Assembly: GCF_030291135.1 (NCBI RefSeq)
Contig: NZ_CP127409.1
Location: 62,001 to 126,000, forward strand
Source: Rhodanobacter thiooxydans
GTDB taxonomy: Bacteria; Pseudomonadota; Gammaproteobacteria; Xanthomonadales; Rhodanobacteraceae
DNA length: 64,000 bases
Direction: 5' to 3'
This document shows positions 1 through 64,000 of the stretch, piece by piece. Position numbers and translations under genes: made by a program. The stretch's first letter is position 1, and the number at the start of each line of letters is the position of its first letter. The notes below the pieces were generated by a model. That model did not search any database. It had not been told where the DNA came from and saw only the letters and a list, made by a program, of their open reading frames with translations.

Positions 1-327
1 CACCGCGTAGTGCGCCTCGCACTCGACCAGGCCCAGCATGAGTTCGCGGTTGAGTGCAGTCCGCAGCGCATCGAGGCGTTCGACGAAGACCCGTTGCGGC
101 GGGCTCGGCGCGCCGGCTTCGAACCAGTGCGTGCGGTCGCCGCGCTGCGGCGTGGCGATGCGCGCGGCACCCACCCGTGCCGGCGTCAACTGCTGCGCGG
201 CATGCAGCGCGTGGCATTCATCGGCCAGCGCCAGTGTCTGTGCCGGCGTCAGCAGGTCGTCGACCATGCACCAGCCGGCGCCGGCCAGGGCGTCGGCAGC
301 AGTACGGAAAAGGCGCTCGTCATCCAT
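1..327 (-). CDS. 2OG-Fe(II) oxygenase-like protein (SM-20 / prolyl hydroxylase type), cut by window edge
   Basis: Only the first 109 codons are present; the gene runs off the left edge. The start ATG at 327 opens MDDERLFRTAADALAGAGWC. The layout (VDDLLTP..ALADECHALH, then GDRTHWFE, then LDALRTALNRELMLGLVECEAHYAVY-like) matches the N-terminal half of bacterial SM-20-type 2-oxoglutarate/iron dioxygenases. The iron-binding HxD...H residues would lie outside the window, so activity cannot be checked. It is the third gene of a compact minus-strand run after the VOC and DUF3820 genes (23 bp gap), suggesting one transcript. The family is inferred from sequence pattern; the substrate is unknown. Confidence 0.6.
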   Translation of the reverse strand, partial: MDDERLFRTAADALAGAGWCMVDDLLTPAQTLALADECHALHAAQQLTPARVGAARIATPQRGDRTHWFEAGAPSPPQRVFVERLDALRTALNRELMLGLVECEAHYAV

Positions 328-350
328 GCGCGCAGTGTAACCAGCGTGGT

Positions 351-569
351 TCAGGAAGTACCTTGGCGCAGCGGCTCCAGCAGCCGGGACAACCCGTTGT
401 GGTCGATCTCCAGCATCAGCGCCAGCAAGTGGCCCAGTTCGCCGGCGGGAAAACCCTTGCGTGCGAACCAGGCCAGATAGGCCCCGGGCAGGTCGGCGAG
501 CAGCCGGCCCTGGTACTTGCCGTACGGCATGCGCACACGTACCAGCTTGGGCAGGTCTTCCACTTCCAT
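351..569 (-). CDS. DUF3820 family small protein
   Basis: A 72-residue protein starting MEVEDLPKLVRVRMPYGKYQG. The PYGKY..G...DLP..YL.WF...GFP.G.LG motif is the hallmark of DUF3820 (sometimes labelled 'quorum-sensing-regulated virulence factor'). The reading frame continues upstream to 629, but that extension overlaps the VOC gene and lacks family similarity, so the inner ATG at 569 is preferred. It starts 7 bp after the VOC stop, consistent with an operon. No enzymatic function is established for the family. Confidence 0.8.
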   Translation of the reverse strand: MEVEDLPKLVRVRMPYGKYQGRLLADLPGAYLAWFARKGFPAGELGHLLALMLEIDHNGLSRLLEPLRQGTS

Positions 570-576
570 CGCCACG

Positions 577-999
577 TTACTTCGCAAACAGCTGCGAGCG
601 ATCGGCGAACGCCTTGAACTCCAGCGCATTGCCGCAGGGATCGCGCAGGAACATCGTGGCCTGCTCGCCCACCTGGCCCTGGAAGCGGATGTGCGGCTCG
701 ATCACGAAGCGCGTGCCGGCCGCGCGCAAGCGTTCGGCCAGCGCACGCCATGCATCCATGTCGAGCACCAGGCCGAAATGGCGCACCGGCACGTCGTCGC
801 CATCCACGTCGTGCGCCTCCGTCATGCGCGACTCTTCCGGCGCCAGGTGCGCCACGATCTGGTGGCCGTGGAAATCGAAATCGACCCAGCTGTCGCTGGA
901 GCGGCCCTCCGGGCAGCCGAGCAGTTCGCCGTAGAACGCGCGGGCGTTCGCCAGCGAGGTGACTGGAAAGGCGAGGTGGAACGGCGGCAGGTTCGGCAT
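577..999 (-). CDS. VOC family (glyoxalase/bleomycin-resistance fold) protein
   Basis: A 140-residue protein from ATG 999 ([16 protein letters not shown]). It has the paired beta-alpha-beta-beta-beta modules of the vicinal-oxygen-chelate fold: [22 protein letters not shown] at the N-terminus, [11 protein letters not shown] mid-protein, and a C-terminal [15 protein letters not shown]. Candidate metal ligands are His8, the central His of RHFGLV, and the Glu of ALEFK. The VOC family includes lyases, dioxygenases and resistance proteins; the substrate cannot be told here. It is the first gene of the VOC–DUF3820–oxygenase run. Confidence 0.85.
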
Positions 1000-1188
1000 G
1001 GCGGACGAAAAATGCGAGTAGGACATGCATGATGCCGCATGTCGGTACAGTGCGTGCGCGCCGTCGTCCCCGCATTGCGCCAGCCACGCATGGCTGCCAT
1101 GCACCACGATGCTCGCGATGTGCGGTGCAGGAACTTTGCAAGTCGCCGGGCGGTCCACCCCATGCCGGTACCAAGGGAAGGCTCGACC

Positions 1189-1872
1189 GTGAGAGAAGAG
1201 CCGGGGAAGTCCTGCAGTTTGCGCGAATCGAGTTACCGCGTCATGGTCCTGGTCGTGGTGATCAGCTGCCACCTTGGCTTGTTGATGCTGTTGCTGCGGC
1301 CAGTGGTCTTCTATCGGAACACGGCTCCCGTCGCGAGAAGCGACCCACGGGCGCTCAAGCTGCGTTTTTTCCGGCCAGCGCAGCCATCGTTGCCGTATCG
1401 GGCATTACCGGCGCATCGCCTGATCGCGGCGGTGGCACACAGCCCTGCGACGTCATCGGCGAGGTCGTCGAGGCCGCCGGCAGTTCAGCTGGTTGCACAC
1501 GTCGAGGCGCATCAGGCACGTGCAGGCAGTGCGCGAAACCGGGATGCGAGCGAGGACAATTCCATCAGCGACGGAGGTTTTCAGGAGCGGCTACGCCATG
1601 CTCGACGCGCCTACTCCGTCCACGGAGTGCCCGGCTCCGATACGCCCTCCGCACCTGGCATTCATCTCGTCGATCCGATGAGCCAGGGCATAGGCGCGGT
1701 GATGCGCACGGCCCAGCGTGCGTTTGGCGTCAAGAATAGTCATTGCGTCGATGTCGATGTGTGGCGCCATCTCACTCCGCGGGAGTTGAGCGCACGACAT
1801 GTCTCGCCGGGCGACGTGGATGAGGTCGACGAAAAATACGACTGCAATGAGCCGCCGGGGCTGCATTTCTAA
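1189..1872 (+). CDS. Orphan single-pass membrane protein
   Basis: A frame of about 227 residues from a GTG at 1189 that is preceded at good spacing by a purine-rich AAGGGAAGG (1173-1181). The frame is open further upstream (ATG at 1162 or 1039), but without a better ribosome site. A hydrophobic helix ([19 protein letters not shown]) lies about 25 residues from the start, followed by a basic Pro/Ala-rich linker and a more acidic C-terminal domain ([20 protein letters not shown] ... [17 protein letters not shown]) with two cysteines. This suggests an inner-membrane anchor with a periplasmic tail. I do not recognise the family. It converges on the methyltransferase-like gene. Confidence 0.6.
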
Positions 1873-1978
1873 TCCGCCGGGACTATGGATCACTCGATGT
1901 CATCTTGCAGTCGATGTGCGCCGCGCGACGATGCCCGGCGCTACAGCAGCCCCGCCGGCCTCGATGTGCCCATCACCA

Positions 1979-2791
1979 TCAAGGCTTCACGAACTTCAAC
2001 GTCATCCGGTCCGACTCGCCGATCGCCTTCATCTGCGCGTGCTCGCTGTCAGGTCCGGACAGGTCCGGCGGCAGGCGGTGCACGTTGATGTCTTCCGGGT
2101 CGTTCGGGTTGGCATTGATCTGCGCTACGCCGGCCACGCGGAAACCGGTCTTGAGGGCCAGCGCGATCAAGTAATCCTCGGGGAGACGGTGCAACGCCCC
2201 GGCGCTTTCCACGCCATCGGCGAACGGTCTGGCGCGGTGTTCGGTGACGCCGAACACGCCGCCGTGCCTGAGCACCTTGAACGCAGCCTTGAACACCGCA
2301 TCGAGCGTGGCTGGGCTGTGGTTGAGCCAGTCATGCGTGTTGCGGAAGGTGAGCACCATGTCGGCGGAGTTGTCGGTACCCAGCTTCACCTGATCCGGTG
2401 GGGCGAACGGGACGATCTTTGCGATGTGTCCGTAGACCGCCGGGTCGGCCTTGAGCTTGGCGGTGAACTTCGCGGCCGATGGCGGCGCCGCTTCGATCAG
2501 GTGGCCGTGCGCGTGGAGGAAGGGCGCGAGGATCTCGGTGTACCAGCCACCGCCGGGCGCCAGCTCGATCACCGTCATGCCCGGCTTGATGCCGAAGAAC
2601 TGCAGGGTCTCGAGCGGGTGCCGGTATTTGTCGCGGGCCCGGTTCGCGTCGGAACGCCAGTGGCCATTCACCGCCTGCTGCAACGCCGCGGTGGTGTTGT
2701 CGGCTGCGCTGGCGGGAGCGGCGCTGGCGACGGCCGGCAGCAGCAAGGTCATGATCAGCGGGATGAGCAGCTTGCAGGTGCGACGAAACAT
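1979..2791 (-). CDS. Secreted class I SAM-methyltransferase-like protein (COG4798 type)
   Basis: 270 residues. The first ~29 form a signal peptide (MFRRTCKLLIPLIMTLLLPA..ASA), so the product is probably periplasmic. The mature part contains a Rossmann motif I (MTVIELAPGGGWYTEILAPF, around residue 75), then an acidic segment and GGVFGVTEHRARP, as in the predicted methyltransferases of COG4798. A periplasmic SAM enzyme is unusual because SAM is cytosolic; the family may have another role. The start ATG at 2791 is the only one giving a complete signal sequence. It is monocistronic and converges with the orphan membrane protein. Confidence 0.8.
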   Translation of the reverse strand: MFRRTCKLLIPLIMTLLLPAVASAAPASAADNTTAALQQAVNGHWRSDANRARDKYRHPLETLQFFGIKPGMTVIELAPGGGWYTEILAPFLHAHGHLIEAAPPSAAKFTAKLKADPAVYGHIAKIVPFAPPDQVKLGTDNSADMVLTFRNTHDWLNHSPATLDAVFKAAFKVLRHGGVFGVTEHRARPFADGVESAGALHRLPEDYLIALALKTGFRVAGVAQINANPNDPEDINVHRLPPDLSGPDSEHAQMKAIGESDRMTLKFVKP

Positions 2792-2887
2792 GGTTCGACC
2801 CTCCTGACGATGAGCGTTCCAGATTACGCCGAAACAGGTGCGGGGGTTAGCGCCGCATTGGTGTTGCGCAGCGCGGTTCGGGGTCGC

Positions 2888-4363
2888 CTAATCCGCCGCC
2901 ACGCAGCGCCCCTGCGCCCACGCCCGCAGCGTGTCGACCTGCTCGCGCATCAGCACCGATAGCGGCCGGGTCTGTTTCAGGGCGTTGAGCAGGGTCACCT
3001 GGTCCGGCGGCGTGCCGTTGCCAGCAGCGTCGTACAGCGCGCTGACGATGGTCTGCTCGATCTCGGCGCCGGAGAAGCCATTGCTGGCGACGGCCAGCGC
3101 GGGCAGGTCGAAGCCGGTGGGGTCGAGTTGGCGGCGCTTGAGGTGCATGGCGAAGATCTCGGCGCGCACGGATTCCTTCGGCAGGTCGACGAAGAAGATC
3201 TCGTCGAAGCGGCCTTTACGCAGCAGCTCGGCAGGCAGTTCGTTGACCGCATTGGCGGTGGCGACGACGAACACCTTGGCCTTGCGTTCGGCCATCCAGG
3301 TGAGCAGGTAGCCGAGTACGCGGCGCGACACGCCACCATCGTCACCGCCGCCGGCCAGGCCCTTCTCGATCTCGTCGATCCACAGCACGCACGGCGCCAG
3401 CAGCTCGGTGCTGGCCAGCGCCTCGCGCAGGTTCTTCTCGGTCTCGCCCTGGTACTTGTTGTACAGCGTGCCGAAGTCCAGCCGCACCAGCGGCACGCCG
3501 AAGCCGCCGGCGATCGCCTTCGCGGCCAGGCTCTTGCCGCAACCCTGCACGCCGAGCAGCAGCATGCCCTTGGGCGGGTCGAGCGCGGGATCGGGCGTGG
3601 CGGCGAGGAACACCGCGCGCCGTCGCTGCACCCATTCCCGCACGCGGCCGATCCCGGCGACGTCGGCAAAGCTGGCGGTGGCGTATTCGTAATGCAGCAG
3701 GCCGGAACGGTTGAGAAGGTCGAACTTCGACTGCATCAGCTCGGGCAGATCCTGCGGGCCCAGCGCGCCGTCGTTGTAGATCAGCTTGCGCACGATGCGC
3801 CGTGCATCCGGTGCGGACAGGCCGAGCAGGTTGCGCATGATGGTGCGTGCGGCGTCGTTGTCGACCGTGACGTGGCGACCTTGCTCGCGCTGCCATGCCA
3901 CTGCCTCACCGCGCAGGATGCCGGCCAGTTCCTTCAGGTCGGGCAACGACAGCGGCACGCGCAGCGACAGCGCCTCCAGCTCCTCGGGCAGCTCCACCTT
4001 GGCGCCGACCAGCACGATGGTGTGCGCGGCCGAGCGCTGGCGCTGCACGATCTCGCGCAGCTGGCGCAGGCTCATCGCGTAGCCGAGCAGGCCGTGGAAG
4101 TCGAACATCAGGTAGATGCCGCGCTCGCCCTGGGCGCGGATCGCCTCCAGCGTGGCGGTGGCGTCGGGTGCCACCTCGGCGCCGGGCTGGGCGAAGTCGA
4201 GTCGGCTGAGGCCGTCGGTCAACGTCCAGCGCCACAGGGGGCGCAGCGCCTGCGCGATCACGTGGCGGAAACACTCGATCACCCGTTGCTCGTCCACCGT
4301 CTCGATCACCAGCAGCGGCGTGGCCGCGCGGACCAGCGTGGTGAGGTCGTCCAGTTCGCTCAT
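2888..4363 (-). CDS. AAA+ ATPase of the Ycf46 type
   Basis: 491 residues. The N-terminal ~200 residues are a degenerate P-loop-like domain (TPLLVIETVDEQRVIECF..., IYLMFDFHGLLG) and the C-terminal half is a canonical AAA module: Walker A GVQGCGKS, Walker B VLWIDEIEK, sensor 1 VVATAN and an arginine-finger region LLRKGRFDEIFFVDLP. This two-part plan is that of the Ycf46/COG0464 proteins, whose role in bacteria is not well defined (Ycf46 is linked to photosynthetic carbon metabolism in cyanobacteria). No neighbour indicates a substrate. The gene is divergent from the PQQ dehydrogenase at 4465. Confidence 0.85.
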   Translation of the reverse strand: MSELDDLTTLVRAATPLLVIETVDEQRVIECFRHVIAQALRPLWRWTLTDGLSRLDFAQPGAEVAPDATATLEAIRAQGERGIYLMFDFHGLLGYAMSLRQLREIVQRQRSAAHTIVLVGAKVELPEELEALSLRVPLSLPDLKELAGILRGEAVAWQREQGRHVTVDNDAARTIMRNLLGLSAPDARRIVRKLIYNDGALGPQDLPELMQSKFDLLNRSGLLHYEYATASFADVAGIGRVREWVQRRRAVFLAATPDPALDPPKGMLLLGVQGCGKSLAAKAIAGGFGVPLVRLDFGTLYNKYQGETEKNLREALASTELLAPCVLWIDEIEKGLAGGGDDGGVSRRVLGYLLTWMAERKAKVFVVATANAVNELPAELLRKGRFDEIFFVDLPKESVRAEIFAMHLKRRQLDPTGFDLPALAVASNGFSGAEIEQTIVSALYDAAGNGTPPDQVTLLNALKQTRPLSVLMREQVDTLRAWAQGRCVAAD

Positions 4364-4464
4364 GCGCTCCCCCCGAAAGGGCGCAGTTTAGCGGGCGGCC
4401 GGGTTTCTGGCGCCATGCACTCCGGTATACGCTGCGCCTTCCCCTCGATCGCGGAGCCACCGCC

Positions 4465-5556
4465 ATGCGCCTGCTGCTGCCATTGCTGCTGATCCTGTCG
4501 TCGCTGCCGGCGCTGGCCGCGCCGCCGCCGCTCGACCGGCTGACCCTGCCGAAGGGTTTCCACATCGCGGTGTATGCCGACCAGGTGCCGGACGCGCGCG
4601 AGATCGCGCTGGGCGCGAAGGGCACGGTGTTCGTCGGTTCCAACGATGCCGGCAAGGTCTATGCACTCACCGACACGAACGGCGACGGCGTCGCGGACAA
4701 GGTGCGGGTGATCGCCAGCGGCCTGCAGCTACCGGTGGGCGTGGCGTTCAAGGGGGGCGACCTGTACGTCTCCGCGGTGAGCCGCATCTACGTGCTGCGC
4801 GACATCGAGAACCACCTGGACGACCCGCCGAAGCCGGCGGTGATCACCGACAAGCTGCCCACCGAAACCCACCACGGCTGGAAGTTCATCGCATTCGGCC
4901 CGGACGGCAAGCTGTATGTGCCGATCGGTGCGCCGTGCAACATCTGCGACCCGGGCCCGGATCACGGCAAGCTGATCCGCATGAACGCCGACGGCAGCGG
5001 CTGGCAGGACGTGGCCCGCGGCATCCGCAACACGGTCGGCTTCGACTGGCAGCCGGGCACGAAGCGCCTGTGGTTCACCGACAACGGCCGCGACGAGATG
5101 GGCGACGACATGCCCAGCGACGAGTTGAACGAGATCACCCGCCCCGGCGAGCACTTCGGTTATCCGTACTGCCACCAGGGCGACACGCTCGACCCGGAAT
5201 TTGGCAAGGGTCACAGCTGCAAGGACTACGTGCCGCCGGTGCTGAAGCTGGGCGCACATGTGGCCTCGCTCGGCATGCGTTTCTACCAAGGCAGGCAGTT
5301 TCCGGCCAGCTACAAGGGCGCGATCCTCATCGCCGAACACGGCTCGTGGAACCGCACCAGGAAATCCGGCTACCGGGTGATGACGGTGCGTTTGAACGGC
5401 AGCAAGGTGGTCTCGTACGAACCGCTGGTCAGCGGCTTCGAGCAGGACGAAAGCGCCTGGGGCCGTCCGGCCGACGTGCAACCACTGCCCGACGGCAGCG
5501 TGCTGGTCAGCGATGACCTGGCCGGGGCGGTGTATCGGGTGACGTACAAGCCGTGA
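4465..5556 (+). CDS. PQQ-dependent sugar dehydrogenase (sorbosone dehydrogenase family), periplasmic
   Basis: 363 residues with a clear signal peptide (MRLLLPLLLILSSLPALAA). The mature protein is a six-bladed propeller of the sGDH/L-sorbosone dehydrogenase family: LPKGFHIAVYADQVPDAREIALG, then HHGWKFIAFGPDGKLYVPIGAPCNIC, FTDNGRDEMGDDMPSDELNEI and IAEHGSWNR. Family members oxidise aldoses or sorbosone in the periplasm using pyrroloquinoline quinone; the substrate here is not determined. A second, lipidated member is encoded at 30291-31610. No pqqABCDE genes occur in the window. A REP pair follows immediately downstream. Confidence 0.85.
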   Translation: MRLLLPLLLILSSLPALAAPPPLDRLTLPKGFHIAVYADQVPDAREIALGAKGTVFVGSNDAGKVYALTDTNGDGVADKVRVIASGLQLPVGVAFKGGDLYVSAVSRIYVLRDIENHLDDPPKPAVITDKLPTETHHGWKFIAFGPDGKLYVPIGAPCNICDPGPDHGKLIRMNADGSGWQDVARGIRNTVGFDWQPGTKRLWFTDNGRDEMGDDMPSDELNEITRPGEHFGYPYCHQGDTLDPEFGKGHSCKDYVPPVLKLGAHVASLGMRFYQGRQFPASYKGAILIAEHGSWNRTRKSGYRVMTVRLNGSKVVSYEPLVSGFEQDESAWGRPADVQPLPDGSVLVSDDLAGAVYRVTYKP

Positions 5557-5580
5557 GTGCGGCGCCATCTGGTTGCAAAG

Positions 5581-5675
5581 TGCGATTCCTGCCTGCGCAG
5601 GAATGACGGGATAAAAGAAGCGGTCCGCTCGCCCATAACCATCAAGTCGTCATTCCTGCGCAGGCAGGAATCGCG
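5581..5675. repeat. REP pair (BIME-like), first of two around the GIY-YIG gene
   Basis: Two palindromes in opposite orientation. The first, 5585-5604, has arms ATTCCTGC/GCAGGAAT around CTGC and flanks TGCG..GACG. The second, 5652-5671, has the same arms in reverse, flanked by GTC and CGCG. They lie between the PQQ dehydrogenase stop and the GIY-YIG start. Related elements recur at 6001-6075 and 12628-12711. The head-to-head arrangement is that of bacterial interspersed mosaic elements. Confidence 0.85.
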
Positions 5676-5697
5676 TCTCAACACCAGAGAAAACGCC

Positions 5698-5991
5698 ATG
5701 GACAGGCGACAACCTTGCGTCTACACGCTGGCCAGCAAGAAGAATGGCGTCCTCTACATCGGTGTCACCGGCGATCTGGTCAAACGCATCTGGCAACACA
5801 GGAACGATGTGGTCGAAGGTTTTACCAACCGCTATCGCATTCATACGTTGGTCTGGTACGAACTTCACCCCACCATGGAGTCGGCGATCCTGCGCGAGAA
5901 GACGCTCAAGGCCTGGAAGCGCGACTGGAAGATGCGGTTGATCAAGCTGGGCAATACCGAGTGGCAGGACTTGTATCCGACTATCCTGTAG
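5698..5991 (+). CDS. Small GIY-YIG nuclease domain protein
   Basis: 97 residues from ATG 5698 (MDRRQPCVYTLASKKNGVLYIGVTG). The core GIY-YIG pair appears as VYTLAS and LYIGVT, followed by the conserved Arg (LVKRIWQHR) and Glu (W..RDWKMRLI / MESAILREKTLKAWK), as in COG2827 single-domain nucleases. Family members are predicted nucleases, related to the UvrC N-terminal domain and homing endonucleases. The frame runs upstream through the REP pair to 5557, but that part is repeat DNA. The gene sits alone with REP pairs 22 bp upstream and 9 bp downstream. Confidence 0.9.
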   Translation: MDRRQPCVYTLASKKNGVLYIGVTGDLVKRIWQHRNDVVEGFTNRYRIHTLVWYELHPTMESAILREKTLKAWKRDWKMRLIKLGNTEWQDLYPTIL

Positions 5992-6000
5992 TTGCCGAAG

Positions 6001-6075
6001 TGCGATGCCTGCCTGCGCAGGCATGACGAGATAAGGACCCCACCGCCGTCATTCCGGCGAAGGCCGGAATCGCAC
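6001..6075. repeat. REP pair (BIME-like), second of two around the GIY-YIG gene
   Basis: Two palindromes in opposite orientation: 6005-6024 (ATGCCTGC/GCAGGCAT arms, TGCG and GACG flanks) and 6051-6070 (ATTCCGGC/GCCGGAAT arms, loop GAAG). The second has changed in both arms while keeping pairing, showing compensatory change that preserves the hairpin. It starts 9 bp after the GIY-YIG stop and ends about 35 bp before the PEBP gene. Confidence 0.85.
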
Positions 6076-6109
6076 TCCACGTTCCATGCAACCCGAGCGG
6101 AGAAACCCC

Positions 6110-6733
6110 ATGCACCTGCGCAGCGACAACTTCGCCAACGGCCAGCCGATTCCCGCCGAGTTCGCGTTCGGCAAGCGCGGCGATCCGGTCGCGCTGTCCG
6201 ACAACCGCAGCCCGCAGCTGGCGTGGAAGGACGCGCCACCGGCCACCCGCTCGTTCGTGCTCACCTGCATCGACCCCGACGTGCCCAGCCGCGGCGACGA
6301 CGTGAACCAGGCCGGCCGCACCGTGCCTGCCGATCTGCCGCGGGTGGAGTTCGTGCACTGGCTGCTGGCGAACATTCCCGCCGAGTGCGGCGAGCTTGCC
6401 GCTGGCGCCTGCAGCGACGAAGTCACCGCGCGCGGCAAGCGCACGCCGTTCGGGCCACCGGGCAGCGTGCAGGGCGTCAACGACTACACCGGCTGGTTCA
6501 GCGGCGACGCCGACATGGGCGGCGAGTACCTCGGCTACGACGGCCCGTGCCCGCCGTGGAACGATACGTTGCTGCACCACTATCACTTCAAGGTGCACGC
6601 GCTCGATGTGGCCGTGCTGCCGTTGAGCGGCGGTTTCTCGCTGGCCGAACTGCGTGCGGCGATGGCCGGTCACGTGCTGGCCGAGGCGGAACTGGTCGGC
6701 ACCTACAGCCTCAATCCGGCGCTCGCCGGCTGA
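6110..6733 (+). CDS. YbhB/YbcL family phosphatidylethanolamine-binding-like protein
   Basis: 207 residues. The PEBP core is visible: SPQLAWKDAPPATRSFVLTCIDPDVPS, the ligand-site DPD and HWLLANIPAE, GYDGPCPPWNDTLLHHYHFKVHALD and a C-terminal LAGTYSLNP-like end. Bacterial members (E. coli YbhB/YbcL) are annotated as Raf-kinase-inhibitor-like, but their function is poorly known. There is no signal peptide, so it is cytoplasmic. The internal ATG at 6110 is chosen over one at 6086, where the residues MQPERRNP do not look like family sequence. Confidence 0.9.
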   Translation: MHLRSDNFANGQPIPAEFAFGKRGDPVALSDNRSPQLAWKDAPPATRSFVLTCIDPDVPSRGDDVNQAGRTVPADLPRVEFVHWLLANIPAECGELAAGACSDEVTARGKRTPFGPPGSVQGVNDYTGWFSGDADMGGEYLGYDGPCPPWNDTLLHHYHFKVHALDVAVLPLSGGFSLAELRAAMAGHVLAEAELVGTYSLNPALAG

Positions 6734-6868
6734 ACGGAAACCGGCGTAAACGTCGGCATCACGTGCACGACGGTGCCGACTCCCTTCACGCCCGCATGGC
6801 ATGGGCTGTGGATGAATGGCCACCTGCGGTTTCCCCGCCGCCATTCCCTGCAGATTAGGACGCCCTCC

Positions 6869-7024
6869 ATGCTTCACTATGCCCTTGTTTTTCTGATCAT
6901 CGCGATCATCGCCGCCGTGCTCGGCTTCGGCGGCATTGCGGGCGCGGCGACCGGGATCGCAAAAATCCTGTTCATCATTTTCCTGATCCTCGCGGTCATC
7001 GCGTTCTTCCGCCGCAGCAGTTGA
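6869..7024 (+). CDS. DUF1328 small membrane protein (YtjA-like)
   Basis: 51 residues, nearly all hydrophobic: [20 protein letters not shown], then [20 protein letters not shown] and FFRRSS. This two-helix pattern with GFGGIAG..A is diagnostic for DUF1328 (E. coli YtjA). It begins a tightly spaced run with the DUF883, YqjE-like, YqjK-like and AI-2E transporter genes. The 135 bp upstream hold no gene. Confidence 0.9.
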
Positions 7025-7079
7025 TGGCGCGGCCATCGCGTCGTGTCTGTGTCACCATGAGTCTTCTCCGGAGCATGCA

Positions 7080-7442
7080 ATGAACAAGCAAGTCCAGTCC
7101 CCCGAACCAGCCACTGGCGACCGTATCGACGAGCGTGCCGAGCGGATCAAGCAGGCCACTTCCGAAGCGGTAGCCAACACCAGGGAAAAAATGGAACGCG
7201 TCGCCGACCACGTCGAGGAAGGCCTGCACCGCGCCACCGACAAGGCGGCCGGCGCCGCCCACCAGGCCAGCGACAAGGCCACGCGGGTCAGCGAGCGCAG
7301 TCGCGAGGTCTACGACGAGACGATGGATCGCGCCGACGCATGGCTGGAACAGGCGCGCGACTACGTACGCGAGAAGCCGGTGCAGTCGGTCGCCATCGCG
7401 CTCGGCGCCGGCTGGCTGCTCGGCCGCATCCTGCGACGTTGA
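7080..7442 (+). CDS. DUF883 (ElaB/YqjD-type) membrane-anchored protein
   Basis: 120 residues. The N-terminal ~90 are charged, Ala-rich and predicted helical (repeated AxDKA/VxE patterns such as HRATDKAAGAAHQASDKATRV). A C-terminal helix (SVAIALGAGWLLGRILRR) is the YqjD/ElaB tail anchor with its closing GW.LGRILRR motif. In E. coli these proteins bind ribosomes at the inner membrane in stationary phase (established for YqjD); the same role here is inference. The adjacent YqjE- and YqjK-like genes reproduce the E. coli yqjDEK order. Confidence 0.85.
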   Translation: MNKQVQSPEPATGDRIDERAERIKQATSEAVANTREKMERVADHVEEGLHRATDKAAGAAHQASDKATRVSERSREVYDETMDRADAWLEQARDYVREKPVQSVAIALGAGWLLGRILRR

Positions 7443-7459
7443 GCGTCGCGGGACCGGGC

Positions 7460-7930
7460 ATGCACGACGAGGATGCATCATCCCGCGAAGCGACGGCGCC
7501 GGATCCGGCGCCGTCATCGTCTGGCCTGCTGGCCGAGATCGGCCAGCTCGGCCGCGCGGTCAAGCGGCTGTTCGGCGCGCAACGGCATTTGCTGGCGGCG
7601 GAACTGGGGCTGGCGCGCAGCGCGGTTTCGTGGATGTTGCTGGCGGCGCTGGCCGCCACCGTGGCCGGGGTCGCGCTCGGCCTGACCCTGCTTGGCCTGG
7701 TCGGTGTGCTGCTGGCGGCGTGGTTCGGTTCGTGGATCTGGGCCTTGCTGGTGCTGGCGTTGCTGCAGCTGTTGTTCCTGCTCGCCGCGATCGGACTGTT
7801 CCGCCGCTGCATGCACTGGATGAGTCTGCCCGCCACGCGCGGTGAGTGGAGTGCGATGATGCGCGAGACCCTGCACAAGGCCGAAGCGGGCGCGGCGGCC
7901 GGGCCGGGCGACGGGGAGGATCGGCAATGA
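7460..7930 (+). CDS. YqjE-like phage-holin-superfamily membrane protein
   Basis: 156 residues. A polar N-terminus (MHDEDASSREATAPDPAPSS) is followed by the conserved LLAEIGQLGRAVKRLFGAQRHLLAAELG helix and two hydrophobic hairpins (LLLAALAATVAGVALGLTLL and a second beginning GVLLAAWFGS). This matches the YqjE/holin-superfamily-III pattern. It lies 17 bp after the DUF883 gene and overlaps the next gene by an ATGA, so translation is coupled. Confidence 0.75.
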   Translation: MHDEDASSREATAPDPAPSSSGLLAEIGQLGRAVKRLFGAQRHLLAAELGLARSAVSWMLLAALAATVAGVALGLTLLGLVGVLLAAWFGSWIWALLVLALLQLLFLLAAIGLFRRCMHWMSLPATRGEWSAMMRETLHKAEAGAAAGPGDGEDRQ

Positions 7931-8259
7931 GCGTATTGAAGCAGCAGCATGCCAGGGTGCAGGCCGCGCGCCTGCGCGTGCGCGCGGCGCGGCATGAGCT
8001 GAGTACGCCGGCGGCCGCCCTGCTGGCGCGCGGTCGCGACTATCCGTTGCTTACGGTGGGTGCGGCCGCTGGCGCCGGTTTCGTGCTGGGCAGCCTCAAC
8101 GTGCACCCGCTGCGCGTGCCGGGGCTGGCGCCGTTGCTTGGCGGCGGGCTGGCCGAGGCGGTGGCCCATGGCACGCGCCTGCTCGCGGAGCTGGGCGCGA
8201 TGGGGCTGGGTCCCGCCACGGCGGGCGAGGCGGATGCGGATGGCGGCGAACCCACGTGA
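7927..8259 (+). CDS. YqjK-like small protein
   Basis: 110 residues. The N-terminus is Arg/Ala-rich and helical (LKQQHARVQAARLRVRAARHEL), followed by RDYPLLTVGAAAGAGFVLGSL, a glycine-rich membrane segment. This resembles E. coli YqjK in position and style, though similarity is too weak for certainty. Its ATG overlaps the upstream TGA, and its own TGA overlaps the GTG of the AI-2E transporter gene, so all three are translationally linked. Confidence 0.65.
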   Translation: MSVLKQQHARVQAARLRVRAARHELSTPAAALLARGRDYPLLTVGAAAGAGFVLGSLNVHPLRVPGLAPLLGGGLAEAVAHGTRLLAELGAMGLGPATAGEADADGGEPT

Positions 8260-9446
8260 GCGACCCCGGAACGCTCCCGCCGGCGCCGGATGCCGCCGAC
8301 ACAGCCGCGCCGGCGCGACCGGTCGCGCCGGGCACGCCGGGCACGCCGGGCACGCCGGATGAGCCGGTCCTGCAGGTCACGCATCGCCTGAGTGTGGCGC
8401 GCGGCGCACGCCGCCATCTGCGCGCGTTGCGCATGGTGCTGAACGTGCTGCTGCTGCTGGCGTTGCTGTACACCATCACGCTGGCCAAGGCGCTGCTGAT
8501 TCCGCTGGTGCTGGCCGCGTTCATCGGCCTGGCGCTGAACCCGATCGTCGCCTTCGGCGCGCGCCTGCACCTGCCGCGCTGGCTCACCGCCAGCGTGCTC
8601 ATGCTCGGCCTGGTGGTCGGCATCGGCGGCGGCACGGGCCTGCTGGCGCAACCGGCGGTCGGCTGGTTCCAGGGTGCGCCGGCGGCGATCAGGAGCTTCG
8701 TGCCGAAACTGCGCAGCTTCACCCGGCCGCTGGAGGCGGCCAACCGCGCCACCCAGACCCTGGTCAGCGGCACCACCCGCGCGCCGGCGCCGCCTGCCAC
8801 GCCGATCTCGCTCAGCACCTGGGACGTGGTCTCCACTGCGCCGAAGGTGCTGGCGGCGGTGCTCGGCGTACTGCTGCTGGTGTTCTTCTTCCTGATCTAC
8901 GGTGACTCGATGTTGCGCCGGCTGGTGGAGATCACCCCCAGCTTCGCCTACAAGCGGCACGCGGTAACCATCGTGCGCGGCATCCAGGCCGAGGTGTCGC
9001 GCTACCTGCTCACCGCGCTGCTGATCAACGCCAGCCTCGGCGCGGTCACCACCGGCATGCTATGGCTGTACAAGGTGCCCGACCCGCTGCTGTGGGGCGC
9101 GGTGGCGATGTTCGCCAACTTCATTCCCTACGTCGGCGCGATCGTCACCACCGCGCTGCTGGCGGTGGTGTGCATGCTCTACGCCAGCGACGCCAGCCTG
9201 CAGGTGTTCCTGCCGGTGCTGACCTTCGCCGGCATCACCGCGGTGGAAGGCAACCTGATCACGCCGTTCATCCAGGGCGCCAGCATGCGCTTGTCGCCGA
9301 TCGCGATCCTGCTGTGGCTGCTGGTGTGGGGCTGGCTGTGGGGCATTCCCGGCGCGCTGTTGGCGGTGCCGATGCTGACCTGCACCAAGTTGATCTGCGA
9401 ACGCGTACGCGGCTGGGAGTGGTTCGCGCACATCGTGCAGCGCTAG
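8256..9446 (+). CDS. AI-2E family transporter (UPF0118, PerM/TqsA-like)
   Basis: 396 residues from a GTG at 8256 overlapping the previous stop (GTGA). A polar N-terminal tail carries a 9-bp tandem repeat encoding GTPGTPGTP (near 8330-8357). The rest has 7-8 membrane helices with the UPF0118 signature: LLALLYTITLAKALLIPLVLAAFIGLALNP near the start and the C-terminal PYVGAIVTTALLA ... EGNLITPFIQGASMRLSPIAI. Known members export AI-2 (TqsA) or act as Na+/H+ antiporters; which applies is unknown. Confidence 0.9.
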   Translation: MSDPGTLPPAPDAADTAAPARPVAPGTPGTPGTPDEPVLQVTHRLSVARGARRHLRALRMVLNVLLLLALLYTITLAKALLIPLVLAAFIGLALNPIVAFGARLHLPRWLTASVLMLGLVVGIGGGTGLLAQPAVGWFQGAPAAIRSFVPKLRSFTRPLEAANRATQTLVSGTTRAPAPPATPISLSTWDVVSTAPKVLAAVLGVLLLVFFFLIYGDSMLRRLVEITPSFAYKRHAVTIVRGIQAEVSRYLLTALLINASLGAVTTGMLWLYKVPDPLLWGAVAMFANFIPYVGAIVTTALLAVVCMLYASDASLQVFLPVLTFAGITAVEGNLITPFIQGASMRLSPIAILLWLLVWGWLWGIPGALLAVPMLTCTKLICERVRGWEWFAHIVQR

Positions 9447-9455
9447 GGAGCCGCG

Positions 9456-9700
9456 CTACACCCACACGTCGTCCTGCGTGGGGCAGGTCCCACCCGCGTC
9501 GCCCGTGTTGACCACGCCGTACGGCTCGACCAGCATCACGCAGCCAGCCGACCAGCGGCACCAGTGCCATCCACAGCCAGAAGCTGCCGGGTTCCACAGC
9601 TCAGCGCGCGCAAACAGTTCGGCGGGTAGCCTTCGCTGATCGATGACAGCCCGCCGCCGAGCGAATAGGAGCGCGTCAGCAGCGTCCAGAAGCCGAAGGC
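9456..9700 (-). pseudogene. Possible decayed membrane-protein remnant (DUF805-like)
   Basis: No intact gene fits this 280-bp gap. On the minus strand two overlapping frames carry pieces of one protein: GSFWLWMALVPLVGWL in one frame (around 9545-9590) and VMLVEPYGVVNTGDAGG in the next (around 9485-9535). Joined by a frame change, they resemble the end of DUF805 proteins (GR.GWW.L..LIPLIG..VLLV..PG..G.N). The match is short and the call tentative. Confidence 0.25.
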
Positions 9701-9726
9701 CAGCGCGTGCCCCGTCGTCAGCGCGC

Positions 9727-10248
9727 TCAGGCACGCGTTTCCAGCTTCACGCCCGGGGCCAGGAAATGCATGAAGTCGGCCTTGCCCAGCGGCACGCCGA
9801 TCTTGCGCAGGATGGCGTATGCGGTGGTGACGTGAAAGTACAAATTGGGCAGCAGGTATTCGCTTGCGTATTGCCGGCCGGGCAGTTCGCAGTACTTGCC
9901 GGGACCAAGGCCGATGCGCTTGATCTCATCCAGCTTGTGGTCGCCGGCGCGGATGCCGGAAACGAGTTCCCGGGTCTGCCGGATGTGGGCGCGCGCCACT
10001 GCCACGGAAGCGACCTCCGTCGACAGGTTCTCCACCGGCTCGCCGGCGCACCACTGCGAGAAGCCGCGCGGCTGGTTGCAGGCGAAGGCGATCTGGGTGC
10101 CGAGCGGGAACATGTCCGGCGCCAGGCGCTCGGTCAGTGCCGCGTCGAGATCGCCGAGGTGCTTCTCGCCGACGTCGAGGATGTGATCGAGGGTGTCCAG
10201 TCGCGACAGGAAGATGCGCTGCAGTTCGACGATTTCCCGGGTAGTCAT
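9727..10248 (-). CDS. DUF1993 family protein
   Basis: 173 residues from ATG 10248 (MTTREIVELQRIFLSRLDTLDHIL). Family features visible: LTERLAPDMFPLGTQIAFACNQPRG, then PGKYCELPGRQYASEYLLPNLYFHVTTAYAILRKIGVPLGKADF. DUF1993 proteins have a DinB-like four-helix fold and no settled function. The frame extends upstream to 10374 without family similarity. It is transcribed away from the SDR/efflux operon end, with a 211-bp non-coding gap between. Confidence 0.85.
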   Translation of the reverse strand: MTTREIVELQRIFLSRLDTLDHILDVGEKHLGDLDAALTERLAPDMFPLGTQIAFACNQPRGFSQWCAGEPVENLSTEVASVAVARAHIRQTRELVSGIRAGDHKLDEIKRIGLGPGKYCELPGRQYASEYLLPNLYFHVTTAYAILRKIGVPLGKADFMHFLAPGVKLETRA

Positions 10249-10459
10249 GTGGAGCCTCGCTGGGTGGTAATGCCTGATGCCGCAGTGTGCAACCACCGCG
10301 TCGGGTGCAACAGTGCTGGAGGCCATGCCTCGGCGCTCGCGCGCCCGGCCCGCGCCTTCGCGGTTGAAAAGCACCGCCTCTCAGTCTGTCGGCCGCTGGC
10401 ACGCGCTGTACTCGCGGCACGGCGCAGTCGGCGCCCATTCCTCGATGCAGGTGCGCGGA

Positions 10460-11194
10460 TCACCAGGCGATCACTTCGCCATCGCGGAAGAAGCGCCCGG
10501 TCGGCGCCGGGGTAGGCAGGCTGGTGGCCCACACCACGCCGGCGGCGCCGACGCTCACCGGGCGGCCGCCGGGGCCGCCGAGATCGGTGGCGGTCCAGCC
10601 CGGGCACACGGCGTTGACCGCGATGCCGCTGCCTTCCAGCTCGGCCGCCAGCGTGCGGGTGTAGGTGTTGAGCGCGGACTTGGAGGTGCGGTAGGCCACG
10701 CAGGCGCTGCCGTTCGAGCCGCTGGCGCCGCAACCGCTGGAGACGTTGACGATGCGGCCGTAGCCGTGCCGGCGCATCAGCGGCAGCAGCGCGCTGCTCA
10801 GCCGCCAGGTGCCGAACAGGTGGGTCTGCATCGCATCCAGCGCCGGCGCGAGGTCGGCGTGGCTGGCGTGGGCGTCGTGGTCGTAGTGGCCGCCGGCGTT
10901 GTTGACCAGCACGTCGAGCCGGCCGTAGGTCACCTCGATCCAGCGCGCCAGCGTGTCGACCTGGTCCTGTTGCGTGACGTCGAGCTGCACCGCGATCACC
11001 TCGCCCAGCGCGCCGGCGAGCTGGCGTGCTGCATGCAGGCCCTTGTCCAGGTCGCGTGCGCCCAGCAGCACGGTGATGCCGTGTTCGCTGAGCTGGCGCA
11101 CCACCTCGAAACCCAGGCCGCGATTGGCGCCGCTGACCAGCGCCACGCGGTAGACCGGCGTGCTCGCCGGCGCGCGGCGGGCCGACCGGCTCAT
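10460..11194 (-). CDS. Short-chain dehydrogenase/reductase, last gene of the efflux operon
   Basis: 244 residues. Classical SDR features: NAD(P) motif VALVSGANRGLGFEVVRQL (TGxxxGxG type), NNAG (VLVNNAGGHYD), catalytic Ser (IVNVSSGCG) and YxxxK (AYRTSKSALNTYTRTLA), then PGWTATDLGG. Resembles carbonyl-reductase-like SDRs. Its ATG overlaps the stop of the outer-membrane efflux gene (ATGA at 11191-11194), so it is translated with the pump and probably reduces a compound that the pump also handles (inference). Confidence 0.9.
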   Translation of the reverse strand: MSRSARRAPASTPVYRVALVSGANRGLGFEVVRQLSEHGITVLLGARDLDKGLHAARQLAGALGEVIAVQLDVTQQDQVDTLARWIEVTYGRLDVLVNNAGGHYDHDAHASHADLAPALDAMQTHLFGTWRLSSALLPLMRRHGYGRIVNVSSGCGASGSNGSACVAYRTSKSALNTYTRTLAAELEGSGIAVNAVCPGWTATDLGGPGGRPVSVGAAGVVWATSLPTPAPTGRFFRDGEVIAW

Positions 11195-12633
11195 GGTGTG
11201 GCGCCGGTCTGCGCCACCGCGCTGCAGCGCTCGTCGCCGCAGGCCTGCCAGCCGCCGCCGAGCGACTTGTACAAGGCGACGGCGCGGGTGTTGATCGCCG
11301 CCTCGGCCTGCGCCAGGTCGTCTTCGGCGGCGAGCTGGGTGCGCTCGGCGTCGAGCAGTTCGAGGAAGCCGGTGGCGCCTTCCTGGTAGCGCACTCGCGC
11401 CAGGTCGGCGGCGTGCTTGCTCTGCGTGGCCTGTTCGATCAGGTGATCGACGCGGATGCGTTGCTGGTTGAAACCGGTGACCGCGTTGTCGATGTCCTCG
11501 ATCGCCTCCAGCACGCTGCGCTGGTAATTCGCCTGCGCCGCGTCGGCACGTGCCTCGCTGGCGTGCAGGTTCGCGCGCACTCGCTGCACGTTGAGGCCGG
11601 CCCAGCTGATGCTCGGCGCCAGCGACCACGCGCGCGTCGACGGGCTGCCGAAGTCGTTGCTGCGCCCGGACAGGAAACCGAGGAAGCCGCCCAGCGTGAG
11701 GTGCGGGAAGAAATCCGCCTTGGCCACGCCAATGCGCGCGGTGGCGGCCGCGTACTCGCGTTCGGCCATGCGCACGTCCGGACGACGCGCCAACACGTCG
11801 CCGGCGTCACCGATCGGCAAGCTCGCTGCGATCGGCGTGAAGCTCTTCGGCGACACGTCGATGTCCAGTTCGCCCGGGCGCGCGCCGAGCAGCACGGCGA
11901 GGCGGTATTCGCTGGCGCTGGCCTGCGTCTGCAGCAGCGGCAGTTGCGCCTGCACCGCGCTGAGGCGGGCCTTCGCGCTGGCCACGTCCTGCTCCGAGCC
12001 GGTGCCGACCTGCTGGCGCACCTCGGTGAGGTGCACGGTCTGGCGCTGGTTGTCGATGTCGCGTCTGGCGATGTCCAGCCGCAGCTGGCTGCCGCGCAGT
12101 TCGAAATAGTTGCGTGCGACCTCGGCCAGCAGGCTGACTTGCGCGTCGTGCAGCGCCGCCTCGCTGGCGCCGAGGTCGGCGCCGGCCGCTTCCACCGAAC
12201 GGCGCACGCCGCCGAACAGGTCCAGCTCCCAGCTGGCATCGAAGCCGGCCTGGTAGGTGGTGGTGGTGCGCCGCTGCTCGCCGAAGCCCGGCTGCTGGCC
12301 GCGGCTGCGCGTGTAGCTCGCGCCGGTGTCGATGGTCGGCAGCTGGTCGGACTTCGCGCCGCCGAGCAGCGCCCGCGCTTCCTGCAATCGCGCCACCGCG
12401 ATGCGCAGGTCGAGGTTGTTGGCCGCGGCGCGCTGGATTAGCGTATCCAATACCGGATCGTTGAACTGCTTCCACCACGCGGCCTGGAACGACGCGTTGG
12501 TTTCCTGTGCGGCGTCGAGGCCCTGCAGTTGCGGCGCGGGGATCTTCGCGGCGCGGTAGTTCGGGCCGACGCTGACGCAGCCCGCCAGTGCGAGGACGAA
12601 AACGAGCACGGAGCCACGAACCCACGTCGTCAT
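11191..12633 (-). CDS. RND efflux outer-membrane lipoprotein (NodT/OprM/OprN-like)
   Basis: 480 residues from ATG 12633. A lipoprotein signal MTTWVRGSVLVFVLALAGC (lipobox LAGC) precedes VSVGPNYRAAKIPAPQ and two repeats of the TolC-type outer membrane factor fold, including WWKQFNDPVLDTLIQRAAANNLDLRIAVARLQEARALLG and SEARADAAQANYQRSVLEAIEDIDNAV. It forms the exit duct of the tripartite pump. The frame is open to an ATG at 12753 that overlaps the pump gene stop by one base. That extension translates a REP pair (28 odd residues), so the ancestral start was probably 12753 and the present one may be the ATG supplied by the repeat. Confidence 0.9.
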   Translation of the reverse strand: MTTWVRGSVLVFVLALAGCVSVGPNYRAAKIPAPQLQGLDAAQETNASFQAAWWKQFNDPVLDTLIQRAAANNLDLRIAVARLQEARALLGGAKSDQLPTIDTGASYTRSRGQQPGFGEQRRTTTTYQAGFDASWELDLFGGVRRSVEAAGADLGASEAALHDAQVSLLAEVARNYFELRGSQLRLDIARRDIDNQRQTVHLTEVRQQVGTGSEQDVASAKARLSAVQAQLPLLQTQASASEYRLAVLLGARPGELDIDVSPKSFTPIAASLPIGDAGDVLARRPDVRMAEREYAAATARIGVAKADFFPHLTLGGFLGFLSGRSNDFGSPSTRAWSLAPSISWAGLNVQRVRANLHASEARADAAQANYQRSVLEAIEDIDNAVTGFNQQRIRVDHLIEQATQSKHAADLARVRYQEGATGFLELLDAERTQLAAEDDLAQAEAAINTRAVALYKSLGGGWQACGDERCSAVAQTGATP

Positions 12634-12711
12634 CCCTGCGTAGGCAGGGATCGCACTTGCTCGTTCGTCGGAGTGCGCGGAAGTGCGATTCCTGCCTACG
12701 CAGGAATGACG
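12628..12711. repeat. REP pair inside the 5' end of the efflux lipoprotein gene
   Basis: Two inverted palindromes: 12632-12651 (ATCCCTGC/GCAGGGAT, loop GTAG) and 12688-12707 (ATTCCTGC/GCAGGAAT, loop CTAC), with the same TGCG and GATGACG flanks as at 5581-5675 and 6001-6075. On the minus strand the flank GGGATGACGACG supplies the ATG used above as the lipoprotein start. The pair reads through in frame without a stop. Confidence 0.85.
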
Positions 12712-12752
12712 AGTGGGAGAGTTCTGCACGGTATTGCGCATGAAAGTTTTCA

Positions 12753-15700
12753 TCAGTGGTTCTCCAGCGCCGGCAGCGCATGCGCCGCGGCGCGTTCGGC
12801 CGCACGCGCCTCGCGGCGCTCGACCAGGGCGCGAATGACGACGTAGAACAGCGGCGTGTAGATCAGCCCGAAGATGGTGACGCCGAGCATGCCGGCGAAC
12901 ACCGCCACGCCCATCGCGTGACGCATCTCGGCACCGGCGCCATGCGAGGTCACCAGCGGCACCACGCCCATGATGAAGGCGAACGAGGTCATCAGGATCG
13001 GGCGCAGTCGCAGCTTCGCCGCTTCCAGCACCGCCTCGTGGCGGCTCATGCCTTCATGCTGGCGTTCGCGGGCGAACTCGACGATCAGGATCGCGTTCTT
13101 GCACGCCAGTCCCACCAGCACGATCAAGCCGATCTGGGTGAAGATGTTGTTGTCGCCACCGCTGAGCCACACGCCGGCGATCGCGGACAGCAGCACCATC
13201 GGCACGATCAGGATCACCGCCAGCGGCAGCGACCAGCTTTCGTACAGCGACGACAGCACCAGGAACACCAGCAGCACGCATAACGGGAACACCAGGATCG
13301 CGGTGTTGCCGGCGAGGATCTGCTGATAGGTCAGCTCGGTCCACTCGAAGCTGATGCCGTTGGGCAGGTTGTCCTTCGCCAGCTTCTCCATCGCCGCCTG
13401 CGCCTGGCCGGAGCTGAAGCCCGGCGCCGGGCCACCGTTGATCTCGGCGGTGGCGTAACCGTTGTAGTGCTGCACGCGATCCGGGCCGGCGCCCTGCTGC
13501 ACGGTGACGAACGAACCCAGCGGCACCATCTGGCCCTGCGCGTTGCGCGTCTTCAGCTGCAGGATGTCCTGCGGCGTGTGGCGGAACGCCGGGTCGGCCG
13601 AAACATTGACCTGGTAGGTGCGGCCGAAGCGGTTGAAGTCGTTGACGTAGAGCGAGCCCATGTAGGCCTGCATGGTCTGGTACACGTCGCCCAGGTTCAC
13701 GCCCTCGGCCTTGGCCTTCTCGCGGTTCACGTCGGCGTCCACCTGCGGCACGCTGACCTGGAAGCTGGAGAACAGCCCGGCCAGTGCCGGGTCCTTGCGG
13801 CTGGCGGCGATCAGGTTATGCGTCTGCTGGTACAGCTCGTCGAAGCCGCGGTCGCTGCGATCCTCGATCTGCAGGCGGAAGCCGCCGATCGTGCCCAGCC
13901 CCATCACCGGCGGTGGCGGGAACACCGCGATGTACGCGTCCTGGATCGCGGCGAATTTCTGGTTCAGCGCGCCGGCGATCGCACCGGCGGAAAGATCGGC
14001 GCTGCGACGCTCCTCGAACGGCTTCAGCGTGACGAACACGATGCCGGAGTTGGTGGAGTTGGTGAAGCCGTTGATCGACAGGCCGGGGAAGGCCACCGCG
14101 TGTTCGACGCCCGGCTGCTTCAGTGCGATCGCGCCCATGCGCTGGATCACGTCTTCGGAACGATCGAGCGAGGCCGCGTCGGGCAGCTGGGCGAATGCCA
14201 CCAGGTACTGCTTGTCCTGCCCCGGCACGAAACCGGTCGGCACGTGCGAGAAGCCGAACCAGGTCAGCGCGATCAGGCCGGCGTAGACCACCAGCGCCAG
14301 CTTGCCCTTGCCAACGATGCGCTTGACGCCGCCGACGTAGCGCTCGGAGCCGCGATGGAAGATGCGGTTGAATGGACGGAACAGCCAGCCGAACGCGCGG
14401 TCGATCCAGACCGTGAGGCGGTCCTTCGGCGCGTCGTGGCCCTTCAGCAGCACGGCGGCCAGTGCCGGGCTCAGGGTCAGCGAGTTGAACGCGGAGATCA
14501 CCGTGGAGATCGCGATGGTCAGCGCGAACTGCCGGTAGAACTGGCCGGTAAGGCCGCTGACGAAGGCGGTCGGGATGAACACCGCGCACAGCACCAGCGC
14601 GGTCGCCACGATCGGCCCGGTGACTTCGCGCATGGCTTGCCGAGTGGCTTCGCGTGGCGTCTGCCCGAGTTCGATATGCCGCTCGACGTTCTCCACCACC
14701 ACGATCGCGTCATCGACCACAATGCCGATCGCCAGCACCAGTCCGAACAGCGACAACGCGTTGAGCGAGAAGCCGGCCAGGTACATGATCGCGAACGTGC
14801 CGATCAGCGACACCGGCACCGCCACCAGCGGAATGATCGAGGCGCGCCAGGTCTGCAGGAACAGGATCACCACCAGCACCACCAGCAGGATCGCCTCCAG
14901 CAGCGTATGCGCCACCGCCTCGATCGAGCCGCGCACGAACACGGTCGGGTCGTACACGATGGAGTAGTCGACCCCTTGCGGGAATTCCTTTTTCAGCTGC
15001 GTCATGGTGGCGCGTACTTCGTCGGAGATCTGGATCGCGTTGGAGCCGGGCCGCGCGAAGATCGGCAGCGCCACCGCCGGCTTGTTGTCGAGCAGGCTGC
15101 GCAGCGCGTAGTTGTTCGAGCCGAGATCGACTTTGGCGACATCACTGAGGTGAGTGACGCCGCCGCGCGCATCGGTGCGCACGATGATGTTGCGGAAGTC
15201 GTCCTCGCTGACCAGCCGGCCGCGCGTGTTGATGTTGAGCTGGAACGCGGAATTGGATGGGCCGGGCGGCGCGTTCAGCGCACCGGCGGCGACCTGCACG
15301 TTCTGCTCGCGGATCGCGTTGATCACGTCACCGGTGGTGAGCGAGCGCTGGGCCAGCTTCTGCGGGTCCAGCCACACGCGCATCGAGTACTCGCCGGCAC
15401 CGAAGATCTGCACGTCGCCGACGCCGTCGAGCCGGCCCAGCACGTCTTTCACGTGCAACCGCGCGTAGTTCGACAGGTACAGCATGTCGTAGCGCTGATC
15501 GGGCGAGGTGAGGTGCACGACCATGGTGAGGTCGGGCGAGCTCTTCTGCGTGGTCACGCCGAGCCGCTGCACTTCCTCGGGCAGTTTCGGCAGCGCCTGC
15601 GCCACACGGTTCTGCACGTCGACCTGGGCGGTGTTGAGGTCGGTGCCCAGCGCGAACGTCACGGTCAGGGTGAGTGCGCCGTCGCTGGTCGCCTGCGAGG

Positions 15701-15944
15701 AGGTGTAGAGCATGCCCTCGACGCCGTTGATCTGTTCCTCCAGCGGCGTGGCGACGGTTTCGCCGATCACCTTGGGGTTGGCGCCGGGGTAGGCGGCGCG
15801 AACCACCACGGTGGGCGGCACCACTTCGGGATACTCGCTGATCGGCAGCTTGAACACCGCGATGGAACCGGTGATCACGAACAGCAGCGACAGCACGGCG
15901 GCCATGATCGGCCGGTCGACAAAGAATTGGGCGATGTTTTTCAT
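12753..15944 (-). CDS. RND multidrug efflux permease (HAE1 family, MexF/AcrB-like)
   Basis: 1063 residues, the usual length. It begins MKNIAQFFVDRPIMAAVLSLLFVITG and shows the duplicated RND plan: TM1, porter domain with YPGANPKVIGETVATPLEEQINGVEGMLY, then TM4 with GIVVDDAIVVVENVERH (proton-relay Asp-Asp), a second half-repeat and LACKNAILIVEFARERQ. It pumps drugs or toxic compounds from periplasm and inner leaflet using the proton gradient. An upstream frame to 16133 is not family sequence; ATG 15944 gives the canonical N-terminus. It lies between adaptor and outer-membrane genes. Confidence 0.97.
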   Translation of the reverse strand: MKNIAQFFVDRPIMAAVLSLLFVITGSIAVFKLPISEYPEVVPPTVVVRAAYPGANPKVIGETVATPLEEQINGVEGMLYTSSQATSDGALTLTVTFALGTDLNTAQVDVQNRVAQALPKLPEEVQRLGVTTQKSSPDLTMVVHLTSPDQRYDMLYLSNYARLHVKDVLGRLDGVGDVQIFGAGEYSMRVWLDPQKLAQRSLTTGDVINAIREQNVQVAAGALNAPPGPSNSAFQLNINTRGRLVSEDDFRNIIVRTDARGGVTHLSDVAKVDLGSNNYALRSLLDNKPAVALPIFARPGSNAIQISDEVRATMTQLKKEFPQGVDYSIVYDPTVFVRGSIEAVAHTLLEAILLVVLVVILFLQTWRASIIPLVAVPVSLIGTFAIMYLAGFSLNALSLFGLVLAIGIVVDDAIVVVENVERHIELGQTPREATRQAMREVTGPIVATALVLCAVFIPTAFVSGLTGQFYRQFALTIAISTVISAFNSLTLSPALAAVLLKGHDAPKDRLTVWIDRAFGWLFRPFNRIFHRGSERYVGGVKRIVGKGKLALVVYAGLIALTWFGFSHVPTGFVPGQDKQYLVAFAQLPDAASLDRSEDVIQRMGAIALKQPGVEHAVAFPGLSINGFTNSTNSGIVFVTLKPFEERRSADLSAGAIAGALNQKFAAIQDAYIAVFPPPPVMGLGTIGGFRLQIEDRSDRGFDELYQQTHNLIAASRKDPALAGLFSSFQVSVPQVDADVNREKAKAEGVNLGDVYQTMQAYMGSLYVNDFNRFGRTYQVNVSADPAFRHTPQDILQLKTRNAQGQMVPLGSFVTVQQGAGPDRVQHYNGYATAEINGGPAPGFSSGQAQAAMEKLAKDNLPNGISFEWTELTYQQILAGNTAILVFPLCVLLVFLVLSSLYESWSLPLAVILIVPMVLLSAIAGVWLSGGDNNIFTQIGLIVLVGLACKNAILIVEFARERQHEGMSRHEAVLEAAKLRLRPILMTSFAFIMGVVPLVTSHGAGAEMRHAMGVAVFAGMLGVTIFGLIYTPLFYVVIRALVERREARAAERAAAHALPALENH

Positions 15945-16085
15945 GCAAAGAGTCCTCGACGAAGCCGGTTCGCGGCTTCGGTCTTTCTTTTGCTCCTCTC
16001 CCTGCAGCGCAGGGGGAGGTGGGGAGGGGGTAACGCTCTTGCCTTGTGCTTTGCGGGTGCGCTGGAGGGCTTCACCCCTCCCCAG

Positions 16086-16128
16086 CCCTCCCCTGCGGCA
16101 GTCCCCATGGGACTGCCGCAGGGGAGGG
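16086..16128. repeat. Perfect 20-bp inverted repeat between adaptor and pump genes
   Basis: Arms 16086-16105 and 16109-16128 pair without mismatch around a 3-nt CAT loop (start CCCTCCCCTGCGGCAG). It lies in the 192-bp gap after the adaptor stop and before the pump start. It would form a very stable hairpin in the operon mRNA and could protect the adaptor message or cause partial termination. The sequence family differs from the REP pairs, and no U-tract follows on either strand. Confidence 0.8.
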
Positions 16129-16136
16129 AGCACTAC

Positions 16137-17381
16137 TCAACTCTGCGGAGCCTTGGTTGCCGCCGCGTTGGCCTGCGCCGTGCGCTTGTCGGCAGCCGGC
16201 ACATCGCCGCGCTCGACCAGCGCCTTGTCGGCCGCCTCAAGCCGATAGCTCATCGCCACCTTCTGCGGATTCACCTCGACGCCGGGCCGCACGCGCTGCA
16301 GGCCGTTCACCACCACCAGGTCGCTCGGCTGCACGCCACTGTCGATCACGCGCAGGCCGTGGAACAGGGCACCGGTGTCGACCTTGCGGTATTGCACCTT
16401 GTGTTCCTTGTCGACCACGTAGACGAACTGGTTGCCCAGGTCGGTGCCGATGGCGCGGTCGTCCACCAATACGCGCGACTTCGCCTGACCGCTCTGCAGC
16501 TGCACGCGGGCGTACAGGCCGGGCGTGTACAGGCCGTCGGCGTTGTTGAACACCGCGCGCAGGCGCATCGTGCCGGAGCCGGTGTGCAGCTGGTTGTCGA
16601 CGAAGTCGAGGCGGCCCTCATGCGGGTAACCGGATTCGTCGGCCAGGCCCATCGCCGCCTCGATCCGCGCGTCGTGGCCGGCCTGCTTCGCGCTGGCGCG
16701 CAGGTGGTCGAGCTTGAGCCAGGTCTGTTCGTCCACGTCGAAGTAGACATAGACCGGGTTCACCGAGACCACGCTGGTCAGCACGTCGTTGCTGGTGACC
16801 AGGTTGCCGGGGGTGACGCGGGCATTGCTGACGCGGCCGTCGATCGGCGAACGCACCCGGGTGAAGTCCAGGTTCAGCCGCGCCGCGGCCAAGGCTGCGG
16901 TGGCGGCGCCCAGTTGCGCCCGCGCGCTCTGCGCGGTGGTGGCCTGGCGGTCGGCTTCCTGCTGCGCGATCGCGTGCTGGGCCAGCAGCATCCCGGCGCG
17001 GCGCTGGTTGGTCTCGGCCAGGCTCAACTCGGCGCGGGCCTGCGCCTGGTTCGCGCCGAGCCGGTCGACCTCGGCCTGGTACGGGCGGGCGTCGAGCTGG
17101 AACAGCACGTCGCCCTTGTGCACCAGCGCGCCTTCCTGGAACTGCACCGACTCCACGAAGCCGCCGACGCGCGGCTGCACCTGCACCGTGTTCACCGCTT
17201 CCAGCCGGCCGGTGAACTCGGCGCTGTCGCTGACCTTGCGGGTCAACGCCTGCGCCACCGTCACTTCCGGCGGCGGCCCGCCGGCGGGGCTTTGCGCACG
17301 GCTGTCGTTGCCGTGCAGCAGCAGCCAGCTGCCGAAGGCTCCGGCCGCGACCAGGGGGACCAGCATCCATTGTTTTTTCAT
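16137..17381 (-). CDS. RND efflux periplasmic adaptor (MexE/AcrA-like)
   Basis: 414 residues. An N-terminal membrane anchor/signal (MKKQWMLVPLVAAGAFGSWLLL) is followed by the lipoyl-like start (VTVAQALTRKVSDSAEFTGRLEAVNTVQVQPRVGGFVESV), an alpha-hairpin rich in Gln/Ala, LDFTRVRSPIDGRVSNARVTPGNLV closing the barrel, and the membrane-proximal domain. It bridges pump and outer-membrane duct. It is the first gene of the operon and is divergent from the LysR gene, with a 144-bp shared control region. The C-terminus is Lys/Ala-rich and longer than usual. Confidence 0.95.
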   Translation of the reverse strand: MKKQWMLVPLVAAGAFGSWLLLHGNDSRAQSPAGGPPPEVTVAQALTRKVSDSAEFTGRLEAVNTVQVQPRVGGFVESVQFQEGALVHKGDVLFQLDARPYQAEVDRLGANQAQARAELSLAETNQRRAGMLLAQHAIAQQEADRQATTAQSARAQLGAATAALAAARLNLDFTRVRSPIDGRVSNARVTPGNLVTSNDVLTSVVSVNPVYVYFDVDEQTWLKLDHLRASAKQAGHDARIEAAMGLADESGYPHEGRLDFVDNQLHTGSGTMRLRAVFNNADGLYTPGLYARVQLQSGQAKSRVLVDDRAIGTDLGNQFVYVVDKEHKVQYRKVDTGALFHGLRVIDSGVQPSDLVVVNGLQRVRPGVEVNPQKVAMSYRLEAADKALVERGDVPAADKRTAQANAAATKAPQS

Positions 17382-17475
17382 CTTGCGCTCCCAACACCTT
17401 GTTGGCCGGGGAGGGGAAACCCGGCGAAGGGTCGAGAGAATAGGTGTACTTACCGGTATAGAAAATCCGTTTCTT

Positions 17476-17494
17476 GCGCACTACACTCGTGCGC
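17476..17494. promoter_or_regulatory. Candidate LysR operator
   Basis: A perfect dyad GCGCAC-N7-GTGCGC in the 144-bp gap between the adaptor gene (minus) and the LysR gene (plus), centred about 40 bp upstream of the LysR start. Size and place fit a LysR-type binding box controlling both genes, but no experimental site from this subfamily is known to me that matches it. Confidence 0.4.
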
Positions 17495-17525
17495 CACAGT
17501 CACGAATCGACGAGGAATTGAAACC

Positions 17526-18497
17526 ATGGAAGACTTTTCCGCCATTTCGACCTTCGTCCGCGTGGTCGAGGCCAAGAGTTTCGCCGCCGCCGCCAGCCAG
17601 CTGGGCATGACCCCGTCCGGGGTCAGCCGCGCCGTCTCGCGGCTGGAAGCCCAGCTCGGCGCGCGGCTGCTGTTCCGTTCCACCCGCTCGCTGCGCCTGA
17701 CCGACGACGGCGCCTCGTTCCATGCGCGCTGCAAGGAGATCCTCGCCGACCTGGCCGAGGCGACCGAGGCGCTGAACTTCGCCAACAGCAAGCCGACCGG
17801 CAAGCTGCGCGTGGGCATCTCGTTGTCGGTAGGCCGCGCCGCGGTGATTCCGCGCCTGACCGAGTTCGAGCAGCGCTACCCGGACATCCGGCTGGAGCTG
17901 TCGATGAGCGACTCGCCGGCGGATCTCAACGGCGAGGGCCTGGACTGCGCGATTCGCGTCGGCGAGCTGGAGGATTCCAGCCTGATCGCGCGCAAGATCG
18001 GCTACCTCAGCAACGTGGTGTGCGCCTCGCCCGAGTACCTGCGCAAGTACGGTGCGCCACGCAGCATCGAGGACCTCAAGGATCACCGCTGCATCAACTA
18101 CGTCTACCCGAATGGCCGTCCGCGCCAGTGGCAGTTCGACACGCCGGGCGGGCAGATGAGCGTGGACATCGACGCGCACATGCTGATCAACGACGGCGAA
18201 TCGGTTTTGCAGGCGGTGGCGGCGGGCCTGGGCATCACCCAGGTGCCGCGCATGCTGGCGGCGTGCCTGCTGGAGAAGGGCATGCTCGAACGGGTGATGA
18301 CCGACACCCACTCCACCGGCAAGCCGGTGTGGATCGTCTATCCGCAGAAGAAGCACCTGTCGGCCCGCGTGCAGGCCTTCATCGAATGGGTGCGCGAGCT
18401 GTTCGATCGCACCAACCAGCCAGGCCAGGATGCGATCGGTGCGCTGAAGATGGTGCCGAAGCCGGCGCGCCAGAAGGCGCCGGCCGAAGCGGCGTAG
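17526..18497 (+). CDS. LysR family transcriptional regulator
   Basis: 323 residues from ATG 17526. The winged-helix domain occupies residues ~1-60 (FSAISTFVRVVEAKSFAAAASQLGMTPSGVSRAVSRLE), followed by the linker and effector domain (TGKLRVGISLSVGRAAVIPRL...). The subgroup resembles DsdC/AaeR-like regulators (LDCAIRVGELEDSSLIARKIG). A Lys/Ala tail ends the protein. Divergent placement from the efflux operon suggests it controls that operon, much as MexT controls MexEF-OprN in Pseudomonas (family knowledge; control here is inference). Confidence 0.93.
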   Translation: MEDFSAISTFVRVVEAKSFAAAASQLGMTPSGVSRAVSRLEAQLGARLLFRSTRSLRLTDDGASFHARCKEILADLAEATEALNFANSKPTGKLRVGISLSVGRAAVIPRLTEFEQRYPDIRLELSMSDSPADLNGEGLDCAIRVGELEDSSLIARKIGYLSNVVCASPEYLRKYGAPRSIEDLKDHRCINYVYPNGRPRQWQFDTPGGQMSVDIDAHMLINDGESVLQAVAAGLGITQVPRMLAACLLEKGMLERVMTDTHSTGKPVWIVYPQKKHLSARVQAFIEWVRELFDRTNQPGQDAIGALKMVPKPARQKAPAEAA

Positions 18498-18506
18498 AGC
18501 TTCCTT

Positions 18507-18530
18507 CGCGGCCGCGCGCGCCCGGCCGCG
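18507..18530. terminator. Possible bidirectional hairpin between converging genes
   Basis: CGCGGCCG at 18507-18514 pairs with CGGCCGCG at 18523-18530 across an 8-nt loop, in the 39 bp between the LysR stop and the UppP stop. There is no strong U-tract, so termination is plausible rather than certain. Confidence 0.35.
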
Positions 18531-18536
18531 GCAGAC

Positions 18537-19334
18537 TCAAGCGCCGGCCGGCACCAGCAACAGCAGTGCCACGCCGAAGGCGATGCGGTAGATGGCAAAC
18601 GGGGTGAAAGTGTGGCTGCGGATGTAGCCGAGCAGCCACTTCACCGCGATAAACGCCACGATCGCCGAAATCACGAAGCCGATCACCAGCGCGCTCCAGT
18701 CCTCGTGCGCGGCACCGCCGTCCTTCACCACTTTCAGCAGCTCGTAGCCGGTGGCTGCGTACATGGTGGGAATGCCGACCAGGAAGGCGAACTCGGTGGC
18801 CGCCGCGCGGTTGCTGGTGCCGAACAGCATGGCCGCGAAGATCGTCGCGGCCGAGCGCGAGGTGCCGGGAAAGATGCCGGCGATCATCTGCGCAATGCCG
18901 ACCAGGATCGCTACCTTCCATGTCACCGTGCTGCGCTCGGGCTGGCGCGCGGCCAGCCGCTCGGCGGCGATCATCCACAGGCCGCCGATCACCAGCGCCC
19001 AGGCGACCGGGGTCACCGTCTCGGGCAGCTTGAAGCCCAGCTTCACCGCGATGAGGCCGAGCACGGCGGTGATCAGGAAGGCCACGACCAGCTTCAGCAG
19101 GTAGTCGCGGTTGGCCGGGTCGCGCCACTGCGTCAGCAGCTGCCAGATGCGCTTCCAGTAGATCAGCGTGACCGCCAGGATCGCGCCGGCCTGGATGCCG
19201 ATGTTGAACAGATCCGAGCGCGCACCCAGCCCGAACTTCTCCGCGATCAGCAGGTGGCCGGTCGAGGAGATCGGCAGAAATTCGGTGATGCCTTCGATGA
19301 TGCCGAGCAGGATGACGTGGAGCAGGTCGGTCAC
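18537..19334 (-). CDS. uppP: Undecaprenyl-diphosphatase UppP (BacA)
   Basis: 265 residues from a GTG at 19334 giving (M)TDLLHVILLGIIEGITEFLP. Signature motifs: EGITEFLPISSTGHLLI near residue 15-30 (Glu-rich catalytic segment) and PGTSRSAATI around residue 165, plus about eight membrane helices. The enzyme removes the terminal phosphate from undecaprenyl diphosphate, recycling the carrier for peptidoglycan and O-antigen, and confers bacitracin tolerance. No in-frame ATG fits, and the length matches the family. The frame continues upstream without similarity. Confidence 0.95.
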   Translation of the reverse strand: MTDLLHVILLGIIEGITEFLPISSTGHLLIAEKFGLGARSDLFNIGIQAGAILAVTLIYWKRIWQLLTQWRDPANRDYLLKLVVAFLITAVLGLIAVKLGFKLPETVTPVAWALVIGGLWMIAAERLAARQPERSTVTWKVAILVGIAQMIAGIFPGTSRSAATIFAAMLFGTSNRAAATEFAFLVGIPTMYAATGYELLKVVKDGGAAHEDWSALVIGFVISAIVAFIAVKWLLGYIRSHTFTPFAIYRIAFGVALLLLVPAGA

Positions 19335-19457
19335 GGGCGGGTCCGTTGGCGGGGTGGGAACGCGCCGTCGAACGGATCGCCGGCATGAAGCGCCATAGCT
19401 TACGGGTTTTGCCCTTATGCGGGGTGGCCGCGGGCTGGGCGGCCCGCCGCACCGCGC

Positions 19458-19472
19458 GCACCGGAACAGTGC
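19458..19472. promoter_or_regulatory. NtrC-type binding site upstream of porin-glnK-amtB
   Basis: GCACCGGAACAGTGC fits the NtrC consensus GCAC-N7-GTGC with both half-sites perfect. It lies about 100 bp upstream of the sigma-54 promoter at 19570, the usual enhancer distance. Extra GTGC half-sites follow at 19492 and 19501. The rest of the 361-bp gap (19335-19695) shows no gene. Confidence 0.7.
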
Positions 19473-19569
19473 AAACCGGCCGCCGCGACGGGTGCAGATG
19501 GTGCTAACGCGGGACGCGGCTGGTCCGTCACGGCGGCGCCGATGCAGCCACGGCAACGGCTTCCGCCCA

Positions 19570-19585
19570 TGGCACGTGGCTTGCT
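19570..19585 (+). promoter_or_regulatory. Sigma-54 promoter of porin-glnK-amtB
   Basis: TGGCACGTGGCTTGCT matches the RpoN consensus TGGCACG-N4-TTGCW at every fixed position, with GG (-24) and GC (-12) ten bases apart. The start codon of the porin gene is about 110 bp downstream. Together with the NtrC site this predicts nitrogen-starvation control. Confidence 0.85.
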
Positions 19586-19695
19586 GAGGTGGTGATGAGC
19601 CATGCGGTCGCATGGACATGTCGCGGTAGCCCATGGACGTCTGGACGTCTGGACGGCCATCACCGCAACGCCATCACCGAGGGGCGTGGCCGACG

Positions 19696-20457
19696 ATGAA
19701 ACGAAATTGGATATCCGCGTCGGCCATCGTGCTGTGCTGCGCCGCCTCCGGCCCGGTGCCGGCGCAGGCGGACGAAGTGCCAGCCAGCCAGTGGCTCGGC
19801 AGCGCCGGCGCGGTCAGCGACTACCTTTTTCGCGGGCTCTCACAGACCAACCGCCAGCCTGCTGTGCAGGCCGGCGTCGAATTCGATCATGCCAGCGGCT
19901 GGTACGTGGGCGGCTGGGGCAGCAATGTCAGCTGGCTGTCCGATGCCTCGACCTCCGCGGCGCCGGTTTCCAGCAGCGTGGAGCTCGACCTCTACGGCGG
20001 CTGGCGCGGCAGCCTTGGCGGCGGCTGGAGCTATGACGTTGGCGTGTACCGCTACCAGTACCCCGGCAGCTACCCGGCGCGCTTCACTTTGCCCGACACC
20101 ACCGAGGGCTATGTCGCGCTGGCCTGGAAAAGCGTGTCGCTGAAGTACTCGTACGCCTTCACCGACCTGTTCGGCTACGCCGGCAGTGGGCATAGCGGCT
20201 ACCTGGACCTGTCGTGGAACCAGCCATTCGCACCGGGCTGGCTGCTCAACGCGCACGTCGGCCACCAGCACGTGGCGAACGTGCCCGGCGCCTCGTACCG
20301 CGACTGGAAGCTGGGCGTGACCCGGACCTTCGGCAGCAGCTGGTCGGTGGCGCTGGGTTACTGCGACACCAACGCGAACGCGTCGATCTACACCAATGCG
20401 CGCGGTCACTACCTGGGCCGCGCCACCGCGCTGCTGAGCGTGGCCAGGTCGTTCTGA
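19696..20457 (+). CDS. TorF-family putative outer-membrane porin, first gene of the glnK-amtB operon
   Basis: 253 residues. A signal peptide (MKRNWISASAIVLCCAASGPVPAQA) precedes a beta-barrel with alternating aromatic strands: AVSDYLFRGLSQTNRQPAVQAGVEFDHASGWYVGGWGSNVSW, then ELDLYGGWRG, YDVGVYRYQYPG and a terminal SVARSF with the C-terminal Phe of outer-membrane barrels. The DYLFRG.SQT motif marks the TorF/TIGR02001 family. It lies 24 bp before glnK behind the sigma-54 promoter, so it is probably a nitrogen-stress pore for ammonium or small nitrogen compounds (inference). Confidence 0.85.
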   Translation: MKRNWISASAIVLCCAASGPVPAQADEVPASQWLGSAGAVSDYLFRGLSQTNRQPAVQAGVEFDHASGWYVGGWGSNVSWLSDASTSAAPVSSSVELDLYGGWRGSLGGGWSYDVGVYRYQYPGSYPARFTLPDTTEGYVALAWKSVSLKYSYAFTDLFGYAGSGHSGYLDLSWNQPFAPGWLLNAHVGHQHVANVPGASYRDWKLGVTRTFGSSWSVALGYCDTNANASIYTNARGHYLGRATALLSVARSF

Positions 20458-20820
<363 letters not shown>

Positions 20821-20842
20821 CCCGAAGCACGCGAGGTTTTCC

Positions 20843-22165
20843 ATGAAAGAGTTCAGGTTCCATCGCGGCATCGGTGCGGGTCTGGCCCTGGCCCTGGCCG
20901 CGCCGATGCTGCACGCCACCGCGGTCGTGCCGCTGGTCGACAAGGGCGACGTGGCGTGGATGCTCACCTCCACCCTGCTGGTGCTGCTGATGACGGTGCC
21001 GGGACTGGCGCTGTTCTACGGCGGCCTGGTGCGTGCGAAGAACGTGCTGTCGGTGCTGATGCAGGTGCTGACGGTGTTCTCGCTGCTGCTGCTGCTGTGG
21101 GTGGCGTACGGCTACAGCCTCGCCTTCAGCGGCGGCGGCGCGGTGATCGGCAACTTCCACAAGCTGTTCCTGCACGGCGTGACGAAAGACACGCTGGCGG
21201 CCACCTTCAGCGCTGGCGTGGCGCTGCCGGAGTACGTGTTCGTGGCGTTCCAGGCCACCTTCGCCGGGATCACCGGCGCGCTGATCGTGGGCGCGTTCGC
21301 CGAGCGTATGCGTTTCCGCGCGGTGCTGCTGTTCGTGGCGATCTGGTTCACCTTCGCCTACCTGCCGATCGCGCACATGGTGTGGGCGGGGCCAAACGGT
21401 TTCCTGTTCGCCCGGGGTGCGCTGGATTTCGCCGGCGGTACCGTGGTGCACATCAACGCCGGCGTGGCCGGCCTGGTCGGCGCCTGGTTCGTCGGGCCGC
21501 GGCTGGGCTTCGGCCGCGAGCCGATGAAGCCGCACAACGTGACGTTCACCATGGTCGGCGCGGCGTTGCTGTGGGTGGGCTGGTTCGGCTTCAACGCCGG
21601 CTCCAACCTGGAGGCGAATGCGGGCGCGGGGCTGGCCTTCATCAACACCTTGCTGGCCGCGGCGGCGGCGGTGCTGGCGTGGCTGGCGGTGGAGGCGGTG
21701 GTGCGCGGCCACGCGTCGATGGTGGGCGGTGCCTCCGGTGCGGTGGCCGGCCTGGTCGGGATCACTCCGGCCTGCGGCACGGTGGGGCCGATGGGCGCGA
21801 TCGTGATCGGCGCCGTGGCCAGTTTCTGCTGCGTATGGGGCGTCACCGGGCTGAAGAAGCTGCTGCGCGCGGACGATGCGCTGGACGTGTTCGGCGTGCA
21901 CGGCGTCGGCGGCATCGTGGGCGCGCTGCTGACCGGCGTGTTCACCGCGCCGGCGCTGGGCGGCACCGGCGCGGCGGACTATTCGGTGCTCCACCAGCTC
22001 GGCGTGCAGATGCTGGGCGTGGGCATCACCGTCTTCTGGAGCGGCGTGGTTTCGATGCTGGCCTACCTGGCGGTGAAGGCGGTGTTCGGCCTGCGCGTGT
22101 CGTACGAGGCGGAGCGCGAGGGACTGGACATTACCTCGCACGGCGAAAGCGCCTACGATGGGTGA
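20843..22165 (+). CDS. amtB: Ammonium transporter AmtB
   Basis: 440 residues with a cleavable-looking N-terminal signal (GLALALAAPMLHA) and 11 membrane helices. Characteristic Amt segments: ALFYGGLVRAKNVLS, the twin histidines in VVHINAGVAGLVGA and VFGVHGVGGIVGALLTG, and GWFGFNAGSNLEA. It conducts ammonium inward under nitrogen limitation and is gated by GlnK. The ATG at 20843 is chosen; one at 20801 overlaps glnK and adds a charged, non-family N-terminus. Confidence 0.96.
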   Translation: MKEFRFHRGIGAGLALALAAPMLHATAVVPLVDKGDVAWMLTSTLLVLLMTVPGLALFYGGLVRAKNVLSVLMQVLTVFSLLLLLWVAYGYSLAFSGGGAVIGNFHKLFLHGVTKDTLAATFSAGVALPEYVFVAFQATFAGITGALIVGAFAERMRFRAVLLFVAIWFTFAYLPIAHMVWAGPNGFLFARGALDFAGGTVVHINAGVAGLVGAWFVGPRLGFGREPMKPHNVTFTMVGAALLWVGWFGFNAGSNLEANAGAGLAFINTLLAAAAAVLAWLAVEAVVRGHASMVGGASGAVAGLVGITPACGTVGPMGAIVIGAVASFCCVWGVTGLKKLLRADDALDVFGVHGVGGIVGALLTGVFTAPALGGTGAADYSVLHQLGVQMLGVGITVFWSGVVSMLAYLAVKAVFGLRVSYEAEREGLDITSHGESAYDG

Positions 22166-22200
22166 GGCCGCCGGTCGGCGGGTGTGATGACAGAGCCAGG

Positions 22201-22231
22201 ATGGTGCAATGTGCCAGCCATATTGCACCAT
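22201..22231. promoter_or_regulatory. NtrC-like inverted repeat upstream of glnA
   Basis: ATGGTGCAAT at 22201-22210 and ATTGCACCAT at 22222-22231 are perfect inverted arms with centres 21 bp apart. TTGCACCA/TGGTGCAA is the NtrC half-site sequence, here with the half-sites pointing the opposite way round to the usual compact dyad. It lies about 75-100 bp upstream of the glnA sigma-54 promoter. The same half-sites recur at the ntrB start (43699-43734). Confidence 0.6.
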
Positions 22232-22303
22232 CATGCCGCTTGCAGCTGCCTTGCCGTCACCGTGACATCCGCCAAGCCGTTGTCAGACAAGGGTTCTGCC
22301 CGG

Positions 22304-22319
22304 TGGCATGGACCTTGCC
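22304..22319 (+). promoter_or_regulatory. Sigma-54 promoter of glnA
   Basis: TGGCATGGACCTTGCC keeps the -24 TGGCA and -12 TTGC boxes of RpoN promoters with ten bases between GG and GC. It is 36 bp before the glnA start codon, giving a very short leader. It departs from consensus only at the C/T after TGGCA and the last base. Confidence 0.75.
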
Positions 22320-22354
22320 AAAGAACAGTCACCATCCACCTTCGAGGTTGCCCC

Positions 22355-23764
22355 ATGTCCGCCAACAAAGTGCTCGACCTGATCCAGGAGCATGAGGTCG
22401 AGTTCGTCGACTTCCGCTTCGCCGACATGCTCGGCGTGCACCACCACGTCACCTTCCCGGCCCACGCGATCGACGAGTCGACGTTCGAGGACGGCAAGAT
22501 GTTCGATGGCTCCTCGATCACCGGCTGGAAGGGCATCAACGAGTCGGACATGATCCTGCTGCCCGACCCGGATACCGCCCACCTCGACCCGTTCAGCTCG
22601 CACACCCAGCTGATCCTGCACTGCGACGTGCTGGAGCCGTCGACCATGCAGGCCTACGGCCGCGACCCGCGCTCGATCGCCAAGCGCGGCGAGGCGTTCC
22701 TGAAATCCACCGGCATCGCCGACACCGCGTTCTTCGGCCCGGAGCCGGAGTTCTTCATCTTCGACTCGGCACGCTGGCAGAACGATCCCGGTCGCGTGTT
22801 CTACGAGATCGGCTCGGAAGAGGCGGCATGGTCGTCGCGCTACAAGTACGACGGCAACAACAGCGGCCACCGCCCGGGCGTGAAGGGCGGCTACTTCCCG
22901 GTCAGCCCGGTCGATTCGCTGGGCGACCTGCGCGCCGACATGTGCAAGGTGCTGGAGTCGCTGGGCCAGAAGGTCGAGGTGCACCACCACGAGGTGGCCA
23001 ACGCCGGCCAGTGCGAGATCGGCGTGAGGTTCAACACGCTGGTGAAGAAGGCCGACGAACTGCTGACGATGAAGTACGTCATCAAGAACGTGGCACACCA
23101 GAACGGCAAGACCGTCACCTTCATGCCCAAGCCACTGGTCGGCGACAACGGCTCGGGCATGCACGTGCACCAGTCGCTGTCGAAGAACGGCGAGAACCTG
23201 TTCGCCGGCGACCTCTACGGTGGCTTGAGCCAGACCGCGCTGTGGTACATCGGTGGCATCTTCAAGCACGCCCGCGCGATCAACGCGTTCGCCAACTCCA
23301 CCACCAACAGCTACAAGCGGCTGGTGCCGGGCTTCGAGGCGCCGGTGATGCTGGCCTACTCGGCGCGCAACCGCTCGGCAAGCTGCCGCATCCCGTACGT
23401 GGCCAGCCCCAAGGGCCGCCGCATCGAGGTGCGCTTCCCCGACCCGATGAACTCCGGCTACCTGGTGTTCACCGCGCTGATGATGGCCGGCCTGGACGGC
23501 ATCATCAACAAGATCGACCCGGGCGCGCCGGCCGACAAGGACCTGTACGACCTGCCGCCGGAAGAGGAGAAGAACATCCCGCAGGTGTGCTCCAGCCTCG
23601 ACGCCGCGCTGGAAGCGCTGGACAAGGACCGCGACTTCCTCAAGGCCGGCGGCGTGTTCACCGACGACTTCATCGACGCCTATATCGAAGTGAAGATGAA
23701 GGAAGTCACCAAGTACCGCGCCAGCACGCATCCGCTGGAGTTCCAGATGTACTACTCGCTCTGA
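22355..23764 (+). CDS. glnA: Glutamine synthetase type I
   Basis: 469 residues from ATG 22355 ([22 protein letters not shown]). Signatures: beta-grasp MFDGSSI around residue 50, catalytic EPEFFIF (about 130), [10 protein letters not shown] (about 266-274), [14 protein letters not shown] loop (about 313-326) and NRSASCRIP. Tyr398 in [11 protein letters not shown] is the adenylylation site, so activity is likely switched by GlnE. It condenses glutamate and ammonia to glutamine. The gene has its own sigma-54 promoter and a strong terminator. Confidence 0.98.
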
Positions 23765-23788
23765 GCGGGTTGGTCATGCGGTAAAAGC

Positions 23789-23810
23789 AACGGGCGCCTC
23801 GGCGCCCGTT
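23789..23810 (+). terminator. Rho-independent terminator of glnA
   Basis: AACGGGCGCC pairs with GGCGCCCGTT around a 2-nt TC loop, followed by GTCGTTTCG with a short T-run. It lies 25 bp after the glnA stop and separates it from the urea transporter gene. Confidence 0.8.
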
Positions 23811-23914
23811 GTCGTTTCGACAGCAAGCCAGCATCGCTTCGCCGGGAAGTTTTCGCGGTGCTTCCCGTGCAGGCTGCTACTTTAGGATGCGTTCCCACCT
23901 GCGGAGTTCCATCC

Positions 23915-24907
23915 ATGCCCGTGCGGCTCTCTTCAACAGGTCTGGTGCTCGATGGCCATGCGCCGGTGCAGAACCTGCTGCGTTTGCTCGACACCGTCAT
24001 GCGCGGCATCGGCCAGGTCATGTTGCAGAACAACAGCTACGCGGGGGTGCTGTTCCTGCTCGGCATCTTCTGGAACTCGACGCTGTTCGGATGCGCGGTG
24101 CTGGTCGGCACCATGACAAGTACGACCACGGCCATGCTGCTCGGTGCGAAGCCGGCCCTCGTGCGGGATGGCTTGTTCGGTTTCAACGGCGCTCTCGTGG
24201 CGATTGCCGTCATCTATTTCTTGCAGCCGGACGCGCTGACCTGGGCCTATGTGATTCTGGCCGCAGCCTGCACCACGGTGCTGATGGCGGCGATGCTGCG
24301 GTTGTTCGATGTCTGGAAGATGCCCGTGCTCACCGCGCCGTTTGTCTTTACCGCGCTTTGTTTTCTGCTGGCGTGCGCCCGCTTTGGCCGGCTGCATTCG
24401 ACGCATGTGCTGCCCACCGCGGGCTTGCCTAGGGCGGCGGCCATCGTGGAAGGCATCGTAACCACCTCGACGGTGCTGGAAGGCCTGTTCAACGGCATCG
24501 CGCAGGTGTTCTTTCAGGGCAGTGTGATCACCGGCGTGCTGTTCGCCATCGGCCTGCTGATCAGTTCGCGCCGGGCCTTTGTCACCGCGTTGCTGGGCTC
24601 CCTGATCGGCCTGCTGGTGGCCTGGGGCATGGGCGCGGCCGAGCCCGCCATCCGCTCCGGTGCGTTCGGCTTCAACAGCGTGCTGACGGCGATCGCCCTG
24701 GGCAGTGTGTTCCTTGTGCTGGACAAGGCTTCTGCCGCTTACACGCTGCTTGCCACGATCGTCACGGCGGTGGTGTTTGCCGCCATCTCCGCGGCGCTGG
24801 AGCCGCTGGGCATGCCAGCGCTGACGCTGCCGTTCGTGCTCGTCGTCTGGCTGTTCGTCCTGGCTGGCCCGGTTTTCCCGGGGCTGCGACCAGCACCTGC
24901 CGCATGA
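23915..24907 (+). CDS. Urea transporter (UT family)
   Basis: 330 residues, about 10 membrane helices in two homologous halves. The UT signature repeats: VMLQNNSYAGVLFLLGIFWNS and GLFGFNGALVAIA in the first half, QVFFQGSVITGVLFAIGLLISS and GAFGFNSVLTAIALG in the second. Family members form urea channels. Placement after glnA fits urea as a nitrogen source, but no urease gene is in the window and no sigma-54 box is visible in its 104-bp upstream gap. Confidence 0.88.
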   Translation: MPVRLSSTGLVLDGHAPVQNLLRLLDTVMRGIGQVMLQNNSYAGVLFLLGIFWNSTLFGCAVLVGTMTSTTTAMLLGAKPALVRDGLFGFNGALVAIAVIYFLQPDALTWAYVILAAACTTVLMAAMLRLFDVWKMPVLTAPFVFTALCFLLACARFGRLHSTHVLPTAGLPRAAAIVEGIVTTSTVLEGLFNGIAQVFFQGSVITGVLFAIGLLISSRRAFVTALLGSLIGLLVAWGMGAAEPAIRSGAFGFNSVLTAIALGSVFLVLDKASAAYTLLATIVTAVVFAAISAALEPLGMPALTLPFVLVVWLFVLAGPVFPGLRPAPAA

Positions 24908-24967
24908 AGTGGAGGCCTCGCGGGTAACGGATGCTGGCCGAGTCGACGCCGGGCATCAGGTTTCGGC

Positions 24968-26290
24968 TCAGAACGTCACCTGCGTATACAAACCGATGAC
25001 AAAGGCGTCGGGAATGTTGCCGGTGCCGCCCGGGCGGAAGACGTATTGCAGGTTCGGGCGCAGGGTCAGCCAGGGGGTGATCCTCGCGCCGTAGTCGATT
25101 TCGGCGATGCTTTCATAAGTCTGGATGCCGACGCTGCCGGGCGCCACGCTGTCACGGTCGCGCTGGTAGCGGGTCAGCCGCGGGTTGGTACGGCCGCTGG
25201 CGAGCATGAACGAGACCACGTCGTTGTCGCGGCCGGGGAAAGTGCCCTGATAGTGGCCGCCGATCACCCAGAAGTCGCGGAAGCGGGCGGTGGCCTTGTC
25301 GCCGACGCCGGCCATCAGGCCGAGGGTCAGGCCGCGGCTGGAGTTGGGGCCTTCGCGGTAGACCATGCGGTCGGCGATCACGTAGCCGCCGGAGCGGCCG
25401 TTGTGCTGCAGGAAGCCGGCGCCGGTGAGGCCGGCCGGCTGGCCGTTGACGTCGGTATACACGTCCGGCGTGCCGGCGGTGTTGTAGTACGCGCCGAGCT
25501 TGAGGTCGCCGGGCAGCTGGCCGGCGCCGCGACCGCTGCTCCAGCCCAGTTCGACCGGCACGAACACGCCGTGGTGCTTGAGGCTGAGGTTGAAGCCCTG
25601 GTCCTTGTTGCCGGCGTTGGGGTTGTTGAGATACGCGCCGACGCTGACGTAGAAGTTTGGCGTGGCGTGCCACTTCACGTGGCCGCCCCATTGCGCGGTA
25701 GGGAAGTTGTGCGCGCCGCTGTTGGTGGTCATCGCGTTGGCGTGGCCGCAGATGATGCCGTTCTGGAAATTGCAGAACGCCGGCAGCCGCGCGAAGTCGT
25801 CGCCCACCGGCGACCAGCCCAGTTCCGTGAAGACGCGGTGGTCGAGGAAATCCTGCTGCCAGTTCAGCTCGGCGAGGCGGAAATTCTGCCCCGCGCCATA
25901 CAGCTCCTGCACCGAGAACTGGTTGCCGATCGCATCGTTGCTGAGGCTGCGACCATCGCGTTCGGTGACGGTGAACTGGATCTTCGCGTTCGGCACGCCC
26001 CACAGCTTGTCGAGGTCGAAATCCGCGCCGGCGTCGAGTTGCTGGGTGTAGCGCGCGGTCTGCTCGTGGCCGCCAGAGAGGTTGCCCGCGCTTTCGGTGG
26101 CCCAGTGCGCGCGCAGGGTGATGCCATCGTCCTGCAGGCTGCTGCGCGTGCCGCCCCAGTCGCCGGTCAGCGTGGACCGGGTGAGCCAGCCATCGTTGCC
26201 GGTCGACTGCGCCATCGCCGGCAGCGTGCCCAGCCACAGCAGCATGCCGCCGAACACCAGGCCGCGGGTCGTGCAGGATGGATGGCGCAT
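24968..26290 (-). CDS. Carbohydrate-selective porin, OprB family
   Basis: 440 residues from ATG 26290; a signal peptide (MRHPSCTTRGLVFGGMLLWL..AMAQ) leads into WLTRSTLTGDWGGTRSSLQDDGITLRAHW, the OprB family opening. Later pieces (DFLDHRVFTELGWSPVGDDFARLPAFCNFQN, GGYVIADRMVY) and a terminal IGLYTQVTF are typical beta-barrel strands. OprB porins admit glucose and other sugars. It follows the cytochrome gene by 5 bp, as the last gene of the sugar-dehydrogenase operon, suggesting that it brings substrate to the dehydrogenase. Confidence 0.9.
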   Translation of the reverse strand: MRHPSCTTRGLVFGGMLLWLGTLPAMAQSTGNDGWLTRSTLTGDWGGTRSSLQDDGITLRAHWATESAGNLSGGHEQTARYTQQLDAGADFDLDKLWGVPNAKIQFTVTERDGRSLSNDAIGNQFSVQELYGAGQNFRLAELNWQQDFLDHRVFTELGWSPVGDDFARLPAFCNFQNGIICGHANAMTTNSGAHNFPTAQWGGHVKWHATPNFYVSVGAYLNNPNAGNKDQGFNLSLKHHGVFVPVELGWSSGRGAGQLPGDLKLGAYYNTAGTPDVYTDVNGQPAGLTGAGFLQHNGRSGGYVIADRMVYREGPNSSRGLTLGLMAGVGDKATARFRDFWVIGGHYQGTFPGRDNDVVSFMLASGRTNPRLTRYQRDRDSVAPGSVGIQTYESIAEIDYGARITPWLTLRPNLQYVFRPGGTGNIPDAFVIGLYTQVTF

Positions 26291-26295
26291 GAGGG

Positions 26296-27693
26296 TCAGG
26301 CCTGGCCGGAGGAAGGCCGGCGCCGTTTGCGCCGGAGCCACAGAACGATGATGGCAAGGAGCAGCAGCACCGCCAGCATCGCCAGCCGTACCAGGGCGAC
26401 CAGGTGCGATGGCGCGCCGCCGCTGCGCAGATTGGCGACCTGTGTTGCGGTGATCCGTGCGGCGGGGTTGCCATAACGCAGCGTCAGGTAATTGCCGAGG
26501 GTGGCGACCTGCTGATCGGACAGCGCGTGCGCGAAGCCCGGCATGCGCACGCCGGAGTCGCCGGTCTGCCAGCGGATGCCGTCGAGGATCACCAGCACCA
26601 GGTTGGCGGTGTCGGCGCGGCCGGTGGCGGTGTTGTGGAACAGCGGCGGCAGGCCGCCGTCGAAGCTGCCTTCACCGCTGGCCTGGTGGCAGCTGGCGCA
26701 GTGCGCGTCGTAGAGCTGCGCGCCACTCCACTGCTCCGCGTCGTCGGGCAGGGCGGTGCCGCGCTGGTCGGCGATCCCGTCGAACGCTGCGCCCCAGCCG
26801 TCGACGGGCCGGGTGTCGGCCGGGTCGTGTTGCGCGGGGACTGTCTTCAGGTAGGTGGCGATCGCCTGCAGGTCCGTCGGTTCGAGATGCTGCAGGCTGT
26901 GCTCGACCGCCTCGGCCATCGGCCCGGCTGCCTGCGCCTTGCCGCGGGCATGGCCGAGCCGCAGGTAGTCGACCAGCTCCTGTTCGCTCCAGTTGCCGAT
27001 GCCGCTGTTCGCATCGGACGTGATGTTCGGCGCGTGCCAGCTGCCGACCATGCCACCGGCCAATGCCTGCGACGGGCGTTCGGCCATCAGCAGGTTGCGT
27101 GGCGTGTGGCAGGTGCTGCAGTGGGCCAGCCCGCGTACCAGGTAGGCGCCGCGATTCCACACAGCGCTCTCGGCCGGGTCGGGTGTGAACGGCTGGCGGT
27201 CTAGGAACAGCAGGTTCCACGCCGCCATCGACAGGCGGATGTTGAACGGGAATGGCAGCCGGGTCGGCGCCGGTTTGCTGTCCACCGGCGCCACGCCGTG
27301 CATGAAGTACGCGTACAGCGCGTGCACGTCGTCGTCGGTGAGCTGCGCGTAGGCGGTGTACGGCATCGCCGGGTACAGGTGGGCGCCGTCGGCGCGGATG
27401 CCCTTGCGCACGGCGTCGCGGAACTGCGCCTCGCTGTAGTGGCCGATGCCGGCGCCGGTCGACGGCGTGATGTTGGTGCTGATGATGTTGCCGACCGGCG
27501 TGGGCACCGTCAGCCCGCCGGCGTACGGCTGGCCGCCGAGCACGGTATGGCAGGCCGCGCAGTCGCCCGCGGTGGCCAGGTACTGGCCACGTTGCAGCAG
27601 GGCGGCGTCGGCGTTGTCGGCGGCGCTGGCAGGCGTGGCGACGAGCAGGCCGAGCAGGGCGAGCAGCGGGATGCAGCGGATCAGCGCGTTCAT
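26296..27693 (-). CDS. Tri-haem cytochrome c subunit of a membrane FAD sugar dehydrogenase
   Basis: 465 residues. Signal peptide MNALIRCIPLLALLGLLVATPASA; three haem-binding CxxCH motifs: CAACH 45-49, CSTCH 192-196 and CASCH 332-336; and a C-terminal membrane helix (LAMLAVLLLLAIIVLWLRRKRR). This is the plan of the electron-transfer subunit of gluconate-2-, fructose- and sorbitol-dehydrogenases, passing electrons from FAD to ubiquinone. Its start overlaps the GMC gene stop by ATGA. Confidence 0.93.
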   Translation of the reverse strand: MNALIRCIPLLALLGLLVATPASAADNADAALLQRGQYLATAGDCAACHTVLGGQPYAGGLTVPTPVGNIISTNITPSTGAGIGHYSEAQFRDAVRKGIRADGAHLYPAMPYTAYAQLTDDDVHALYAYFMHGVAPVDSKPAPTRLPFPFNIRLSMAAWNLLFLDRQPFTPDPAESAVWNRGAYLVRGLAHCSTCHTPRNLLMAERPSQALAGGMVGSWHAPNITSDANSGIGNWSEQELVDYLRLGHARGKAQAAGPMAEAVEHSLQHLEPTDLQAIATYLKTVPAQHDPADTRPVDGWGAAFDGIADQRGTALPDDAEQWSGAQLYDAHCASCHQASGEGSFDGGLPPLFHNTATGRADTANLVLVILDGIRWQTGDSGVRMPGFAHALSDQQVATLGNYLTLRYGNPAARITATQVANLRSGGAPSHLVALVRLAMLAVLLLLAIIVLWLRRKRRRPSSGQA

Positions 27694-29333
27694 GCCAGGT
27701 CCGCCTCGTGGCCGGTGTGCGCCGTGGCCGCGCGCGCCTGTTTCGCCGGCAGGATGTGCTCGGCGGTGCGCAGCGCCAGCGCCACCGCGGTGAGCGTGGA
27801 GTTCATCGTGGCCGCGGTGGGCATCACGCCGGTGCTGCAGACGAACAGGTTCTCGTGGTCGTGCGTGCGGCCGAACGCGTCGACCACCGAGCTGGCCGGA
27901 TCGTTGCCCATGCTCATCGTGCCGGTGATGTGCTGGTTGTTGGCAAACTGGCCTTCCGCGCTGTAGCGCAGGCCGGTACCGCCCATCAGCTCGGCGATGC
28001 GGGCAAAGTCGGCCTTGGACACTTCCGCGGCGCGGCGCGTGTAGTCGTCGATCGCATAGTGCGCCTCCGGTTTCGGGATGCCCATGGCGTCCTTCTCCGA
28101 GCTGAGCGCGATGCGGTTGTCGGGGTTGGGCAGCACCTCCAGCACGTTCTTCACGTTGACCTGCCGCGCGGCGCGCCAGCGCAGCTGCCTGGCGAACTCC
28201 GCGCCGTACACACCTTCCTTGATCAGGTCGTTGGTGACGCCATACACCTGCGAGATGTTGGTGAAATCCAGCCGGTACGGCGCGTGCTGGCTGCGGAATG
28301 CGCCGTCGCGCAGCGTGTTGATCGAACTGGGACTCTGCGGGCCGCGGCCCAGCCACAGTTCCTCGTCGGCGTAGAAGGTGAGCGAGGTGCTGGGGTGGTC
28401 CATCAGGTGGCGGCCGACCATGCCGGAGCTGTTGGCCAGCCCGTTCGGGTACTTGCTGCTGGCCGACAGCAACAACAGTTTCGGGCTCTCGATGCCGTTC
28501 GCGGCGAGGATGAAGGTCTTGCCGGTGACGCGGTGTTCGCTCTTGTCCGGCGCGTAGTAGTGCACCGCGGCAATGCTGCCCTTCGTATCGTGCTCGATGC
28601 GGTAGACCACCGCGTTGGGCAGCACCTTCGCGCCCGCCGCCTCGGCCGCTTCCACCGCGTTGATGCCCAGGTACTGCGCGTTGACCGGGCAGATCGGCTG
28701 GCAGCTGTTGTTGCCCACGCAGGCCGGTCGTCCGCCATAGCTGCGGCTGTTGCGCGCCACCGTGTTGGCGACCACCGGGTACGTCGGTGCCAGTCGTTCA
28801 CGGAAGCGGCGCATCGACCACGGTTCGGCCACCGGCTCCATCGGGAACGGATGCTGGCGCGGCGAGCCGGTGTTGTCCGCGCCGGCCACGCCGAGGATTT
28901 CCTCCGCCTCCTGGTACCACGGGTCGAGTTCCTCGTAGCTCAGCGGCCAGTCCACGCCCACGCCGTACAGGCTCTTGATGCGCACGTCGTTCGGTACCAG
29001 CCGCCACGCCTGCGCGGCCCAGTGCCAGGTGGTACCGCCCACCGCGCGGATGTACTCGGCCGGGTAGGCATACGGACCGGCCTGTTTCAGGTAGCCGTTG
29101 TCCTTGGGCACGTAGATCGGATGCGGCGCCCACGGCGACGGCGGGTACGGCGCCATCCAGTTGCCTTTCAGCGGCGAGTTGCGGAACGCGGCGACGATGC
29201 GGGCGCGTTCCAGCCGCGGTCCCGCTTCCAGGATCAGCACCGAGGCGCCCTGCTGCGCCAGCCGGCGCGCGGCCAGCGCGCCGACGATGCCCGAGCCGAT
29301 CACCACGATGTCAGCCGACTGCTGTGCGGACAT
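27690..29333 (-). CDS. GMC-type FAD sugar dehydrogenase, catalytic subunit
   Basis: 547 residues. FAD motif IVVIGSGIVGALAARRLAQQ at residues 9-28, then GGTTWHWAAQAWRLVPND, a cysteine cluster CVGNNSCQPICPVNA (compatible with the Fe-S motif of FAD-glucose/gluconate dehydrogenase large subunits) and the C-terminal GMC_C region (NNQHITGTMSMGNDPASSVVD, catalytic His/Asn area). It oxidises a polyol, aldose or aldonate in the periplasm; the exact sugar cannot be decided. It lacks a signal peptide, so export probably rides on the Tat signal of the small subunit encoded 14 bp upstream. Confidence 0.93.
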   Translation of the reverse strand: MSAQQSADIVVIGSGIVGALAARRLAQQGASVLILEAGPRLERARIVAAFRNSPLKGNWMAPYPPSPWAPHPIYVPKDNGYLKQAGPYAYPAEYIRAVGGTTWHWAAQAWRLVPNDVRIKSLYGVGVDWPLSYEELDPWYQEAEEILGVAGADNTGSPRQHPFPMEPVAEPWSMRRFRERLAPTYPVVANTVARNSRSYGGRPACVGNNSCQPICPVNAQYLGINAVEAAEAAGAKVLPNAVVYRIEHDTKGSIAAVHYYAPDKSEHRVTGKTFILAANGIESPKLLLLSASSKYPNGLANSSGMVGRHLMDHPSTSLTFYADEELWLGRGPQSPSSINTLRDGAFRSQHAPYRLDFTNISQVYGVTNDLIKEGVYGAEFARQLRWRAARQVNVKNVLEVLPNPDNRIALSSEKDAMGIPKPEAHYAIDDYTRRAAEVSKADFARIAELMGGTGLRYSAEGQFANNQHITGTMSMGNDPASSVVDAFGRTHDHENLFVCSTGVMPTAATMNSTLTAVALALRTAEHILPAKQARAATAHTGHEADLA

Positions 29334-29347
29334 GCGCTGCCACTCCT

Positions 29348-29875
29348 TCAGACGGGTTTGCCGGTCCAGCTGCCATAGCTGCCGTAGGCATAGGTCGGCG
29401 GCTTCAGCACGTCGGCCACGATCACCGCGTTGAGTGCGGTCTCGTAGGCGACGCAGCGCGCGCCTTCGCCGTTGCCGATCACGCCCAGCATCCAGGCACT
29501 CATGATCTGGCGCGGCAACGGCGCCAGCGACGAGTGCTCGCCGTCCAGCACGCCCTGCAATTGCAGCGGGTCGATGTGGCGTTCGTTGATCAGGGCCAGC
29601 AGCGCCTGCACGTCGGCCGAAAAGTTCGGATGGGCGGCGGCGAGGGCGTCGTGCAGGCGTGTCGCCTGCGCAGCATCCAGCGCCTGCCGACCCACCAGGA
29701 TTGCCGACAGCGCGGTAAACGCGCCGAGGTCGGCGCGCGGCGCCGGTTGCGCCAGCGCCCAGGGGATCAGCGAGGCGGTGTAGGCGGTGAGCAGGCCAGC
29801 CAGCAGGCGCCGCCGCGCAGGATCGGCAGGGGTATCGCACCGGGCGTCGATGCTCTCGGGCGGGTTCGTCGTCAT
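29348..29875 (-). CDS. Small (subunit 3) Tat-exported subunit of the sugar dehydrogenase
   Basis: 175 residues from ATG 29875. A twin-arginine signal (PARRRLLAGLLTAYTASLIPWALA) is followed by LGAFTALSAILVGRQALDAAQATRLHDAL and ...YETALNAVIVADVLKPPTYAYGSYGSW, matching gluconate-2-dehydrogenase subunit 3 / sorbitol-dehydrogenase small-subunit families. It acts as maturation and export partner of the GMC subunit. First gene of the operon small–GMC–cytochrome–porin. A longer frame to 29926 adds non-family residues. Confidence 0.88.
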   Translation of the reverse strand: MTTNPPESIDARCDTPADPARRRLLAGLLTAYTASLIPWALAQPAPRADLGAFTALSAILVGRQALDAAQATRLHDALAAAHPNFSADVQALLALINERHIDPLQLQGVLDGEHSSLAPLPRQIMSAWMLGVIGNGEGARCVAYETALNAVIVADVLKPPTYAYGSYGSWTGKPV

Positions 29876-30290
29876 GATGTTCCCCCAGGTTGATGCCCCT
29901 GCCCGGCAACTTGCCGGACTCGGCAACGCTACTCTGCTGCGGGCTCAACACAACGTGAAAAATCCGGGCCGGCGAAAGCCTCGGCGCGTGGTTGGCGCCT
30001 CACGAAAAGTAAAGGCATTGCCGGATTTTCTGCAGCATCGCCGCAGCCATGCTGACCGGAAAATCTTGCGGTATCTCCACCTCGCAGCGTGATGGCCCAC
30101 GACGGCGTCGATCCTTCCATCGATCGCGTCGAGCCGGGCGAGCATCGCCGACCGCGCGGCATACAACGTGGTGCCGCGGGCGGAGCCGTTGGTCTGTCGT
30201 CATGAGGCGTGGCCGGCGTTCGCCGGCCACGCGAGTGGCGAGGTCATCAGTGTGGGGCCAGTCACTGACCGGCTGGCTCCGCGCCGGTGT
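29876..30290. other. Non-coding gap with a strong hairpin
   Basis: 415 bp between the sugar-dehydrogenase operon start and the PQQ lipoprotein stop. Short open frames exist but none has a ribosome site or family likeness. At 30208-30231 CGTGGCCGGCG pairs with CGCCGGCCACG (11 bp, 2-nt loop), placed to end the minus-strand PQQ dehydrogenase message. The rest should hold the promoter of the dehydrogenase operon; I see no clear -35/-10. Confidence 0.45.
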
Positions 30291-31610
30291 TCAGGGCGAG
30301 GCAGCGGTGACGCGCCAGACCGCGTCGCCCACATCGTCTGCGATCAGCAGTGCGCCGTCCTTGTCCTGCGCCAACCCGACCGGTGCACCGTACAGCTGCG
30401 ATTCGTCGTCCGAGTAAAAGCCGGTGACGAGCGGTTCGGGCACGCCGGTCGGCTTGCCGTCCACGAACGCGACATGGACGACGGCGTAGCCGCTCAGTGG
30501 CGAGCGGTCCCAGCTGCCATGCTCGCTGACGAAGGCCCCGTTGTGATACTTCTCCGGCAGCGCGTTGCTGTCCGAGAACAGCAGCCCGAGCGCGGCGACG
30601 TGCGAGCCCAGCGCATAGTCGGGCTTGATCGCCTTCGCCACCAGGTCGGGCCGCTGCGGCATGACGCGGCTGTCCACGTGCTGGCCGTAGTAGCTGTACG
30701 GCCAGCCGTAGAAGCCACCTTCCTTCACCGAGGTCAGGTAGTCAGGCACCAGGTCCGCGCCGATCTCGTCGCGCTCGTTGACGATCGCCCAGAGCTTGCC
30801 CGTATGCGGCTCGATCTGCAGCCCGGTCGGGTTGCGGATGCCTGAGGCGTAGATGCGACTGCTGGCGCTGGCCACGTCCACCTCCAGCACGTTCGCGCGC
30901 CGGTATTCCTGGTCGATGCCGTTCTCGGTGATGTTGCTGTTGGAACCGACGCCGACGTACAGCTTGCGGCCGTCCGGGCTGGCCACCAGTGCCTTGGTCC
31001 AGTGGTGGTTGATGGTGGCCGGCAGGTCGGTGAATTCCACGCCGGGTGTGGTGATCTGCGTTTCGCCGGTGACGTACGGGAACTTCACGATCGCGTCGGT
31101 GTTGGCCACGTACAGAGTGTCGCCGATCAGCGCCACGCCGAACGGCGAGTGCAGGTGCTCGATGAAGACGTGCTTCTCCCACTCGCCACCGGCGTTGCCG
31201 GTGTGGCGCAGCAGGGTGATCCGGTTGCCGCCTTTCGCACCCTTGCCCGAGAGGTTCTTGACCTTGTTGGCGATCAGCTGCTTCGGCGTGGTCACCGGCT
31301 CGGAGCCGGGGCCGTTGGATTCCACTACCAGGATGTCGCCGTTGGGGAGGGTGTAAAGCTGGCGCGGGTGCATGAGTCCGCTGGCGATCTTTTCGATCCT
31401 GAGCCCGGCCGCCACCTTCGGCGCCTGGCCCTGCTGCCAGCCGGCATAGCGGGGAACCTGCATCGGCGGGACCAGGAAGTTGCGGGCGCCGGGCAGCGGC
31501 GGGGCGTCGCCCGACTGCTGCGCGGGTTGATACGACGCCTTCCCGCTGCATGCCGCCAGAATCACCCCGAAGACCAATGCCAGCACACTGCGAAGGACGA
31601 TCTTATTCAT
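30291..31610 (-). CDS. PQQ-type sugar (sorbosone family) dehydrogenase, lipoprotein
   Basis: 439 residues. Lipoprotein signal MNKIVLRSVLALVFGVILAAC (lipobox LAAC), then a propeller of the sorbosone/sGDH family: LRIEKIASGLMHPRQLYTLPNGDILVVESN, KNLSGKGAKGGNRITLLRHT, NHHWTKALVASPDGRKLYVGVGSNSNI, NPTGLQIEPHTGKLWAIVNERDEIGADLVPDYL, FVSEHGSWDRSPLSGY. It is about 75 residues longer than the 4465-5556 paralogue. Probably anchored to a membrane on the periplasmic side. Its start overlaps the DUF2231 gene stop by 8 bp, so the two are co-translated. Confidence 0.9.
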   Translation of the reverse strand: MNKIVLRSVLALVFGVILAACSGKASYQPAQQSGDAPPLPGARNFLVPPMQVPRYAGWQQGQAPKVAAGLRIEKIASGLMHPRQLYTLPNGDILVVESNGPGSEPVTTPKQLIANKVKNLSGKGAKGGNRITLLRHTGNAGGEWEKHVFIEHLHSPFGVALIGDTLYVANTDAIVKFPYVTGETQITTPGVEFTDLPATINHHWTKALVASPDGRKLYVGVGSNSNITENGIDQEYRRANVLEVDVASASSRIYASGIRNPTGLQIEPHTGKLWAIVNERDEIGADLVPDYLTSVKEGGFYGWPYSYYGQHVDSRVMPQRPDLVAKAIKPDYALGSHVAALGLLFSDSNALPEKYHNGAFVSEHGSWDRSPLSGYAVVHVAFVDGKPTGVPEPLVTGFYSDDESQLYGAPVGLAQDKDGALLIADDVGDAVWRVTAASP

Positions 31611-32046
31611 GGATGTACTCCTTCGCTGCAGAGTGCTGCACGGCCATCACGAGGTGGGCGATGGCCAGCAGGATGACCGTGCATACCGAGAGCCATACGC
31701 CGGTGGGAACCACTGCGTAGGCGTCGCGGCTGTGCACGAACGCATTGAAGATCGCCGCGACGATGGCAAACAGGTTGAGCCAGAAGTCCAGCTTGTCCGC
31801 AGGTCGGGCGATATATCGCGAGGTGATCCAGACCTGGGCGAGGTTGACGAGGCGCGGGATGATCGCGAGCAGCAGGCCGAACACGATCAGCCAGGCGGCG
31901 CCCTTGTTCCACAACACGCCGGCGGTCCGCATATAGAGGATGTCGAAAATCAGCGCGGCGACAAAGAAGCCGAACGGAAGGGGGTTGAGCAGGCCATAGA
32001 TGGCGTTGGCCAGGGTGGAGCGATGCGGTGCGACGCGCGAGTTCAC
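31603..32046 (-). CDS. DUF2231 four-helix membrane protein
   Basis: 147 residues with four hydrophobic helices (NPLPFGFFVAALIFDILYM, AAWLIVFGLLLAIIPRLV, LDFWLNLFAIVAAIFNAFVHSRD and VWLSVCTVILLAIAHLVMA). The pattern with N-terminal HP.P..F and central FVHSRDA is DUF2231. Such proteins often sit beside PQQ sorbosone dehydrogenases and may pass electrons onward (inference from context). First gene of the pair; its promoter faces the TonB receptor gene. Confidence 0.85.
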   Translation of the reverse strand: MNSRVAPHRSTLANAIYGLLNPLPFGFFVAALIFDILYMRTAGVLWNKGAAWLIVFGLLLAIIPRLVNLAQVWITSRYIARPADKLDFWLNLFAIVAAIFNAFVHSRDAYAVVPTGVWLSVCTVILLAIAHLVMAVQHSAAKEYIHE

Positions 32047-32213
32047 GGGCAGCTACCTCTGCGGGAAGGATGCTATGGGCGGCGAGAACGATCTGCGCAG
32101 GAGCCGGTGGAGGGGCGGCCATCGGGCGCTCTGCCGGTCCCCCCACCCACACTTCCGGGCCTCCGGCAACACCGGAAATCGTGGCCCGCCGCTCGGGATA
32201 TTGGGAGTAACAG

Positions 32214-32258
32214 CGTGACGCGTTCGTGACACGCCTTGCCGTCGGAGCTTCGTGACAC
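32214..32258. promoter_or_regulatory. Three CGTGACRC direct repeats in the divergent promoter
   Basis: CGTGACGC at 32214 and CGTGACAC at 32225 and 32251; the last two extend to TTCGTGACAC. They lie just upstream of the TonB receptor start and in the control region shared with DUF2231–PQQ dehydrogenase. Direct repeats of this sort may be an operator, but the regulator is unknown. Confidence 0.35.
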
Positions 32259-32267
32259 ACTGGTGGC

Positions 32268-34535
32268 ATGTGTCCGCGTGTCCTCGATTATTCCGCCCCG
32301 GCTTTCGTCGCGTCGGCTTTGCCCGGGGGCGGTTCCGGGCCGGGTGGCGGTTCGTCCGATCGTGCCCCCGCTGGCAGAGTTGCGGTCCGCTGGCCGGTCG
32401 TCGCGATCCTGCTTTGCCTGGGGTTCGCCCAGCAACGGGTTGTCGCCCAAGAGCCCGTGCCGGCGAGGGTTGACCCGGCCCGTACGGCGCCGCCGACCTT
32501 GCCCGCGGTGCAGGTCACTGCGATCCGCATGGACATTCCCCCGTTCGACCTGCCCGCCGCGCTCAGCATGGTGCAGATCGATCCCGCCGCATCCGGCCAG
32601 CCGGGCGTGAACCTTTCCGAGTCGCTGGTCGGCGTGCCGGGCATCCTTGCGCGTGACCGGCAGAACTATGCGCAGGACGTGCAGATCTCGATCCGCGGCT
32701 TCGGTTCGCGCGCAACTTTCGGCGTGCGCAGCATCCGCCTGTATGTGGACGGCATCCCGGCGACCTTGCCGGACGGGCAGGGCCAGGTCTCGCACTTCAA
32801 CTTCGATTCGGCCGACCGCGTCGAGGTACTGCGCGGCCCGTTCTCGGTGCTCTACGGCAATGCCGCCGGCGGTGTGGTGCAGCTGTGGAGCGCGGAAGGC
32901 ACGCCGGTGCCGGTGACCACGCTGGGCGTGAACGCCGGCAGCCACGACACCTTCCGCACCAGCGTCGACACGCGCGGCACGCTGGGGCCGGTCGACTACA
33001 ACGTCGCCGGCTCGCTGTTCCTTTCCGGCGGCTATCGGCGGCACAGCCGGGTGCGCCGCGAATCGGACAACGCCCGATTCGGGGTGGACCTGGGCGACGG
33101 GAAGAAGCTCACCATCGTGGCGAACCGCCTGAACCAGCCGGTGTCGCAGGATCCGCTCGGCCTCACTCGCGCGCAGGTCGACGTCGATCCGCGACAGGTC
33201 GCCGCGGTCGCCATCCAGTACGACACGCGCAAGCGCATCGAGCAGAACCAGCTGGGCGCCATCTACGAGCAGCCGCTGGACGGCGACGACCAGGTGCGGG
33301 TGATGGGCTACTTCGGCCAGCGCAACATCGCGCAGTACCAGTCGATCCCGGTGAGCGCCCAGCGAAGCCCGTTGTCGGCGGGCGGCGTGGTGGCGCTGGA
33401 TACCGACTACGGCGGCCTCGACGCGCGCTGGACCCGCACTGGCCAGCTGGCCGGTCGCGACGTCGAGTTCGTGCTGGGCGTGAGTGCCGACGGGCAATGG
33501 CAGCATCGCCGCGGCTACGAGAACTTCGTCGGTGACACGCTGGGGGTGACCGGCGCGTTGCGCCGGAACGAGGACGACAATGTCGACAGCGTCGACGAGT
33601 ACGCGCAGTGGTACTGGCACTTCGCCGAACGATGGTCGCTGCTGCTCGGCATGCGACATGACGACGTGCGCTTCCGCGCACGCGACCACTACGTCACGGC
33701 GACCAATCCGGACGACAGCGGCGGGGTGAACTACACGGCCACCACGCCGGTGCTCGGGCTGGGCTTCCGGCCCAGCGACGACCTGCGGCTCTACGCCAGC
33801 TACGGCAAGGGTTTCGAAACGCCGAGCTTCAACGAACTCGGCTACCGCAGCGATGACCGGCCTGGCCTGGCCTTCGACCTGCGTCCGGCACGCAGCCGCA
33901 ACCTGGAGCTGGGTGCCAAGTGGCAGGTCACGCGTGCACTGGCCTTCGACACGGCGGTGTTCCGCGCCGATACGCGCGACGAGCTGGCGGTCAGGACCAG
34001 CCAGGGCGGCCGTTCCACCTACCAGAATGTCGGCGACACGCGGCGCCAGGGCGTCGAGTCGTCCCTGACCGGGCAGCTTGCCGACGACTGGCAGATCAGC
34101 GCCGGCTTCACCCGCCTGCAGGCACGTTTCCGCAGTGCGTTCCTCGCCTGCCGGGCCACACCCTGCACCGCGGTCAGCACGCCGGTGGCCGCGGGTACCC
34201 GCATGCCGGGCGTGCCCGAAAACTATGGTTCCTTGCGCATCCGGCACGGCGGCGAGCTGGGCTGGCATGAAAGCCTGGACCTGACCGGCGTGGGTGCGGT
34301 CAGCGTCAACGACACCGGCACCGATCGTGCGGCCGGCTATGGCTTGCTGGGTGTCGACGCCGGCTACACCTTTGCCTTGGGCAAGGACACGCGACTGCAG
34401 CTCAGCGCCCGCGTGGACAACCTCGGCAACCGCCGCTACATCGGCTCGGTGATCGTCAACGACAGCAACGGGCGCTATTTCGAACCTGGCCCTGGCCGCA
34501 CCTGGATGCTGGGGGCGCGCCTGGTTTTCCACTGA
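32268..34535 (+). CDS. TonB-dependent receptor, PqqU/YncD-like
   Basis: 755 residues. After a long N-terminus with a hydrophobic stretch (PVVAILLCLGFAQQRVVAQ) come the plug (VNLSESLVGVPGILARDRQNYAQDVQISIRGFGSRATFGVR, then LYVDGIPATLPDGQGQ and VEVLRGPFSVLYGNAAGGVV) and a 22-strand barrel ending MLGARLVFH. The plug text is close to that of E. coli YncD, since shown to import PQQ and renamed PqqU. The neighbouring divergent PQQ dehydrogenase supports PQQ as ligand (inference). The start is uncertain: 32268 gives an unusually long pre-signal region, and the true start may be further in. Confidence 0.85.
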   Translation: MCPRVLDYSAPAFVASALPGGGSGPGGGSSDRAPAGRVAVRWPVVAILLCLGFAQQRVVAQEPVPARVDPARTAPPTLPAVQVTAIRMDIPPFDLPAALSMVQIDPAASGQPGVNLSESLVGVPGILARDRQNYAQDVQISIRGFGSRATFGVRSIRLYVDGIPATLPDGQGQVSHFNFDSADRVEVLRGPFSVLYGNAAGGVVQLWSAEGTPVPVTTLGVNAGSHDTFRTSVDTRGTLGPVDYNVAGSLFLSGGYRRHSRVRRESDNARFGVDLGDGKKLTIVANRLNQPVSQDPLGLTRAQVDVDPRQVAAVAIQYDTRKRIEQNQLGAIYEQPLDGDDQVRVMGYFGQRNIAQYQSIPVSAQRSPLSAGGVVALDTDYGGLDARWTRTGQLAGRDVEFVLGVSADGQWQHRRGYENFVGDTLGVTGALRRNEDDNVDSVDEYAQWYWHFAERWSLLLGMRHDDVRFRARDHYVTATNPDDSGGVNYTATTPVLGLGFRPSDDLRLYASYGKGFETPSFNELGYRSDDRPGLAFDLRPARSRNLELGAKWQVTRALAFDTAVFRADTRDELAVRTSQGGRSTYQNVGDTRRQGVESSLTGQLADDWQISAGFTRLQARFRSAFLACRATPCTAVSTPVAAGTRMPGVPENYGSLRIRHGGELGWHESLDLTGVGAVSVNDTGTDRAAGYGLLGVDAGYTFALGKDTRLQLSARVDNLGNRRYIGSVIVNDSNGRYFEPGPGRTWMLGARLVFH

Positions 34536-34563
34536 TCCGGCGCCGCTTTGCACGCGATGCGGG

Positions 34564-35523
34564 CTACTCGTCCATGCCGCCGCCGAAGCGTCGATGCACG
34601 GACGCCGCGTAGGCCTCGGCGGTTTGCGGCTTCACGAACAGGGCGACCACTTCCGGATGGCGGCGGCGGATATCGAGTTCGAGCCGGTGCACCAGCTCCT
34701 CGATCACGGACGCGCGCACGTCGTCGAGGAACGTCAGGCTGAGCGCGACGACGACCTGATTCGGCGCAAGCTGCACCGTGATCAGCCCGTTGGCGCGGGC
34801 GATCGCGTCGTGTTCGCCCGCCATGCGCATGATCGACGCGCCGAGCCGGCGATCGGCCCGCTCGCCGATCAGCAGGCTCTTGCTTTCGCGCGCCAGCAGG
34901 GCGGCGACGACGGCGAGCACCAGACCGATCAGGATCGAGGCGACGCCATCGAAAACCGGCGCATCGAGCGTGGTGGCGGCAAACGTGCCGAGGGTGGCGA
35001 TCGCGATGCCCAGCAGGGCCGCGCTGTCCTCGAACAGCACCATGAAGGATGGCGGGTCCTTGCTGCACAGAAAGGCCTCGTAGTAACCAAGCGGTCCCTT
35101 GGCCGCCTTGAACTGGCGCAGCGAGATCAGCCACGACGCGCCCTCGAACACGAAGCACAGGCCGAACACCACGTAGCTCACCAGCGGGCGGCTGATCGGC
35201 TGCGGCTGGCGGACGTGGACGACGCCCTGGTAGATCGACACGCCCGCGCCCAGCGCGAACACCATCAGCGCGACGATGAAACTCCAGAAGTACAGCTCGC
35301 GACCGTAGCCTAGTGGGTGCTCCAGGTCGGCTTGCTGCGTCGAGCGGCGCATGCCGTGCAGCAGTAACAGTTCGTTGCCGCTGTCGACGAACGAATGGAC
35401 GGCCTCGCTGAGCATCGCCGAACTGCCGGTGCCGATCGCGGCGGCGGTCTTGGTGAGGGCGACCAGCAGATTGCCCGCCAGCGCGGCATACACGCTCAGG
35501 CGCGTGGAGGATATGGAGGCCAT
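34564..35523 (-). CDS. Cation diffusion facilitator (metal efflux) transporter
   Basis: 319 residues from ATG 35523. Four to six helices with the metal site motif SEAVHSFVDSGNELLLL (His and Asp of the HxxxD pair) and DPPSFMVLFEDSAALLGIAIA in the second helix pair. A C-terminal cytosolic domain (RRHPEVVALFVKPQTAEAYAA) follows. CDF proteins export Zn2+, Co2+, Fe2+ or Mn2+ against proton influx; the metal cannot be read from sequence. The gene converges on the TonB receptor with a 28-bp gap. Confidence 0.9.
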   Translation of the reverse strand: MASISSTRLSVYAALAGNLLVALTKTAAAIGTGSSAMLSEAVHSFVDSGNELLLLHGMRRSTQQADLEHPLGYGRELYFWSFIVALMVFALGAGVSIYQGVVHVRQPQPISRPLVSYVVFGLCFVFEGASWLISLRQFKAAKGPLGYYEAFLCSKDPPSFMVLFEDSAALLGIAIATLGTFAATTLDAPVFDGVASILIGLVLAVVAALLARESKSLLIGERADRRLGASIMRMAGEHDAIARANGLITVQLAPNQVVVALSLTFLDDVRASVIEELVHRLELDIRRRHPEVVALFVKPQTAEAYAASVHRRFGGGMDE

Positions 35524-35597
35524 GGACTTCCCCGCCGTCGTCGCTGCACTGGTCCAGCGTCGTTGCCGCCGGTTCCGGCGGCAACGATGGCGACGGC

Positions 35598-36170
35598 CTA
35601 GTCTTCCCTGGGCAGTACGGTGAGCACGCGCTCGATGAAGACGTGCAACTCCTTCATGTAGTTGCTCAGGAACTCGGCGGTGGAGTCGTTGCTGACCGTA
35701 CCGTCTTCGGCGATCAGGCCGGGGCTGAACTGGATGTACGCCTCGATCGTGTTCATCAGCGGCGAATTGCAGAAGCACAGCACGCCGCGCAGCTGCTGCT
35801 GGGCGACCGCGGTGCCGATCGAGCCGGGCGAGGTGCCGATCACGCCGGACGGTTTGCGCGCGAACGAGTTCTTGCCCCATGGCCGGCTGGCCCAGTCGAT
35901 CGCGTTCTTCAGCGCGCCGGGAATCGAGCGGTTGTATTCCGGGGTGACGAACAGGATCGCGTCGACCCCGGCGATCGCCTGCTTGAACGCGCGCGCCACC
36001 GGCGGGTAGTCGGCATCGTAGTCGTAGCTGTACAGCGGCAGGTCGCGGATCGGGATCTCCACCAGCTGCAACGTGGGCGGTGCGAGCCGGACCAGCGCCT
36101 TGGCCAGCAGGCGGTTGATGGAGCCCTTGGCGAGGCTGCCGACGATGTAACCGACCTTGAACGTAGTCAT
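35598..36170 (-). CDS. NADPH-dependent FMN reductase (ChrR/SsuE-like)
   Basis: 190 residues with a flavodoxin-like fold: the phosphate loop GSLAKGSINRLLAKAL, then PLYSYDYDADYPP and the flavin-binding FVTPEYNRSIPGALKNAIDWASRP, plus GTSPGSIGTAVAQQQLR. It reduces FMN, quinones or chromate at the expense of NAD(P)H. Starts at ATG 36170 with the usual MTTFKVGYIVGSL opening. The CDF gene follows on the same strand 74 bp downstream. Confidence 0.9.
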   Translation of the reverse strand: MTTFKVGYIVGSLAKGSINRLLAKALVRLAPPTLQLVEIPIRDLPLYSYDYDADYPPVARAFKQAIAGVDAILFVTPEYNRSIPGALKNAIDWASRPWGKNSFARKPSGVIGTSPGSIGTAVAQQQLRGVLCFCNSPLMNTIEAYIQFSPGLIAEDGTVSNDSTAEFLSNYMKELHVFIERVLTVLPRED

Positions 36171-36202
36171 GGGAACTTCCTCGTGGGTGACGTGCTGCGG
36201 TG

Positions 36203-36242
36203 CCGCTGGAATCGCCGCGGCGGGTGATCTCTCAATGGCAGG
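36203..36242. repeat. Diverged copy of the dps 3' end
   Basis: TGCCGCTGGAATCGCCGCGGCGG followed by GTGATCTC repeats, with small changes, the DNA around 36321-36362 that encodes the last residues of Dps (SRRGDSSGH). The copies are about 120 bp apart, so a short tandem duplication seems to have left a dead piece of dps between dps and the FMN reductase gene. Confidence 0.5.
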
Positions 36243-36315
36243 CCGGGTTTGCTGCGCCCGCCATGGTGAAGAAGGGGATGGTGGCCGGCGCTGCGTGTGG
36301 CGACATGCGCGGCAG

Positions 36316-36861
36316 TCAGTGCCCGCTGGAATCGCCGCGGCGGCTGGTCTCGAACAGGAACCAGGTGCGCCGCTCGGTCTCGTCGATCCATTCCTCGATC
36401 AGGCTGGCGGTGGCGATGTCGTGGCGCTCGTCGCACACGCCGTGGGCCTCGCGCAGGCGCGCGGCCAGCGCCTTGTTGTCCTCGCGCAGCTCGGCCAGCA
36501 TGTCGGCCGGTTCGACGTACTCGGCGTCGTTGTCGTCGACGCGCTGCAGCCGCGCGATGTGGCCGATCGAACGCAGCGTACTGCCGCCGATCTTGCGGAT
36601 GCGTTCGGCGATCGGGTCGGTCATTGCGAACAGCTGGTCGCCCTGCTCGTCGAGCAGCAGGTGGTAGTCGCGGAAATTCGGCCCGCTCATGTGCCAGTGG
36701 AAGTTCTTGGTCTTCAGGTACAGCGCGAACACGTCGGCGAGGATCGCATTCATGGCGCCGCTCACGTCGCGGGTGGCGCGGGCGTCGAGGTCGGTGGGGG
36801 TGGCCAGCGGGGCATGCTGCAGGCGCTGCGCGGAGGCCTTGTTGGAGCCGGATTTCTTCAT
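36316..36861 (-). CDS. dps: Dps-family ferritin-like DNA-protection protein
   Basis: 181 residues. The inter-subunit ferroxidase ligands appear in KTKNFHWHMSGPNFRDYHLLLDEQGDQLF (His, His, Asp, Glu). The Lys-rich N-terminus (MKKSGSNKASAQRLQ) could bind DNA as in E. coli Dps. The product forms a 12-mer that oxidises and stores iron and shields DNA from peroxide in stationary phase. The neighbouring reductase and peroxiredoxin genes suggest a wider oxidative-stress area. Confidence 0.92.
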   Translation of the reverse strand: MKKSGSNKASAQRLQHAPLATPTDLDARATRDVSGAMNAILADVFALYLKTKNFHWHMSGPNFRDYHLLLDEQGDQLFAMTDPIAERIRKIGGSTLRSIGHIARLQRVDDNDAEYVEPADMLAELREDNKALAARLREAHGVCDERHDIATASLIEEWIDETERRTWFLFETSRRGDSSGH

Positions 36862-36895
36862 GGGGCGAGTCCTCTGGTCGGAATGTTGGTGAATA

Positions 36896-37507
36896 TCAGT
36901 AGCCCACCGTGAAACGCTGCCGCGAGTGCTTCGGCGCTTCCAGTTCGTCGACGAGGGCGATCGCGTAGTCCTCCATCGAGATCCAGCTCTTGCCGTTCGC
37001 GTCGGTGAGCAACTGATCGCTGCCCAGCCGGAACTTGCCGGTGCGCTCGCCGGGTACGAGCTCGGCCGACGGCGACAGGAAGGTCCAGTCGAGCGTGTGC
37101 TCGCCGCGCAAGGCGTCGAGGAAGCGGCGGCCGCCCTCGGCCTCGGGCCGATAGGCCGCGGGAAAGCCCGGGTCGTCCAGCAGGATCTGGCCCGGCGCCA
37201 CTTCCAGCGTGGCCGCGCCGCCGACCACCAGCAGGCGGCTGACTCCCGCCTGCTTTACCGCGGCGATCAGCGATGCGGCGTCGGTCGTGGCGAATTTCAG
37301 CGCGCTGAGCACCGCGTCGTGGCCGGCCAGCAGCGGTGCCAGTTGCGCCGGCTGGTTGGCGTCGCCGTGCTTGAGCAGCAGCTGCGGCTGGCGGGCCACC
37401 GTGCCGGTGTCGCGGGCGATGCCGGTGACCTGGTGGCCGCGCCGCAGCAGTTCCGCCAGCAGGCGCGAGCCGACGCGGCCGCTGACGCCGATCAAGGCGA
37501 TATTCAT
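36896..37507 (-). CDS. NAD(P)-binding NmrA/epimerase-like oxidoreductase
   Basis: 203 residues. Rossmann start MNIALIGVSGRVGSRLLAELLRRGHQVTGIAR, then HGDANQPAQLAPLLAGHDAVLSALKF and LLVVGGAATLEVAPG. Belongs to the atypical SDR/NmrA-like group (YwnB/COG2910 type). No clear catalytic Tyr-Lys pair is seen, so it may bind nucleotide for regulation or reduce an unknown compound. It is 34 bp upstream of dps on the same strand. Confidence 0.88.
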   Translation of the reverse strand: MNIALIGVSGRVGSRLLAELLRRGHQVTGIARDTGTVARQPQLLLKHGDANQPAQLAPLLAGHDAVLSALKFATTDAASLIAAVKQAGVSRLLVVGGAATLEVAPGQILLDDPGFPAAYRPEAEGGRRFLDALRGEHTLDWTFLSPSAELVPGERTGKFRLGSDQLLTDANGKSWISMEDYAIALVDELEAPKHSRQRFTVGY

Positions 37508-37704
37508 GGTTGTCTCCCAGTGGCTGCATCGGGTTGATTGCCGGTTTCGTCTGTACCGGCGGGATGGTCAGAAGTGGCGCGACGCGTGCGGTGCGAATGG
37601 CCGTCCATTCACGACCCATGGTGCCGCGCCGCCTATCACGCCAGACTAACGCCGCGAATGTCAGCAATACGTGGATGTGAACCGTCACGAGTGGAGGGCT
37701 CCCG

Positions 37705-38502
37705 ATGCCTGAGCGAGATACCCCGGCGACCCGGATGCCGACGATCTTCTTCGGCCATGGCAATCCGATGAACGCGCTGCACGACAACGCCTGGACGCAG
37801 GGCTGGGCGGCGCTCGGCCAGCGCCTGCCGCGGCCGCGCGCGGTGCTGTCGGTGTCGGCGCACTGGTACCTGCCCGACACCGCGGTGACCGCGATGGCGG
37901 CGCCGCGCACGATCCACGATTTCGGCGGCTTCCCGCGCGAGCTGTTCGAGGTGAACTACCCCGCGCCCGGCGACCACGAGCTGGTGCGTCGCGTGCGCGA
38001 ACTGCTGAACCCGCTGCCGGTACGCGCGGACCTGTCGTGGGGGCTGGACCACGGCACCTGGTCGGTGCTGCGCCACGTTTATCCCGATGCCGACGTGCCG
38101 GTGGTGCAACTGTCCATCGACGAGTCGCAGCCGTCGGCGTTCCACTACGGCCTGGGCCGGCTGCTGCGGCCGTTGCGCGACGAGGGCATCCTGCTGATCG
38201 GCAGCGGCGACGTGGTGCACAACCTGCACAGCTATGCCTGGGGCCGGCACCCGGCCGAACCGTTCGACTGGGCACTGCGCTTCGAGGCGAAGGCGCGCGA
38301 GCTGATGCTGCGCGGCGATCACCAGGCACTGACCGATTACGAAGCGCTGGGCCGCGACGCGGAGTTGTCGGTACCCACGCCGGATCATTACCTGCCGCTG
38401 CTGTACGTGCTCGGTGCCAGCCACGAGGGTGACACCGTGACGTTCCCGGTCGAGGGCATGGACGGCGGCTCGATCTCGATGCTGAGCGTGCAGTTCGGCT
38501 GA
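37705..38502 (+). CDS. ygiD: 4,5-DOPA-extradiol-dioxygenase-like protein (YgiD family)
   Basis: 265 residues. The metal ligands of class III extradiol dioxygenases of the LigB/DODA type are visible: FFGHGNPM (His), SAHWYLPD (His), WGLDHGTWSVL (His) and VVHNLHSYAWG. The E. coli homologue YgiD cleaves L-DOPA to 4,5-seco-DOPA in vitro; its biological substrate is not established. It is monocistronic, divergent from the NmrA-like gene, and converges with the amidohydrolase gene. Confidence 0.9.
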   Translation: MPERDTPATRMPTIFFGHGNPMNALHDNAWTQGWAALGQRLPRPRAVLSVSAHWYLPDTAVTAMAAPRTIHDFGGFPRELFEVNYPAPGDHELVRRVRELLNPLPVRADLSWGLDHGTWSVLRHVYPDADVPVVQLSIDESQPSAFHYGLGRLLRPLRDEGILLIGSGDVVHNLHSYAWGRHPAEPFDWALRFEAKARELMLRGDHQALTDYEALGRDAELSVPTPDHYLPLLYVLGASHEGDTVTFPVEGMDGGSISMLSVQFG

Positions 38503-38548
38503 GCGCCGACGGTGCCCGCGCCGTGGCCGGCCCGTTGCGTTCCAGTCT

Positions 38549-39784
38549 TCAGCTGCTCGCCGCCGCTGCCGGCTCCGGGCGGCGATAGACGCGGCCGCTC
38601 TTCATCACGAAATCCACCCGGGCGGTGGCGCCGATGTCGGCCAGCGGATCGCCGGGCATGGCCACGATGTCGGCGTGCTTGCCGACCGCGAGCACGCCGA
38701 TGTCGTCCTGGCCGAGCAGCTCGGCTGCGACGCTGGTGGCGGCTCTCAGCGCGCGCGCGGGCGTGAGGCCCGCCGCCACCATCGCCTGGAATTCGAGGAT
38801 GCCGTGGCTGAAGGGGAACATGCCGCAATCGGTGCCGTAGGCGATTTTCACCTCGCTCTGTGCGATCAGCCGCTGCGAGTCGACGATCGAGCCGCTGTCG
38901 CGGCTGAACTTCCAGATCGCCTGGCATGGCAGGGTGTGCTCGTGCAGGGCGTGCAGGTCTTCCTGGGTCATCTGCATCGTCGGCACCAGGTAGGTGCCGG
39001 CTTCCTGCGCCAGCGCCAGCGCCTCGGCATCGATCAGGTAGGCGTGCTCCAGGCTGCGCGCGCCGGCGCGGATGGCCTGCCGGCAGCCGTCGGCGGCGCC
39101 GGTGTGCACCGCCACCGGCATGCCCAGTTGCCGCGCGGTGGCGGCCAGCAGGTTCATCTCGTCGTCGAACCACGTCACCCGGGCCGGGTCGTCGCCGGGG
39201 CTGAAGTAGCCGCCGGTATTGGTGGTCTTGATCCAGTCGCTGCCGAAGGTGTGCTCGCGGCGCACCAGCGCCTTGATTGCGCCCGCATCGTCGGCGATGG
39301 CGGAAACCGGGATGTCCCAGCGCGGCCCGTAGAACCCGCGCAGGTCGCCATGCCCGCCGGACGAGCTGATGATGTGCGCGGCGACGATCAGCCGCGGCCC
39401 CTCGACGAGACCGGCGGCGAGCGCATTGCGCAGGTCCACGGTGGGGAAGTCCGGATCGACGCAGCCCATGTCGCGCAGCGTGGTGAAGCCGTAGCGCATG
39501 TATTCGCGGGCGATGTTCAGTCCCTTCAGCGCCTTGGTCGCGGACGACGTCAACGTCTGCCGCGCCAGGTCGGTGGCATCCATGGTCAGGTGGACGTGGC
39601 TGTCGATGAAGCCGGGACTTACGGTGCGCCCGGACAGGTCGATGGTCTGCGCATCGGGCGGCCGGCCCACGGTGGGGCCGATCTCGGCAATGCGGTCGTC
39701 TTCCACGAGGATCTCGACCGGGCCGGTCAGGCGGTCGGCCAGGCCATCGAACATCCGGCCGCACAGCAATACGCAGGTTCCCAT
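38549..39784 (-). CDS. Metal-dependent amidohydrolase (Xaa-Pro dipeptidase-like / imidazolonepropionase-related)
   Basis: 411 residues. Amidohydrolase-superfamily ligands: HVH (FIDSHVHLTMD, near residue 65), a Lys likely to be carboxylated (SDWIKTTNTGG), His in VAVHTGAADG and SLEHAYLID, and the Asp in YGTDCGMFP. This is the subtype that acts on N-acyl or proline-containing dipeptides. There is no signal peptide. It lies 1 bp after the UPF0126 channel gene and one gene after an M20 aminoacylase, forming a short peptide/amide-use operon. Confidence 0.9.
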   Translation of the reverse strand: MGTCVLLCGRMFDGLADRLTGPVEILVEDDRIAEIGPTVGRPPDAQTIDLSGRTVSPGFIDSHVHLTMDATDLARQTLTSSATKALKGLNIAREYMRYGFTTLRDMGCVDPDFPTVDLRNALAAGLVEGPRLIVAAHIISSSGGHGDLRGFYGPRWDIPVSAIADDAGAIKALVRREHTFGSDWIKTTNTGGYFSPGDDPARVTWFDDEMNLLAATARQLGMPVAVHTGAADGCRQAIRAGARSLEHAYLIDAEALALAQEAGTYLVPTMQMTQEDLHALHEHTLPCQAIWKFSRDSGSIVDSQRLIAQSEVKIAYGTDCGMFPFSHGILEFQAMVAAGLTPARALRAATSVAAELLGQDDIGVLAVGKHADIVAMPGDPLADIGATARVDFVMKSGRVYRRPEPAAAASS

Positions 39785-39785
39785 G

Positions 39786-40484
39786 TCAGTGCCCTTCGTC
39801 GTGGTGCCGGTGGTGCGGTGTGTCCGCTGTCAGCGTCGGCGCCGGCCGCGCCGTGGGCAGGCGCCAGCCGTGCCGGATCGCCATGAAGCGCAGCGCGAAG
39901 CACACGCCACCGCCGGCCGCCGCGGCGACCATCGGGTGCAGGTGCAGCAGGTGGGCGCTCACCACCACGCTGGCGCCGGCAAGCGCCGCCAGCGCATACA
40001 GGTCGGCGCGCAGCACGGTGGGGATGCCGGACACCAGCACGTCGCGCAGCATGCCGCCGCCGATGCCGGTGAGCATGCCGAGCAGCGCCGCCATGGTCGG
40101 GTCGATCCCGTGGGCCAGCGCCTTCTGCGCGCCGGCGACCGCGAAGAACGCCAGCCCCAAGGCGTCGAACCACAGCACGTCGTTGGCCACCTTCTTCGTC
40201 ACCGCCGGGTACCAGAAGAAGGTGGCCAGCCCGGCCAGGGCGGACACGCCGGAATACTTCCAGTCGGCGATCGCCGCCGGCGGCACTGCGCCGATCAACA
40301 GGTCGCGCGTGATGCCACCCGCGTTGCCCGCCGCGAACGCCAGCACCAGCACGCCGAAGACATCGAGCCGATGCCGGACGGCAACCATCGCGCCGCTGAT
40401 GGCGAACACGAAGGTGCCGCCGAGGTCCAGCACGACCAGCAGGACAGGCAGCACGACCTGGGTGGCTACGGTCGGGTGTTCCAT
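39786..40484 (-). CDS. UPF0126 / TRIC-like membrane channel (YicG family)
   Basis: 232 residues and seven helices in two UPF0126 repeats. Each repeat holds the glycine motif: AAGNAGGITRDLLIGAVPP and GMLTGIGGGMLRDVLVSGIPT. Bacterial members include TRIC-type cation channels and glycine transporters (family knowledge). Its placement between two amide-cleaving enzymes favours transport of an amino acid product such as glycine (inference). Starts 2 bp after the M20 hydrolase stop. The C-terminus is His-rich (HHRHHDEGH). Confidence 0.9.
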   Translation of the reverse strand: MEHPTVATQVVLPVLLVVLDLGGTFVFAISGAMVAVRHRLDVFGVLVLAFAAGNAGGITRDLLIGAVPPAAIADWKYSGVSALAGLATFFWYPAVTKKVANDVLWFDALGLAFFAVAGAQKALAHGIDPTMAALLGMLTGIGGGMLRDVLVSGIPTVLRADLYALAALAGASVVVSAHLLHLHPMVAAAAGGGVCFALRFMAIRHGWRLPTARPAPTLTADTPHHRHHDEGH

Positions 40485-40486
40485 GT

Positions 40487-41761
40487 TCAGGGCGCTGCCG
40501 CCAGCCATGCCCGCGCGGCCACCATCAGCGTCTCCACGCCGGTCTCCAGGGTCGGATGGAGTACCGGCAGGAAGCGCGGGTTGTGGTTGGTCGGGATCTC
40601 GTTGAGTTGGTTCTCCGCCTTCGCTTTCGCGTAGGTGTCGGGGTCGGTGCCGCCGACGAACCAGAACACCGACGGCACGCCCCATTCGGCGCCGAACGAG
40701 CCGAAATCCTCGCTGGCCGAGGTCGGCCCGGTCTGCCGGATGCGCTCGGCCGGGAAGTGCTGGCGGAACGCCTCGACCACGGTGGCGGTTGCCGCGTCGT
40801 CGTTGGTGACCAGCGAATAGTTGTCCAGCGGCGTGATCTCCGGCGGCTTCGGCGCGCCCGAGGCCGCTGCCTCGGCGTTGACGATGCGGGTGATCGCGGC
40901 GAGTACGCGCTTGCGTACGCCCTCGTCGAAGGTGCGCACGTTGAGCTTGATCACCGCCTCGTCGGGGATCACGTTTTCCTTGGTGCCGGCCTGCAGCGAG
41001 CCGATGGTGAGCACCGCCGCCTCGGTCGGCGCCAGCTCGCGCGCGACGATGGTCTGTAGCCGCATCACCGTCGCCGCCGCCATCACCACCGGGTCGATGC
41101 TGGCCTGCGGCATCGAGCCGTGCGCACCGCGCCCGAACAGGCGAATCTGCAGGCTGTCGGCGGCCGAGGTGATCACCCCCTTGCGCCCGCCGATCGCACC
41201 GGCCGGGCCGACCATCACGTGCTGGCCGAGCACCGCGTCGGGTTTGGGGAAACGCTTGAACAGGCCGTCGTCGATCATCGCCTGGGCGCCTTCGGCCGTT
41301 TCCTCCGCCGGCTGGAACACCGCCATCAGCGTGCCGCGCCAGCTGTCCCGCGTCTGCGCCATCAACGTCGTCGCGCCCACCAGCCAGGTGACGTGCATGT
41401 CGTGGCCGCAGGCATGCATCACCGGCACGGTCTTGCCCTCGTGGTCGACCGCCGTGACCTTGCTCGCGTAAGGCGCGCCGGTGGCTTCCTCGACCGGCAG
41501 CGCGTCCATGTCGGCGCGCAGCATCACGGTGGGTCCGTCGCCGTTGCGCAACAGGCCGACCACGCCGGTCTTGCCGACGCCGGTGGTCACTTCGTAGCCG
41601 GCGGCGCGCAGGTGGTCGGCGGCCAGGCCCGCGGTGCGGGTTTCCTGCATCGACAGTTCCGGGTGGGCGTGGATGTCGGTGTACAACTTCTCCAGCTGCG
41701 GCAGCAGGTCACGGAGATTGCCCGGCAATGGCTTGGCGGAAGGTGTCGGTTTCGCGTTCAT
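40487..41761 (-). CDS. M20 family amidohydrolase (hippurate hydrolase / aminoacylase-like)
   Basis: 424 residues. Metal ligands of M20D: HACGHDMH (MHACGHDMHVTWLVG), QPAEET, GQHVMVGPAG and the terminal TNHNPRFLP His. The lid domain spans roughly residues 190-310 (FGRGAHGSMPQASIDPV). Members release amino acids from N-acyl forms such as hippurate or N-acetyl amino acids. It has no obvious signal peptide. First gene of the M20–channel–amidohydrolase operon. Confidence 0.93.
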   Translation of the reverse strand: MNAKPTPSAKPLPGNLRDLLPQLEKLYTDIHAHPELSMQETRTAGLAADHLRAAGYEVTTGVGKTGVVGLLRNGDGPTVMLRADMDALPVEEATGAPYASKVTAVDHEGKTVPVMHACGHDMHVTWLVGATTLMAQTRDSWRGTLMAVFQPAEETAEGAQAMIDDGLFKRFPKPDAVLGQHVMVGPAGAIGGRKGVITSAADSLQIRLFGRGAHGSMPQASIDPVVMAAATVMRLQTIVARELAPTEAAVLTIGSLQAGTKENVIPDEAVIKLNVRTFDEGVRKRVLAAITRIVNAEAAASGAPKPPEITPLDNYSLVTNDDAATATVVEAFRQHFPAERIRQTGPTSASEDFGSFGAEWGVPSVFWFVGGTDPDTYAKAKAENQLNEIPTNHNPRFLPVLHPTLETGVETLMVAARAWLAAAP

Positions 41762-41870
41762 GGTTGTGGGTGTCCCGGTTTCGAGCGTGTGATGGAAGCT
41801 GCCTCATGGCAGCGGACATTCCATGCATGACCTGATCGATGCTGGCGTGGTGGCCGGAGTCGGCGCAAGG

Positions 41871-42422
41871 TCACGCCTGCCGGGCGATCACCCGGCCGAT
41901 GTTGTGTACCAGCGCGTCGAAGTCGCCCTGGTACAGGTAGCCGTTGACGTAGAAGCTGGGCGTGCCGTTGACGCCGCTGCGCACGCCGCCCATGAAGTCG
42001 CGGCGGATGTGCGCGTCGATGTCGGGGTTGCGCAGGGTGGCGGCGAGCGCCTGCTCGTCCAGGCCCAGGGCGCGCACGCCGGCTTCCAGGCCAGCGCCGC
42101 CGCGGGGCGCCCAGTCGTCCTGGTTCTCGTACAGCCAGTCGTGCATCGCCCAGAACTGGCCCTCGACCGCCGCGGCTTCGGCCAGTTCGGCCGCCATCTG
42201 GGCGTAGGGATGGGCCTGGCTCAGCGGGAAGTGGCGGAACACGAAGCGCAGGTTGCCGGCGTAGCGGTGCTGCAGCTGCTTCACCAGCGGATAGGCCATG
42301 CCGCAGGCGGGGCACTGGAAATCGCCGTACTCCACCAGGGTCACCACGGCGTGCGTGTTGCCCTGGATATGGTCGTGCGCGGCGACCGGCACGGCCAGGA
42401 TCGAATCCTCGTGCAGCATCAT
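41871..42422 (-). CDS. DsbA-family thioredoxin-fold protein
   Basis: 183 residues. The active site is CPAC in VTLVEYGDFQCPACGMAYPLVKQLQHRYAG, followed by the all-helical insert and the cis-Pro loop GVNGTPSFYVNGYLYQGDFD. This is the disulphide-isomerase/NhaA-linked DsbA type, without a signal peptide, so it probably works in the cytosol as an oxidoreductase. Its start overlaps the peroxiredoxin gene stop by ATGA, implying linked function in peroxide defence. Confidence 0.93.
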   Translation of the reverse strand: MMLHEDSILAVPVAAHDHIQGNTHAVVTLVEYGDFQCPACGMAYPLVKQLQHRYAGNLRFVFRHFPLSQAHPYAQMAAELAEAAAVEGQFWAMHDWLYENQDDWAPRGGAGLEAGVRALGLDEQALAATLRNPDIDAHIRRDFMGGVRSGVNGTPSFYVNGYLYQGDFDALVHNIGRVIARQA

Positions 42423-42931
42423 GCAGCCTCCTGCGCGGCGTCGGCGGGCAGCGTCTTCTGGATGTTGTTCGACGGCAACGCTTCCAGCGCCTTGATGATG
42501 CCGGCGGCGCCGGGGTTCACGCCCATCGGCGACAGGTAGCTCCAGCGGATCACGCCGTCGCCGTCGATCACGAACAGCGCGCGCCCGGCCACCCCGGCCT
42601 TCGCGTCATAGACGCCATAGGCGCGCGCCACCTCGCCCTTCGGCTCGAAGTCGGACAGCAGCGGAAAGTGGAACTTGCGCTCGCGCGCCAGCGCGGCATG
42701 GCTCCACGTGCCGTCGACCGAGATCGCCAGCAGCTGCGCGTTGAGGCGGGCGAACTCATCCAGCAATTCGTTGTACAGCGCCAGCTGGTCGCTGCACACC
42801 GGGCTCCAGTCGGCGGGGTAGAACGCCAGGATCACGTTGCGGCCGCGAAATTCCTTCAACGCCACGCTCTGGTCGGGGGTGGAGTGCAGGGTGAATGCCG
42901 GCGCGGTGGTGCCGGCGGCAAGGATGGTCAT
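42419..42931 (-). CDS. Peroxiredoxin (AhpC/TSA superfamily)
   Basis: 170 residues. PADWSPVCSDQLALYNEL carries the peroxidatic cysteine in the expected P-x3-S/T-x2-C context; RALFVIDGDGVIRWSYLSP holds the second conserved region. No other cysteine is present, so this is a 1-Cys type that needs an outside thiol partner, perhaps the adjacent DsbA-like protein (inference). ATG 42931 starts MTILAAGTTAPAFTLHS; the longer frame is not family sequence. Confidence 0.92.
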   Translation of the reverse strand: MTILAAGTTAPAFTLHSTPDQSVALKEFRGRNVILAFYPADWSPVCSDQLALYNELLDEFARLNAQLLAISVDGTWSHAALARERKFHFPLLSDFEPKGEVARAYGVYDAKAGVAGRALFVIDGDGVIRWSYLSPMGVNPGAAGIIKALEALPSNNIQKTLPADAAQEAA

Positions 42932-42965
42932 GGCGGACTCGTTTCGGGCGTTGACGATAGGCGGG

Positions 42966-43349
42966 TTATCCGCGGGCTTCGCGGGCACGTTCTTCCTGCA
43001 TGGTGAGCACGGCTTCGGGCGTGGTCTCCAGCCGTGCCCTGGGGATCGGCTCGCCGCTGAGATCGGACAGGCCGTAACTGCCCTCGCCGATTTTCTGCAG
43101 CGCACGTTCGATGTTCGCCACGCGGCGATCGTCCACGTCGTGCAGCGCCTGGTCGACTTCCTGCTGCGACAGATCCTGCGCGTCGTCCTCTTCTTCCCCG
43201 GCCTCGTCGCCGTGCTGCAACTGGAACGCGCGCCTGCCAGCCAGGTCGTCTTCCTCGCCGCCCAGCAACTGCCTGCGCAACGCCAGCAGTCGCAGCCGTT
43301 GCTGCTCGACGAACTCCCGGCTCAGACCGGCATGCTGTTCCGACGACAT
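42966..43349 (-). CDS. TraR/DksA-family protein lacking the zinc cysteines
   Basis: 127 residues from ATG 43349, preceded by GGGAG on the minus strand. A long coiled-coil (LSREFVEQQRLRLLALRRQLLGGEED.., with acidic tip residues) leads to GSYGLSDLSGEPIPRARLETTPEAVLTMQEE. In classical DksA this segment carries four zinc-binding cysteines; here all four are replaced (Ser, Ser, Val, Met or similar). Such zinc-free relatives (compare P. aeruginosa DksA2, which lacks two of the four) can still act on RNA polymerase when zinc is scarce. 34 bp upstream of the peroxiredoxin gene. Confidence 0.88.
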   Translation of the reverse strand: MSSEQHAGLSREFVEQQRLRLLALRRQLLGGEEDDLAGRRAFQLQHGDEAGEEEDDAQDLSQQEVDQALHDVDDRRVANIERALQKIGEGSYGLSDLSGEPIPRARLETTPEAVLTMQEERAREARG

Positions 43350-43698
43350 GGGATGCTCCCGACGTGACACCCGCACAGGGGTGTCTGTCTACAGTGGAAT
43401 CAGTCGGGTGAATGCGCTGTAAAAAATGCCCGGTCAGCAACCACCCGTCGTGCCGCCCTGGCAGCTCGGCGGAGACGCCGTGAGACGCTGGATCGATGGG
43501 CGACCTCTCTGGCGTCGCGCCCATCCGCTCGCGCCGAGGCGGCCTTCATTCAAGGCACATGTGGGAGCCCCGCCATTCGCTGGTGGCAGATCGCGGATGG
43601 CCGGCGCAGCTGGCTCCGGCATCCGGCACAAAACCTCCCGGGGCTGCGTGGGCAGCCGGGAAGAGAAAAGCTGACGCTGCCCCGTGCCGCCGCCCAAT
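43350..43698. other. Non-coding region between the DksA-like gene and ntrB
   Basis: 349 bp with divergent genes on each side, so it must hold promoters for both. A weak + strand frame (43426-43674) has low-quality Pro/Arg/Gly-rich sequence and no ribosome site. A GC-rich hairpin-like stretch lies near 43637-43662. I see no sigma-54 box of the quality found before glnK and glnA. Confidence 0.4.
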
Positions 43699-43734
43699 TT
43701 GCACCAAGACGAAACATTGTCCATGATGGTGCAA
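43699..43734. promoter_or_regulatory. NtrC-like half-sites over the ntrB start
   Basis: TTGCACCA at 43699-43706 and TGGTGCAA at 43727-43734 are perfect inverted arms 28 bp apart, the second running into the ntrB ATG. They are the same half-sites as at 22201-22231 before glnA. Binding of NtrC here would block or tune ntrBC expression (inference). Confidence 0.5.
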
Positions 43735-44744
43735 TGAGCGAGCAGGTGTGGCGGATGTGGGCGGAGCAGATGGCGACCGGGCTGGCCCTGGTCGACGCGG
43801 AGCTGCGCCTGCGCTGGCTCAATCCCGCCCTGATCGAATGCCTGGAACTGGGTTTCCGCAACGTGGTGGGGCAGCCGCTCGGGCTGTTGCTGGACGACGC
43901 CGACACGGGCGCGGCGCAGGCCGCGAAGGTGCTGGCGGAGCAGCGGCCGGCGCAGTGGCGCGCCGTGGCGCTGGCCACGGCCGACGACCGCAAGCTCAGC
44001 GCGGACATCGCACTGCAGCCGTTCGGCGATGGCCTGCTGCTGGAAGTGCACGTGCTGGCCGAGCCGCCGTCGACCACTTCGCCGCTGTCGGCCACGCTGC
44101 GCGGCTTCGCGCACGAGGTGAAGAACCCGCTGGCCGGCCTGCGCGGCGCGGCGCAGCTGCTGCAGCGACGGGTCGACGGCGAGGACCTGCAGGCGCTGGC
44201 CGGCATGATCATCGACGAGGCCGACCGCCTCGGCGCGCTGGCCAACCGCCTGCTGCACCACGATGGCGCGGCGCAGCTCGGCCCGGTCAACATCCATCGC
44301 CTGTTGGAACGGTTGTGCGACCTGCTGCTGGCCGAACCCGCGCCGCCGCAGCTGCGCCACGACTACGACCCCAGCGTGCCCGACCTGCACGGCGATGCCG
44401 ACCGCCTGCAGCAGATCCTGCTCAATCTAGCCCGCAACGCGCTGGAAGCCGGCGCGCGCACGCTCACCCTGCGCACGCGGGTTGAGCACGGTGCGCGCGT
44501 GGGCGAGCGGATGCTGCGCATGGCGTTGCGGGTGGATGTGATCGACGATGGCCCCGGCGTGCCCGCCACGCTGCGCGACACCTTGTTCCAGCCGCTGGTC
44601 TCCGGCCGCGCCGACGGCACCGGCCTGGGCCTGGCGCTGTCGCGCGAGATCGCGCACGAACACGGCGGCGAGCTGCGCTACGCCAGCCGCCCCGGCCACA
44701 CGGTGTTCTCGCTGCACCTGCCATTGGAGCGCATGCATGACTGA
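43734..44744 (+). CDS. ntrB: Nitrogen sensor histidine kinase NtrB
   Basis: 336 residues. PAS-like N-terminal domain (WAEQMATGLALVDAELRLRWLNPALIECLEL), then the H-box LRGFAHEVKNPLAGLRGAAQLL with phospho-acceptor His127, followed by N-box (LLNLARNALEAG), G1 (DVIDDGPGVP) and G2 (GTGLGLALSREI). There are no membrane helices, so it is cytosolic, as expected. It phosphorylates NtrC under nitrogen limitation and turns phosphatase when bound by PII. It overlaps ntrC by 8 bp. Confidence 0.96.
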   Translation: MSEQVWRMWAEQMATGLALVDAELRLRWLNPALIECLELGFRNVVGQPLGLLLDDADTGAAQAAKVLAEQRPAQWRAVALATADDRKLSADIALQPFGDGLLLEVHVLAEPPSTTSPLSATLRGFAHEVKNPLAGLRGAAQLLQRRVDGEDLQALAGMIIDEADRLGALANRLLHHDGAAQLGPVNIHRLLERLCDLLLAEPAPPQLRHDYDPSVPDLHGDADRLQQILLNLARNALEAGARTLTLRTRVEHGARVGERMLRMALRVDVIDDGPGVPATLRDTLFQPLVSGRADGTGLGLALSREIAHEHGGELRYASRPGHTVFSLHLPLERMHD

Positions 44745-46116
44745 AGAGATCTGGATCGTCGATGACGACCGCGGTGTGCGCTTCGTGCTGGCCGAGGCAC
44801 TGCGCGACGCCGGCCTCGCGGTGCGCGAGTTCGATGCGGTGGCCACCGTGCGCACTGCGCTGCGAGACACGCGTCCCGCGCTGCTGCTCACCGACGTGCG
44901 CATGCCGGGCGAGGACGGGCTGGGCCTGCTCGGCGAACTGCAGGCGCAGGGCATCGGCCCGGTGATCGTGATGAGCGCGTACACCGACGTGGCCACCACG
45001 GCCGCGGCGTATCGCGCCGGTGCGGTGGACTACCTGGCCAAGCCGTTCGACCTCGACCAGGCGGTGGCCGCGGTGCAGCGTGCGCTGGCCAGCGTGGCCG
45101 TGCCGGCAGTGCCCGCCGGCCCGGCGATTGCGCCGAACCATGCGCTGCTGGGCGAGAGCGCGCCGATGCGCGAGGTGTTCCGCCTGATCGGCCGCGTCGC
45201 CGCCAGCGACCTCAACGTGCTGGTCACCGGCGAGACCGGCACCGGCAAGGAACTGGTGGCGCGCGCGCTGCACGAGGAAAGCGCGCGCCGCGACAAGCCT
45301 TTCGTGGCACTGAATACCGCGGCGATTCCCAGCGAATTGCTGGAGAGCGAGCTGTTCGGCCACGAGGCCGGCGCGTTCACCGGCGCCACCCGCCGCGTCG
45401 CCGGCCGCTTCGAGCAGGCCGAAGGTGGCACGCTGTTCCTCGACGAGATCGGCGACATGCCGCTGATCCTGCAGACGCGCCTGCTGCGCGTGCTGGCCGG
45501 CGGCGAGTTCTACCGCGTGGGCGGACGCGAGCTGATCCGCTGCAACGTGCGCATCGTCGCCGCCACCCACCAGGACCTCGCCGCGCGCGTCGCCGCCGGA
45601 GCGTTCCGCGCCGACCTGATGCACCGCCTCGACGTGGTGCGCATCCATCTCCCCGCGCTGCGCGAGCGTCGCAGCGACATCCCGCTGCTGGCCCGGCACT
45701 TCCTCGCCGCCACCGCGCAGGAGCTGAAGCTGCCGCCGAAGCGCTACTCGAAGGCCGCGCTGAAACTGGTCGCCCAGCGCGACTACCCCGGCAACGTGCG
45801 CGAGCTGGAAAATCTGTGCCGCCGGGTGGCGGTGATCGCGCCAGGCAGCGAGATCCTGCCGGCCGACCTCGGCAGCAGCGCCGACGCGGCACGCGGCGGC
45901 GAATGGACCGACGCGCTGCGCGAGTGGGCCGTGCAGGCGCTGGCCGACGGCGAGGCGGACATCCACGCGCGCGCCCGCGCGGCGCTCGACCAGACCTTGC
46001 TCAACGTCGCGCTGCAGGCGAATGACGGTCACCGCCAGAACGCGGCGCAGGCGCTGGGCGTGGGCCGCAACACGCTGACCCGCAAGCTCGGCGCCTCGCG
46101 CACCCGGCGCGGGTAA
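44737..46116 (+). CDS. ntrC: Nitrogen response regulator NtrC
   Basis: 459 residues. Receiver domain residues 1-115 with phospho-acceptor Asp53 ([10 protein letters not shown]); AAA+ domain with Walker A GETGTGKE 165-172, sigma-54 contact loop GAFTGA 212-217 and Walker B GTLFLDE 231-237; and a Fis-type helix-turn-helix at the C-terminus ([20 protein letters not shown]). It activates sigma-54 promoters; the two in this window (19570, 22304) are natural targets. ATG 44737 overlaps the ntrB end. Confidence 0.97.
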
Positions 46117-46187
46117 CGCTCGCAACTTATCGTTCCGCGCAGGGCGGGCACTGCTCGCCGCTTCTGCGCGGGCGCTGCATGGCGAAT

Positions 46188-46204
46188 GGCGGGCGGTGCC
46201 CGCC
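46188..46204. terminator. Hairpin between ntrC and the GH94 gene
   Basis: GGCGGGC and GCCCGCC pair around GGT directly before the stop of the converging GH94 gene and 71 bp after ntrC. There is no U-tract, but the place suits a shared terminator. Confidence 0.4.
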
Positions 46205-49200
46205 CTACGGGCCGAGGATGATGCGCAGCCGGTGTGTGCCGCCATCATCGGCCAGCGGTGCATCTTCGCCGGCGGCCAGCGTTTGGCCGTCCAATTCAAC
46301 CTTCGCCACGCCACGGCAAACCCGCTGCGGGTTCTCCACCTCGATCTCGTAGCAGGTGACGTGCTGTTCGCCGCGGCGGCGGTAGCTGAGCCGGAAGCCT
46401 GGCCAGTCCTTCGGCATGCACGGCTCGATGCGCAGGCGGTCGCCATGCAGATGGAAGCCGAGCAACGCCTCCAGCCCCGCGCGGTACAGCCAGCCGGCGG
46501 AGCCGGTGTACCAGGTCCAGCCGCCGCGGCCGACGTGCGGTGCCACCGAATAGACGTCCGCGCAGGCGACGTAGGGTTCCACCTTGTAGCGCTCGATCGC
46601 TTCGGGGCTGTCGCCGTGGCGGATCGGGTTGAGCAGGTCGAACAGGGCGCCGGTGCGATCGCCGTCGCCGAGGCCGGCCCAGGCGAAGATCGACCAGATC
46701 GCTCCATGCGTGTACTGGCCGCCGTTCTCGCGCACGCCGGGCGGGTAGCCCTTGATGTAGCCGGGGTTCTCGCGGCTGTGGTCGAACGGCGGGGTGAACA
46801 GGCGATGGAGCTGGTCCGGATGATCGACCAGCAGGCGATCGACTGAGTCCATCGCCTGCATTGCATGCGCGCGATCGCTGATACCGGCCAGCACGCTCCA
46901 CGATTGCGCGATGGTGTCGATGCGGCACTCGTCGCTTTCGTGGGAGCCCAGCGGCGCGCCATCGTCATAGTAGCCGCGGCGATACCACTGGCCGTCCCAC
47001 GCCCGCTCCAGCGCGGCACGCAGCGCGTCGGCATGGCCGCGCCAGCGCTGCGCGCGCTCCTTCTCGCCGCGTCGTTCGGCATGCGGCGCCAGCGCGGCGA
47101 TGGTGGCGAGCTGGAACCAGCCGAGCCAGCTGCTCTCGCCGCGCCCCTCGGCGCCGACCGCGTTCATGCCGTCGTTCCAGTCGCCGGTGCCGATCAGCGG
47201 CAGGCCGTGCGCGCCGCAGGTGAGGCTGCTGTCGATGGCGAGCGCGCAGTGCTCGTACACGCTGGCTTGCCGGTCCGAAGCCGCGGGCTGGAAGAAGGCG
47301 TCGGTGGCACCGTCGGGTATCGGCTGACCGGCGAGGAACGGCAGCGCTTCATCCAGCACGGCGTCGTCGCCGCTCACCTCGACGTAATGCATGGCCACGT
47401 ACGCCAGCCAGAGACGATCATCGCTGACCTTCGTGCGGATGCCCTGGCCGCGCGGCGGCAGCCACCAGTGCTGCACGTCGCCTTCGGCGAACTGGCGGCC
47501 GGCGGCACGCAGCAGGTGTTCGCGGGCGAGATCGGGGCGGCTCACGCATAGCGCCATCACGTCCTGCAACTGGTCGCGGAAACCGTAGGCGCCGCTGGCC
47601 TGGTAGTAGGCGGTGCGCGCCCACAGCCGGCAGCTGGCGACCTGGTACAGCAGCCAGTCGTTGAGCAGGATGTCCAGCGCACGATCGGGCGTATGCACCT
47701 GCACGGTGTCGAGCAGGCCATTCCACTGCGCGGCGATGTCGGCGAGCACGCCATCGAAATCGGCCGCGCGGTATTTCTCGACCAGCGCCTGCACGGCGCC
47801 CTCGTCGGCGCCCTCGCCGAGCAGGAGTCGCAGGTCGAGCTGCGTGCCCGGCGGCAGTTCGATGCGCACCTGCACTGCGCCGCACGGATCCAGTCCGGCA
47901 CCGAGGCGGCCGGACAGCGGCGTGCCGTCGCGTAGCGCGAGCGGCTGCGCGACCGTGCCGAGCGGCCCCAGGAAGTCATGGCGGTCGCCGCTCATCGAAT
48001 GCGCGGGGCCGGCCAGGTCGATGAAGGCCACGCGGTCGCCGAAGTCGGGCCGCCAGCGGTTGCGTGCGAACAAGGCGCCGGTGCGTTCGTCGCGCGACGT
48101 GACCACGAACGGCGCCGGGGTGCTGCCGTTCGCGCCCAGCGCCCAGGCGACGTAGCCGGTCACCGACAACCGCCGCGCGCGCGGCGAGCGGTTGCACAGG
48201 CGCAGGCGCGACAGCTTGAGCGGATCGTCCGTCGGCACGCACGCCAGCAGCTCCAGCTCGATGCCGTGCGCGTCGCTCTCGAAGCGCGTCCAGCCCTTGC
48301 CGTGGGTGGCCGCGTAGTGTGCGCCGGCCACGCGGATCGGCAGCGCGGTGGCGCTCCACAACACGCCGGTATCCTCGTCGCGCAGGTACAGCACGTCGTG
48401 CGGGCTGTCGCTGACCGGATCGTTCGGCCACGGCGTCAGCGGATTCTGTTGGCTGTTGAGCGACCACGCATAACCGCCGCCTTCGGCCGAGACCAGGAAG
48501 CCGAACGCGGGGTTGGCGATCACGTTCACCCACGGCGCGGGCGTGGGGCGCTGTTCGTCGAGTTCGATCCGGTAGGCGCGGCCGCCATCGACGAAGCCGC
48601 CGTGGCCATTGGCGAACTCCGGCGCGTCGGCGCGGGCGGTGACGGCGGCCGCCGTGGCGGTCGCGCAAATTGCTGCCGGCGCGTCGAGCGCGGGCGTCGA
48701 TCCGGCCGCGGCCTGTGCGGGCTGCGCGCCATCCAGCACCACGCGCGCCACGGTCAGCAGGCCGTTGCGCAGATCCTCGCTAATCGCGTCGTCACGCAAC
48801 GCGAACAGCTCGGCCTTAGGCAGCTGGTCGTCAACTTTCAGGCGCGCCTGCTGCGCACTCACCAGCGGATCCAGCGCGGCCCGCTGCGCATCGCCGGCGG
48901 CATGCAGCAACACCACGTCAACGCCGAATTGGTGGCTGCGCCAATACTGCTGTGCCTGCAGCACCTCGTTCACGCACGCCAGCTCGCCGGCTTCGCCGAG
49001 GCGCAACAGGAGGATCGGCCGGTCGCCGGAGATGCCGGCGGACCACAGCACCGGCGCGCCGCCGCAGCCACGCGCCAGTGTATCGGGTGCCGCGCGCTGG
49101 CGCGGATCGTTGTACAGCAGCGCGCTCATCCAGTGGGCGAATCGCGCCGCCTGCGCGGCGCCGATGCCGAGCCGTCGGCGCTCCGCGTCGGCCTGTTGCG

Positions 49201-50068
49201 CGGCGCCGTCGAACAGCCGCTCAGCGGCGGCTGTATCGCCGAGCTGCTTGGCCAGCGCCATGGCGCCGTCGCGCGAATCGGCCAGCTGCGTCCACAGCAG
49301 CAGGGTCACGCTGCTGTTCGGCGCCAGCGTGAAGCGCCGGCGCAGGCTGAACACCGGATCGAGCACGCAGCCGACCGTGTTCGACAATGCGGCGCCCGGT
49401 TGCATCGCCTGCGCGTCATGCAGCGTGCGCAGGCGACCGAGGAAGCGTGCGCGATCGGTTTCGCATTCGCCGGCATCGCCGCCATCGTCTCCGGCGATCT
49501 GCAGCGCCTGCGCGGCCCACACTTCGGCCTCGCTGCTGTCGCGCCGCCGCCGCGTGGCCAGCAGGACGCCGTGCGCAGCGTCCCACTCGGTCTGCACGAA
49601 CATCTTGGAAAACGCCGGGTGCGCGTCGTCGGCGCCGATCGGACCGAGCACCAGCTCGGCGTACGAAGTCAGCGACAGCGTGCGCGTGCGGTCACCGTGG
49701 TTGCTCAAGGTGAGTCGGCGCAGTTCGATGTCGGCGTCGGCGGCCACCGCCACTTCCAGCATGCTGTGCACGCTGTGGTGGCGCCGGCTGAAACAGGCGC
49801 GCCCCGCGTCGAACGCGACCACATCGTCCGGTCTGTGCGTGCCATACGGCTGCCGGCTGGCGGACCAGGTTTCACCGTCATCCTCGTCGCGCAACAGCAG
49901 GTAGCTGCCCCAGCCGTCACCGACCGGATCCTCGCGCCAGCGCGTCACCGCCAGGCCGCGCCAGCGGCTGAAGCCGGCGCCATTCGCGCCCAGCATCACG
50001 CTGTAGCGGCCATTGGAGAGCAGACAGCGTGGCGGCGTGTCGATCGTGCGGGGTACGGGCGAGGGCAT
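46205..50068 (-). CDS. GH94 family glycoside phosphorylase (likely beta-1,2-oligoglucan phosphorylase)
   Basis: 1287 residues from ATG 50068. Two GH94-type N-terminal beta-sandwich modules lie one after the other (around residues 10-330 and 480-760: LSNGRYSVMLGANGAGFSRWRG and WVNVIANPAFGFLVSAEGGGYAWSLNSQQNPLTPW). An alpha/alpha barrel follows with GTGDWNDGMNAVG; by comparison with GH94 structures Asp966 should be the general acid. RHGDSPEAIERYKVEPYV and WYTGSAGWLYRAGLEALLGF are typical C-terminal motifs. It resembles the C-terminal half of cyclic glucan synthase NdvB but lacks the GT84 synthase part, so phosphorolysis is favoured. It is divergent from the GH144-type gene. Confidence 0.88.
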   Translation of the reverse strand: MPSPVPRTIDTPPRCLLSNGRYSVMLGANGAGFSRWRGLAVTRWREDPVGDGWGSYLLLRDEDDGETWSASRQPYGTHRPDDVVAFDAGRACFSRRHHSVHSMLEVAVAADADIELRRLTLSNHGDRTRTLSLTSYAELVLGPIGADDAHPAFSKMFVQTEWDAAHGVLLATRRRRDSSEAEVWAAQALQIAGDDGGDAGECETDRARFLGRLRTLHDAQAMQPGAALSNTVGCVLDPVFSLRRRFTLAPNSSVTLLLWTQLADSRDGAMALAKQLGDTAAAERLFDGAAQQADAERRRLGIGAAQAARFAHWMSALLYNDPRQRAAPDTLARGCGGAPVLWSAGISGDRPILLLRLGEAGELACVNEVLQAQQYWRSHQFGVDVVLLHAAGDAQRAALDPLVSAQQARLKVDDQLPKAELFALRDDAISEDLRNGLLTVARVVLDGAQPAQAAAGSTPALDAPAAICATATAAAVTARADAPEFANGHGGFVDGGRAYRIELDEQRPTPAPWVNVIANPAFGFLVSAEGGGYAWSLNSQQNPLTPWPNDPVSDSPHDVLYLRDEDTGVLWSATALPIRVAGAHYAATHGKGWTRFESDAHGIELELLACVPTDDPLKLSRLRLCNRSPRARRLSVTGYVAWALGANGSTPAPFVVTSRDERTGALFARNRWRPDFGDRVAFIDLAGPAHSMSGDRHDFLGPLGTVAQPLALRDGTPLSGRLGAGLDPCGAVQVRIELPPGTQLDLRLLLGEGADEGAVQALVEKYRAADFDGVLADIAAQWNGLLDTVQVHTPDRALDILLNDWLLYQVASCRLWARTAYYQASGAYGFRDQLQDVMALCVSRPDLAREHLLRAAGRQFAEGDVQHWWLPPRGQGIRTKVSDDRLWLAYVAMHYVEVSGDDAVLDEALPFLAGQPIPDGATDAFFQPAASDRQASVYEHCALAIDSSLTCGAHGLPLIGTGDWNDGMNAVGAEGRGESSWLGWFQLATIAALAPHAERRGEKERAQRWRGHADALRAALERAWDGQWYRRGYYDDGAPLGSHESDECRIDTIAQSWSVLAGISDRAHAMQAMDSVDRLLVDHPDQLHRLFTPPFDHSRENPGYIKGYPPGVRENGGQYTHGAIWSIFAWAGLGDGDRTGALFDLLNPIRHGDSPEAIERYKVEPYVACADVYSVAPHVGRGGWTWYTGSAGWLYRAGLEALLGFHLHGDRLRIEPCMPKDWPGFRLSYRRRGEQHVTCYEIEVENPQRVCRGVAKVELDGQTLAAGEDAPLADDGGTHRLRIILGP

Positions 50069-50240
50069 GATGACTCCAGTCGGCGACAGCAAAAATCCAG
50101 CATGCACCAGTCGCGGCATGCATGACGTCAACCTGCGTTTCACCATGTCGCGGAGTAGGATGCCTGCGGTATCGACAGCGACCTCCAGGCGCAGCATCTC
50201 CGGTGCCCTGCTGCCATCACCGCGACAGATCACGAGATCC

Positions 50241-51578
50241 ATGCGTTCCCACCCACTCAGCCAATCACGCGAAGCGGGCCCGCTGCTGCAGCACCTGCAG
50301 AACAAGGCGTTCGCCTACTTCCAGTACGAGACGAACCTGCAGAACGGCCTGGTCTCCGACAAGACCGCGCCGGACTGGCCGGCCAGCATCGCGGCGACCG
50401 GGCTGGCGCTGAGCTGCTATCCGGTGGCGGTCGAGCGCGGGCTGCTGGGCCGCGATGCCGCGATCAAGCGCACGCTGACCACGCTGCGCTTCTTCCGCGA
50501 CAGCCCGCAGGGCGAGCAGCCCGACGCCAGCGGTTATCGCGGCTTCTACTACCACTTCCTCGACATGCGCAGCGGTCGGCGCGCGTGGCAGTGCGAACTG
50601 TCAACCGTGGACAGCGCCCTGCTGTTCGCCGGCATGCTCGCCGCCGCCGCGTACTTCGACGAGGACACCGCCGAGCAGAAGGAAATCCGCGACACCGCGA
50701 ACTTCCTCTACCAGCGCGCGGAGTGGCCGTGGGCGCAGGCCGCCGACGGTACCCTCGGCCACGGCTGGCACCCGGAAAGCGGCTTCATCCCGCACCGCTG
50801 GCAGGGCTACGACGAAGGCCTGCTGCTGTACGTGCTGGCGCTCGGCTCGCCCACGCATCCGTTGCCGCCGAGCGCGTATGCCGCCTGGTCGTCCACCTAC
50901 GAGTGGAAGCGCTGCTACGACATCGACTACCTGTACTGCGCCCCGCTGTTCACCCACCAGCTGTCGCAGGCATGGATCGACTTCCGCGGCATCCGCGATG
51001 CGTTCATGCGCGACAAGGGTATCGACTACTTCGAGAACAGCCGCCGCGCCACCCAGGTCCAGCAACGCTACGCGATCGACAATCCGCTCGGCTTCAAGGG
51101 CTACGGCGAGCATTGCTGGGGCATCACCGCCTGCGACGGACCGGGCCCGGCCACGCTGAAGATCGACGGCATCGAGCGCCAGTTCCACGACTACGTCGGT
51201 CGCGGCGCGCCGTATGGCATCGACGACGGCACGCTGGCGCCGTGGGCGGTGGTGGCGTCGCTGCCGTTCGCGCCGGAGATCGTGCTGCCGACCCTGCACC
51301 ACTTCATCGACATGCTGCAGCTGCACGACGCGCATCCCTACGGCTTCCGGGCCAGCTTCAACCAGACCTGGGCCGACCAGCCCGGCCAGTCGCCGGGTTG
51401 CTGGGTCTCGCCGTACTTCTTCGGCCTCAACCTCGGCCCGATCGTGCTGATGGTGGAGAACCATCGCAGCGGCATGCCCTGGCAACTGATGCGCGGCTGC
51501 CGCGCCATCGTCGACGGCCTGCGCCGCGCCGGTTTCGACGGCGGCTGGCTGGACGCCGCGAACAAGCAGGTGTCCTGA
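50241..51578 (+). CDS. Glucoamylase-family (PF10091) glycosidase, GH144-like endo-beta-1,2-glucanase
   Basis: 445 residues from ATG 50241. The alpha/alpha barrel family PF10091 is evident: LQNKAFAYFQYETNLQNGLVSDKT, then YRGFYYHFLDMRSGRRAWQCELSTVDSALLFAGMLAAAAYF, SGFIPHRWQGYDEGLLLYVLALGSPTHPLP, CDGPGPATLKIDGIE, GTLAPWAVVASLPFAPE and NQTWADQPGQSPGCWVSPYFFGLNLGP. Characterised GH144 members cleave beta-1,2-glucan. No signal peptide is seen from this start; a longer frame opens at 50013. Divergent from the GH94 gene; the gnd gene follows after 28 bp. Confidence 0.85.
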   Translation: MRSHPLSQSREAGPLLQHLQNKAFAYFQYETNLQNGLVSDKTAPDWPASIAATGLALSCYPVAVERGLLGRDAAIKRTLTTLRFFRDSPQGEQPDASGYRGFYYHFLDMRSGRRAWQCELSTVDSALLFAGMLAAAAYFDEDTAEQKEIRDTANFLYQRAEWPWAQAADGTLGHGWHPESGFIPHRWQGYDEGLLLYVLALGSPTHPLPPSAYAAWSSTYEWKRCYDIDYLYCAPLFTHQLSQAWIDFRGIRDAFMRDKGIDYFENSRRATQVQQRYAIDNPLGFKGYGEHCWGITACDGPGPATLKIDGIERQFHDYVGRGAPYGIDDGTLAPWAVVASLPFAPEIVLPTLHHFIDMLQLHDAHPYGFRASFNQTWADQPGQSPGCWVSPYFFGLNLGPIVLMVENHRSGMPWQLMRGCRAIVDGLRRAGFDGGWLDAANKQVS

Positions 51579-51606
51579 TCCTTTCTTCTACTGCTACGGA
51601 GCAAAC

Positions 51607-52515
51607 ATGATGGAACTTGGCATGGTGGGTCTCGGGCGCATGGGCGCCAACATGGCCGAACGGCTGGTGCGCGGCGGCCACAAGGTCAGCGGCTTCGACC
51701 CAAATGCAGATGCGCGCAAGGCCGCCGAAGCGGTCGGCATCGCGCCGGTGGCCTCGCTGGCGGCGCTGGTCCAGGCGTTGCCAGCGCCGCGCGTGGTGTG
51801 GCTGATGGTGCCCGCCGGCAAGATCACCGACGACACCGTCGACGCCTTGCTGGCGCTGCTGGCGAAAGGCGACACCGTGATCGACGGCGGCAACTCCAAC
51901 TACAAGGACAGCCTGCGCCGCGCGCAGCTGTATGCCGAACACGGCCTGGGCTACGTCGACTGCGGCACCAGCGGCGGCGTGTGGGGCCTCAAGGAGGGCT
52001 ACAGCATGATGATTGGCGGCGACGAAAAAACCGTCGCGTCGCTGCGGCCGATCTTCGAGACGCTGGCGCCGGCGAAGGACCAGGGCTGGGGCCGGGTCGG
52101 CCCGGTCGGCTCCGGCCACTACACCAAGATGGTCCACAACGGCATCGAGTACGGCATGATGCAGGCCTACGCCGAAGGCTTCGCGATCCTCAAGCACAAG
52201 GAGGAGTTCGGCCTCGACCTGCACCAGGTTGGCGAGATCTGGCGCTACGGCAGCGTGGTGCGTTCGTGGCTGCTCGACCTCGCCACCGACGCGCTCGGCA
52301 AGAACCCGAACCTGGACGGCATCGCGCCCTACGTGGTCGACTCCGGCGAAGGCCGCTGGACCGTGAACGCCGCGCTGGAACTCAACGTCTCCGCCCCGGT
52401 GATCACGCTGTCGCTGATGGAACGCTTCCGTTCGCGCGACAGCGATTCGTTCGCCGACAAATTGCTGGCGTCGTTGCGCAACGAGTTCGGCGGGCATGCG
52501 ATCAAGAAAGAGTAG
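51607..52515 (+). CDS. gnd: 6-Phosphogluconate dehydrogenase, short decarboxylating type
   Basis: 302 residues. Rossmann start MELGMVGLGRMGANMAERLVRGGHKV, the signature VDCGTSGGVWGLKEGYSMMIGG and catalytic GSGHYTKMVHNGIEYGMMQAYAEGF (Lys and His-Asn-Glu). The length, about two thirds of the long E. coli Gnd, fits the GndA/YqeC-type short enzymes, usually NAD-preferring. It turns 6-phosphogluconate to ribulose-5-phosphate and CO2. Placement after the glucanase suggests supply of glucose to the pentose phosphate pathway. Confidence 0.95.
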   Translation: MMELGMVGLGRMGANMAERLVRGGHKVSGFDPNADARKAAEAVGIAPVASLAALVQALPAPRVVWLMVPAGKITDDTVDALLALLAKGDTVIDGGNSNYKDSLRRAQLYAEHGLGYVDCGTSGGVWGLKEGYSMMIGGDEKTVASLRPIFETLAPAKDQGWGRVGPVGSGHYTKMVHNGIEYGMMQAYAEGFAILKHKEEFGLDLHQVGEIWRYGSVVRSWLLDLATDALGKNPNLDGIAPYVVDSGEGRWTVNAALELNVSAPVITLSLMERFRSRDSDSFADKLLASLRNEFGGHAIKKE

Positions 52516-52625
52516 GCGTTGCGCGCTCTTTGTCGGTGTGCAACCGCTACGTGATTGTCGGAACCAAAGAGTCGAGGAGCCAAGCGCGGCTGTTAAGCTC
52601 GCCGGTCACCCATGGAAGAATGCAC

Positions 52626-53009
52626 ATGTCGCAACGATCGGATGACCTGGCACGGCTGCAAGGCGTGTGGAGACAGGTCCGCATGGAAGCCGATGGCGTG
52701 GTGGATCCGCCGGATGAGCACGGCGGGGCGGGTGCGCTAACCACGATCGCCGGAACGCATTTCAGCGTGCGCACCATCGAAGGCCACTTGTTGCTGGAAG
52801 GCGAGTTCGTCATCGATGCATCAACCCGGCCGAAGTCGATCACCTGGATCGATGTCATTGGCGCGGACCAGGGCACGCCCTTGCCCGGCAGCTATACGCT
52901 GGATGGCGAGCACTTCGAGTTCATCGCCGGCGATGCGGGCGCCCCGCGCCCCGTGGTGTTTCGCACGATGCCGGGACAGACCATGCGGACCTTCGTCCGT
53001 CATCGTTGA
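52626..53009 (+). CDS. TIGR03067-domain small protein
   Basis: 127 residues from ATG 52626, with GGAAG seven bases upstream; an ATG two codons earlier has poorer spacing. LQGVWRQVRMEADGV, TTIAGTHFSVRTIEGHLLLEGEFVID, PKSITWID and GSYTLDGEHFEFI correspond to the TIGR03067 (lipocalin-like) domain, found often in planctomycetes. It has no signal peptide here. The function is unknown; the domain is expected to bind a small ligand. Confidence 0.75.
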   Translation: MSQRSDDLARLQGVWRQVRMEADGVVDPPDEHGGAGALTTIAGTHFSVRTIEGHLLLEGEFVIDASTRPKSITWIDVIGADQGTPLPGSYTLDGEHFEFIAGDAGAPRPVVFRTMPGQTMRTFVRHR

Positions 53010-53020
53010 CGCCATGCCAA

Positions 53021-53044
53021 CCGGGCCGGTCCGGGCCGGTCCGG
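53021..53044. repeat. Short 10-bp tandem repeat
   Basis: The decamer CCGGGCCGGT occurs twice head to tail with a partial third (CCGG). It falls in the 163-bp gap after the TIGR03067 gene and could form alternative hairpins. Confidence 0.6.
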
Positions 53045-53172
53045 ACGATGTGTGACGCGCGCCGGCAAGGCGTCCGGAAACTCCCTGCTAGACTCGCCCG
53101 GCCGATTCGCGGCGCGGCGCCGCGAAGCTGGATCACCCGGGGTTTTCGACGGTCTTGCAGGAGGTGGACACG

Positions 53173-53640
53173 ATGGCCGTGCCATTGTCATGGAAGGTGG
53201 GAGGCGTCGTGGCCGGTCTGGTCGCCGTGGCGCTTGCCGGGCATGGACTGTACCTGTACCTGGCCGCGCGTCACGCTGACGAGCTCACCCGCGATCTCGC
53301 GCAGCATGCCGAGTTGCAGGCGCAACAGGCCAGGGCCCAGGCCGAGCTGCGCAGCGCCCGCCTGACGGCGACGCTCGAACGCCGGCGCGAGGAGCTGGCC
53401 ACGACCTATCGGCAGGTCGGCGAGGAAGCCGCGCAGTATCAGGCAGCGCAGGCCAGGCGCGCGGAACGGCAGCGGCAGGAAGCGCTGCGGGTGCAGGCCA
53501 GCTACCGCTTGGGCCCCGATCAGCAGTGCGCCGGTGGCCTGGTCATCGACCGCAGCGGTTCGAATTTCAGCCAGGCGCTCGGCAAGAGCGGCCAGCCCAT
53601 CCATTGCAGCGGCGACACCGCGACCGAGCCGTTGCGCTGA
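53173..53640 (+). CDS. Membrane-anchored coiled-coil protein of unknown function
   Basis: 155 residues from ATG 53173, preceded by a perfect AGGAGG (53159-53164) eight bases away. A single helix (VGGVVAGLVAVALAGHGLYLYL) is followed by a long Gln/Glu/Arg/Ala coiled coil (LAQHAELQAQQARAQAELRSARLTATLERRREEL...) and a small C-terminal domain with two cysteines (DQQCAGGLVIDRSG, PIHCSGDT). This suggests an inner-membrane protein reaching into the periplasm. I do not recognise the family. Confidence 0.75.
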   Translation: MAVPLSWKVGGVVAGLVAVALAGHGLYLYLAARHADELTRDLAQHAELQAQQARAQAELRSARLTATLERRREELATTYRQVGEEAAQYQAAQARRAERQRQEALRVQASYRLGPDQQCAGGLVIDRSGSNFSQALGKSGQPIHCSGDTATEPLR

Positions 53641-53649
53641 TCCGCCTGC

Positions 53650-54195
53650 CTACAGCAGCGCGTCCTGCGCCGGTGCATAACTCAGGTGCCCATCCACGAC
53701 GCGCGCCGGGGACGTGTACGGATGCACGGTCGCGTGCGCGGCGTCGATGATGTGGACCACCTCGATCCCGCGCAGCTTCAGCACGTCGGCGATGATCGAG
53801 CGGTGGCAACGCCACCACACCGCCTCGGCGCACATCATCGCCGTGCGCTTGTCCGCGGCCAGCTTGAGCAGTTCGGCAAGCCCGTCGGCGAACTCGGCCG
53901 TGGCGATGTAATCCGCATAACCCTGGAACGAGGCGTTGCGCCACGCCGTGTTCGGCGAACCCGGCTGCACCTTGCGCCGGCCGCCGAGCCTGGGTATCCA
54001 CCGGTAGGCGATGCCGCGCGCAGGCAGCGTGGCGGCCAGCGCGTCGCTGGCGAAATACGGGTAGCGGCGCGAACCGGGAAAGCGGCGCACGTCGGCGATC
54101 GCCTCGATGCGGTATTCGCCCAGCAGCCCAAGAAATTCCTGCAGCGTGCGGGTGGAGTGGCCGATCGTCCAGATCGTGGCGGGGTCGTCGGGCAT
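53650..54195 (-). CDS. DUF488 family protein
   Basis: 181 residues. IWTIGHSTRTLQEFLGLLGEYRIEAIADVRRFPGSRRYPYF is the N-terminal DUF488 hallmark, and MCAEAVWWRCHRSIIADVL the C-terminal one, with a conserved Cys/Trp-Arg-Cys-His cluster. The family lacks a proven function. Its start is 1 bp from the DUF2945 gene stop, forming a two-gene operon. Confidence 0.88.
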   Translation of the reverse strand: MPDDPATIWTIGHSTRTLQEFLGLLGEYRIEAIADVRRFPGSRRYPYFASDALAATLPARGIAYRWIPRLGGRRKVQPGSPNTAWRNASFQGYADYIATAEFADGLAELLKLAADKRTAMMCAEAVWWRCHRSIIADVLKLRGIEVVHIIDAAHATVHPYTSPARVVDGHLSYAPAQDALL

Positions 54196-54196
54196 C

Positions 54197-54409
54197 TCAG
54201 TCGATCTTGTGCAGCGCCGCGCCCTTGTGCATGGCGACGTGGTCGGTCTTGTCGCTCTGGATCTCGTACTGCGGATCGGCCTCGCTGCAATGGCGCAGGT
54301 GGCCCTTGTACTCGGTGTCGCGCGTATGCACCTTGGTGATCCGGCCGGTCACGTAACCCGCTTCCGAATTCCAGCGCACGTGGTCGCCGACTTTGAAGGG
54401 GTGGTTCAT
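54197..54409 (-). CDS. DUF2945 (hypervirulence-associated TUDOR) domain protein
   Basis: 70 residues, from ATG 54409 with GGAG before it. FKVGDHVRWNSEAGYVTGRITKVHTRDTEYKG and YEIQSDKTDHVAMHKGAALHKI are the family signature. These small proteins are predicted SH3/Tudor-like folds that may bind nucleic acid or protein. A damaged second copy lies just upstream on the same strand, and the frame is open right through both, so a fused longer product cannot be ruled out. Confidence 0.88.
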   Translation of the reverse strand: MNHPFKVGDHVRWNSEAGYVTGRITKVHTRDTEYKGHLRHCSEADPQYEIQSDKTDHVAMHKGAALHKID

Positions 54410-54529
54410 GGTGGCTCCTCGTTCGTTTCCACCGACCATTGACGCATATGTCGCGTCCACGCCGGGTGCAGGGAAGTTCCGTGCGGCTGCGGAACTTCCG
54501 GGCCCGGCTAGCTGGTGCGCACACCCTGT

Positions 54530-54721
54530 CGAAGATGCCCAGATAGGGGAGCCTGACACCGATCTTTTTGCGGATCGGCCTCGCGGCAGTGGCACGGGTG
54601 AGCCTTCGTACTCGATATCACGCTTATGCGCACCAGTGATCTGTCCACTCACGCGCCACACTTCGGAATTCCAGCGTATGCGATCTCTGATCTCGAAAAA
54701 AGGACGGAGGTAACCATCCAA
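54530..54721 (-). pseudogene. Frameshifted tandem copy of the DUF2945 gene
   Basis: The DNA aligns with the intact copy at 54197-54409 along most of its length (shared GCGGATCGGCCTCG and TTCCGAATTCCAGCG-like blocks). In translation it starts FEIRDRIRWNSEVWRVSGQITGAHKRDIEYEG, then loses the frame through one extra base near 54606-54608 (CCTTGTAC in the intact copy, CCTTCGTAC here). READPQ can be read on in the shifted frame. Confidence 0.75.
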
Positions 54722-54739
54722 AATTAATTACCTCCGTCC
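54702..54739. repeat. 12-bp inverted repeat GGACGGAGGTAA
   Basis: GGACGGAGGTAA (54702-54713) and TTACCTCCGTCC (54728-54739) pair perfectly around an AT-rich 14-base spacer. It marks the join between high-GC DNA (DUF2945) and the AT-richer lipoprotein patch, like the end of an inserted element. It could also act as a terminator for the lipoprotein gene. Confidence 0.7.
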
Positions 54740-54773
54740 CCTTTGATCACCCTTTGATCAGTGCCTTTGATCA
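54740..54773. repeat. Three CCTTTGATCA direct repeats
   Basis: The decamer CCTTTGATCA occurs at 54740, 54751 and 54764, the third overlapping the lipoprotein stop codon. Spacing is 11 and 13 bp. No known binding factor is assigned. Confidence 0.7.
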
Positions 54774-55718
54774 GAAGTCTCGTCTCGTGTCGTCCGCGTA
54801 CAAGATGCTATCAACGCGGAACTTGGCTCTCATATTCTTTAGATCGGTTGCCAGTACCCATTGATGCGAGTCAACAAACTTGTTGTAATCAAATCCAGAG
54901 CCGTTCTCTGTATATGTTTCGCCCGGCTTCATTGGCTTGTCAATCGTCCAATTAAGCGCGAATTTTTGTTCGCCAAACAAATCAGTTAAGATAAGAGTGC
55001 CCTTTATGGCACGAGTTGGTTTGTCTAAACCTATAGGATCAAACTGGATATTGAACCAGATATAATCCTGATAGTCCTGCGTTGCGAACCTCTTGCTCAA
55101 GAGAACTGGCTTGATAATTTCAAATTGAATCTTGTCGTTATCCGATGTTGCTGCTTCCGGATTTGTTGTAGGCGCGGCTTGACCGCTGGCTTCGGCCCGT
55201 GCATCGTCACGAGGTGTAACTGTGAGCGGGGCCAAGCCATACTTGGCGATCAGATACTGCTGCCTAAGTAGAGCAAGCGTATTCTGTTCGGTAGCCGTTT
55301 CCATTTGTGCCATTGCGCCAATGAGTCCACCACCCGCGCTGTCGGCCTTAACCTGCGCTGCAGCCGCCTTTGTTTCCTGTGCTGCAATCTCGCTTGCAAG
55401 TAAGTTGGCGCGTTCAGTATCTGGCTTGCTGGTGTTGACCTTGACGGTCATCGGCGCTCCGGACTCGATGGCCGAAATTCGTTGCTGTAATAGTGCTTTG
55501 TTGATTTGAAGTAATTGGACGCGTAGCGTAGTCAAAGCTTTAACCGCGCCACCGCTATATTGTGCATCTGTTGCGACCGCACTTGAGAGTGCAGTATCCG
55601 TTTCGCTTAGCTCATGAGTAAGCGATTTTACTTGGGCCTGTTGTTCGGGACTCAGAGACTTCGAACACGAGCCGAGTACAAGTATCAGCGATAGGCCAAC
55701 CAAACATTTGTAGAACAC
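54771..55718 (-). CDS. Orphan lipoprotein in AT-richer DNA
   Basis: 315 residues from a GTG at 55718 with AGGGGGAT upstream. Lipoprotein signal (V)FYKCLVGLSLILVLGSC (lipobox LGSC), then a helical Gln/Ala-rich part (about 22-130), a disordered Thr/Pro/Ala linker and a C-terminal beta domain (KIQFEIIKPVLLSKRFATQDYQDYIWFNIQFDPIGLDKPTRAIKGTL...). Base and codon use are clearly more AT-rich than in its neighbours, suggesting recent acquisition. I do not recognise the family. Confidence 0.75.
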   Translation of the reverse strand: MFYKCLVGLSLILVLGSCSKSLSPEQQAQVKSLTHELSETDTALSSAVATDAQYSGGAVKALTTLRVQLLQINKALLQQRISAIESGAPMTVKVNTSKPDTERANLLASEIAAQETKAAAAQVKADSAGGGLIGAMAQMETATEQNTLALLRQQYLIAKYGLAPLTVTPRDDARAEASGQAAPTTNPEAATSDNDKIQFEIIKPVLLSKRFATQDYQDYIWFNIQFDPIGLDKPTRAIKGTLILTDLFGEQKFALNWTIDKPMKPGETYTENGSGFDYNKFVDSHQWVLATDLKNMRAKFRVDSILYADDTRRDF

Positions 55719-56099
55719 GATTAATCCCCCTGATAATGAAATACGATCTTGCGGCTCCGGCGCACCTAACGTAGATAAATCAGTGGGTTTCTGCTTGCGC
55801 GGCCACTGATTCGCTGGATATGAAGACAGATTGAATAAGTCATAAGCTTCCCCTACAAGCGTTGTGAATTGGCACGCGCTTGCTTGGCCTCGGGGTGGAG
55901 CGCATGAACTGGATACTCGGCTTTTGATCGTTAGTCGTCAAGCGGAGTGGGGCTTGTATAAATTCAATCTGCTGCATTGGTGCACGGGGTTGCTTCGCTG
56001 CGCGGCGAACTGATCGAGATGTCCGTTCTCGGTACCCATAAGTCGCGGTAATAGAAATTGTCGCTCTGGCTTGCCTGCAGGGTTTGACGATGGCTGCAC
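55719..56099. other. AT-richer non-coding region
   Basis: 381 bp upstream of the lipoprotein gene and downstream of the LytTR regulator stop. It shares the lower GC of the lipoprotein gene. An 87-codon minus-strand frame (55840-56103) lacks a ribosome site and family likeness. No repeat or RNA motif is clear. It probably holds the lipoprotein promoter. Confidence 0.45.
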
Positions 56100-56804
56100 T
56101 CATCCCAGCCGCAGCAACTTCCTTACCGCCGGCAAATTACGCCGGCTGATTTCGGGATTGAGCTCGCTGCCGTCGAGGCGGGCCAGCACGCGGCCGTCGG
56201 CGAGGGTTTTCAGGCCGAGCAGGCGCGGTGGGGGGACGAGGCAGTTGCGGTGCAGGCGGACCAGCTGGTCGGGGTAGGTTTCTTCCAGCTGGCGCAACGA
56301 ATCCTCGATCAGCAGTTCGCCGCGGCGGTGTTGCACCACCACGTATTTCTCGTCGGCGAGCAGGCAGATCACTTCGTCCAGTGCGATACGCACCTGTTCG
56401 CCGCGCAGCCGGCCGCTCAGGTACGCGGCCGGTTCGCGCGGGGTGTCGGCGAGACGGCGTTGCGCGCGCTGCAGCGCGTCGCGCAGGCGTTCCAGCCGCA
56501 CCGGCTTGAGCAGGTAGTCGACCGCGCCCAGCTCGAACGCCTTCAGCGCGTGCGCTTCGTAGGCGGTGCAGAAGATCACCTGCGGCCGAGTGCGGCCGGC
56601 CAGGCGCTGCGCCAACGCCACGCCGTCGGTGCCGGGCATGTTGATGTCCAGCAGCAGCGCGTCCGGCTGTAGTTCGTCGAGTGCAGCCAGCGCAGCCTCG
56701 CCGTCGCCGACGTTGCCGACGACTTCCATGCCGGCGCATTCGCCCAGCAGCGCGGCCAGGCGAGCGCGCGCCAGCGGTTCGTCGTCGACCACCAGCACGC
56801 GCAT
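56100..56804 (-). CDS. LytTR-family response regulator (AlgR-like)
   Basis: 234 residues. Receiver domain with phospho-acceptor Asp in DALLLDINMPGTDG (near residue 54) and Lys in YLLKPVRLERL; then a LytTR DNA-binding domain (ICLLADEKYVVVQHRRGELLIEDSLRQLEETYPDQLVRLHRNCLVPPPRLLGL). Similar to AlgR. The ATG overlaps the kinase stop (TGATG), so the two are translated together. Confidence 0.93.
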   Translation of the reverse strand: MRVLVVDDEPLARARLAALLGECAGMEVVGNVGDGEAALAALDELQPDALLLDINMPGTDGVALAQRLAGRTRPQVIFCTAYEAHALKAFELGAVDYLLKPVRLERLRDALQRAQRRLADTPREPAAYLSGRLRGEQVRIALDEVICLLADEKYVVVQHRRGELLIEDSLRQLEETYPDQLVRLHRNCLVPPPRLLGLKTLADGRVLARLDGSELNPEISRRNLPAVRKLLRLG

Positions 56805-57856
56805 CAGGCCGACCCTCGCGGCAGTTGCAGCTGCACCACGAAGTGTTCGCCCTGCGCGCCGGCCTGCACTTTCGCCAGCGGCCCGTAGCGGTAGGCGACG
56901 CGCCGGCGCACGCTGTCCAGGCCATGGCCGTTGCCGGCGGCAGGTGGGTTGGCCGGCAGCGGGTTGATGATCTCGATGCGCACGCCGTTGCCGTCGCGCC
57001 AGCCGCGCAGGCTCATCTCGCCGCCTTCGCGCAGCGGCTGGATGCCGTGGCGCACCGCGTTCTCCACCAGCGGCTGCAGCAGCAGGCGCGGCAGCGGGAA
57101 ATCCCGCGGCAGCTCGTCCAGTTCGCGACGCACGCGCAGGCGCGCGCCCAGGCGCAGCTGCTCGATCGCCAGGTAGCGTTCGACCAGCGCCAACTCCTCG
57201 CCTAGCGTGCCGTCGGCACTGTCGTGCTGGCCCAGCGCGGCGCGGAACAGTTCGGAGAGGTCTTCCACCGTGCGCTCGGCGGCGTCGGGGTCGACCCGGA
57301 TCAGCGCGGCCACGGTGTTCATGCTGTTGAACAGGAAGTGCGGGCGGATGCGCGCCTGCAGCGCCTCGACCTGGGCGCGGGCGACCGCGGCCAGCCGCGC
57401 CTGCCACTGCGCCAGCACGTAGAAGTAACGCAGCATCGCGGCGCCGAGCAGGGCGGCGATCAGCACGTTGTCGCGCGCGAACACGGGCAGGCTGCCGCGC
57501 ACCAGGTACATCTGCAGTACGCCATCGAACCAGTGTGCCGCGATGCTGCCGGCCAGCACCAGCAGCAGGATCAGCAGCCAGGCGCCGACATACGGCAGGT
57601 GCCCGGGCAGGCGCTGCAGCCAGGGGCGCAGTGCGCACAAGGTCACCGCCACCACCATGCCCAGCAGGGTCGTGAACAGCATGCCGACGCTGTAGGCGGA
57701 CCAGTCACGCGGCTCGTCGTGCGCCAGCCACATCACGGTCACCGTCAGCGCGCCCACCACGAGCAGCGCGAACAGCGCCGGCAGCTGGCAGAAATCCGGT
57801 AGTGGGCTTTGCTCGGTACGGCCGCGCAGGCCGCGCTTGGGCGTGGGTTCGCGCAT
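56804..57856 (-). CDS. LytS/AlgZ-type sensor histidine kinase
   Basis: 350 residues from ATG 57856. Four helices in the N-terminal half (LFALLVVGALTVTVMWLA and others), then the His_kinase domain with LQARIRPHFLFNSMNTVAALIRVDP (phospho-acceptor His) and PRLLLQPLVENAVRHGIQPL, ending with a degenerate ATPase (GNGHGLDSVRRRVAYRYG). It is partner of the LytTR regulator. In Pseudomonas the AlgZ/FimS-AlgR pair controls type IV pili and exopolysaccharide; the target here is unknown. Confidence 0.92.
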   Translation of the reverse strand: MREPTPKRGLRGRTEQSPLPDFCQLPALFALLVVGALTVTVMWLAHDEPRDWSAYSVGMLFTTLLGMVVAVTLCALRPWLQRLPGHLPYVGAWLLILLLVLAGSIAAHWFDGVLQMYLVRGSLPVFARDNVLIAALLGAAMLRYFYVLAQWQARLAAVARAQVEALQARIRPHFLFNSMNTVAALIRVDPDAAERTVEDLSELFRAALGQHDSADGTLGEELALVERYLAIEQLRLGARLRVRRELDELPRDFPLPRLLLQPLVENAVRHGIQPLREGGEMSLRGWRDGNGVRIEIINPLPANPPAAGNGHGLDSVRRRVAYRYGPLAKVQAGAQGEHFVVQLQLPRGSA

Positions 57857-57885
57857 GCGGCAAGTATGCCGCAGCACAGGTGCAG

Positions 57886-58548
57886 TTACGCCAGGCGCAG
57901 GCCCAGCCAGTGACGCAGGTCGTCGATCTCTTCGGCGCAGACGGCGTGGGCCATCGGGTAGGTATGCCATTCCACCGCATGGCCCAGCGCCTGCAGCGTG
58001 TCGCGCGAGTCGGTGCCACGCTGCAGCACCACCACCGGATCGGCTGTGCCGTGGCCCCAGAAGATCGGCGTGGCCACGTTCGCCGCGCTGCGCTCGGCAG
58101 CGAGCGTGGCCGAGATCGGCAGGTAGGTCGACAGCGCGATGATGCCGGCCAGCTTTTGCGCATGGCGCAGGCCGGCGGCCAGGGCGATCGCACCGCCCTG
58201 CGAGAAGCCGGCGAGGATGATCCGCTCGCTCGGCACGCCGCGCTCGTGCTCGCGCGCGATCAGCGTCTCCACCGCGGCGATCGAGGTGCGGATGCCGGCC
58301 TCGTCCTGCCGTGCGCGCGCATCGAAGCCGATGATGTCGTACCACGCGCGCATCGACATGCCGTTGTTGATCGTCACCGGCCGCACCGGCGCATGCGGAA
58401 ACACGAAGCGCAGCGCCGGCCACGCCGGATCGACCAGCTCCGGCACGATCGGCGCGAAGTCGTTGCCGTCCGCACCGAGGCCGTGCAGCCAGAGGATGCT
58501 GTGGCGGGGCGAGGAGCCGGTTTCGCGTTCGACGGTGGGCAGGGGCAT
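57886..58548 (-). CDS. Alpha/beta-hydrolase carboxylesterase (phospholipase/carboxylesterase family)
   Basis: 220 residues from ATG 58548. Oxyanion-hole segment ILWLHGLGADGNDF, nucleophile elbow ILAGFSQGGAIALAAGLRHA (Ser), Asp in GHGTADPVV and His in YPMAHAVC. It matches P. fluorescens carboxylesterase EstB-type enzymes of this family, which hydrolyse short acyl esters. There is no signal peptide. It lies upstream of the kinase gene by 29 bp, on the same strand. Confidence 0.93.
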   Translation of the reverse strand: MPLPTVERETGSSPRHSILWLHGLGADGNDFAPIVPELVDPAWPALRFVFPHAPVRPVTINNGMSMRAWYDIIGFDARARQDEAGIRTSIAAVETLIAREHERGVPSERIILAGFSQGGAIALAAGLRHAQKLAGIIALSTYLPISATLAAERSAANVATPIFWGHGTADPVVVLQRGTDSRDTLQALGHAVEWHTYPMAHAVCAEEIDDLRHWLGLRLA

Positions 58549-58564
58549 GCGGTGCTCGGTGGGG

Positions 58565-59332
58565 TCAGGGGGCGCTGATGATAGTGGCGACGGCATGTGG
58601 CTGCAGCGGACTGTCCAGTGCAACCTCCTGCTCCGATGGCAGCGGGATGTCGGGCTGGGCGGTCTTCGCGCCCGCTGTCGCGGCGTCCATGTGCGCGGCT
58701 TCGCGCAGGATCCGGATTTGTTGCGCGGTGTACGTCTGGCCATTGATGGTAAAGGTGAACGGCATGCGCAGTCGCGTTGCCACGGGGTGGCCATCGACCT
58801 GCTCCGGGATGGCATGCCACTGTTTGGCGGCCGTCAGTACGGCAACCTTGAACGACGGCAGCACAGGCCAGTCCGCAAACTTGTTGCTCACTTTCATGTC
58901 GGTCAAATGGCCGTCGGGTTGCACGGTGGCTTCGAGGATGAGGAGCGCCGCCTGACGTCTGCGCAACGCGTCTTCAGGGTATCGCGGCGGTGTCCGGTTG
59001 ACGATGCGGGGGCCGTTGCCCATGAAGCTGATGCGCAGATCGTATTGGCCGCTCGCGTTTGGCGATGCCTGCAGTTTGGTGTAGACGAAGGTGTGCGCCG
59101 GTACCGATCGGCCGCCGAGTGTCGCCGGCACGAACTGCCACTGTTTCACCGCGGAAGACAGCACGGCGGCGATCGATGCAGGCACGTCAGGGGCGACCTG
59201 GGTGGCAGTAATGTGCCCAGTTGCATCCACGTCGACGCCAACGGCAAAAATCTGTTCGCGCTCATCGGCAGCGTGCGCCGGCAAGACGCAGACCAGCGCG
59301 AGCAAGGCGGCGCTGAGCATGGCAGTTTTCAT
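58565..59332 (-). CDS. Secreted TonB_C-like domain protein, copy 1
   Basis: 255 residues from ATG 59332. Signal peptide MKTAMLSAALLALVCVLPAHA. Two TonB-C-terminal-like modules follow: QIFAVGVDVDATGHITATQVAPDVPASIAAVLSSAVKQWQFVP and PRYPEDALRRRQAALLILEATVQPDGHLTDMKVSNKFADWP, the YP..A....G...L...V.PDG pattern of TonB C-termini, but without a membrane anchor or Pro-rich spacer. Probably periplasmic; function unknown. It is a paralogue of the next gene. Confidence 0.8.
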   Translation of the reverse strand: MKTAMLSAALLALVCVLPAHAADEREQIFAVGVDVDATGHITATQVAPDVPASIAAVLSSAVKQWQFVPATLGGRSVPAHTFVYTKLQASPNASGQYDLRISFMGNGPRIVNRTPPRYPEDALRRRQAALLILEATVQPDGHLTDMKVSNKFADWPVLPSFKVAVLTAAKQWHAIPEQVDGHPVATRLRMPFTFTINGQTYTAQQIRILREAAHMDAATAGAKTAQPDIPLPSEQEVALDSPLQPHAVATIISAP

Positions 59333-59416
59333 CGGATCCCCTCCCAAGGCATCGCCAGCGCCCCCGCGCTGCGCGAGCGAACAGCATGCCGCACACGCGG
59401 CGCGGGGAACAGGATA

Positions 59417-60175
59417 TCAGGGCGCTCGGATGATCGTGGCCGCGGTGTCCGGTTTCAGCGGACTGTCCAGCGCCAGTGTCTGGTCCGGAGGCAGCGGGAT
59501 GCCGGGCTGGGCGTCGTCGGTGGTTTCCTGGCGCGCGGCGTTGTTCAGGATGCGGGTCTGCTTTGCGGTGAAGATCGGTTCGCTCAAGGTGAAGGACACC
59601 GAAAGATGCATACGGGTTGCCACGGGTTGGCCGTCGACTTGTTCCGGTATCGCGTGCCATTGCCTGGCGGCTGCCAATACAGATTTGATGAATGAGGAGC
59701 GCAATGGCCAGTCGTCGAAGCGGCTGTGCGCCGACAAGTCGCCGAGACTGCCATCCGGTCGCACGATGGCATCCAGTACGACAAAGGCGCATTCGCGTGC
59801 GTGAACGGCGTCCATGGGGTAGCGCGGCTGGATGTTCTGTTGCAGCATCCTGGGGCCGTTGCCCTCGAAGCTGATGCGCAGGCTGTAGCCGCCGTGGGTA
59901 TCGGGGATGGCCTTGAGCTTGGTGTAGACGAAGGTATGCGCTGGTACCGGCTGGTCATTGTGCCGGGCCGGCACGAAGTGCCACTGCTTCACTGCGGCCG
60001 ACAACACGCTCCCGATCGATGCAGGCACGTCTGCATCGAGTTGGGTGGCGGTGATGCGACCGGTGGCGTCCACGTCGGCACCAATCCTGTAGATCTGTTC
60101 GCGCGTTTCGGCAGCGTGCGCCGGCAAGACGCAGGCCAGCGCCAGCAGGGCGGCGCTGAGCAGGGCAGTTTTCAT
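59417..60175 (-). CDS. Secreted TonB_C-like domain protein, copy 2
   Basis: 252 residues from ATG 60175. Signal peptide MKTALLSAALLALACVLPAHA is almost identical to that of copy 1, and the rest keeps the same plan (QIYRIGADVDATGRITATQLDADVPASIGSVLSAAVKQWHFVP; PRYPMDAVHARECAFVVLDAIVRPDGSLGDLS). The upstream DNA is repeated as well (shared AGCGCCCCCGCG and GCGGGGAACAG blocks), so the duplication includes the promoter. Clearly a tandem gene duplication. Confidence 0.8.
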   Translation of the reverse strand: MKTALLSAALLALACVLPAHAAETREQIYRIGADVDATGRITATQLDADVPASIGSVLSAAVKQWHFVPARHNDQPVPAHTFVYTKLKAIPDTHGGYSLRISFEGNGPRMLQQNIQPRYPMDAVHARECAFVVLDAIVRPDGSLGDLSAHSRFDDWPLRSSFIKSVLAAARQWHAIPEQVDGQPVATRMHLSVSFTLSEPIFTAKQTRILNNAARQETTDDAQPGIPLPPDQTLALDSPLKPDTAATIIRAP

Positions 60176-60260
60176 CGGATCCTCTCCCCGGTCGTCGCCG
60201 GCGCCCCCGCGCCGCACGTGTGGCCAGCATGCTGCACATGCGGCGTGGGGAACAGTGCCG

Positions 60261-62423
60261 TCACGGCGCCGTGCGCAACCCCAGCTCGTGCGCGAAGAAC
60301 GTCAGCCCGATCGCGGTATCACCGACGCGCTGGCTGAACGGGGCGCCGATGCCGTGGCCGGCGTTCATGCGGGTCAGCAGTAGGATCGGCTGGGTCGACG
60401 AGGTGGCATTCTGCAGCGCAGCGGCGAACTTGCGCGATTGCCACGGCGCCACGCGCGGGTCGTTCTCGCCGGTGGTGAGCAGCACCGCCGGGTAGGCGGT
60501 GTTCGCCTGCACGTGCTGCAGCGGCGAGTAGGCCAGGGTGGCCTTGAACTGGGCCGGGTCGGCGATGCTGCCGTATTCGGGGATGTTGTACGGGCCGTTG
60601 GCGAAATCGGTCTCGTGCCGCAGCATGTCGTAGATGCCCACGCGCGCCACCACCGCGCGGTAGTCGCCGAGGTGCTGCACGATCTGCGAGCCCATCAGCA
60701 GGCCGCCGTTGCTGCCGCCGAGGATGCCGAGGTGGGCGCGGTCGGTCCAGCGCGCGTGGATCAGCGCCAGCGCCGCGGCGTGGAAGTCGTCGAACACATT
60801 CTGCTTGTCGAGCTTCTGGCCCTGCGCGTGCCAGGCCTGGCCGTTCTCGTTGCCGCCGCGGATGTTGGCGTAGGCGAGCACGCCGCCGCGTTCCAGCCAG
60901 GCCAGGTTCGGACCGATGAAGCCGGGTTTCACCGGCAGGTCAAAACCGCCGTAGCTGTACAGGATGGTGGGCCGCTTGCCGTTCGCCGTGGTGCCGGGCA
61001 GCGACAGCACGGTTACCGGGATCCTGGTGCCGTCCTTCGAGCGGCCGTCGATGCGCTGCGCGACCACCTTCGAATAGTCGGCGGCAGGCTTGACCTCGAA
61101 TACGGTCTTCAGCGTGCCGCTGGTGCCGTCGTATTCGGCCCAGCGCGCGGGCGTGGTCCAGCCGCTGTAGCTGATCAGCGCCTTCGGCTGGCCGGATTCG
61201 GAGGCGATGTCACCGATGCCGATGCCGTGTTCCGGCAGCGGCAGGCGGCGCACGAATTTCGCGCCGGCGCCGTACTGCTCGACCCACCAGTCCGGACCCC
61301 AGCTGCGCACCACCAGGAAGCCGTCGCCGAGCGGGGCGATCTGCTGGATCGCACCCTCGCGCTCGGCCAGCACCGGCACCGCCTTGTCGTCTTCGCCGAT
61401 GGCCACGACCTTGCCGCGCGGCGCATCGCGGAACGCGGCGGCGTATAGACGTCCATTCACCCAGGCGGCGGTGCGCACGTTGGCGCCGCGGTCGAGCACG
61501 CGAGTGAAGCGATCGCCATGCTGCAGGAACACCTCGGCCGGGCCGCCGTCACCGTCGTAGGCGAGCACCGCAGCCTGTGCCGTGGCCGGCGAGTTCACCA
61601 GCACGTATTCGGCGGTTTTCGCGTAGCCCTGGCCGAACACCACGCGATCTACTGCGGCGGCCTCGCCGAGCGCGTGGTGCACCAGCGTGGCGTGGAACTG
61701 TTCCACTTCCTGGCCGGCTGCCGGCGGCGCGAAGCGCACGTAGCTGAAGCCACGCTCGTCGGCGTCCCAGGCCAGGCCCTGCGGCGTGGTGCCGCCGCCA
61801 GCCCAGGGCAGGGTGTCGGGCAGGGTCTTGCCGCTGGCCACGTCGAGCACGCGGATGGTGGTCAGTTCGCTGCCGCCCTCGGCGGTGCCGTAGGCGAGGT
61901 AGCGCCCGTGCGGCGACGGCCAGTAGGCGGTGATCGCGGTGCCGCCGTGGTCGGCGTTCGGGTCCACCAGCACCTTCGCCGCACCATCCGGCCACGCCTG
62001 CGCGATCAGCACCGGCTGGGGTTGCGGCGGGGTCTGCTGCAGGTAGAACAGCGTGCCGCCGGCCAGCATCGGGCCGGAGCGTGTGGTCGAGGTGATCGCC
62101 AGCTGCTGCACCCGCGCGGTGAGCGCCTTGCCCTGCGGCATCGCGGCCATGGCCGCCTCGGTGTACGCATTCTGCGCGGTTATCCATTGCCGCACCGCCG
62201 GGTCGGCGGGGTTCTCCAGCCAGCGGTACGGATCGGCGACGCTGACGCCGTGGAACTCGCTGGACGCGGCCTGCCGCGGCGTGGGCGGGGGCAACGGCTG
62301 CGATTCGCCGATCAGCGCCAGCTCGCGCGGCGGCTTCGTCGACGGATTCACGGGCGGCAGCTGGGCTGCGATGGTGGCGCCGGCGGCGAGCAGCAGGGTG
62401 GCGGCGAGAGGCGCGAGGCGCAT
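60261..62423 (-). CDS. Prolyl oligopeptidase (S9A family), exported
   Basis: 720 residues. Signal peptide MRLAPLAATLLLAAGATIAA; propeller opening DPYRWLENPADPAVRQWITAQN, then the hydrolase domain with nucleophile elbow LGILGGSNGGLLMG (Ser), Asp in TGENDPRVAPWQS and His in MNAGHGIG. It cleaves proline-containing peptides in the periplasm. The start at ATG 62423 gives the full signal peptide. It is divergent from another S9 peptidase gene (148-bp gap). Confidence 0.94.
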   Translation of the reverse strand: MRLAPLAATLLLAAGATIAAQLPPVNPSTKPPRELALIGESQPLPPPTPRQAASSEFHGVSVADPYRWLENPADPAVRQWITAQNAYTEAAMAAMPQGKALTARVQQLAITSTTRSGPMLAGGTLFYLQQTPPQPQPVLIAQAWPDGAAKVLVDPNADHGGTAITAYWPSPHGRYLAYGTAEGGSELTTIRVLDVASGKTLPDTLPWAGGGTTPQGLAWDADERGFSYVRFAPPAAGQEVEQFHATLVHHALGEAAAVDRVVFGQGYAKTAEYVLVNSPATAQAAVLAYDGDGGPAEVFLQHGDRFTRVLDRGANVRTAAWVNGRLYAAAFRDAPRGKVVAIGEDDKAVPVLAEREGAIQQIAPLGDGFLVVRSWGPDWWVEQYGAGAKFVRRLPLPEHGIGIGDIASESGQPKALISYSGWTTPARWAEYDGTSGTLKTVFEVKPAADYSKVVAQRIDGRSKDGTRIPVTVLSLPGTTANGKRPTILYSYGGFDLPVKPGFIGPNLAWLERGGVLAYANIRGGNENGQAWHAQGQKLDKQNVFDDFHAAALALIHARWTDRAHLGILGGSNGGLLMGSQIVQHLGDYRAVVARVGIYDMLRHETDFANGPYNIPEYGSIADPAQFKATLAYSPLQHVQANTAYPAVLLTTGENDPRVAPWQSRKFAAALQNATSSTQPILLLTRMNAGHGIGAPFSQRVGDTAIGLTFFAHELGLRTAP

Positions 62424-62570
62424 GGCGAAGGTTCCATGGGAGGACGTGGCAGCGAGCAGAGTAGCAACGCGTCGCCGCCGCTGCAGCCGCCGGCCGCTGA
62501 CTTTCGGCAGGGGTGGCGGCGGATCGCCGGCGCGCTCGGCTATGCTGGCTTTTTTGCCCGGGAAGAATCC

Positions 62571-64000
62571 ATGCGTCGATTGCTGCTGGCTACCCTTGTC
62601 GCCTTCACCGCCGCGCCGCTGGCAGCGCTCGCCACGCCGGCATCGACGCCGCTCAACCTGGACACCGTGATGGCCAACCCCGACTGGATCGGCCAGGCGG
62701 TGGAGTCGCCGTACTGGAGCGTGGACGGTCGCAGCCTGTACTACTTGCTCAAGCGCGACGGCAGCCCGCTGCGCGACCTGTATCGGGTCGACCCGGCGAC
62801 GGGGCACGGCACGAAGCTCGACCCGGCCGCGCTGGCGCAGGCCGACGGCCCGGCGGTGTTCGACCGCGCGCACCGGCACGCCGCCTTCATCCTGCACGGC
62901 GACGTGTTCGTGATGGATCTGCAAAGCGGCCGGCGCAGCCAGCTCACCCGCACGCCGCAGGACGAATCCGCGCCGCGCTTTTCCGCCGATGGTCGCGCGC
63001 TGCAGTTCCGCGACGGCAATGACTGGTACAGCCACGACCTGGCCAGCGGCGTCACCTCGCCCGCGGCGGTGCTGAAATTCACCGACGACCCGCAGGCGAA
63101 GCAGCCCGACGCGCTGGGCGAGCGGCAGCTGGCATTGTTCAAGACATTGCGTCAGCTCAAGGCCGACAAGCAGGCGAAGCGCGACGAGGACCAGGCGCTG
63201 GCCGCCGCCGACCCGGGCCGCGCGCCGCTGCCGTTCTTTCTCGGCGACAAGATCACCCTGGTCGACAGCGAACTATCGCCGGATGGCCGCTGGCTGCTGC
63301 TGGTCACCGCGCCGAAAGGCTACGCCGCCGGCAAGGCGCCGACGCTCGCCCATTACGTCACCGACTCCGGCTACCTCGAACCGCAGGAAGCACGCGTGTA
63401 CGTGGGTCGCAACGATCCGGCGCCGCAGTCGCTGCTGCTGCTCGACCTGGCCGGCCACCAGTCGTACCCGCTGACCACCGACACGCTGCCCGGGATCAAG
63501 GACGATCCGCTGAAGGACCTGCGCGCCCGCGCTGTCGCCGCGCTGCAGAAGGCCGGCAAGGCCGACCAGGCCAAGGCGCTGAAGGCGCCGGAACGGCGCG
63601 CCGTGCGCATCATCGGCAGCGCCGAGGACGGCGGTGGCGGCGGCATCGTGTGGAGCGACGACGGTCGCCAGCTCGCCATCCAGCTGCGCGCGATCGACAA
63701 CAAGGACCGCTGGCTCACCAGCGTGGATTTCACCAAGCACGCGCTGGTGCCGCAGCAGCGGTTGACCGACCCGGCGTGGATCAACTGGAACTTCAACGAT
63801 TTCGGCTGGCTGAAAGACGGCCGCACGCTGTGGTACCTGAGCGAACAGACCGGCTGGTCGCAGCTCTACGTCAAGCCGCTCGACGGCAAGGCGAAGGCGC
63901 TCACCGCGGGCAAGTTCGAGGTGAGCCACCCGCAGCTCAGCGCGGACGGCCAGTGGTTCTACCTGCGCACGAACCAGGTGGCACCGTACAGCTACGACGT
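62571..64000 (+). CDS. S9 family peptidase (dipeptidyl-peptidase-like), cut by window edge
   Basis: The first 476 codons are present; the gene runs off the right edge. Signal peptide MRRLLLATLVAFTAAPLAALA after GGGAAGAATCC. The visible part is the N-terminal beta-propeller (PDWIGQAVESPYWSVDGRSLYYLLKR, DLQSGRRSQLTRTPQDESAPRFSADG, WINWNFNDFGWLKDGRTLWYLSEQTGWSQLYVKPL). The catalytic hydrolase domain should follow outside the window. Propeller text resembles DPP-IV/S9B-C members of Xanthomonadaceae. It forms a divergent pair with the prolyl oligopeptidase. Confidence 0.88.
   Translation, partial: MRRLLLATLVAFTAAPLAALATPASTPLNLDTVMANPDWIGQAVESPYWSVDGRSLYYLLKRDGSPLRDLYRVDPATGHGTKLDPAALAQADGPAVFDRAHRHAAFILHGDVFVMDLQSGRRSQLTRTPQDESAPRFSADGRALQFRDGNDWYSHDLASGVTSPAAVLKFTDDPQAKQPDALGERQLALFKTLRQLKADKQAKRDEDQALAAADPGRAPLPFFLGDKITLVDSELSPDGRWLLLVTAPKGYAAGKAPTLAHYVTDSGYLEPQEARVYVGRNDPAPQSLLLLDLAGHQSYPLTTDTLPGIKDDPLKDLRARAVAALQKAGKADQAKALKAPERRAVRIIGSAEDGGGGGIVWSDDGRQLAIQLRAIDNKDRWLTSVDFTKHALVPQQRLTDPAWINWNFNDFGWLKDGRTLWYLSEQTGWSQLYVKPLDGKAKALTAGKFEVSHPQLSADGQWFYLRTNQVAPYSYD

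Follow-up and report, generated by a model that had tools for sequence, protein, structure and literature searches.

Bacteria that do not make PQQ are already known to scavenge it through the TonB-dependent receptor PqqU (PMC12124388). Munder et al. (2025; PMC12124388) define a PqqU signature consisting of Tyr, Phe or Trp at position 99 together with R304 and R365. In Escherichia coli, which uses the receptor without synthesizing PQQ, pqqU lies divergent from yncE, encoding a PQQ-like domain protein, and Gcd, the 8-bladed enzyme described in the literature as using PQQ, is not linked to it. In the same 2025 survey, whose PqqU set comprises 1861 genomes, no PQQ enzyme was found in about a third (33%) of the PqqU genomes, including those of Arenimonas and Nitrosomonadaceae. 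The models named for that search were PF01011, PF13360, PF13570 and a published one for a dehydrogenase; PF07995 was not among them (PMC12124388). The other systems relevant here are the fungal AA12 enzymes CcPDH and TrAA12 (PDB 6jt5/6jwf and 6i1t; PMC6881789, PMC6881810), which combine a six-bladed propeller with cytochrome b and cellulose-binding domains. Takeda et al. (2019; PMC6881789) list the residues with which CcPDH binds PQQ and Ca.

We analyzed a 64,000-nucleotide stretch of the Rhodanobacter thiooxydans genome (NZ_CP127409.1, positions 62,001 to 126,000), referred to here as the window (Table 1). The first-pass annotation described a PqqU/YncD-like receptor divergent from an operon encoding a DUF2231 protein and a PQQ dehydrogenase. 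The layout is as described, with the two-gene unit upstream of and divergent from the receptor ORF, but the enzyme is not a classical 8-bladed PQQ dehydrogenase and is corrected here to an AA12-like type of the glucose/sorbosone dehydrogenase class (GSDH; PF07995), distinct from typical soluble glucose dehydrogenase. Because this unit is followed downstream by an FAD-dependent sorbitol dehydrogenase-type small subunit, a GMC-family subunit, a multi-domain cytochrome c and an OprB porin, the gene set around pqqU looks like a periplasmic sugar-oxidation cluster. A DUF2231 gene stands directly upstream of GSDH in all close relatives examined (at least 73% identity; 12 genomes including that of the window) and precedes one more distant relative (genome G042), while none was found upstream of the other, approximately 50%-identical GSDH relatives.

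Table 1. Features of the pqqU-GSDH locus and the distant paralogue, by position in the window
Feature	Position	Strand	Remarks
PqqU-family TonB-dependent receptor, predicted for PQQ	32268..34535	+	755 aa counted from the first ATG, real start possibly further in; NF041535, structures, contacts, tree
GSDH, AA12-like six-bladed dehydrogenase (predicted), lipoprotein signal (LAAC)	30291..31610	-	439 aa; PF07995 56 bits
DUF2231 membrane protein, candidate membrane partner	31603..32046	-	PF09990; overlaps GSDH gene
Divergent intergenic region common to DUF2231-GSDH operon and pqqU	32047..32267	.	
Tandem TTCGTGACAC repeat, possible operator (speculative)	32223..32258	+	Copies at 32223 and 32249
FAD-dependent sorbitol dehydrogenase-type small subunit	29348..29926	-	PF12318 138 bits
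GMC-family FAD dehydrogenase large subunit	27690..29333	-	547 aa; PF05199/PF00732
Cytochrome c subunit	26296..27693	-	465 aa; three cytochrome c stretches; PF00034
OprB carbohydrate-selective porin	24968..26341	-	PF04966 336 bits
Distant GSDH paralogue, not linked to pqqU	4465..5556	+	PF07995 66 bits

The assignment of the receptor to the PqqU/YncD type was borne out by profile score, structural match, PQQ contacts and phylogeny. Profile searches identified TonB plug and barrel domains in the ORF, and the best curated model was PqqU NF041535 (E 7e-201, 669 bits), the next TonB model scoring 162 bits. The closest solved structures were those of E. coli YncD/PqqU (6v81 and 9c4o, about 533 bits; next, 69). 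The protein, of the same fold family as E. coli K-12 PqqU, aligned with it at 41% identity, and 10 of the 11 published PQQ contacts checked were identical, K274, R304, R365 and R536 among them; the sole change was Y99F, the E. coli tyrosine being Phe here. The PqqU signature is therefore present (F151, R352 and R414 in place of Y/F/W99, R304 and R365), with eight further contacts identical, and the K274E variant discussed by Munder et al. (PMC12124388) is absent. Few of the contacts are kept in FhuA, BtuB, FepA and Fiu. In the phylogeny with PqqU that had been proposed as a check, an IQ-TREE analysis of 45 receptors with long outgroup branches, a branch with 100/99 support separated the receptor and E. 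coli PqqU from the same four proteins. On score gap, residues and tree together we reject a siderophore or B12 receptor. Of the clustering with siderophore or copper receptors that the first-pass annotation had named as contrary evidence, the siderophore part is thus not the case, and the tree included no copper receptor. E. coli passes the 1200-bit equivalog cut-off of NF041535, while the search of these groups, covering over 600 genomes, gave no sequence that does; since the window receptor likewise falls below it, we file the protein, on its sequence, under a wider PqqU family and not under NCBI's narrow equivalog.

The host genome is complete, a single contig of 3.52 Mb, and pqqC and pqqE, the synthesis genes searched for individually, are absent from all of it, which extends the lack of pqq synthesis genes noted earlier beyond the window. 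As a positive control, the same pqqC search matched 5 of the 118 genomes of the window's family (f1), in which PqqU occurs in 74. With PqqU present and synthesis absent from a complete genome, the strain corresponds, on pqqC and pqqE, to a PQQ-scavenging auxotroph. The receptor type and the missing genes agree with the earlier proposal that the cell may live partly on PQQ made by neighbours, of which uptake itself is the part that we infer. Unlike E. coli with its Gcd, this genome contains no 8-bladed quinoprotein (TIGR03075). A hidden classical quinoprotein was ruled out, the only PF01011 match being the 403-aa BamB (TIGR03300, 401 bits); we would expect the survey models PF01011, PF13360 and PF13570, of which PF01011 alone was run here, to show only BamB in this genome. 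Given the lack of 8-bladed enzymes, the search leaves only the GSDH-type proteins as candidates for using PQQ.

Residue mapping of the pqqU-adjacent GSDH by profile alignment to chain 6jt5 (constant offset, 239) placed CcPDH R273, the catalytic H363, R430 and N431 at R83, H203, R259 and N260, and D451, H539, H560 and W563 at D281, H337, H364 and W367. Among the PQQ/Ca residues kept are thus Trp563 and H560, the second His peculiar to AA12, and none of the eight mapped side chains varies across 28 homologues. CcPDH N564, a contact made by the backbone amide, is Asp368 in GSDH and Asn in many homologues; Arg621 falls outside the printed alignment, and its counterpart is probably R433. An AlphaFold2 model (9 sequences; pLDDT 75, pTM 0.79) matched AA12 structures best in a Foldseek search, where they took the first four places (E 7e-21 to 5e-20), with sGDH and Asd ranking below them, so that the predicted fold is a six-bladed propeller closest to AA12. 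Acinetobacter sGDH and E. coli Asd/YliI share with GSDH the PF07995 fold, the catalytic His and the PQQ-binding Arg but are weaker structural matches; the PQQ site is of the AA12 and not the sGDH type, and the protein scores far below the TIGR03606 cut-off. In contrast to the fungal enzymes, GSDH is a bacterial protein without cytochrome b or cellulose-binding domains, is paired with DUF2231 and, because of the lipobox LAAC at its N terminus, is read as probably a periplasmic lipoprotein. Two points count against the assignment: the resemblance to AA12 is distant, at about 20% identity, and Pfam's TrAA12 model gives no hit to the window protein (a close relative scores 18 bits against the cut-off of 30.9). 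We therefore use the name AA12-like rather than AA12. By its AA12 residues, its fold and its recurrent linkage in other lineages, GSDH is a plausible PQQ enzyme.

The second PQQ enzyme reported from the window, at 4465, fared less well. It is of the GSDH type, 31% identical to the pqqU-adjacent protein, and keeps the same PQQ-type residues, but it is less closely tied to PQQ uptake, because relatives occur in most f1 genomes, including ones where PqqU and pqqC are both missing. Either PQQ reaches such cells by diffusing in, or having these residues is not enough to make an enzyme PQQ-dependent. This distribution is the main caution against inferring function from residues alone, and it counts against the reading of the pqqU-adjacent enzyme as well.

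The pairing of GSDH with PqqU is not due to chance. Within family f1, the GSDH subtype was present in 31 of 74 PqqU-positive versus 3 of 44 PqqU-negative genomes (p 4e-5), 8-bladed quinoproteins in 43 versus 1 (p 6e-11), and one or the other in 57 versus 4 (p 1.5e-13). A second family (f108, 251 genomes) gave 69/140 versus 5/111 for the subtype (p 3e-16), and the window's own genus 4/4 versus 0/4. These p values ignore kinship, but the same trend appears in both families and in the contrast within the genus. At class level, where the sample is too thin to test this strongly, the figures were 6/16 versus 14/258 (p 4e-4). Three f1 and five f108 genomes carry the subtype without PqqU, which counts against the proposed role of GSDH. 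The more distant GSDH type, including its cytochrome c fusion, was not associated with PqqU in f1 (11/74 versus 7/44, p 1).

The two genes are also physically linked in several lineages. GSDH adjoins PqqU in the same divergent layout in the f1 genome G117, on the same strand in Rhodanobacter B05 (G081), and in two further f1 genomes, G042 and G065, the latter with a cytochrome c-GSDH fusion. In four f108 genomes it lies within 1.3 kb of PqqU (chance of about 1.6e-6 for 4/69). A scan of named genomes found a cytochrome c-GSDH fusion divergent from PqqU in Dyella japonica, overlapping operons in Stagnimonas and Noviherbaspirillum (the GSDH stop reaching into the longest PqqU reading frame), the two genes 75 bp apart in Lysobacter lactosilyticus, a row of GSDH, cytochrome c and PqqU in Polaromonas, and GSDH adjoining PqqU in a Betaproteobacterium; the linked proteins of Dyella, G065 and Polaromonas are of more distant GSDH types. 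Mapped onto the PqqU tree, linkage has to change 9 times, and well-supported branches force 8 of these changes; it has therefore been gained or lost repeatedly. In twelve other f1 genomes an 8-bladed PQQ dehydrogenase lies within about 2 kb of PqqU instead, and by analogy GSDH would hold the client's place next to the receptor. The window pqqU diverges from a GSDH operon, that of E. coli from yncE.

Regulation was less informative. The suggestion that uptake is tied to need found no support here: the best Fur-box match in the divergent region reaches 10/19, equal to random stretches of the window, which rejects iron control, and the tandem TTCGTGACAC is the sole regulatory hint. No sigma-70 promoter above background and no terminator was found in the 32047-32267 gap. 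The region is partly conserved in the close relative G117, with one change in the two TTCGTGACAC copies, and paired copies occurred only there among the relatives checked, so that TTCGTGACAC was rejected as a general pqqU operator. Co-regulation of pqqU and the DUF2231-GSDH operon may nonetheless exist.

The receptor's family and binding residues, the absence of pqqC, pqqE and 8-bladed enzymes, the AA12 residues and fold and the linkage were all computed here, and the locus is most probably a PQQ-scavenging and PQQ-using one in a PQQ auxotroph. PQQ made and leaked by neighbours would be bound outside the cell by the receptor and driven through it into the periplasm by TonB energy. There the lipoprotein GSDH would load PQQ and Ca2+ and oxidize an aldose, a related sugar or an aldehyde outside the cytoplasmic membrane, handing its electrons, probably by way of its partner DUF2231 or of a cytochrome c, to the respiratory chain. 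The neighbouring OprB porin, FAD dehydrogenase and cytochrome c are probably further parts of this module for oxidizing sugars in the periplasm.

The alternative that fares best is that the receptor imports PQQ but not for the GSDH beside it, a propeller that would have another cofactor or role, the PQQ serving another protein (e.g., that at 4465) or acting as an antioxidant, as raised by Munder et al. (PMC12124388). PF07995-like folds do include non-dehydrogenases, Hedgehog-interacting protein being among the Foldseek matches, and paralogues of the 4465 type, which keep the PQQ-type residues, are frequent in genomes showing no PQQ source. We nevertheless regard this alternative as unlikely in view of the invariance of the eight AA12 side chains, the independent, repeated linkage and co-occurrence with PqqU, and the cytochrome c fused in Dyella and adjacent in Polaromonas. 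Still less probable is a mobile or inherited sugar-oxidation island of porin, FAD dehydrogenase and GSDH, with PqqU as a neighbour having no direct functional tie: OprB, FAD dehydrogenase, GSDH and PqqU are found together yet rearranged among relatives, but in Stagnimonas, Noviherbaspirillum, Lysobacter and Polaromonas the unit that can be seen comprises just PqqU and GSDH, in some cases joined by cytochrome c, and the presence of the two genes is correlated even when they are unlinked. Import of a siderophore, copper chelate or cobalamin instead of PQQ is scarcely credible, even though similar TonB receptors can differ in substrate and the NCBI equivalog cut-off is missed, given that every other receptor model scores about 500 bits lower, that the PQQ contacts kept here are mostly missing from FhuA, BtuB, FepA and Fiu, that the tree places the receptor with E. 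coli PqqU, and that no Fur box was found above background.

Taking GSDH as the client of PqqU, the GSDH/AA12-like class, as the data suggest, supplies part of the missing PqqU clients. It is not the whole answer, because among the 31 PqqU-positive f1 genomes without an 8-bladed enzyme the subtype is present in 14 and lacking in 17, the latter number also counting against the proposed role of GSDH. A literature search, of incomplete coverage, found no paper linking PqqU with sorbosone/GSDH/AA12-type enzymes. We think it reasonably likely that AA12-like GSDH proteins are widespread unrecognized PqqU clients, accounting for a good part of the PqqU bacteria in which no enzyme was found, and that they were recruited next to PqqU several times independently. 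For the use that PqqU-bearing bacteria make of PQQ, left open by the 2025 survey, there is now a gene list of candidates. If this is true, bacterial PQQ use would extend to a large family whose members usually carry no annotation beyond "sorbosone dehydrogenase," and the GSDH-PqqU pair recurring in unrelated bacteria points to overlooked PQQ users.

The probable sugar-oxidation genes adjoining the PQQ locus (see the table below) recur in Rhodanobacter sp. B05 (locus L061), where the OprB and FAD-SLDH/GMC/cytochrome c cassette has an altered order and its linkage to GSDH and PqqU is kept. Relatives of the GSDH paralogue are common across the family, including in genomes without PqqU or pqqC. 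PqqU itself is also found in relatives that carry neither an 8-bladed quinoprotein nor the GSDH subtype of the window, among them G068, G054, G028, G040, G019, G082, G078, G013, G030, and G087, these ten being a partial list.

Features in the window and at related PqqU loci
Feature	Location	Organism or genome	Remark
OprB porin + FAD-SLDH/GMC/cytochrome c dehydrogenase	window 24968-29926	R. thiooxydans	adjoins PQQ locus
Tandem direct repeat TTCGTGACAC	window 32223-32232 and 32249-32258	R. thiooxydans	copies 26 bp apart, immediately 5' of pqqU
GSDH paralogue	window 4465-5556	R. thiooxydans	has AA12-type residues
Cytochrome c-GSDH fusion protein	L064 6040-7716	Dyella japonica	divergent from PqqU
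Cytochrome c-GSDH fusion protein	L024 4542-6227	G065	divergent from PqqU

In E. coli K-12, yncE and pqqU are divergent (L141, positions 2964-6369). The annotation of yncE names a PQQ-like domain protein, which makes it a further propeller back to back with PqqU.

The TTCGTGACAC tandem repeat has a counterpart with one change in G117 (locus L021) and was not found in the remaining relatives checked. It is possibly an operator.
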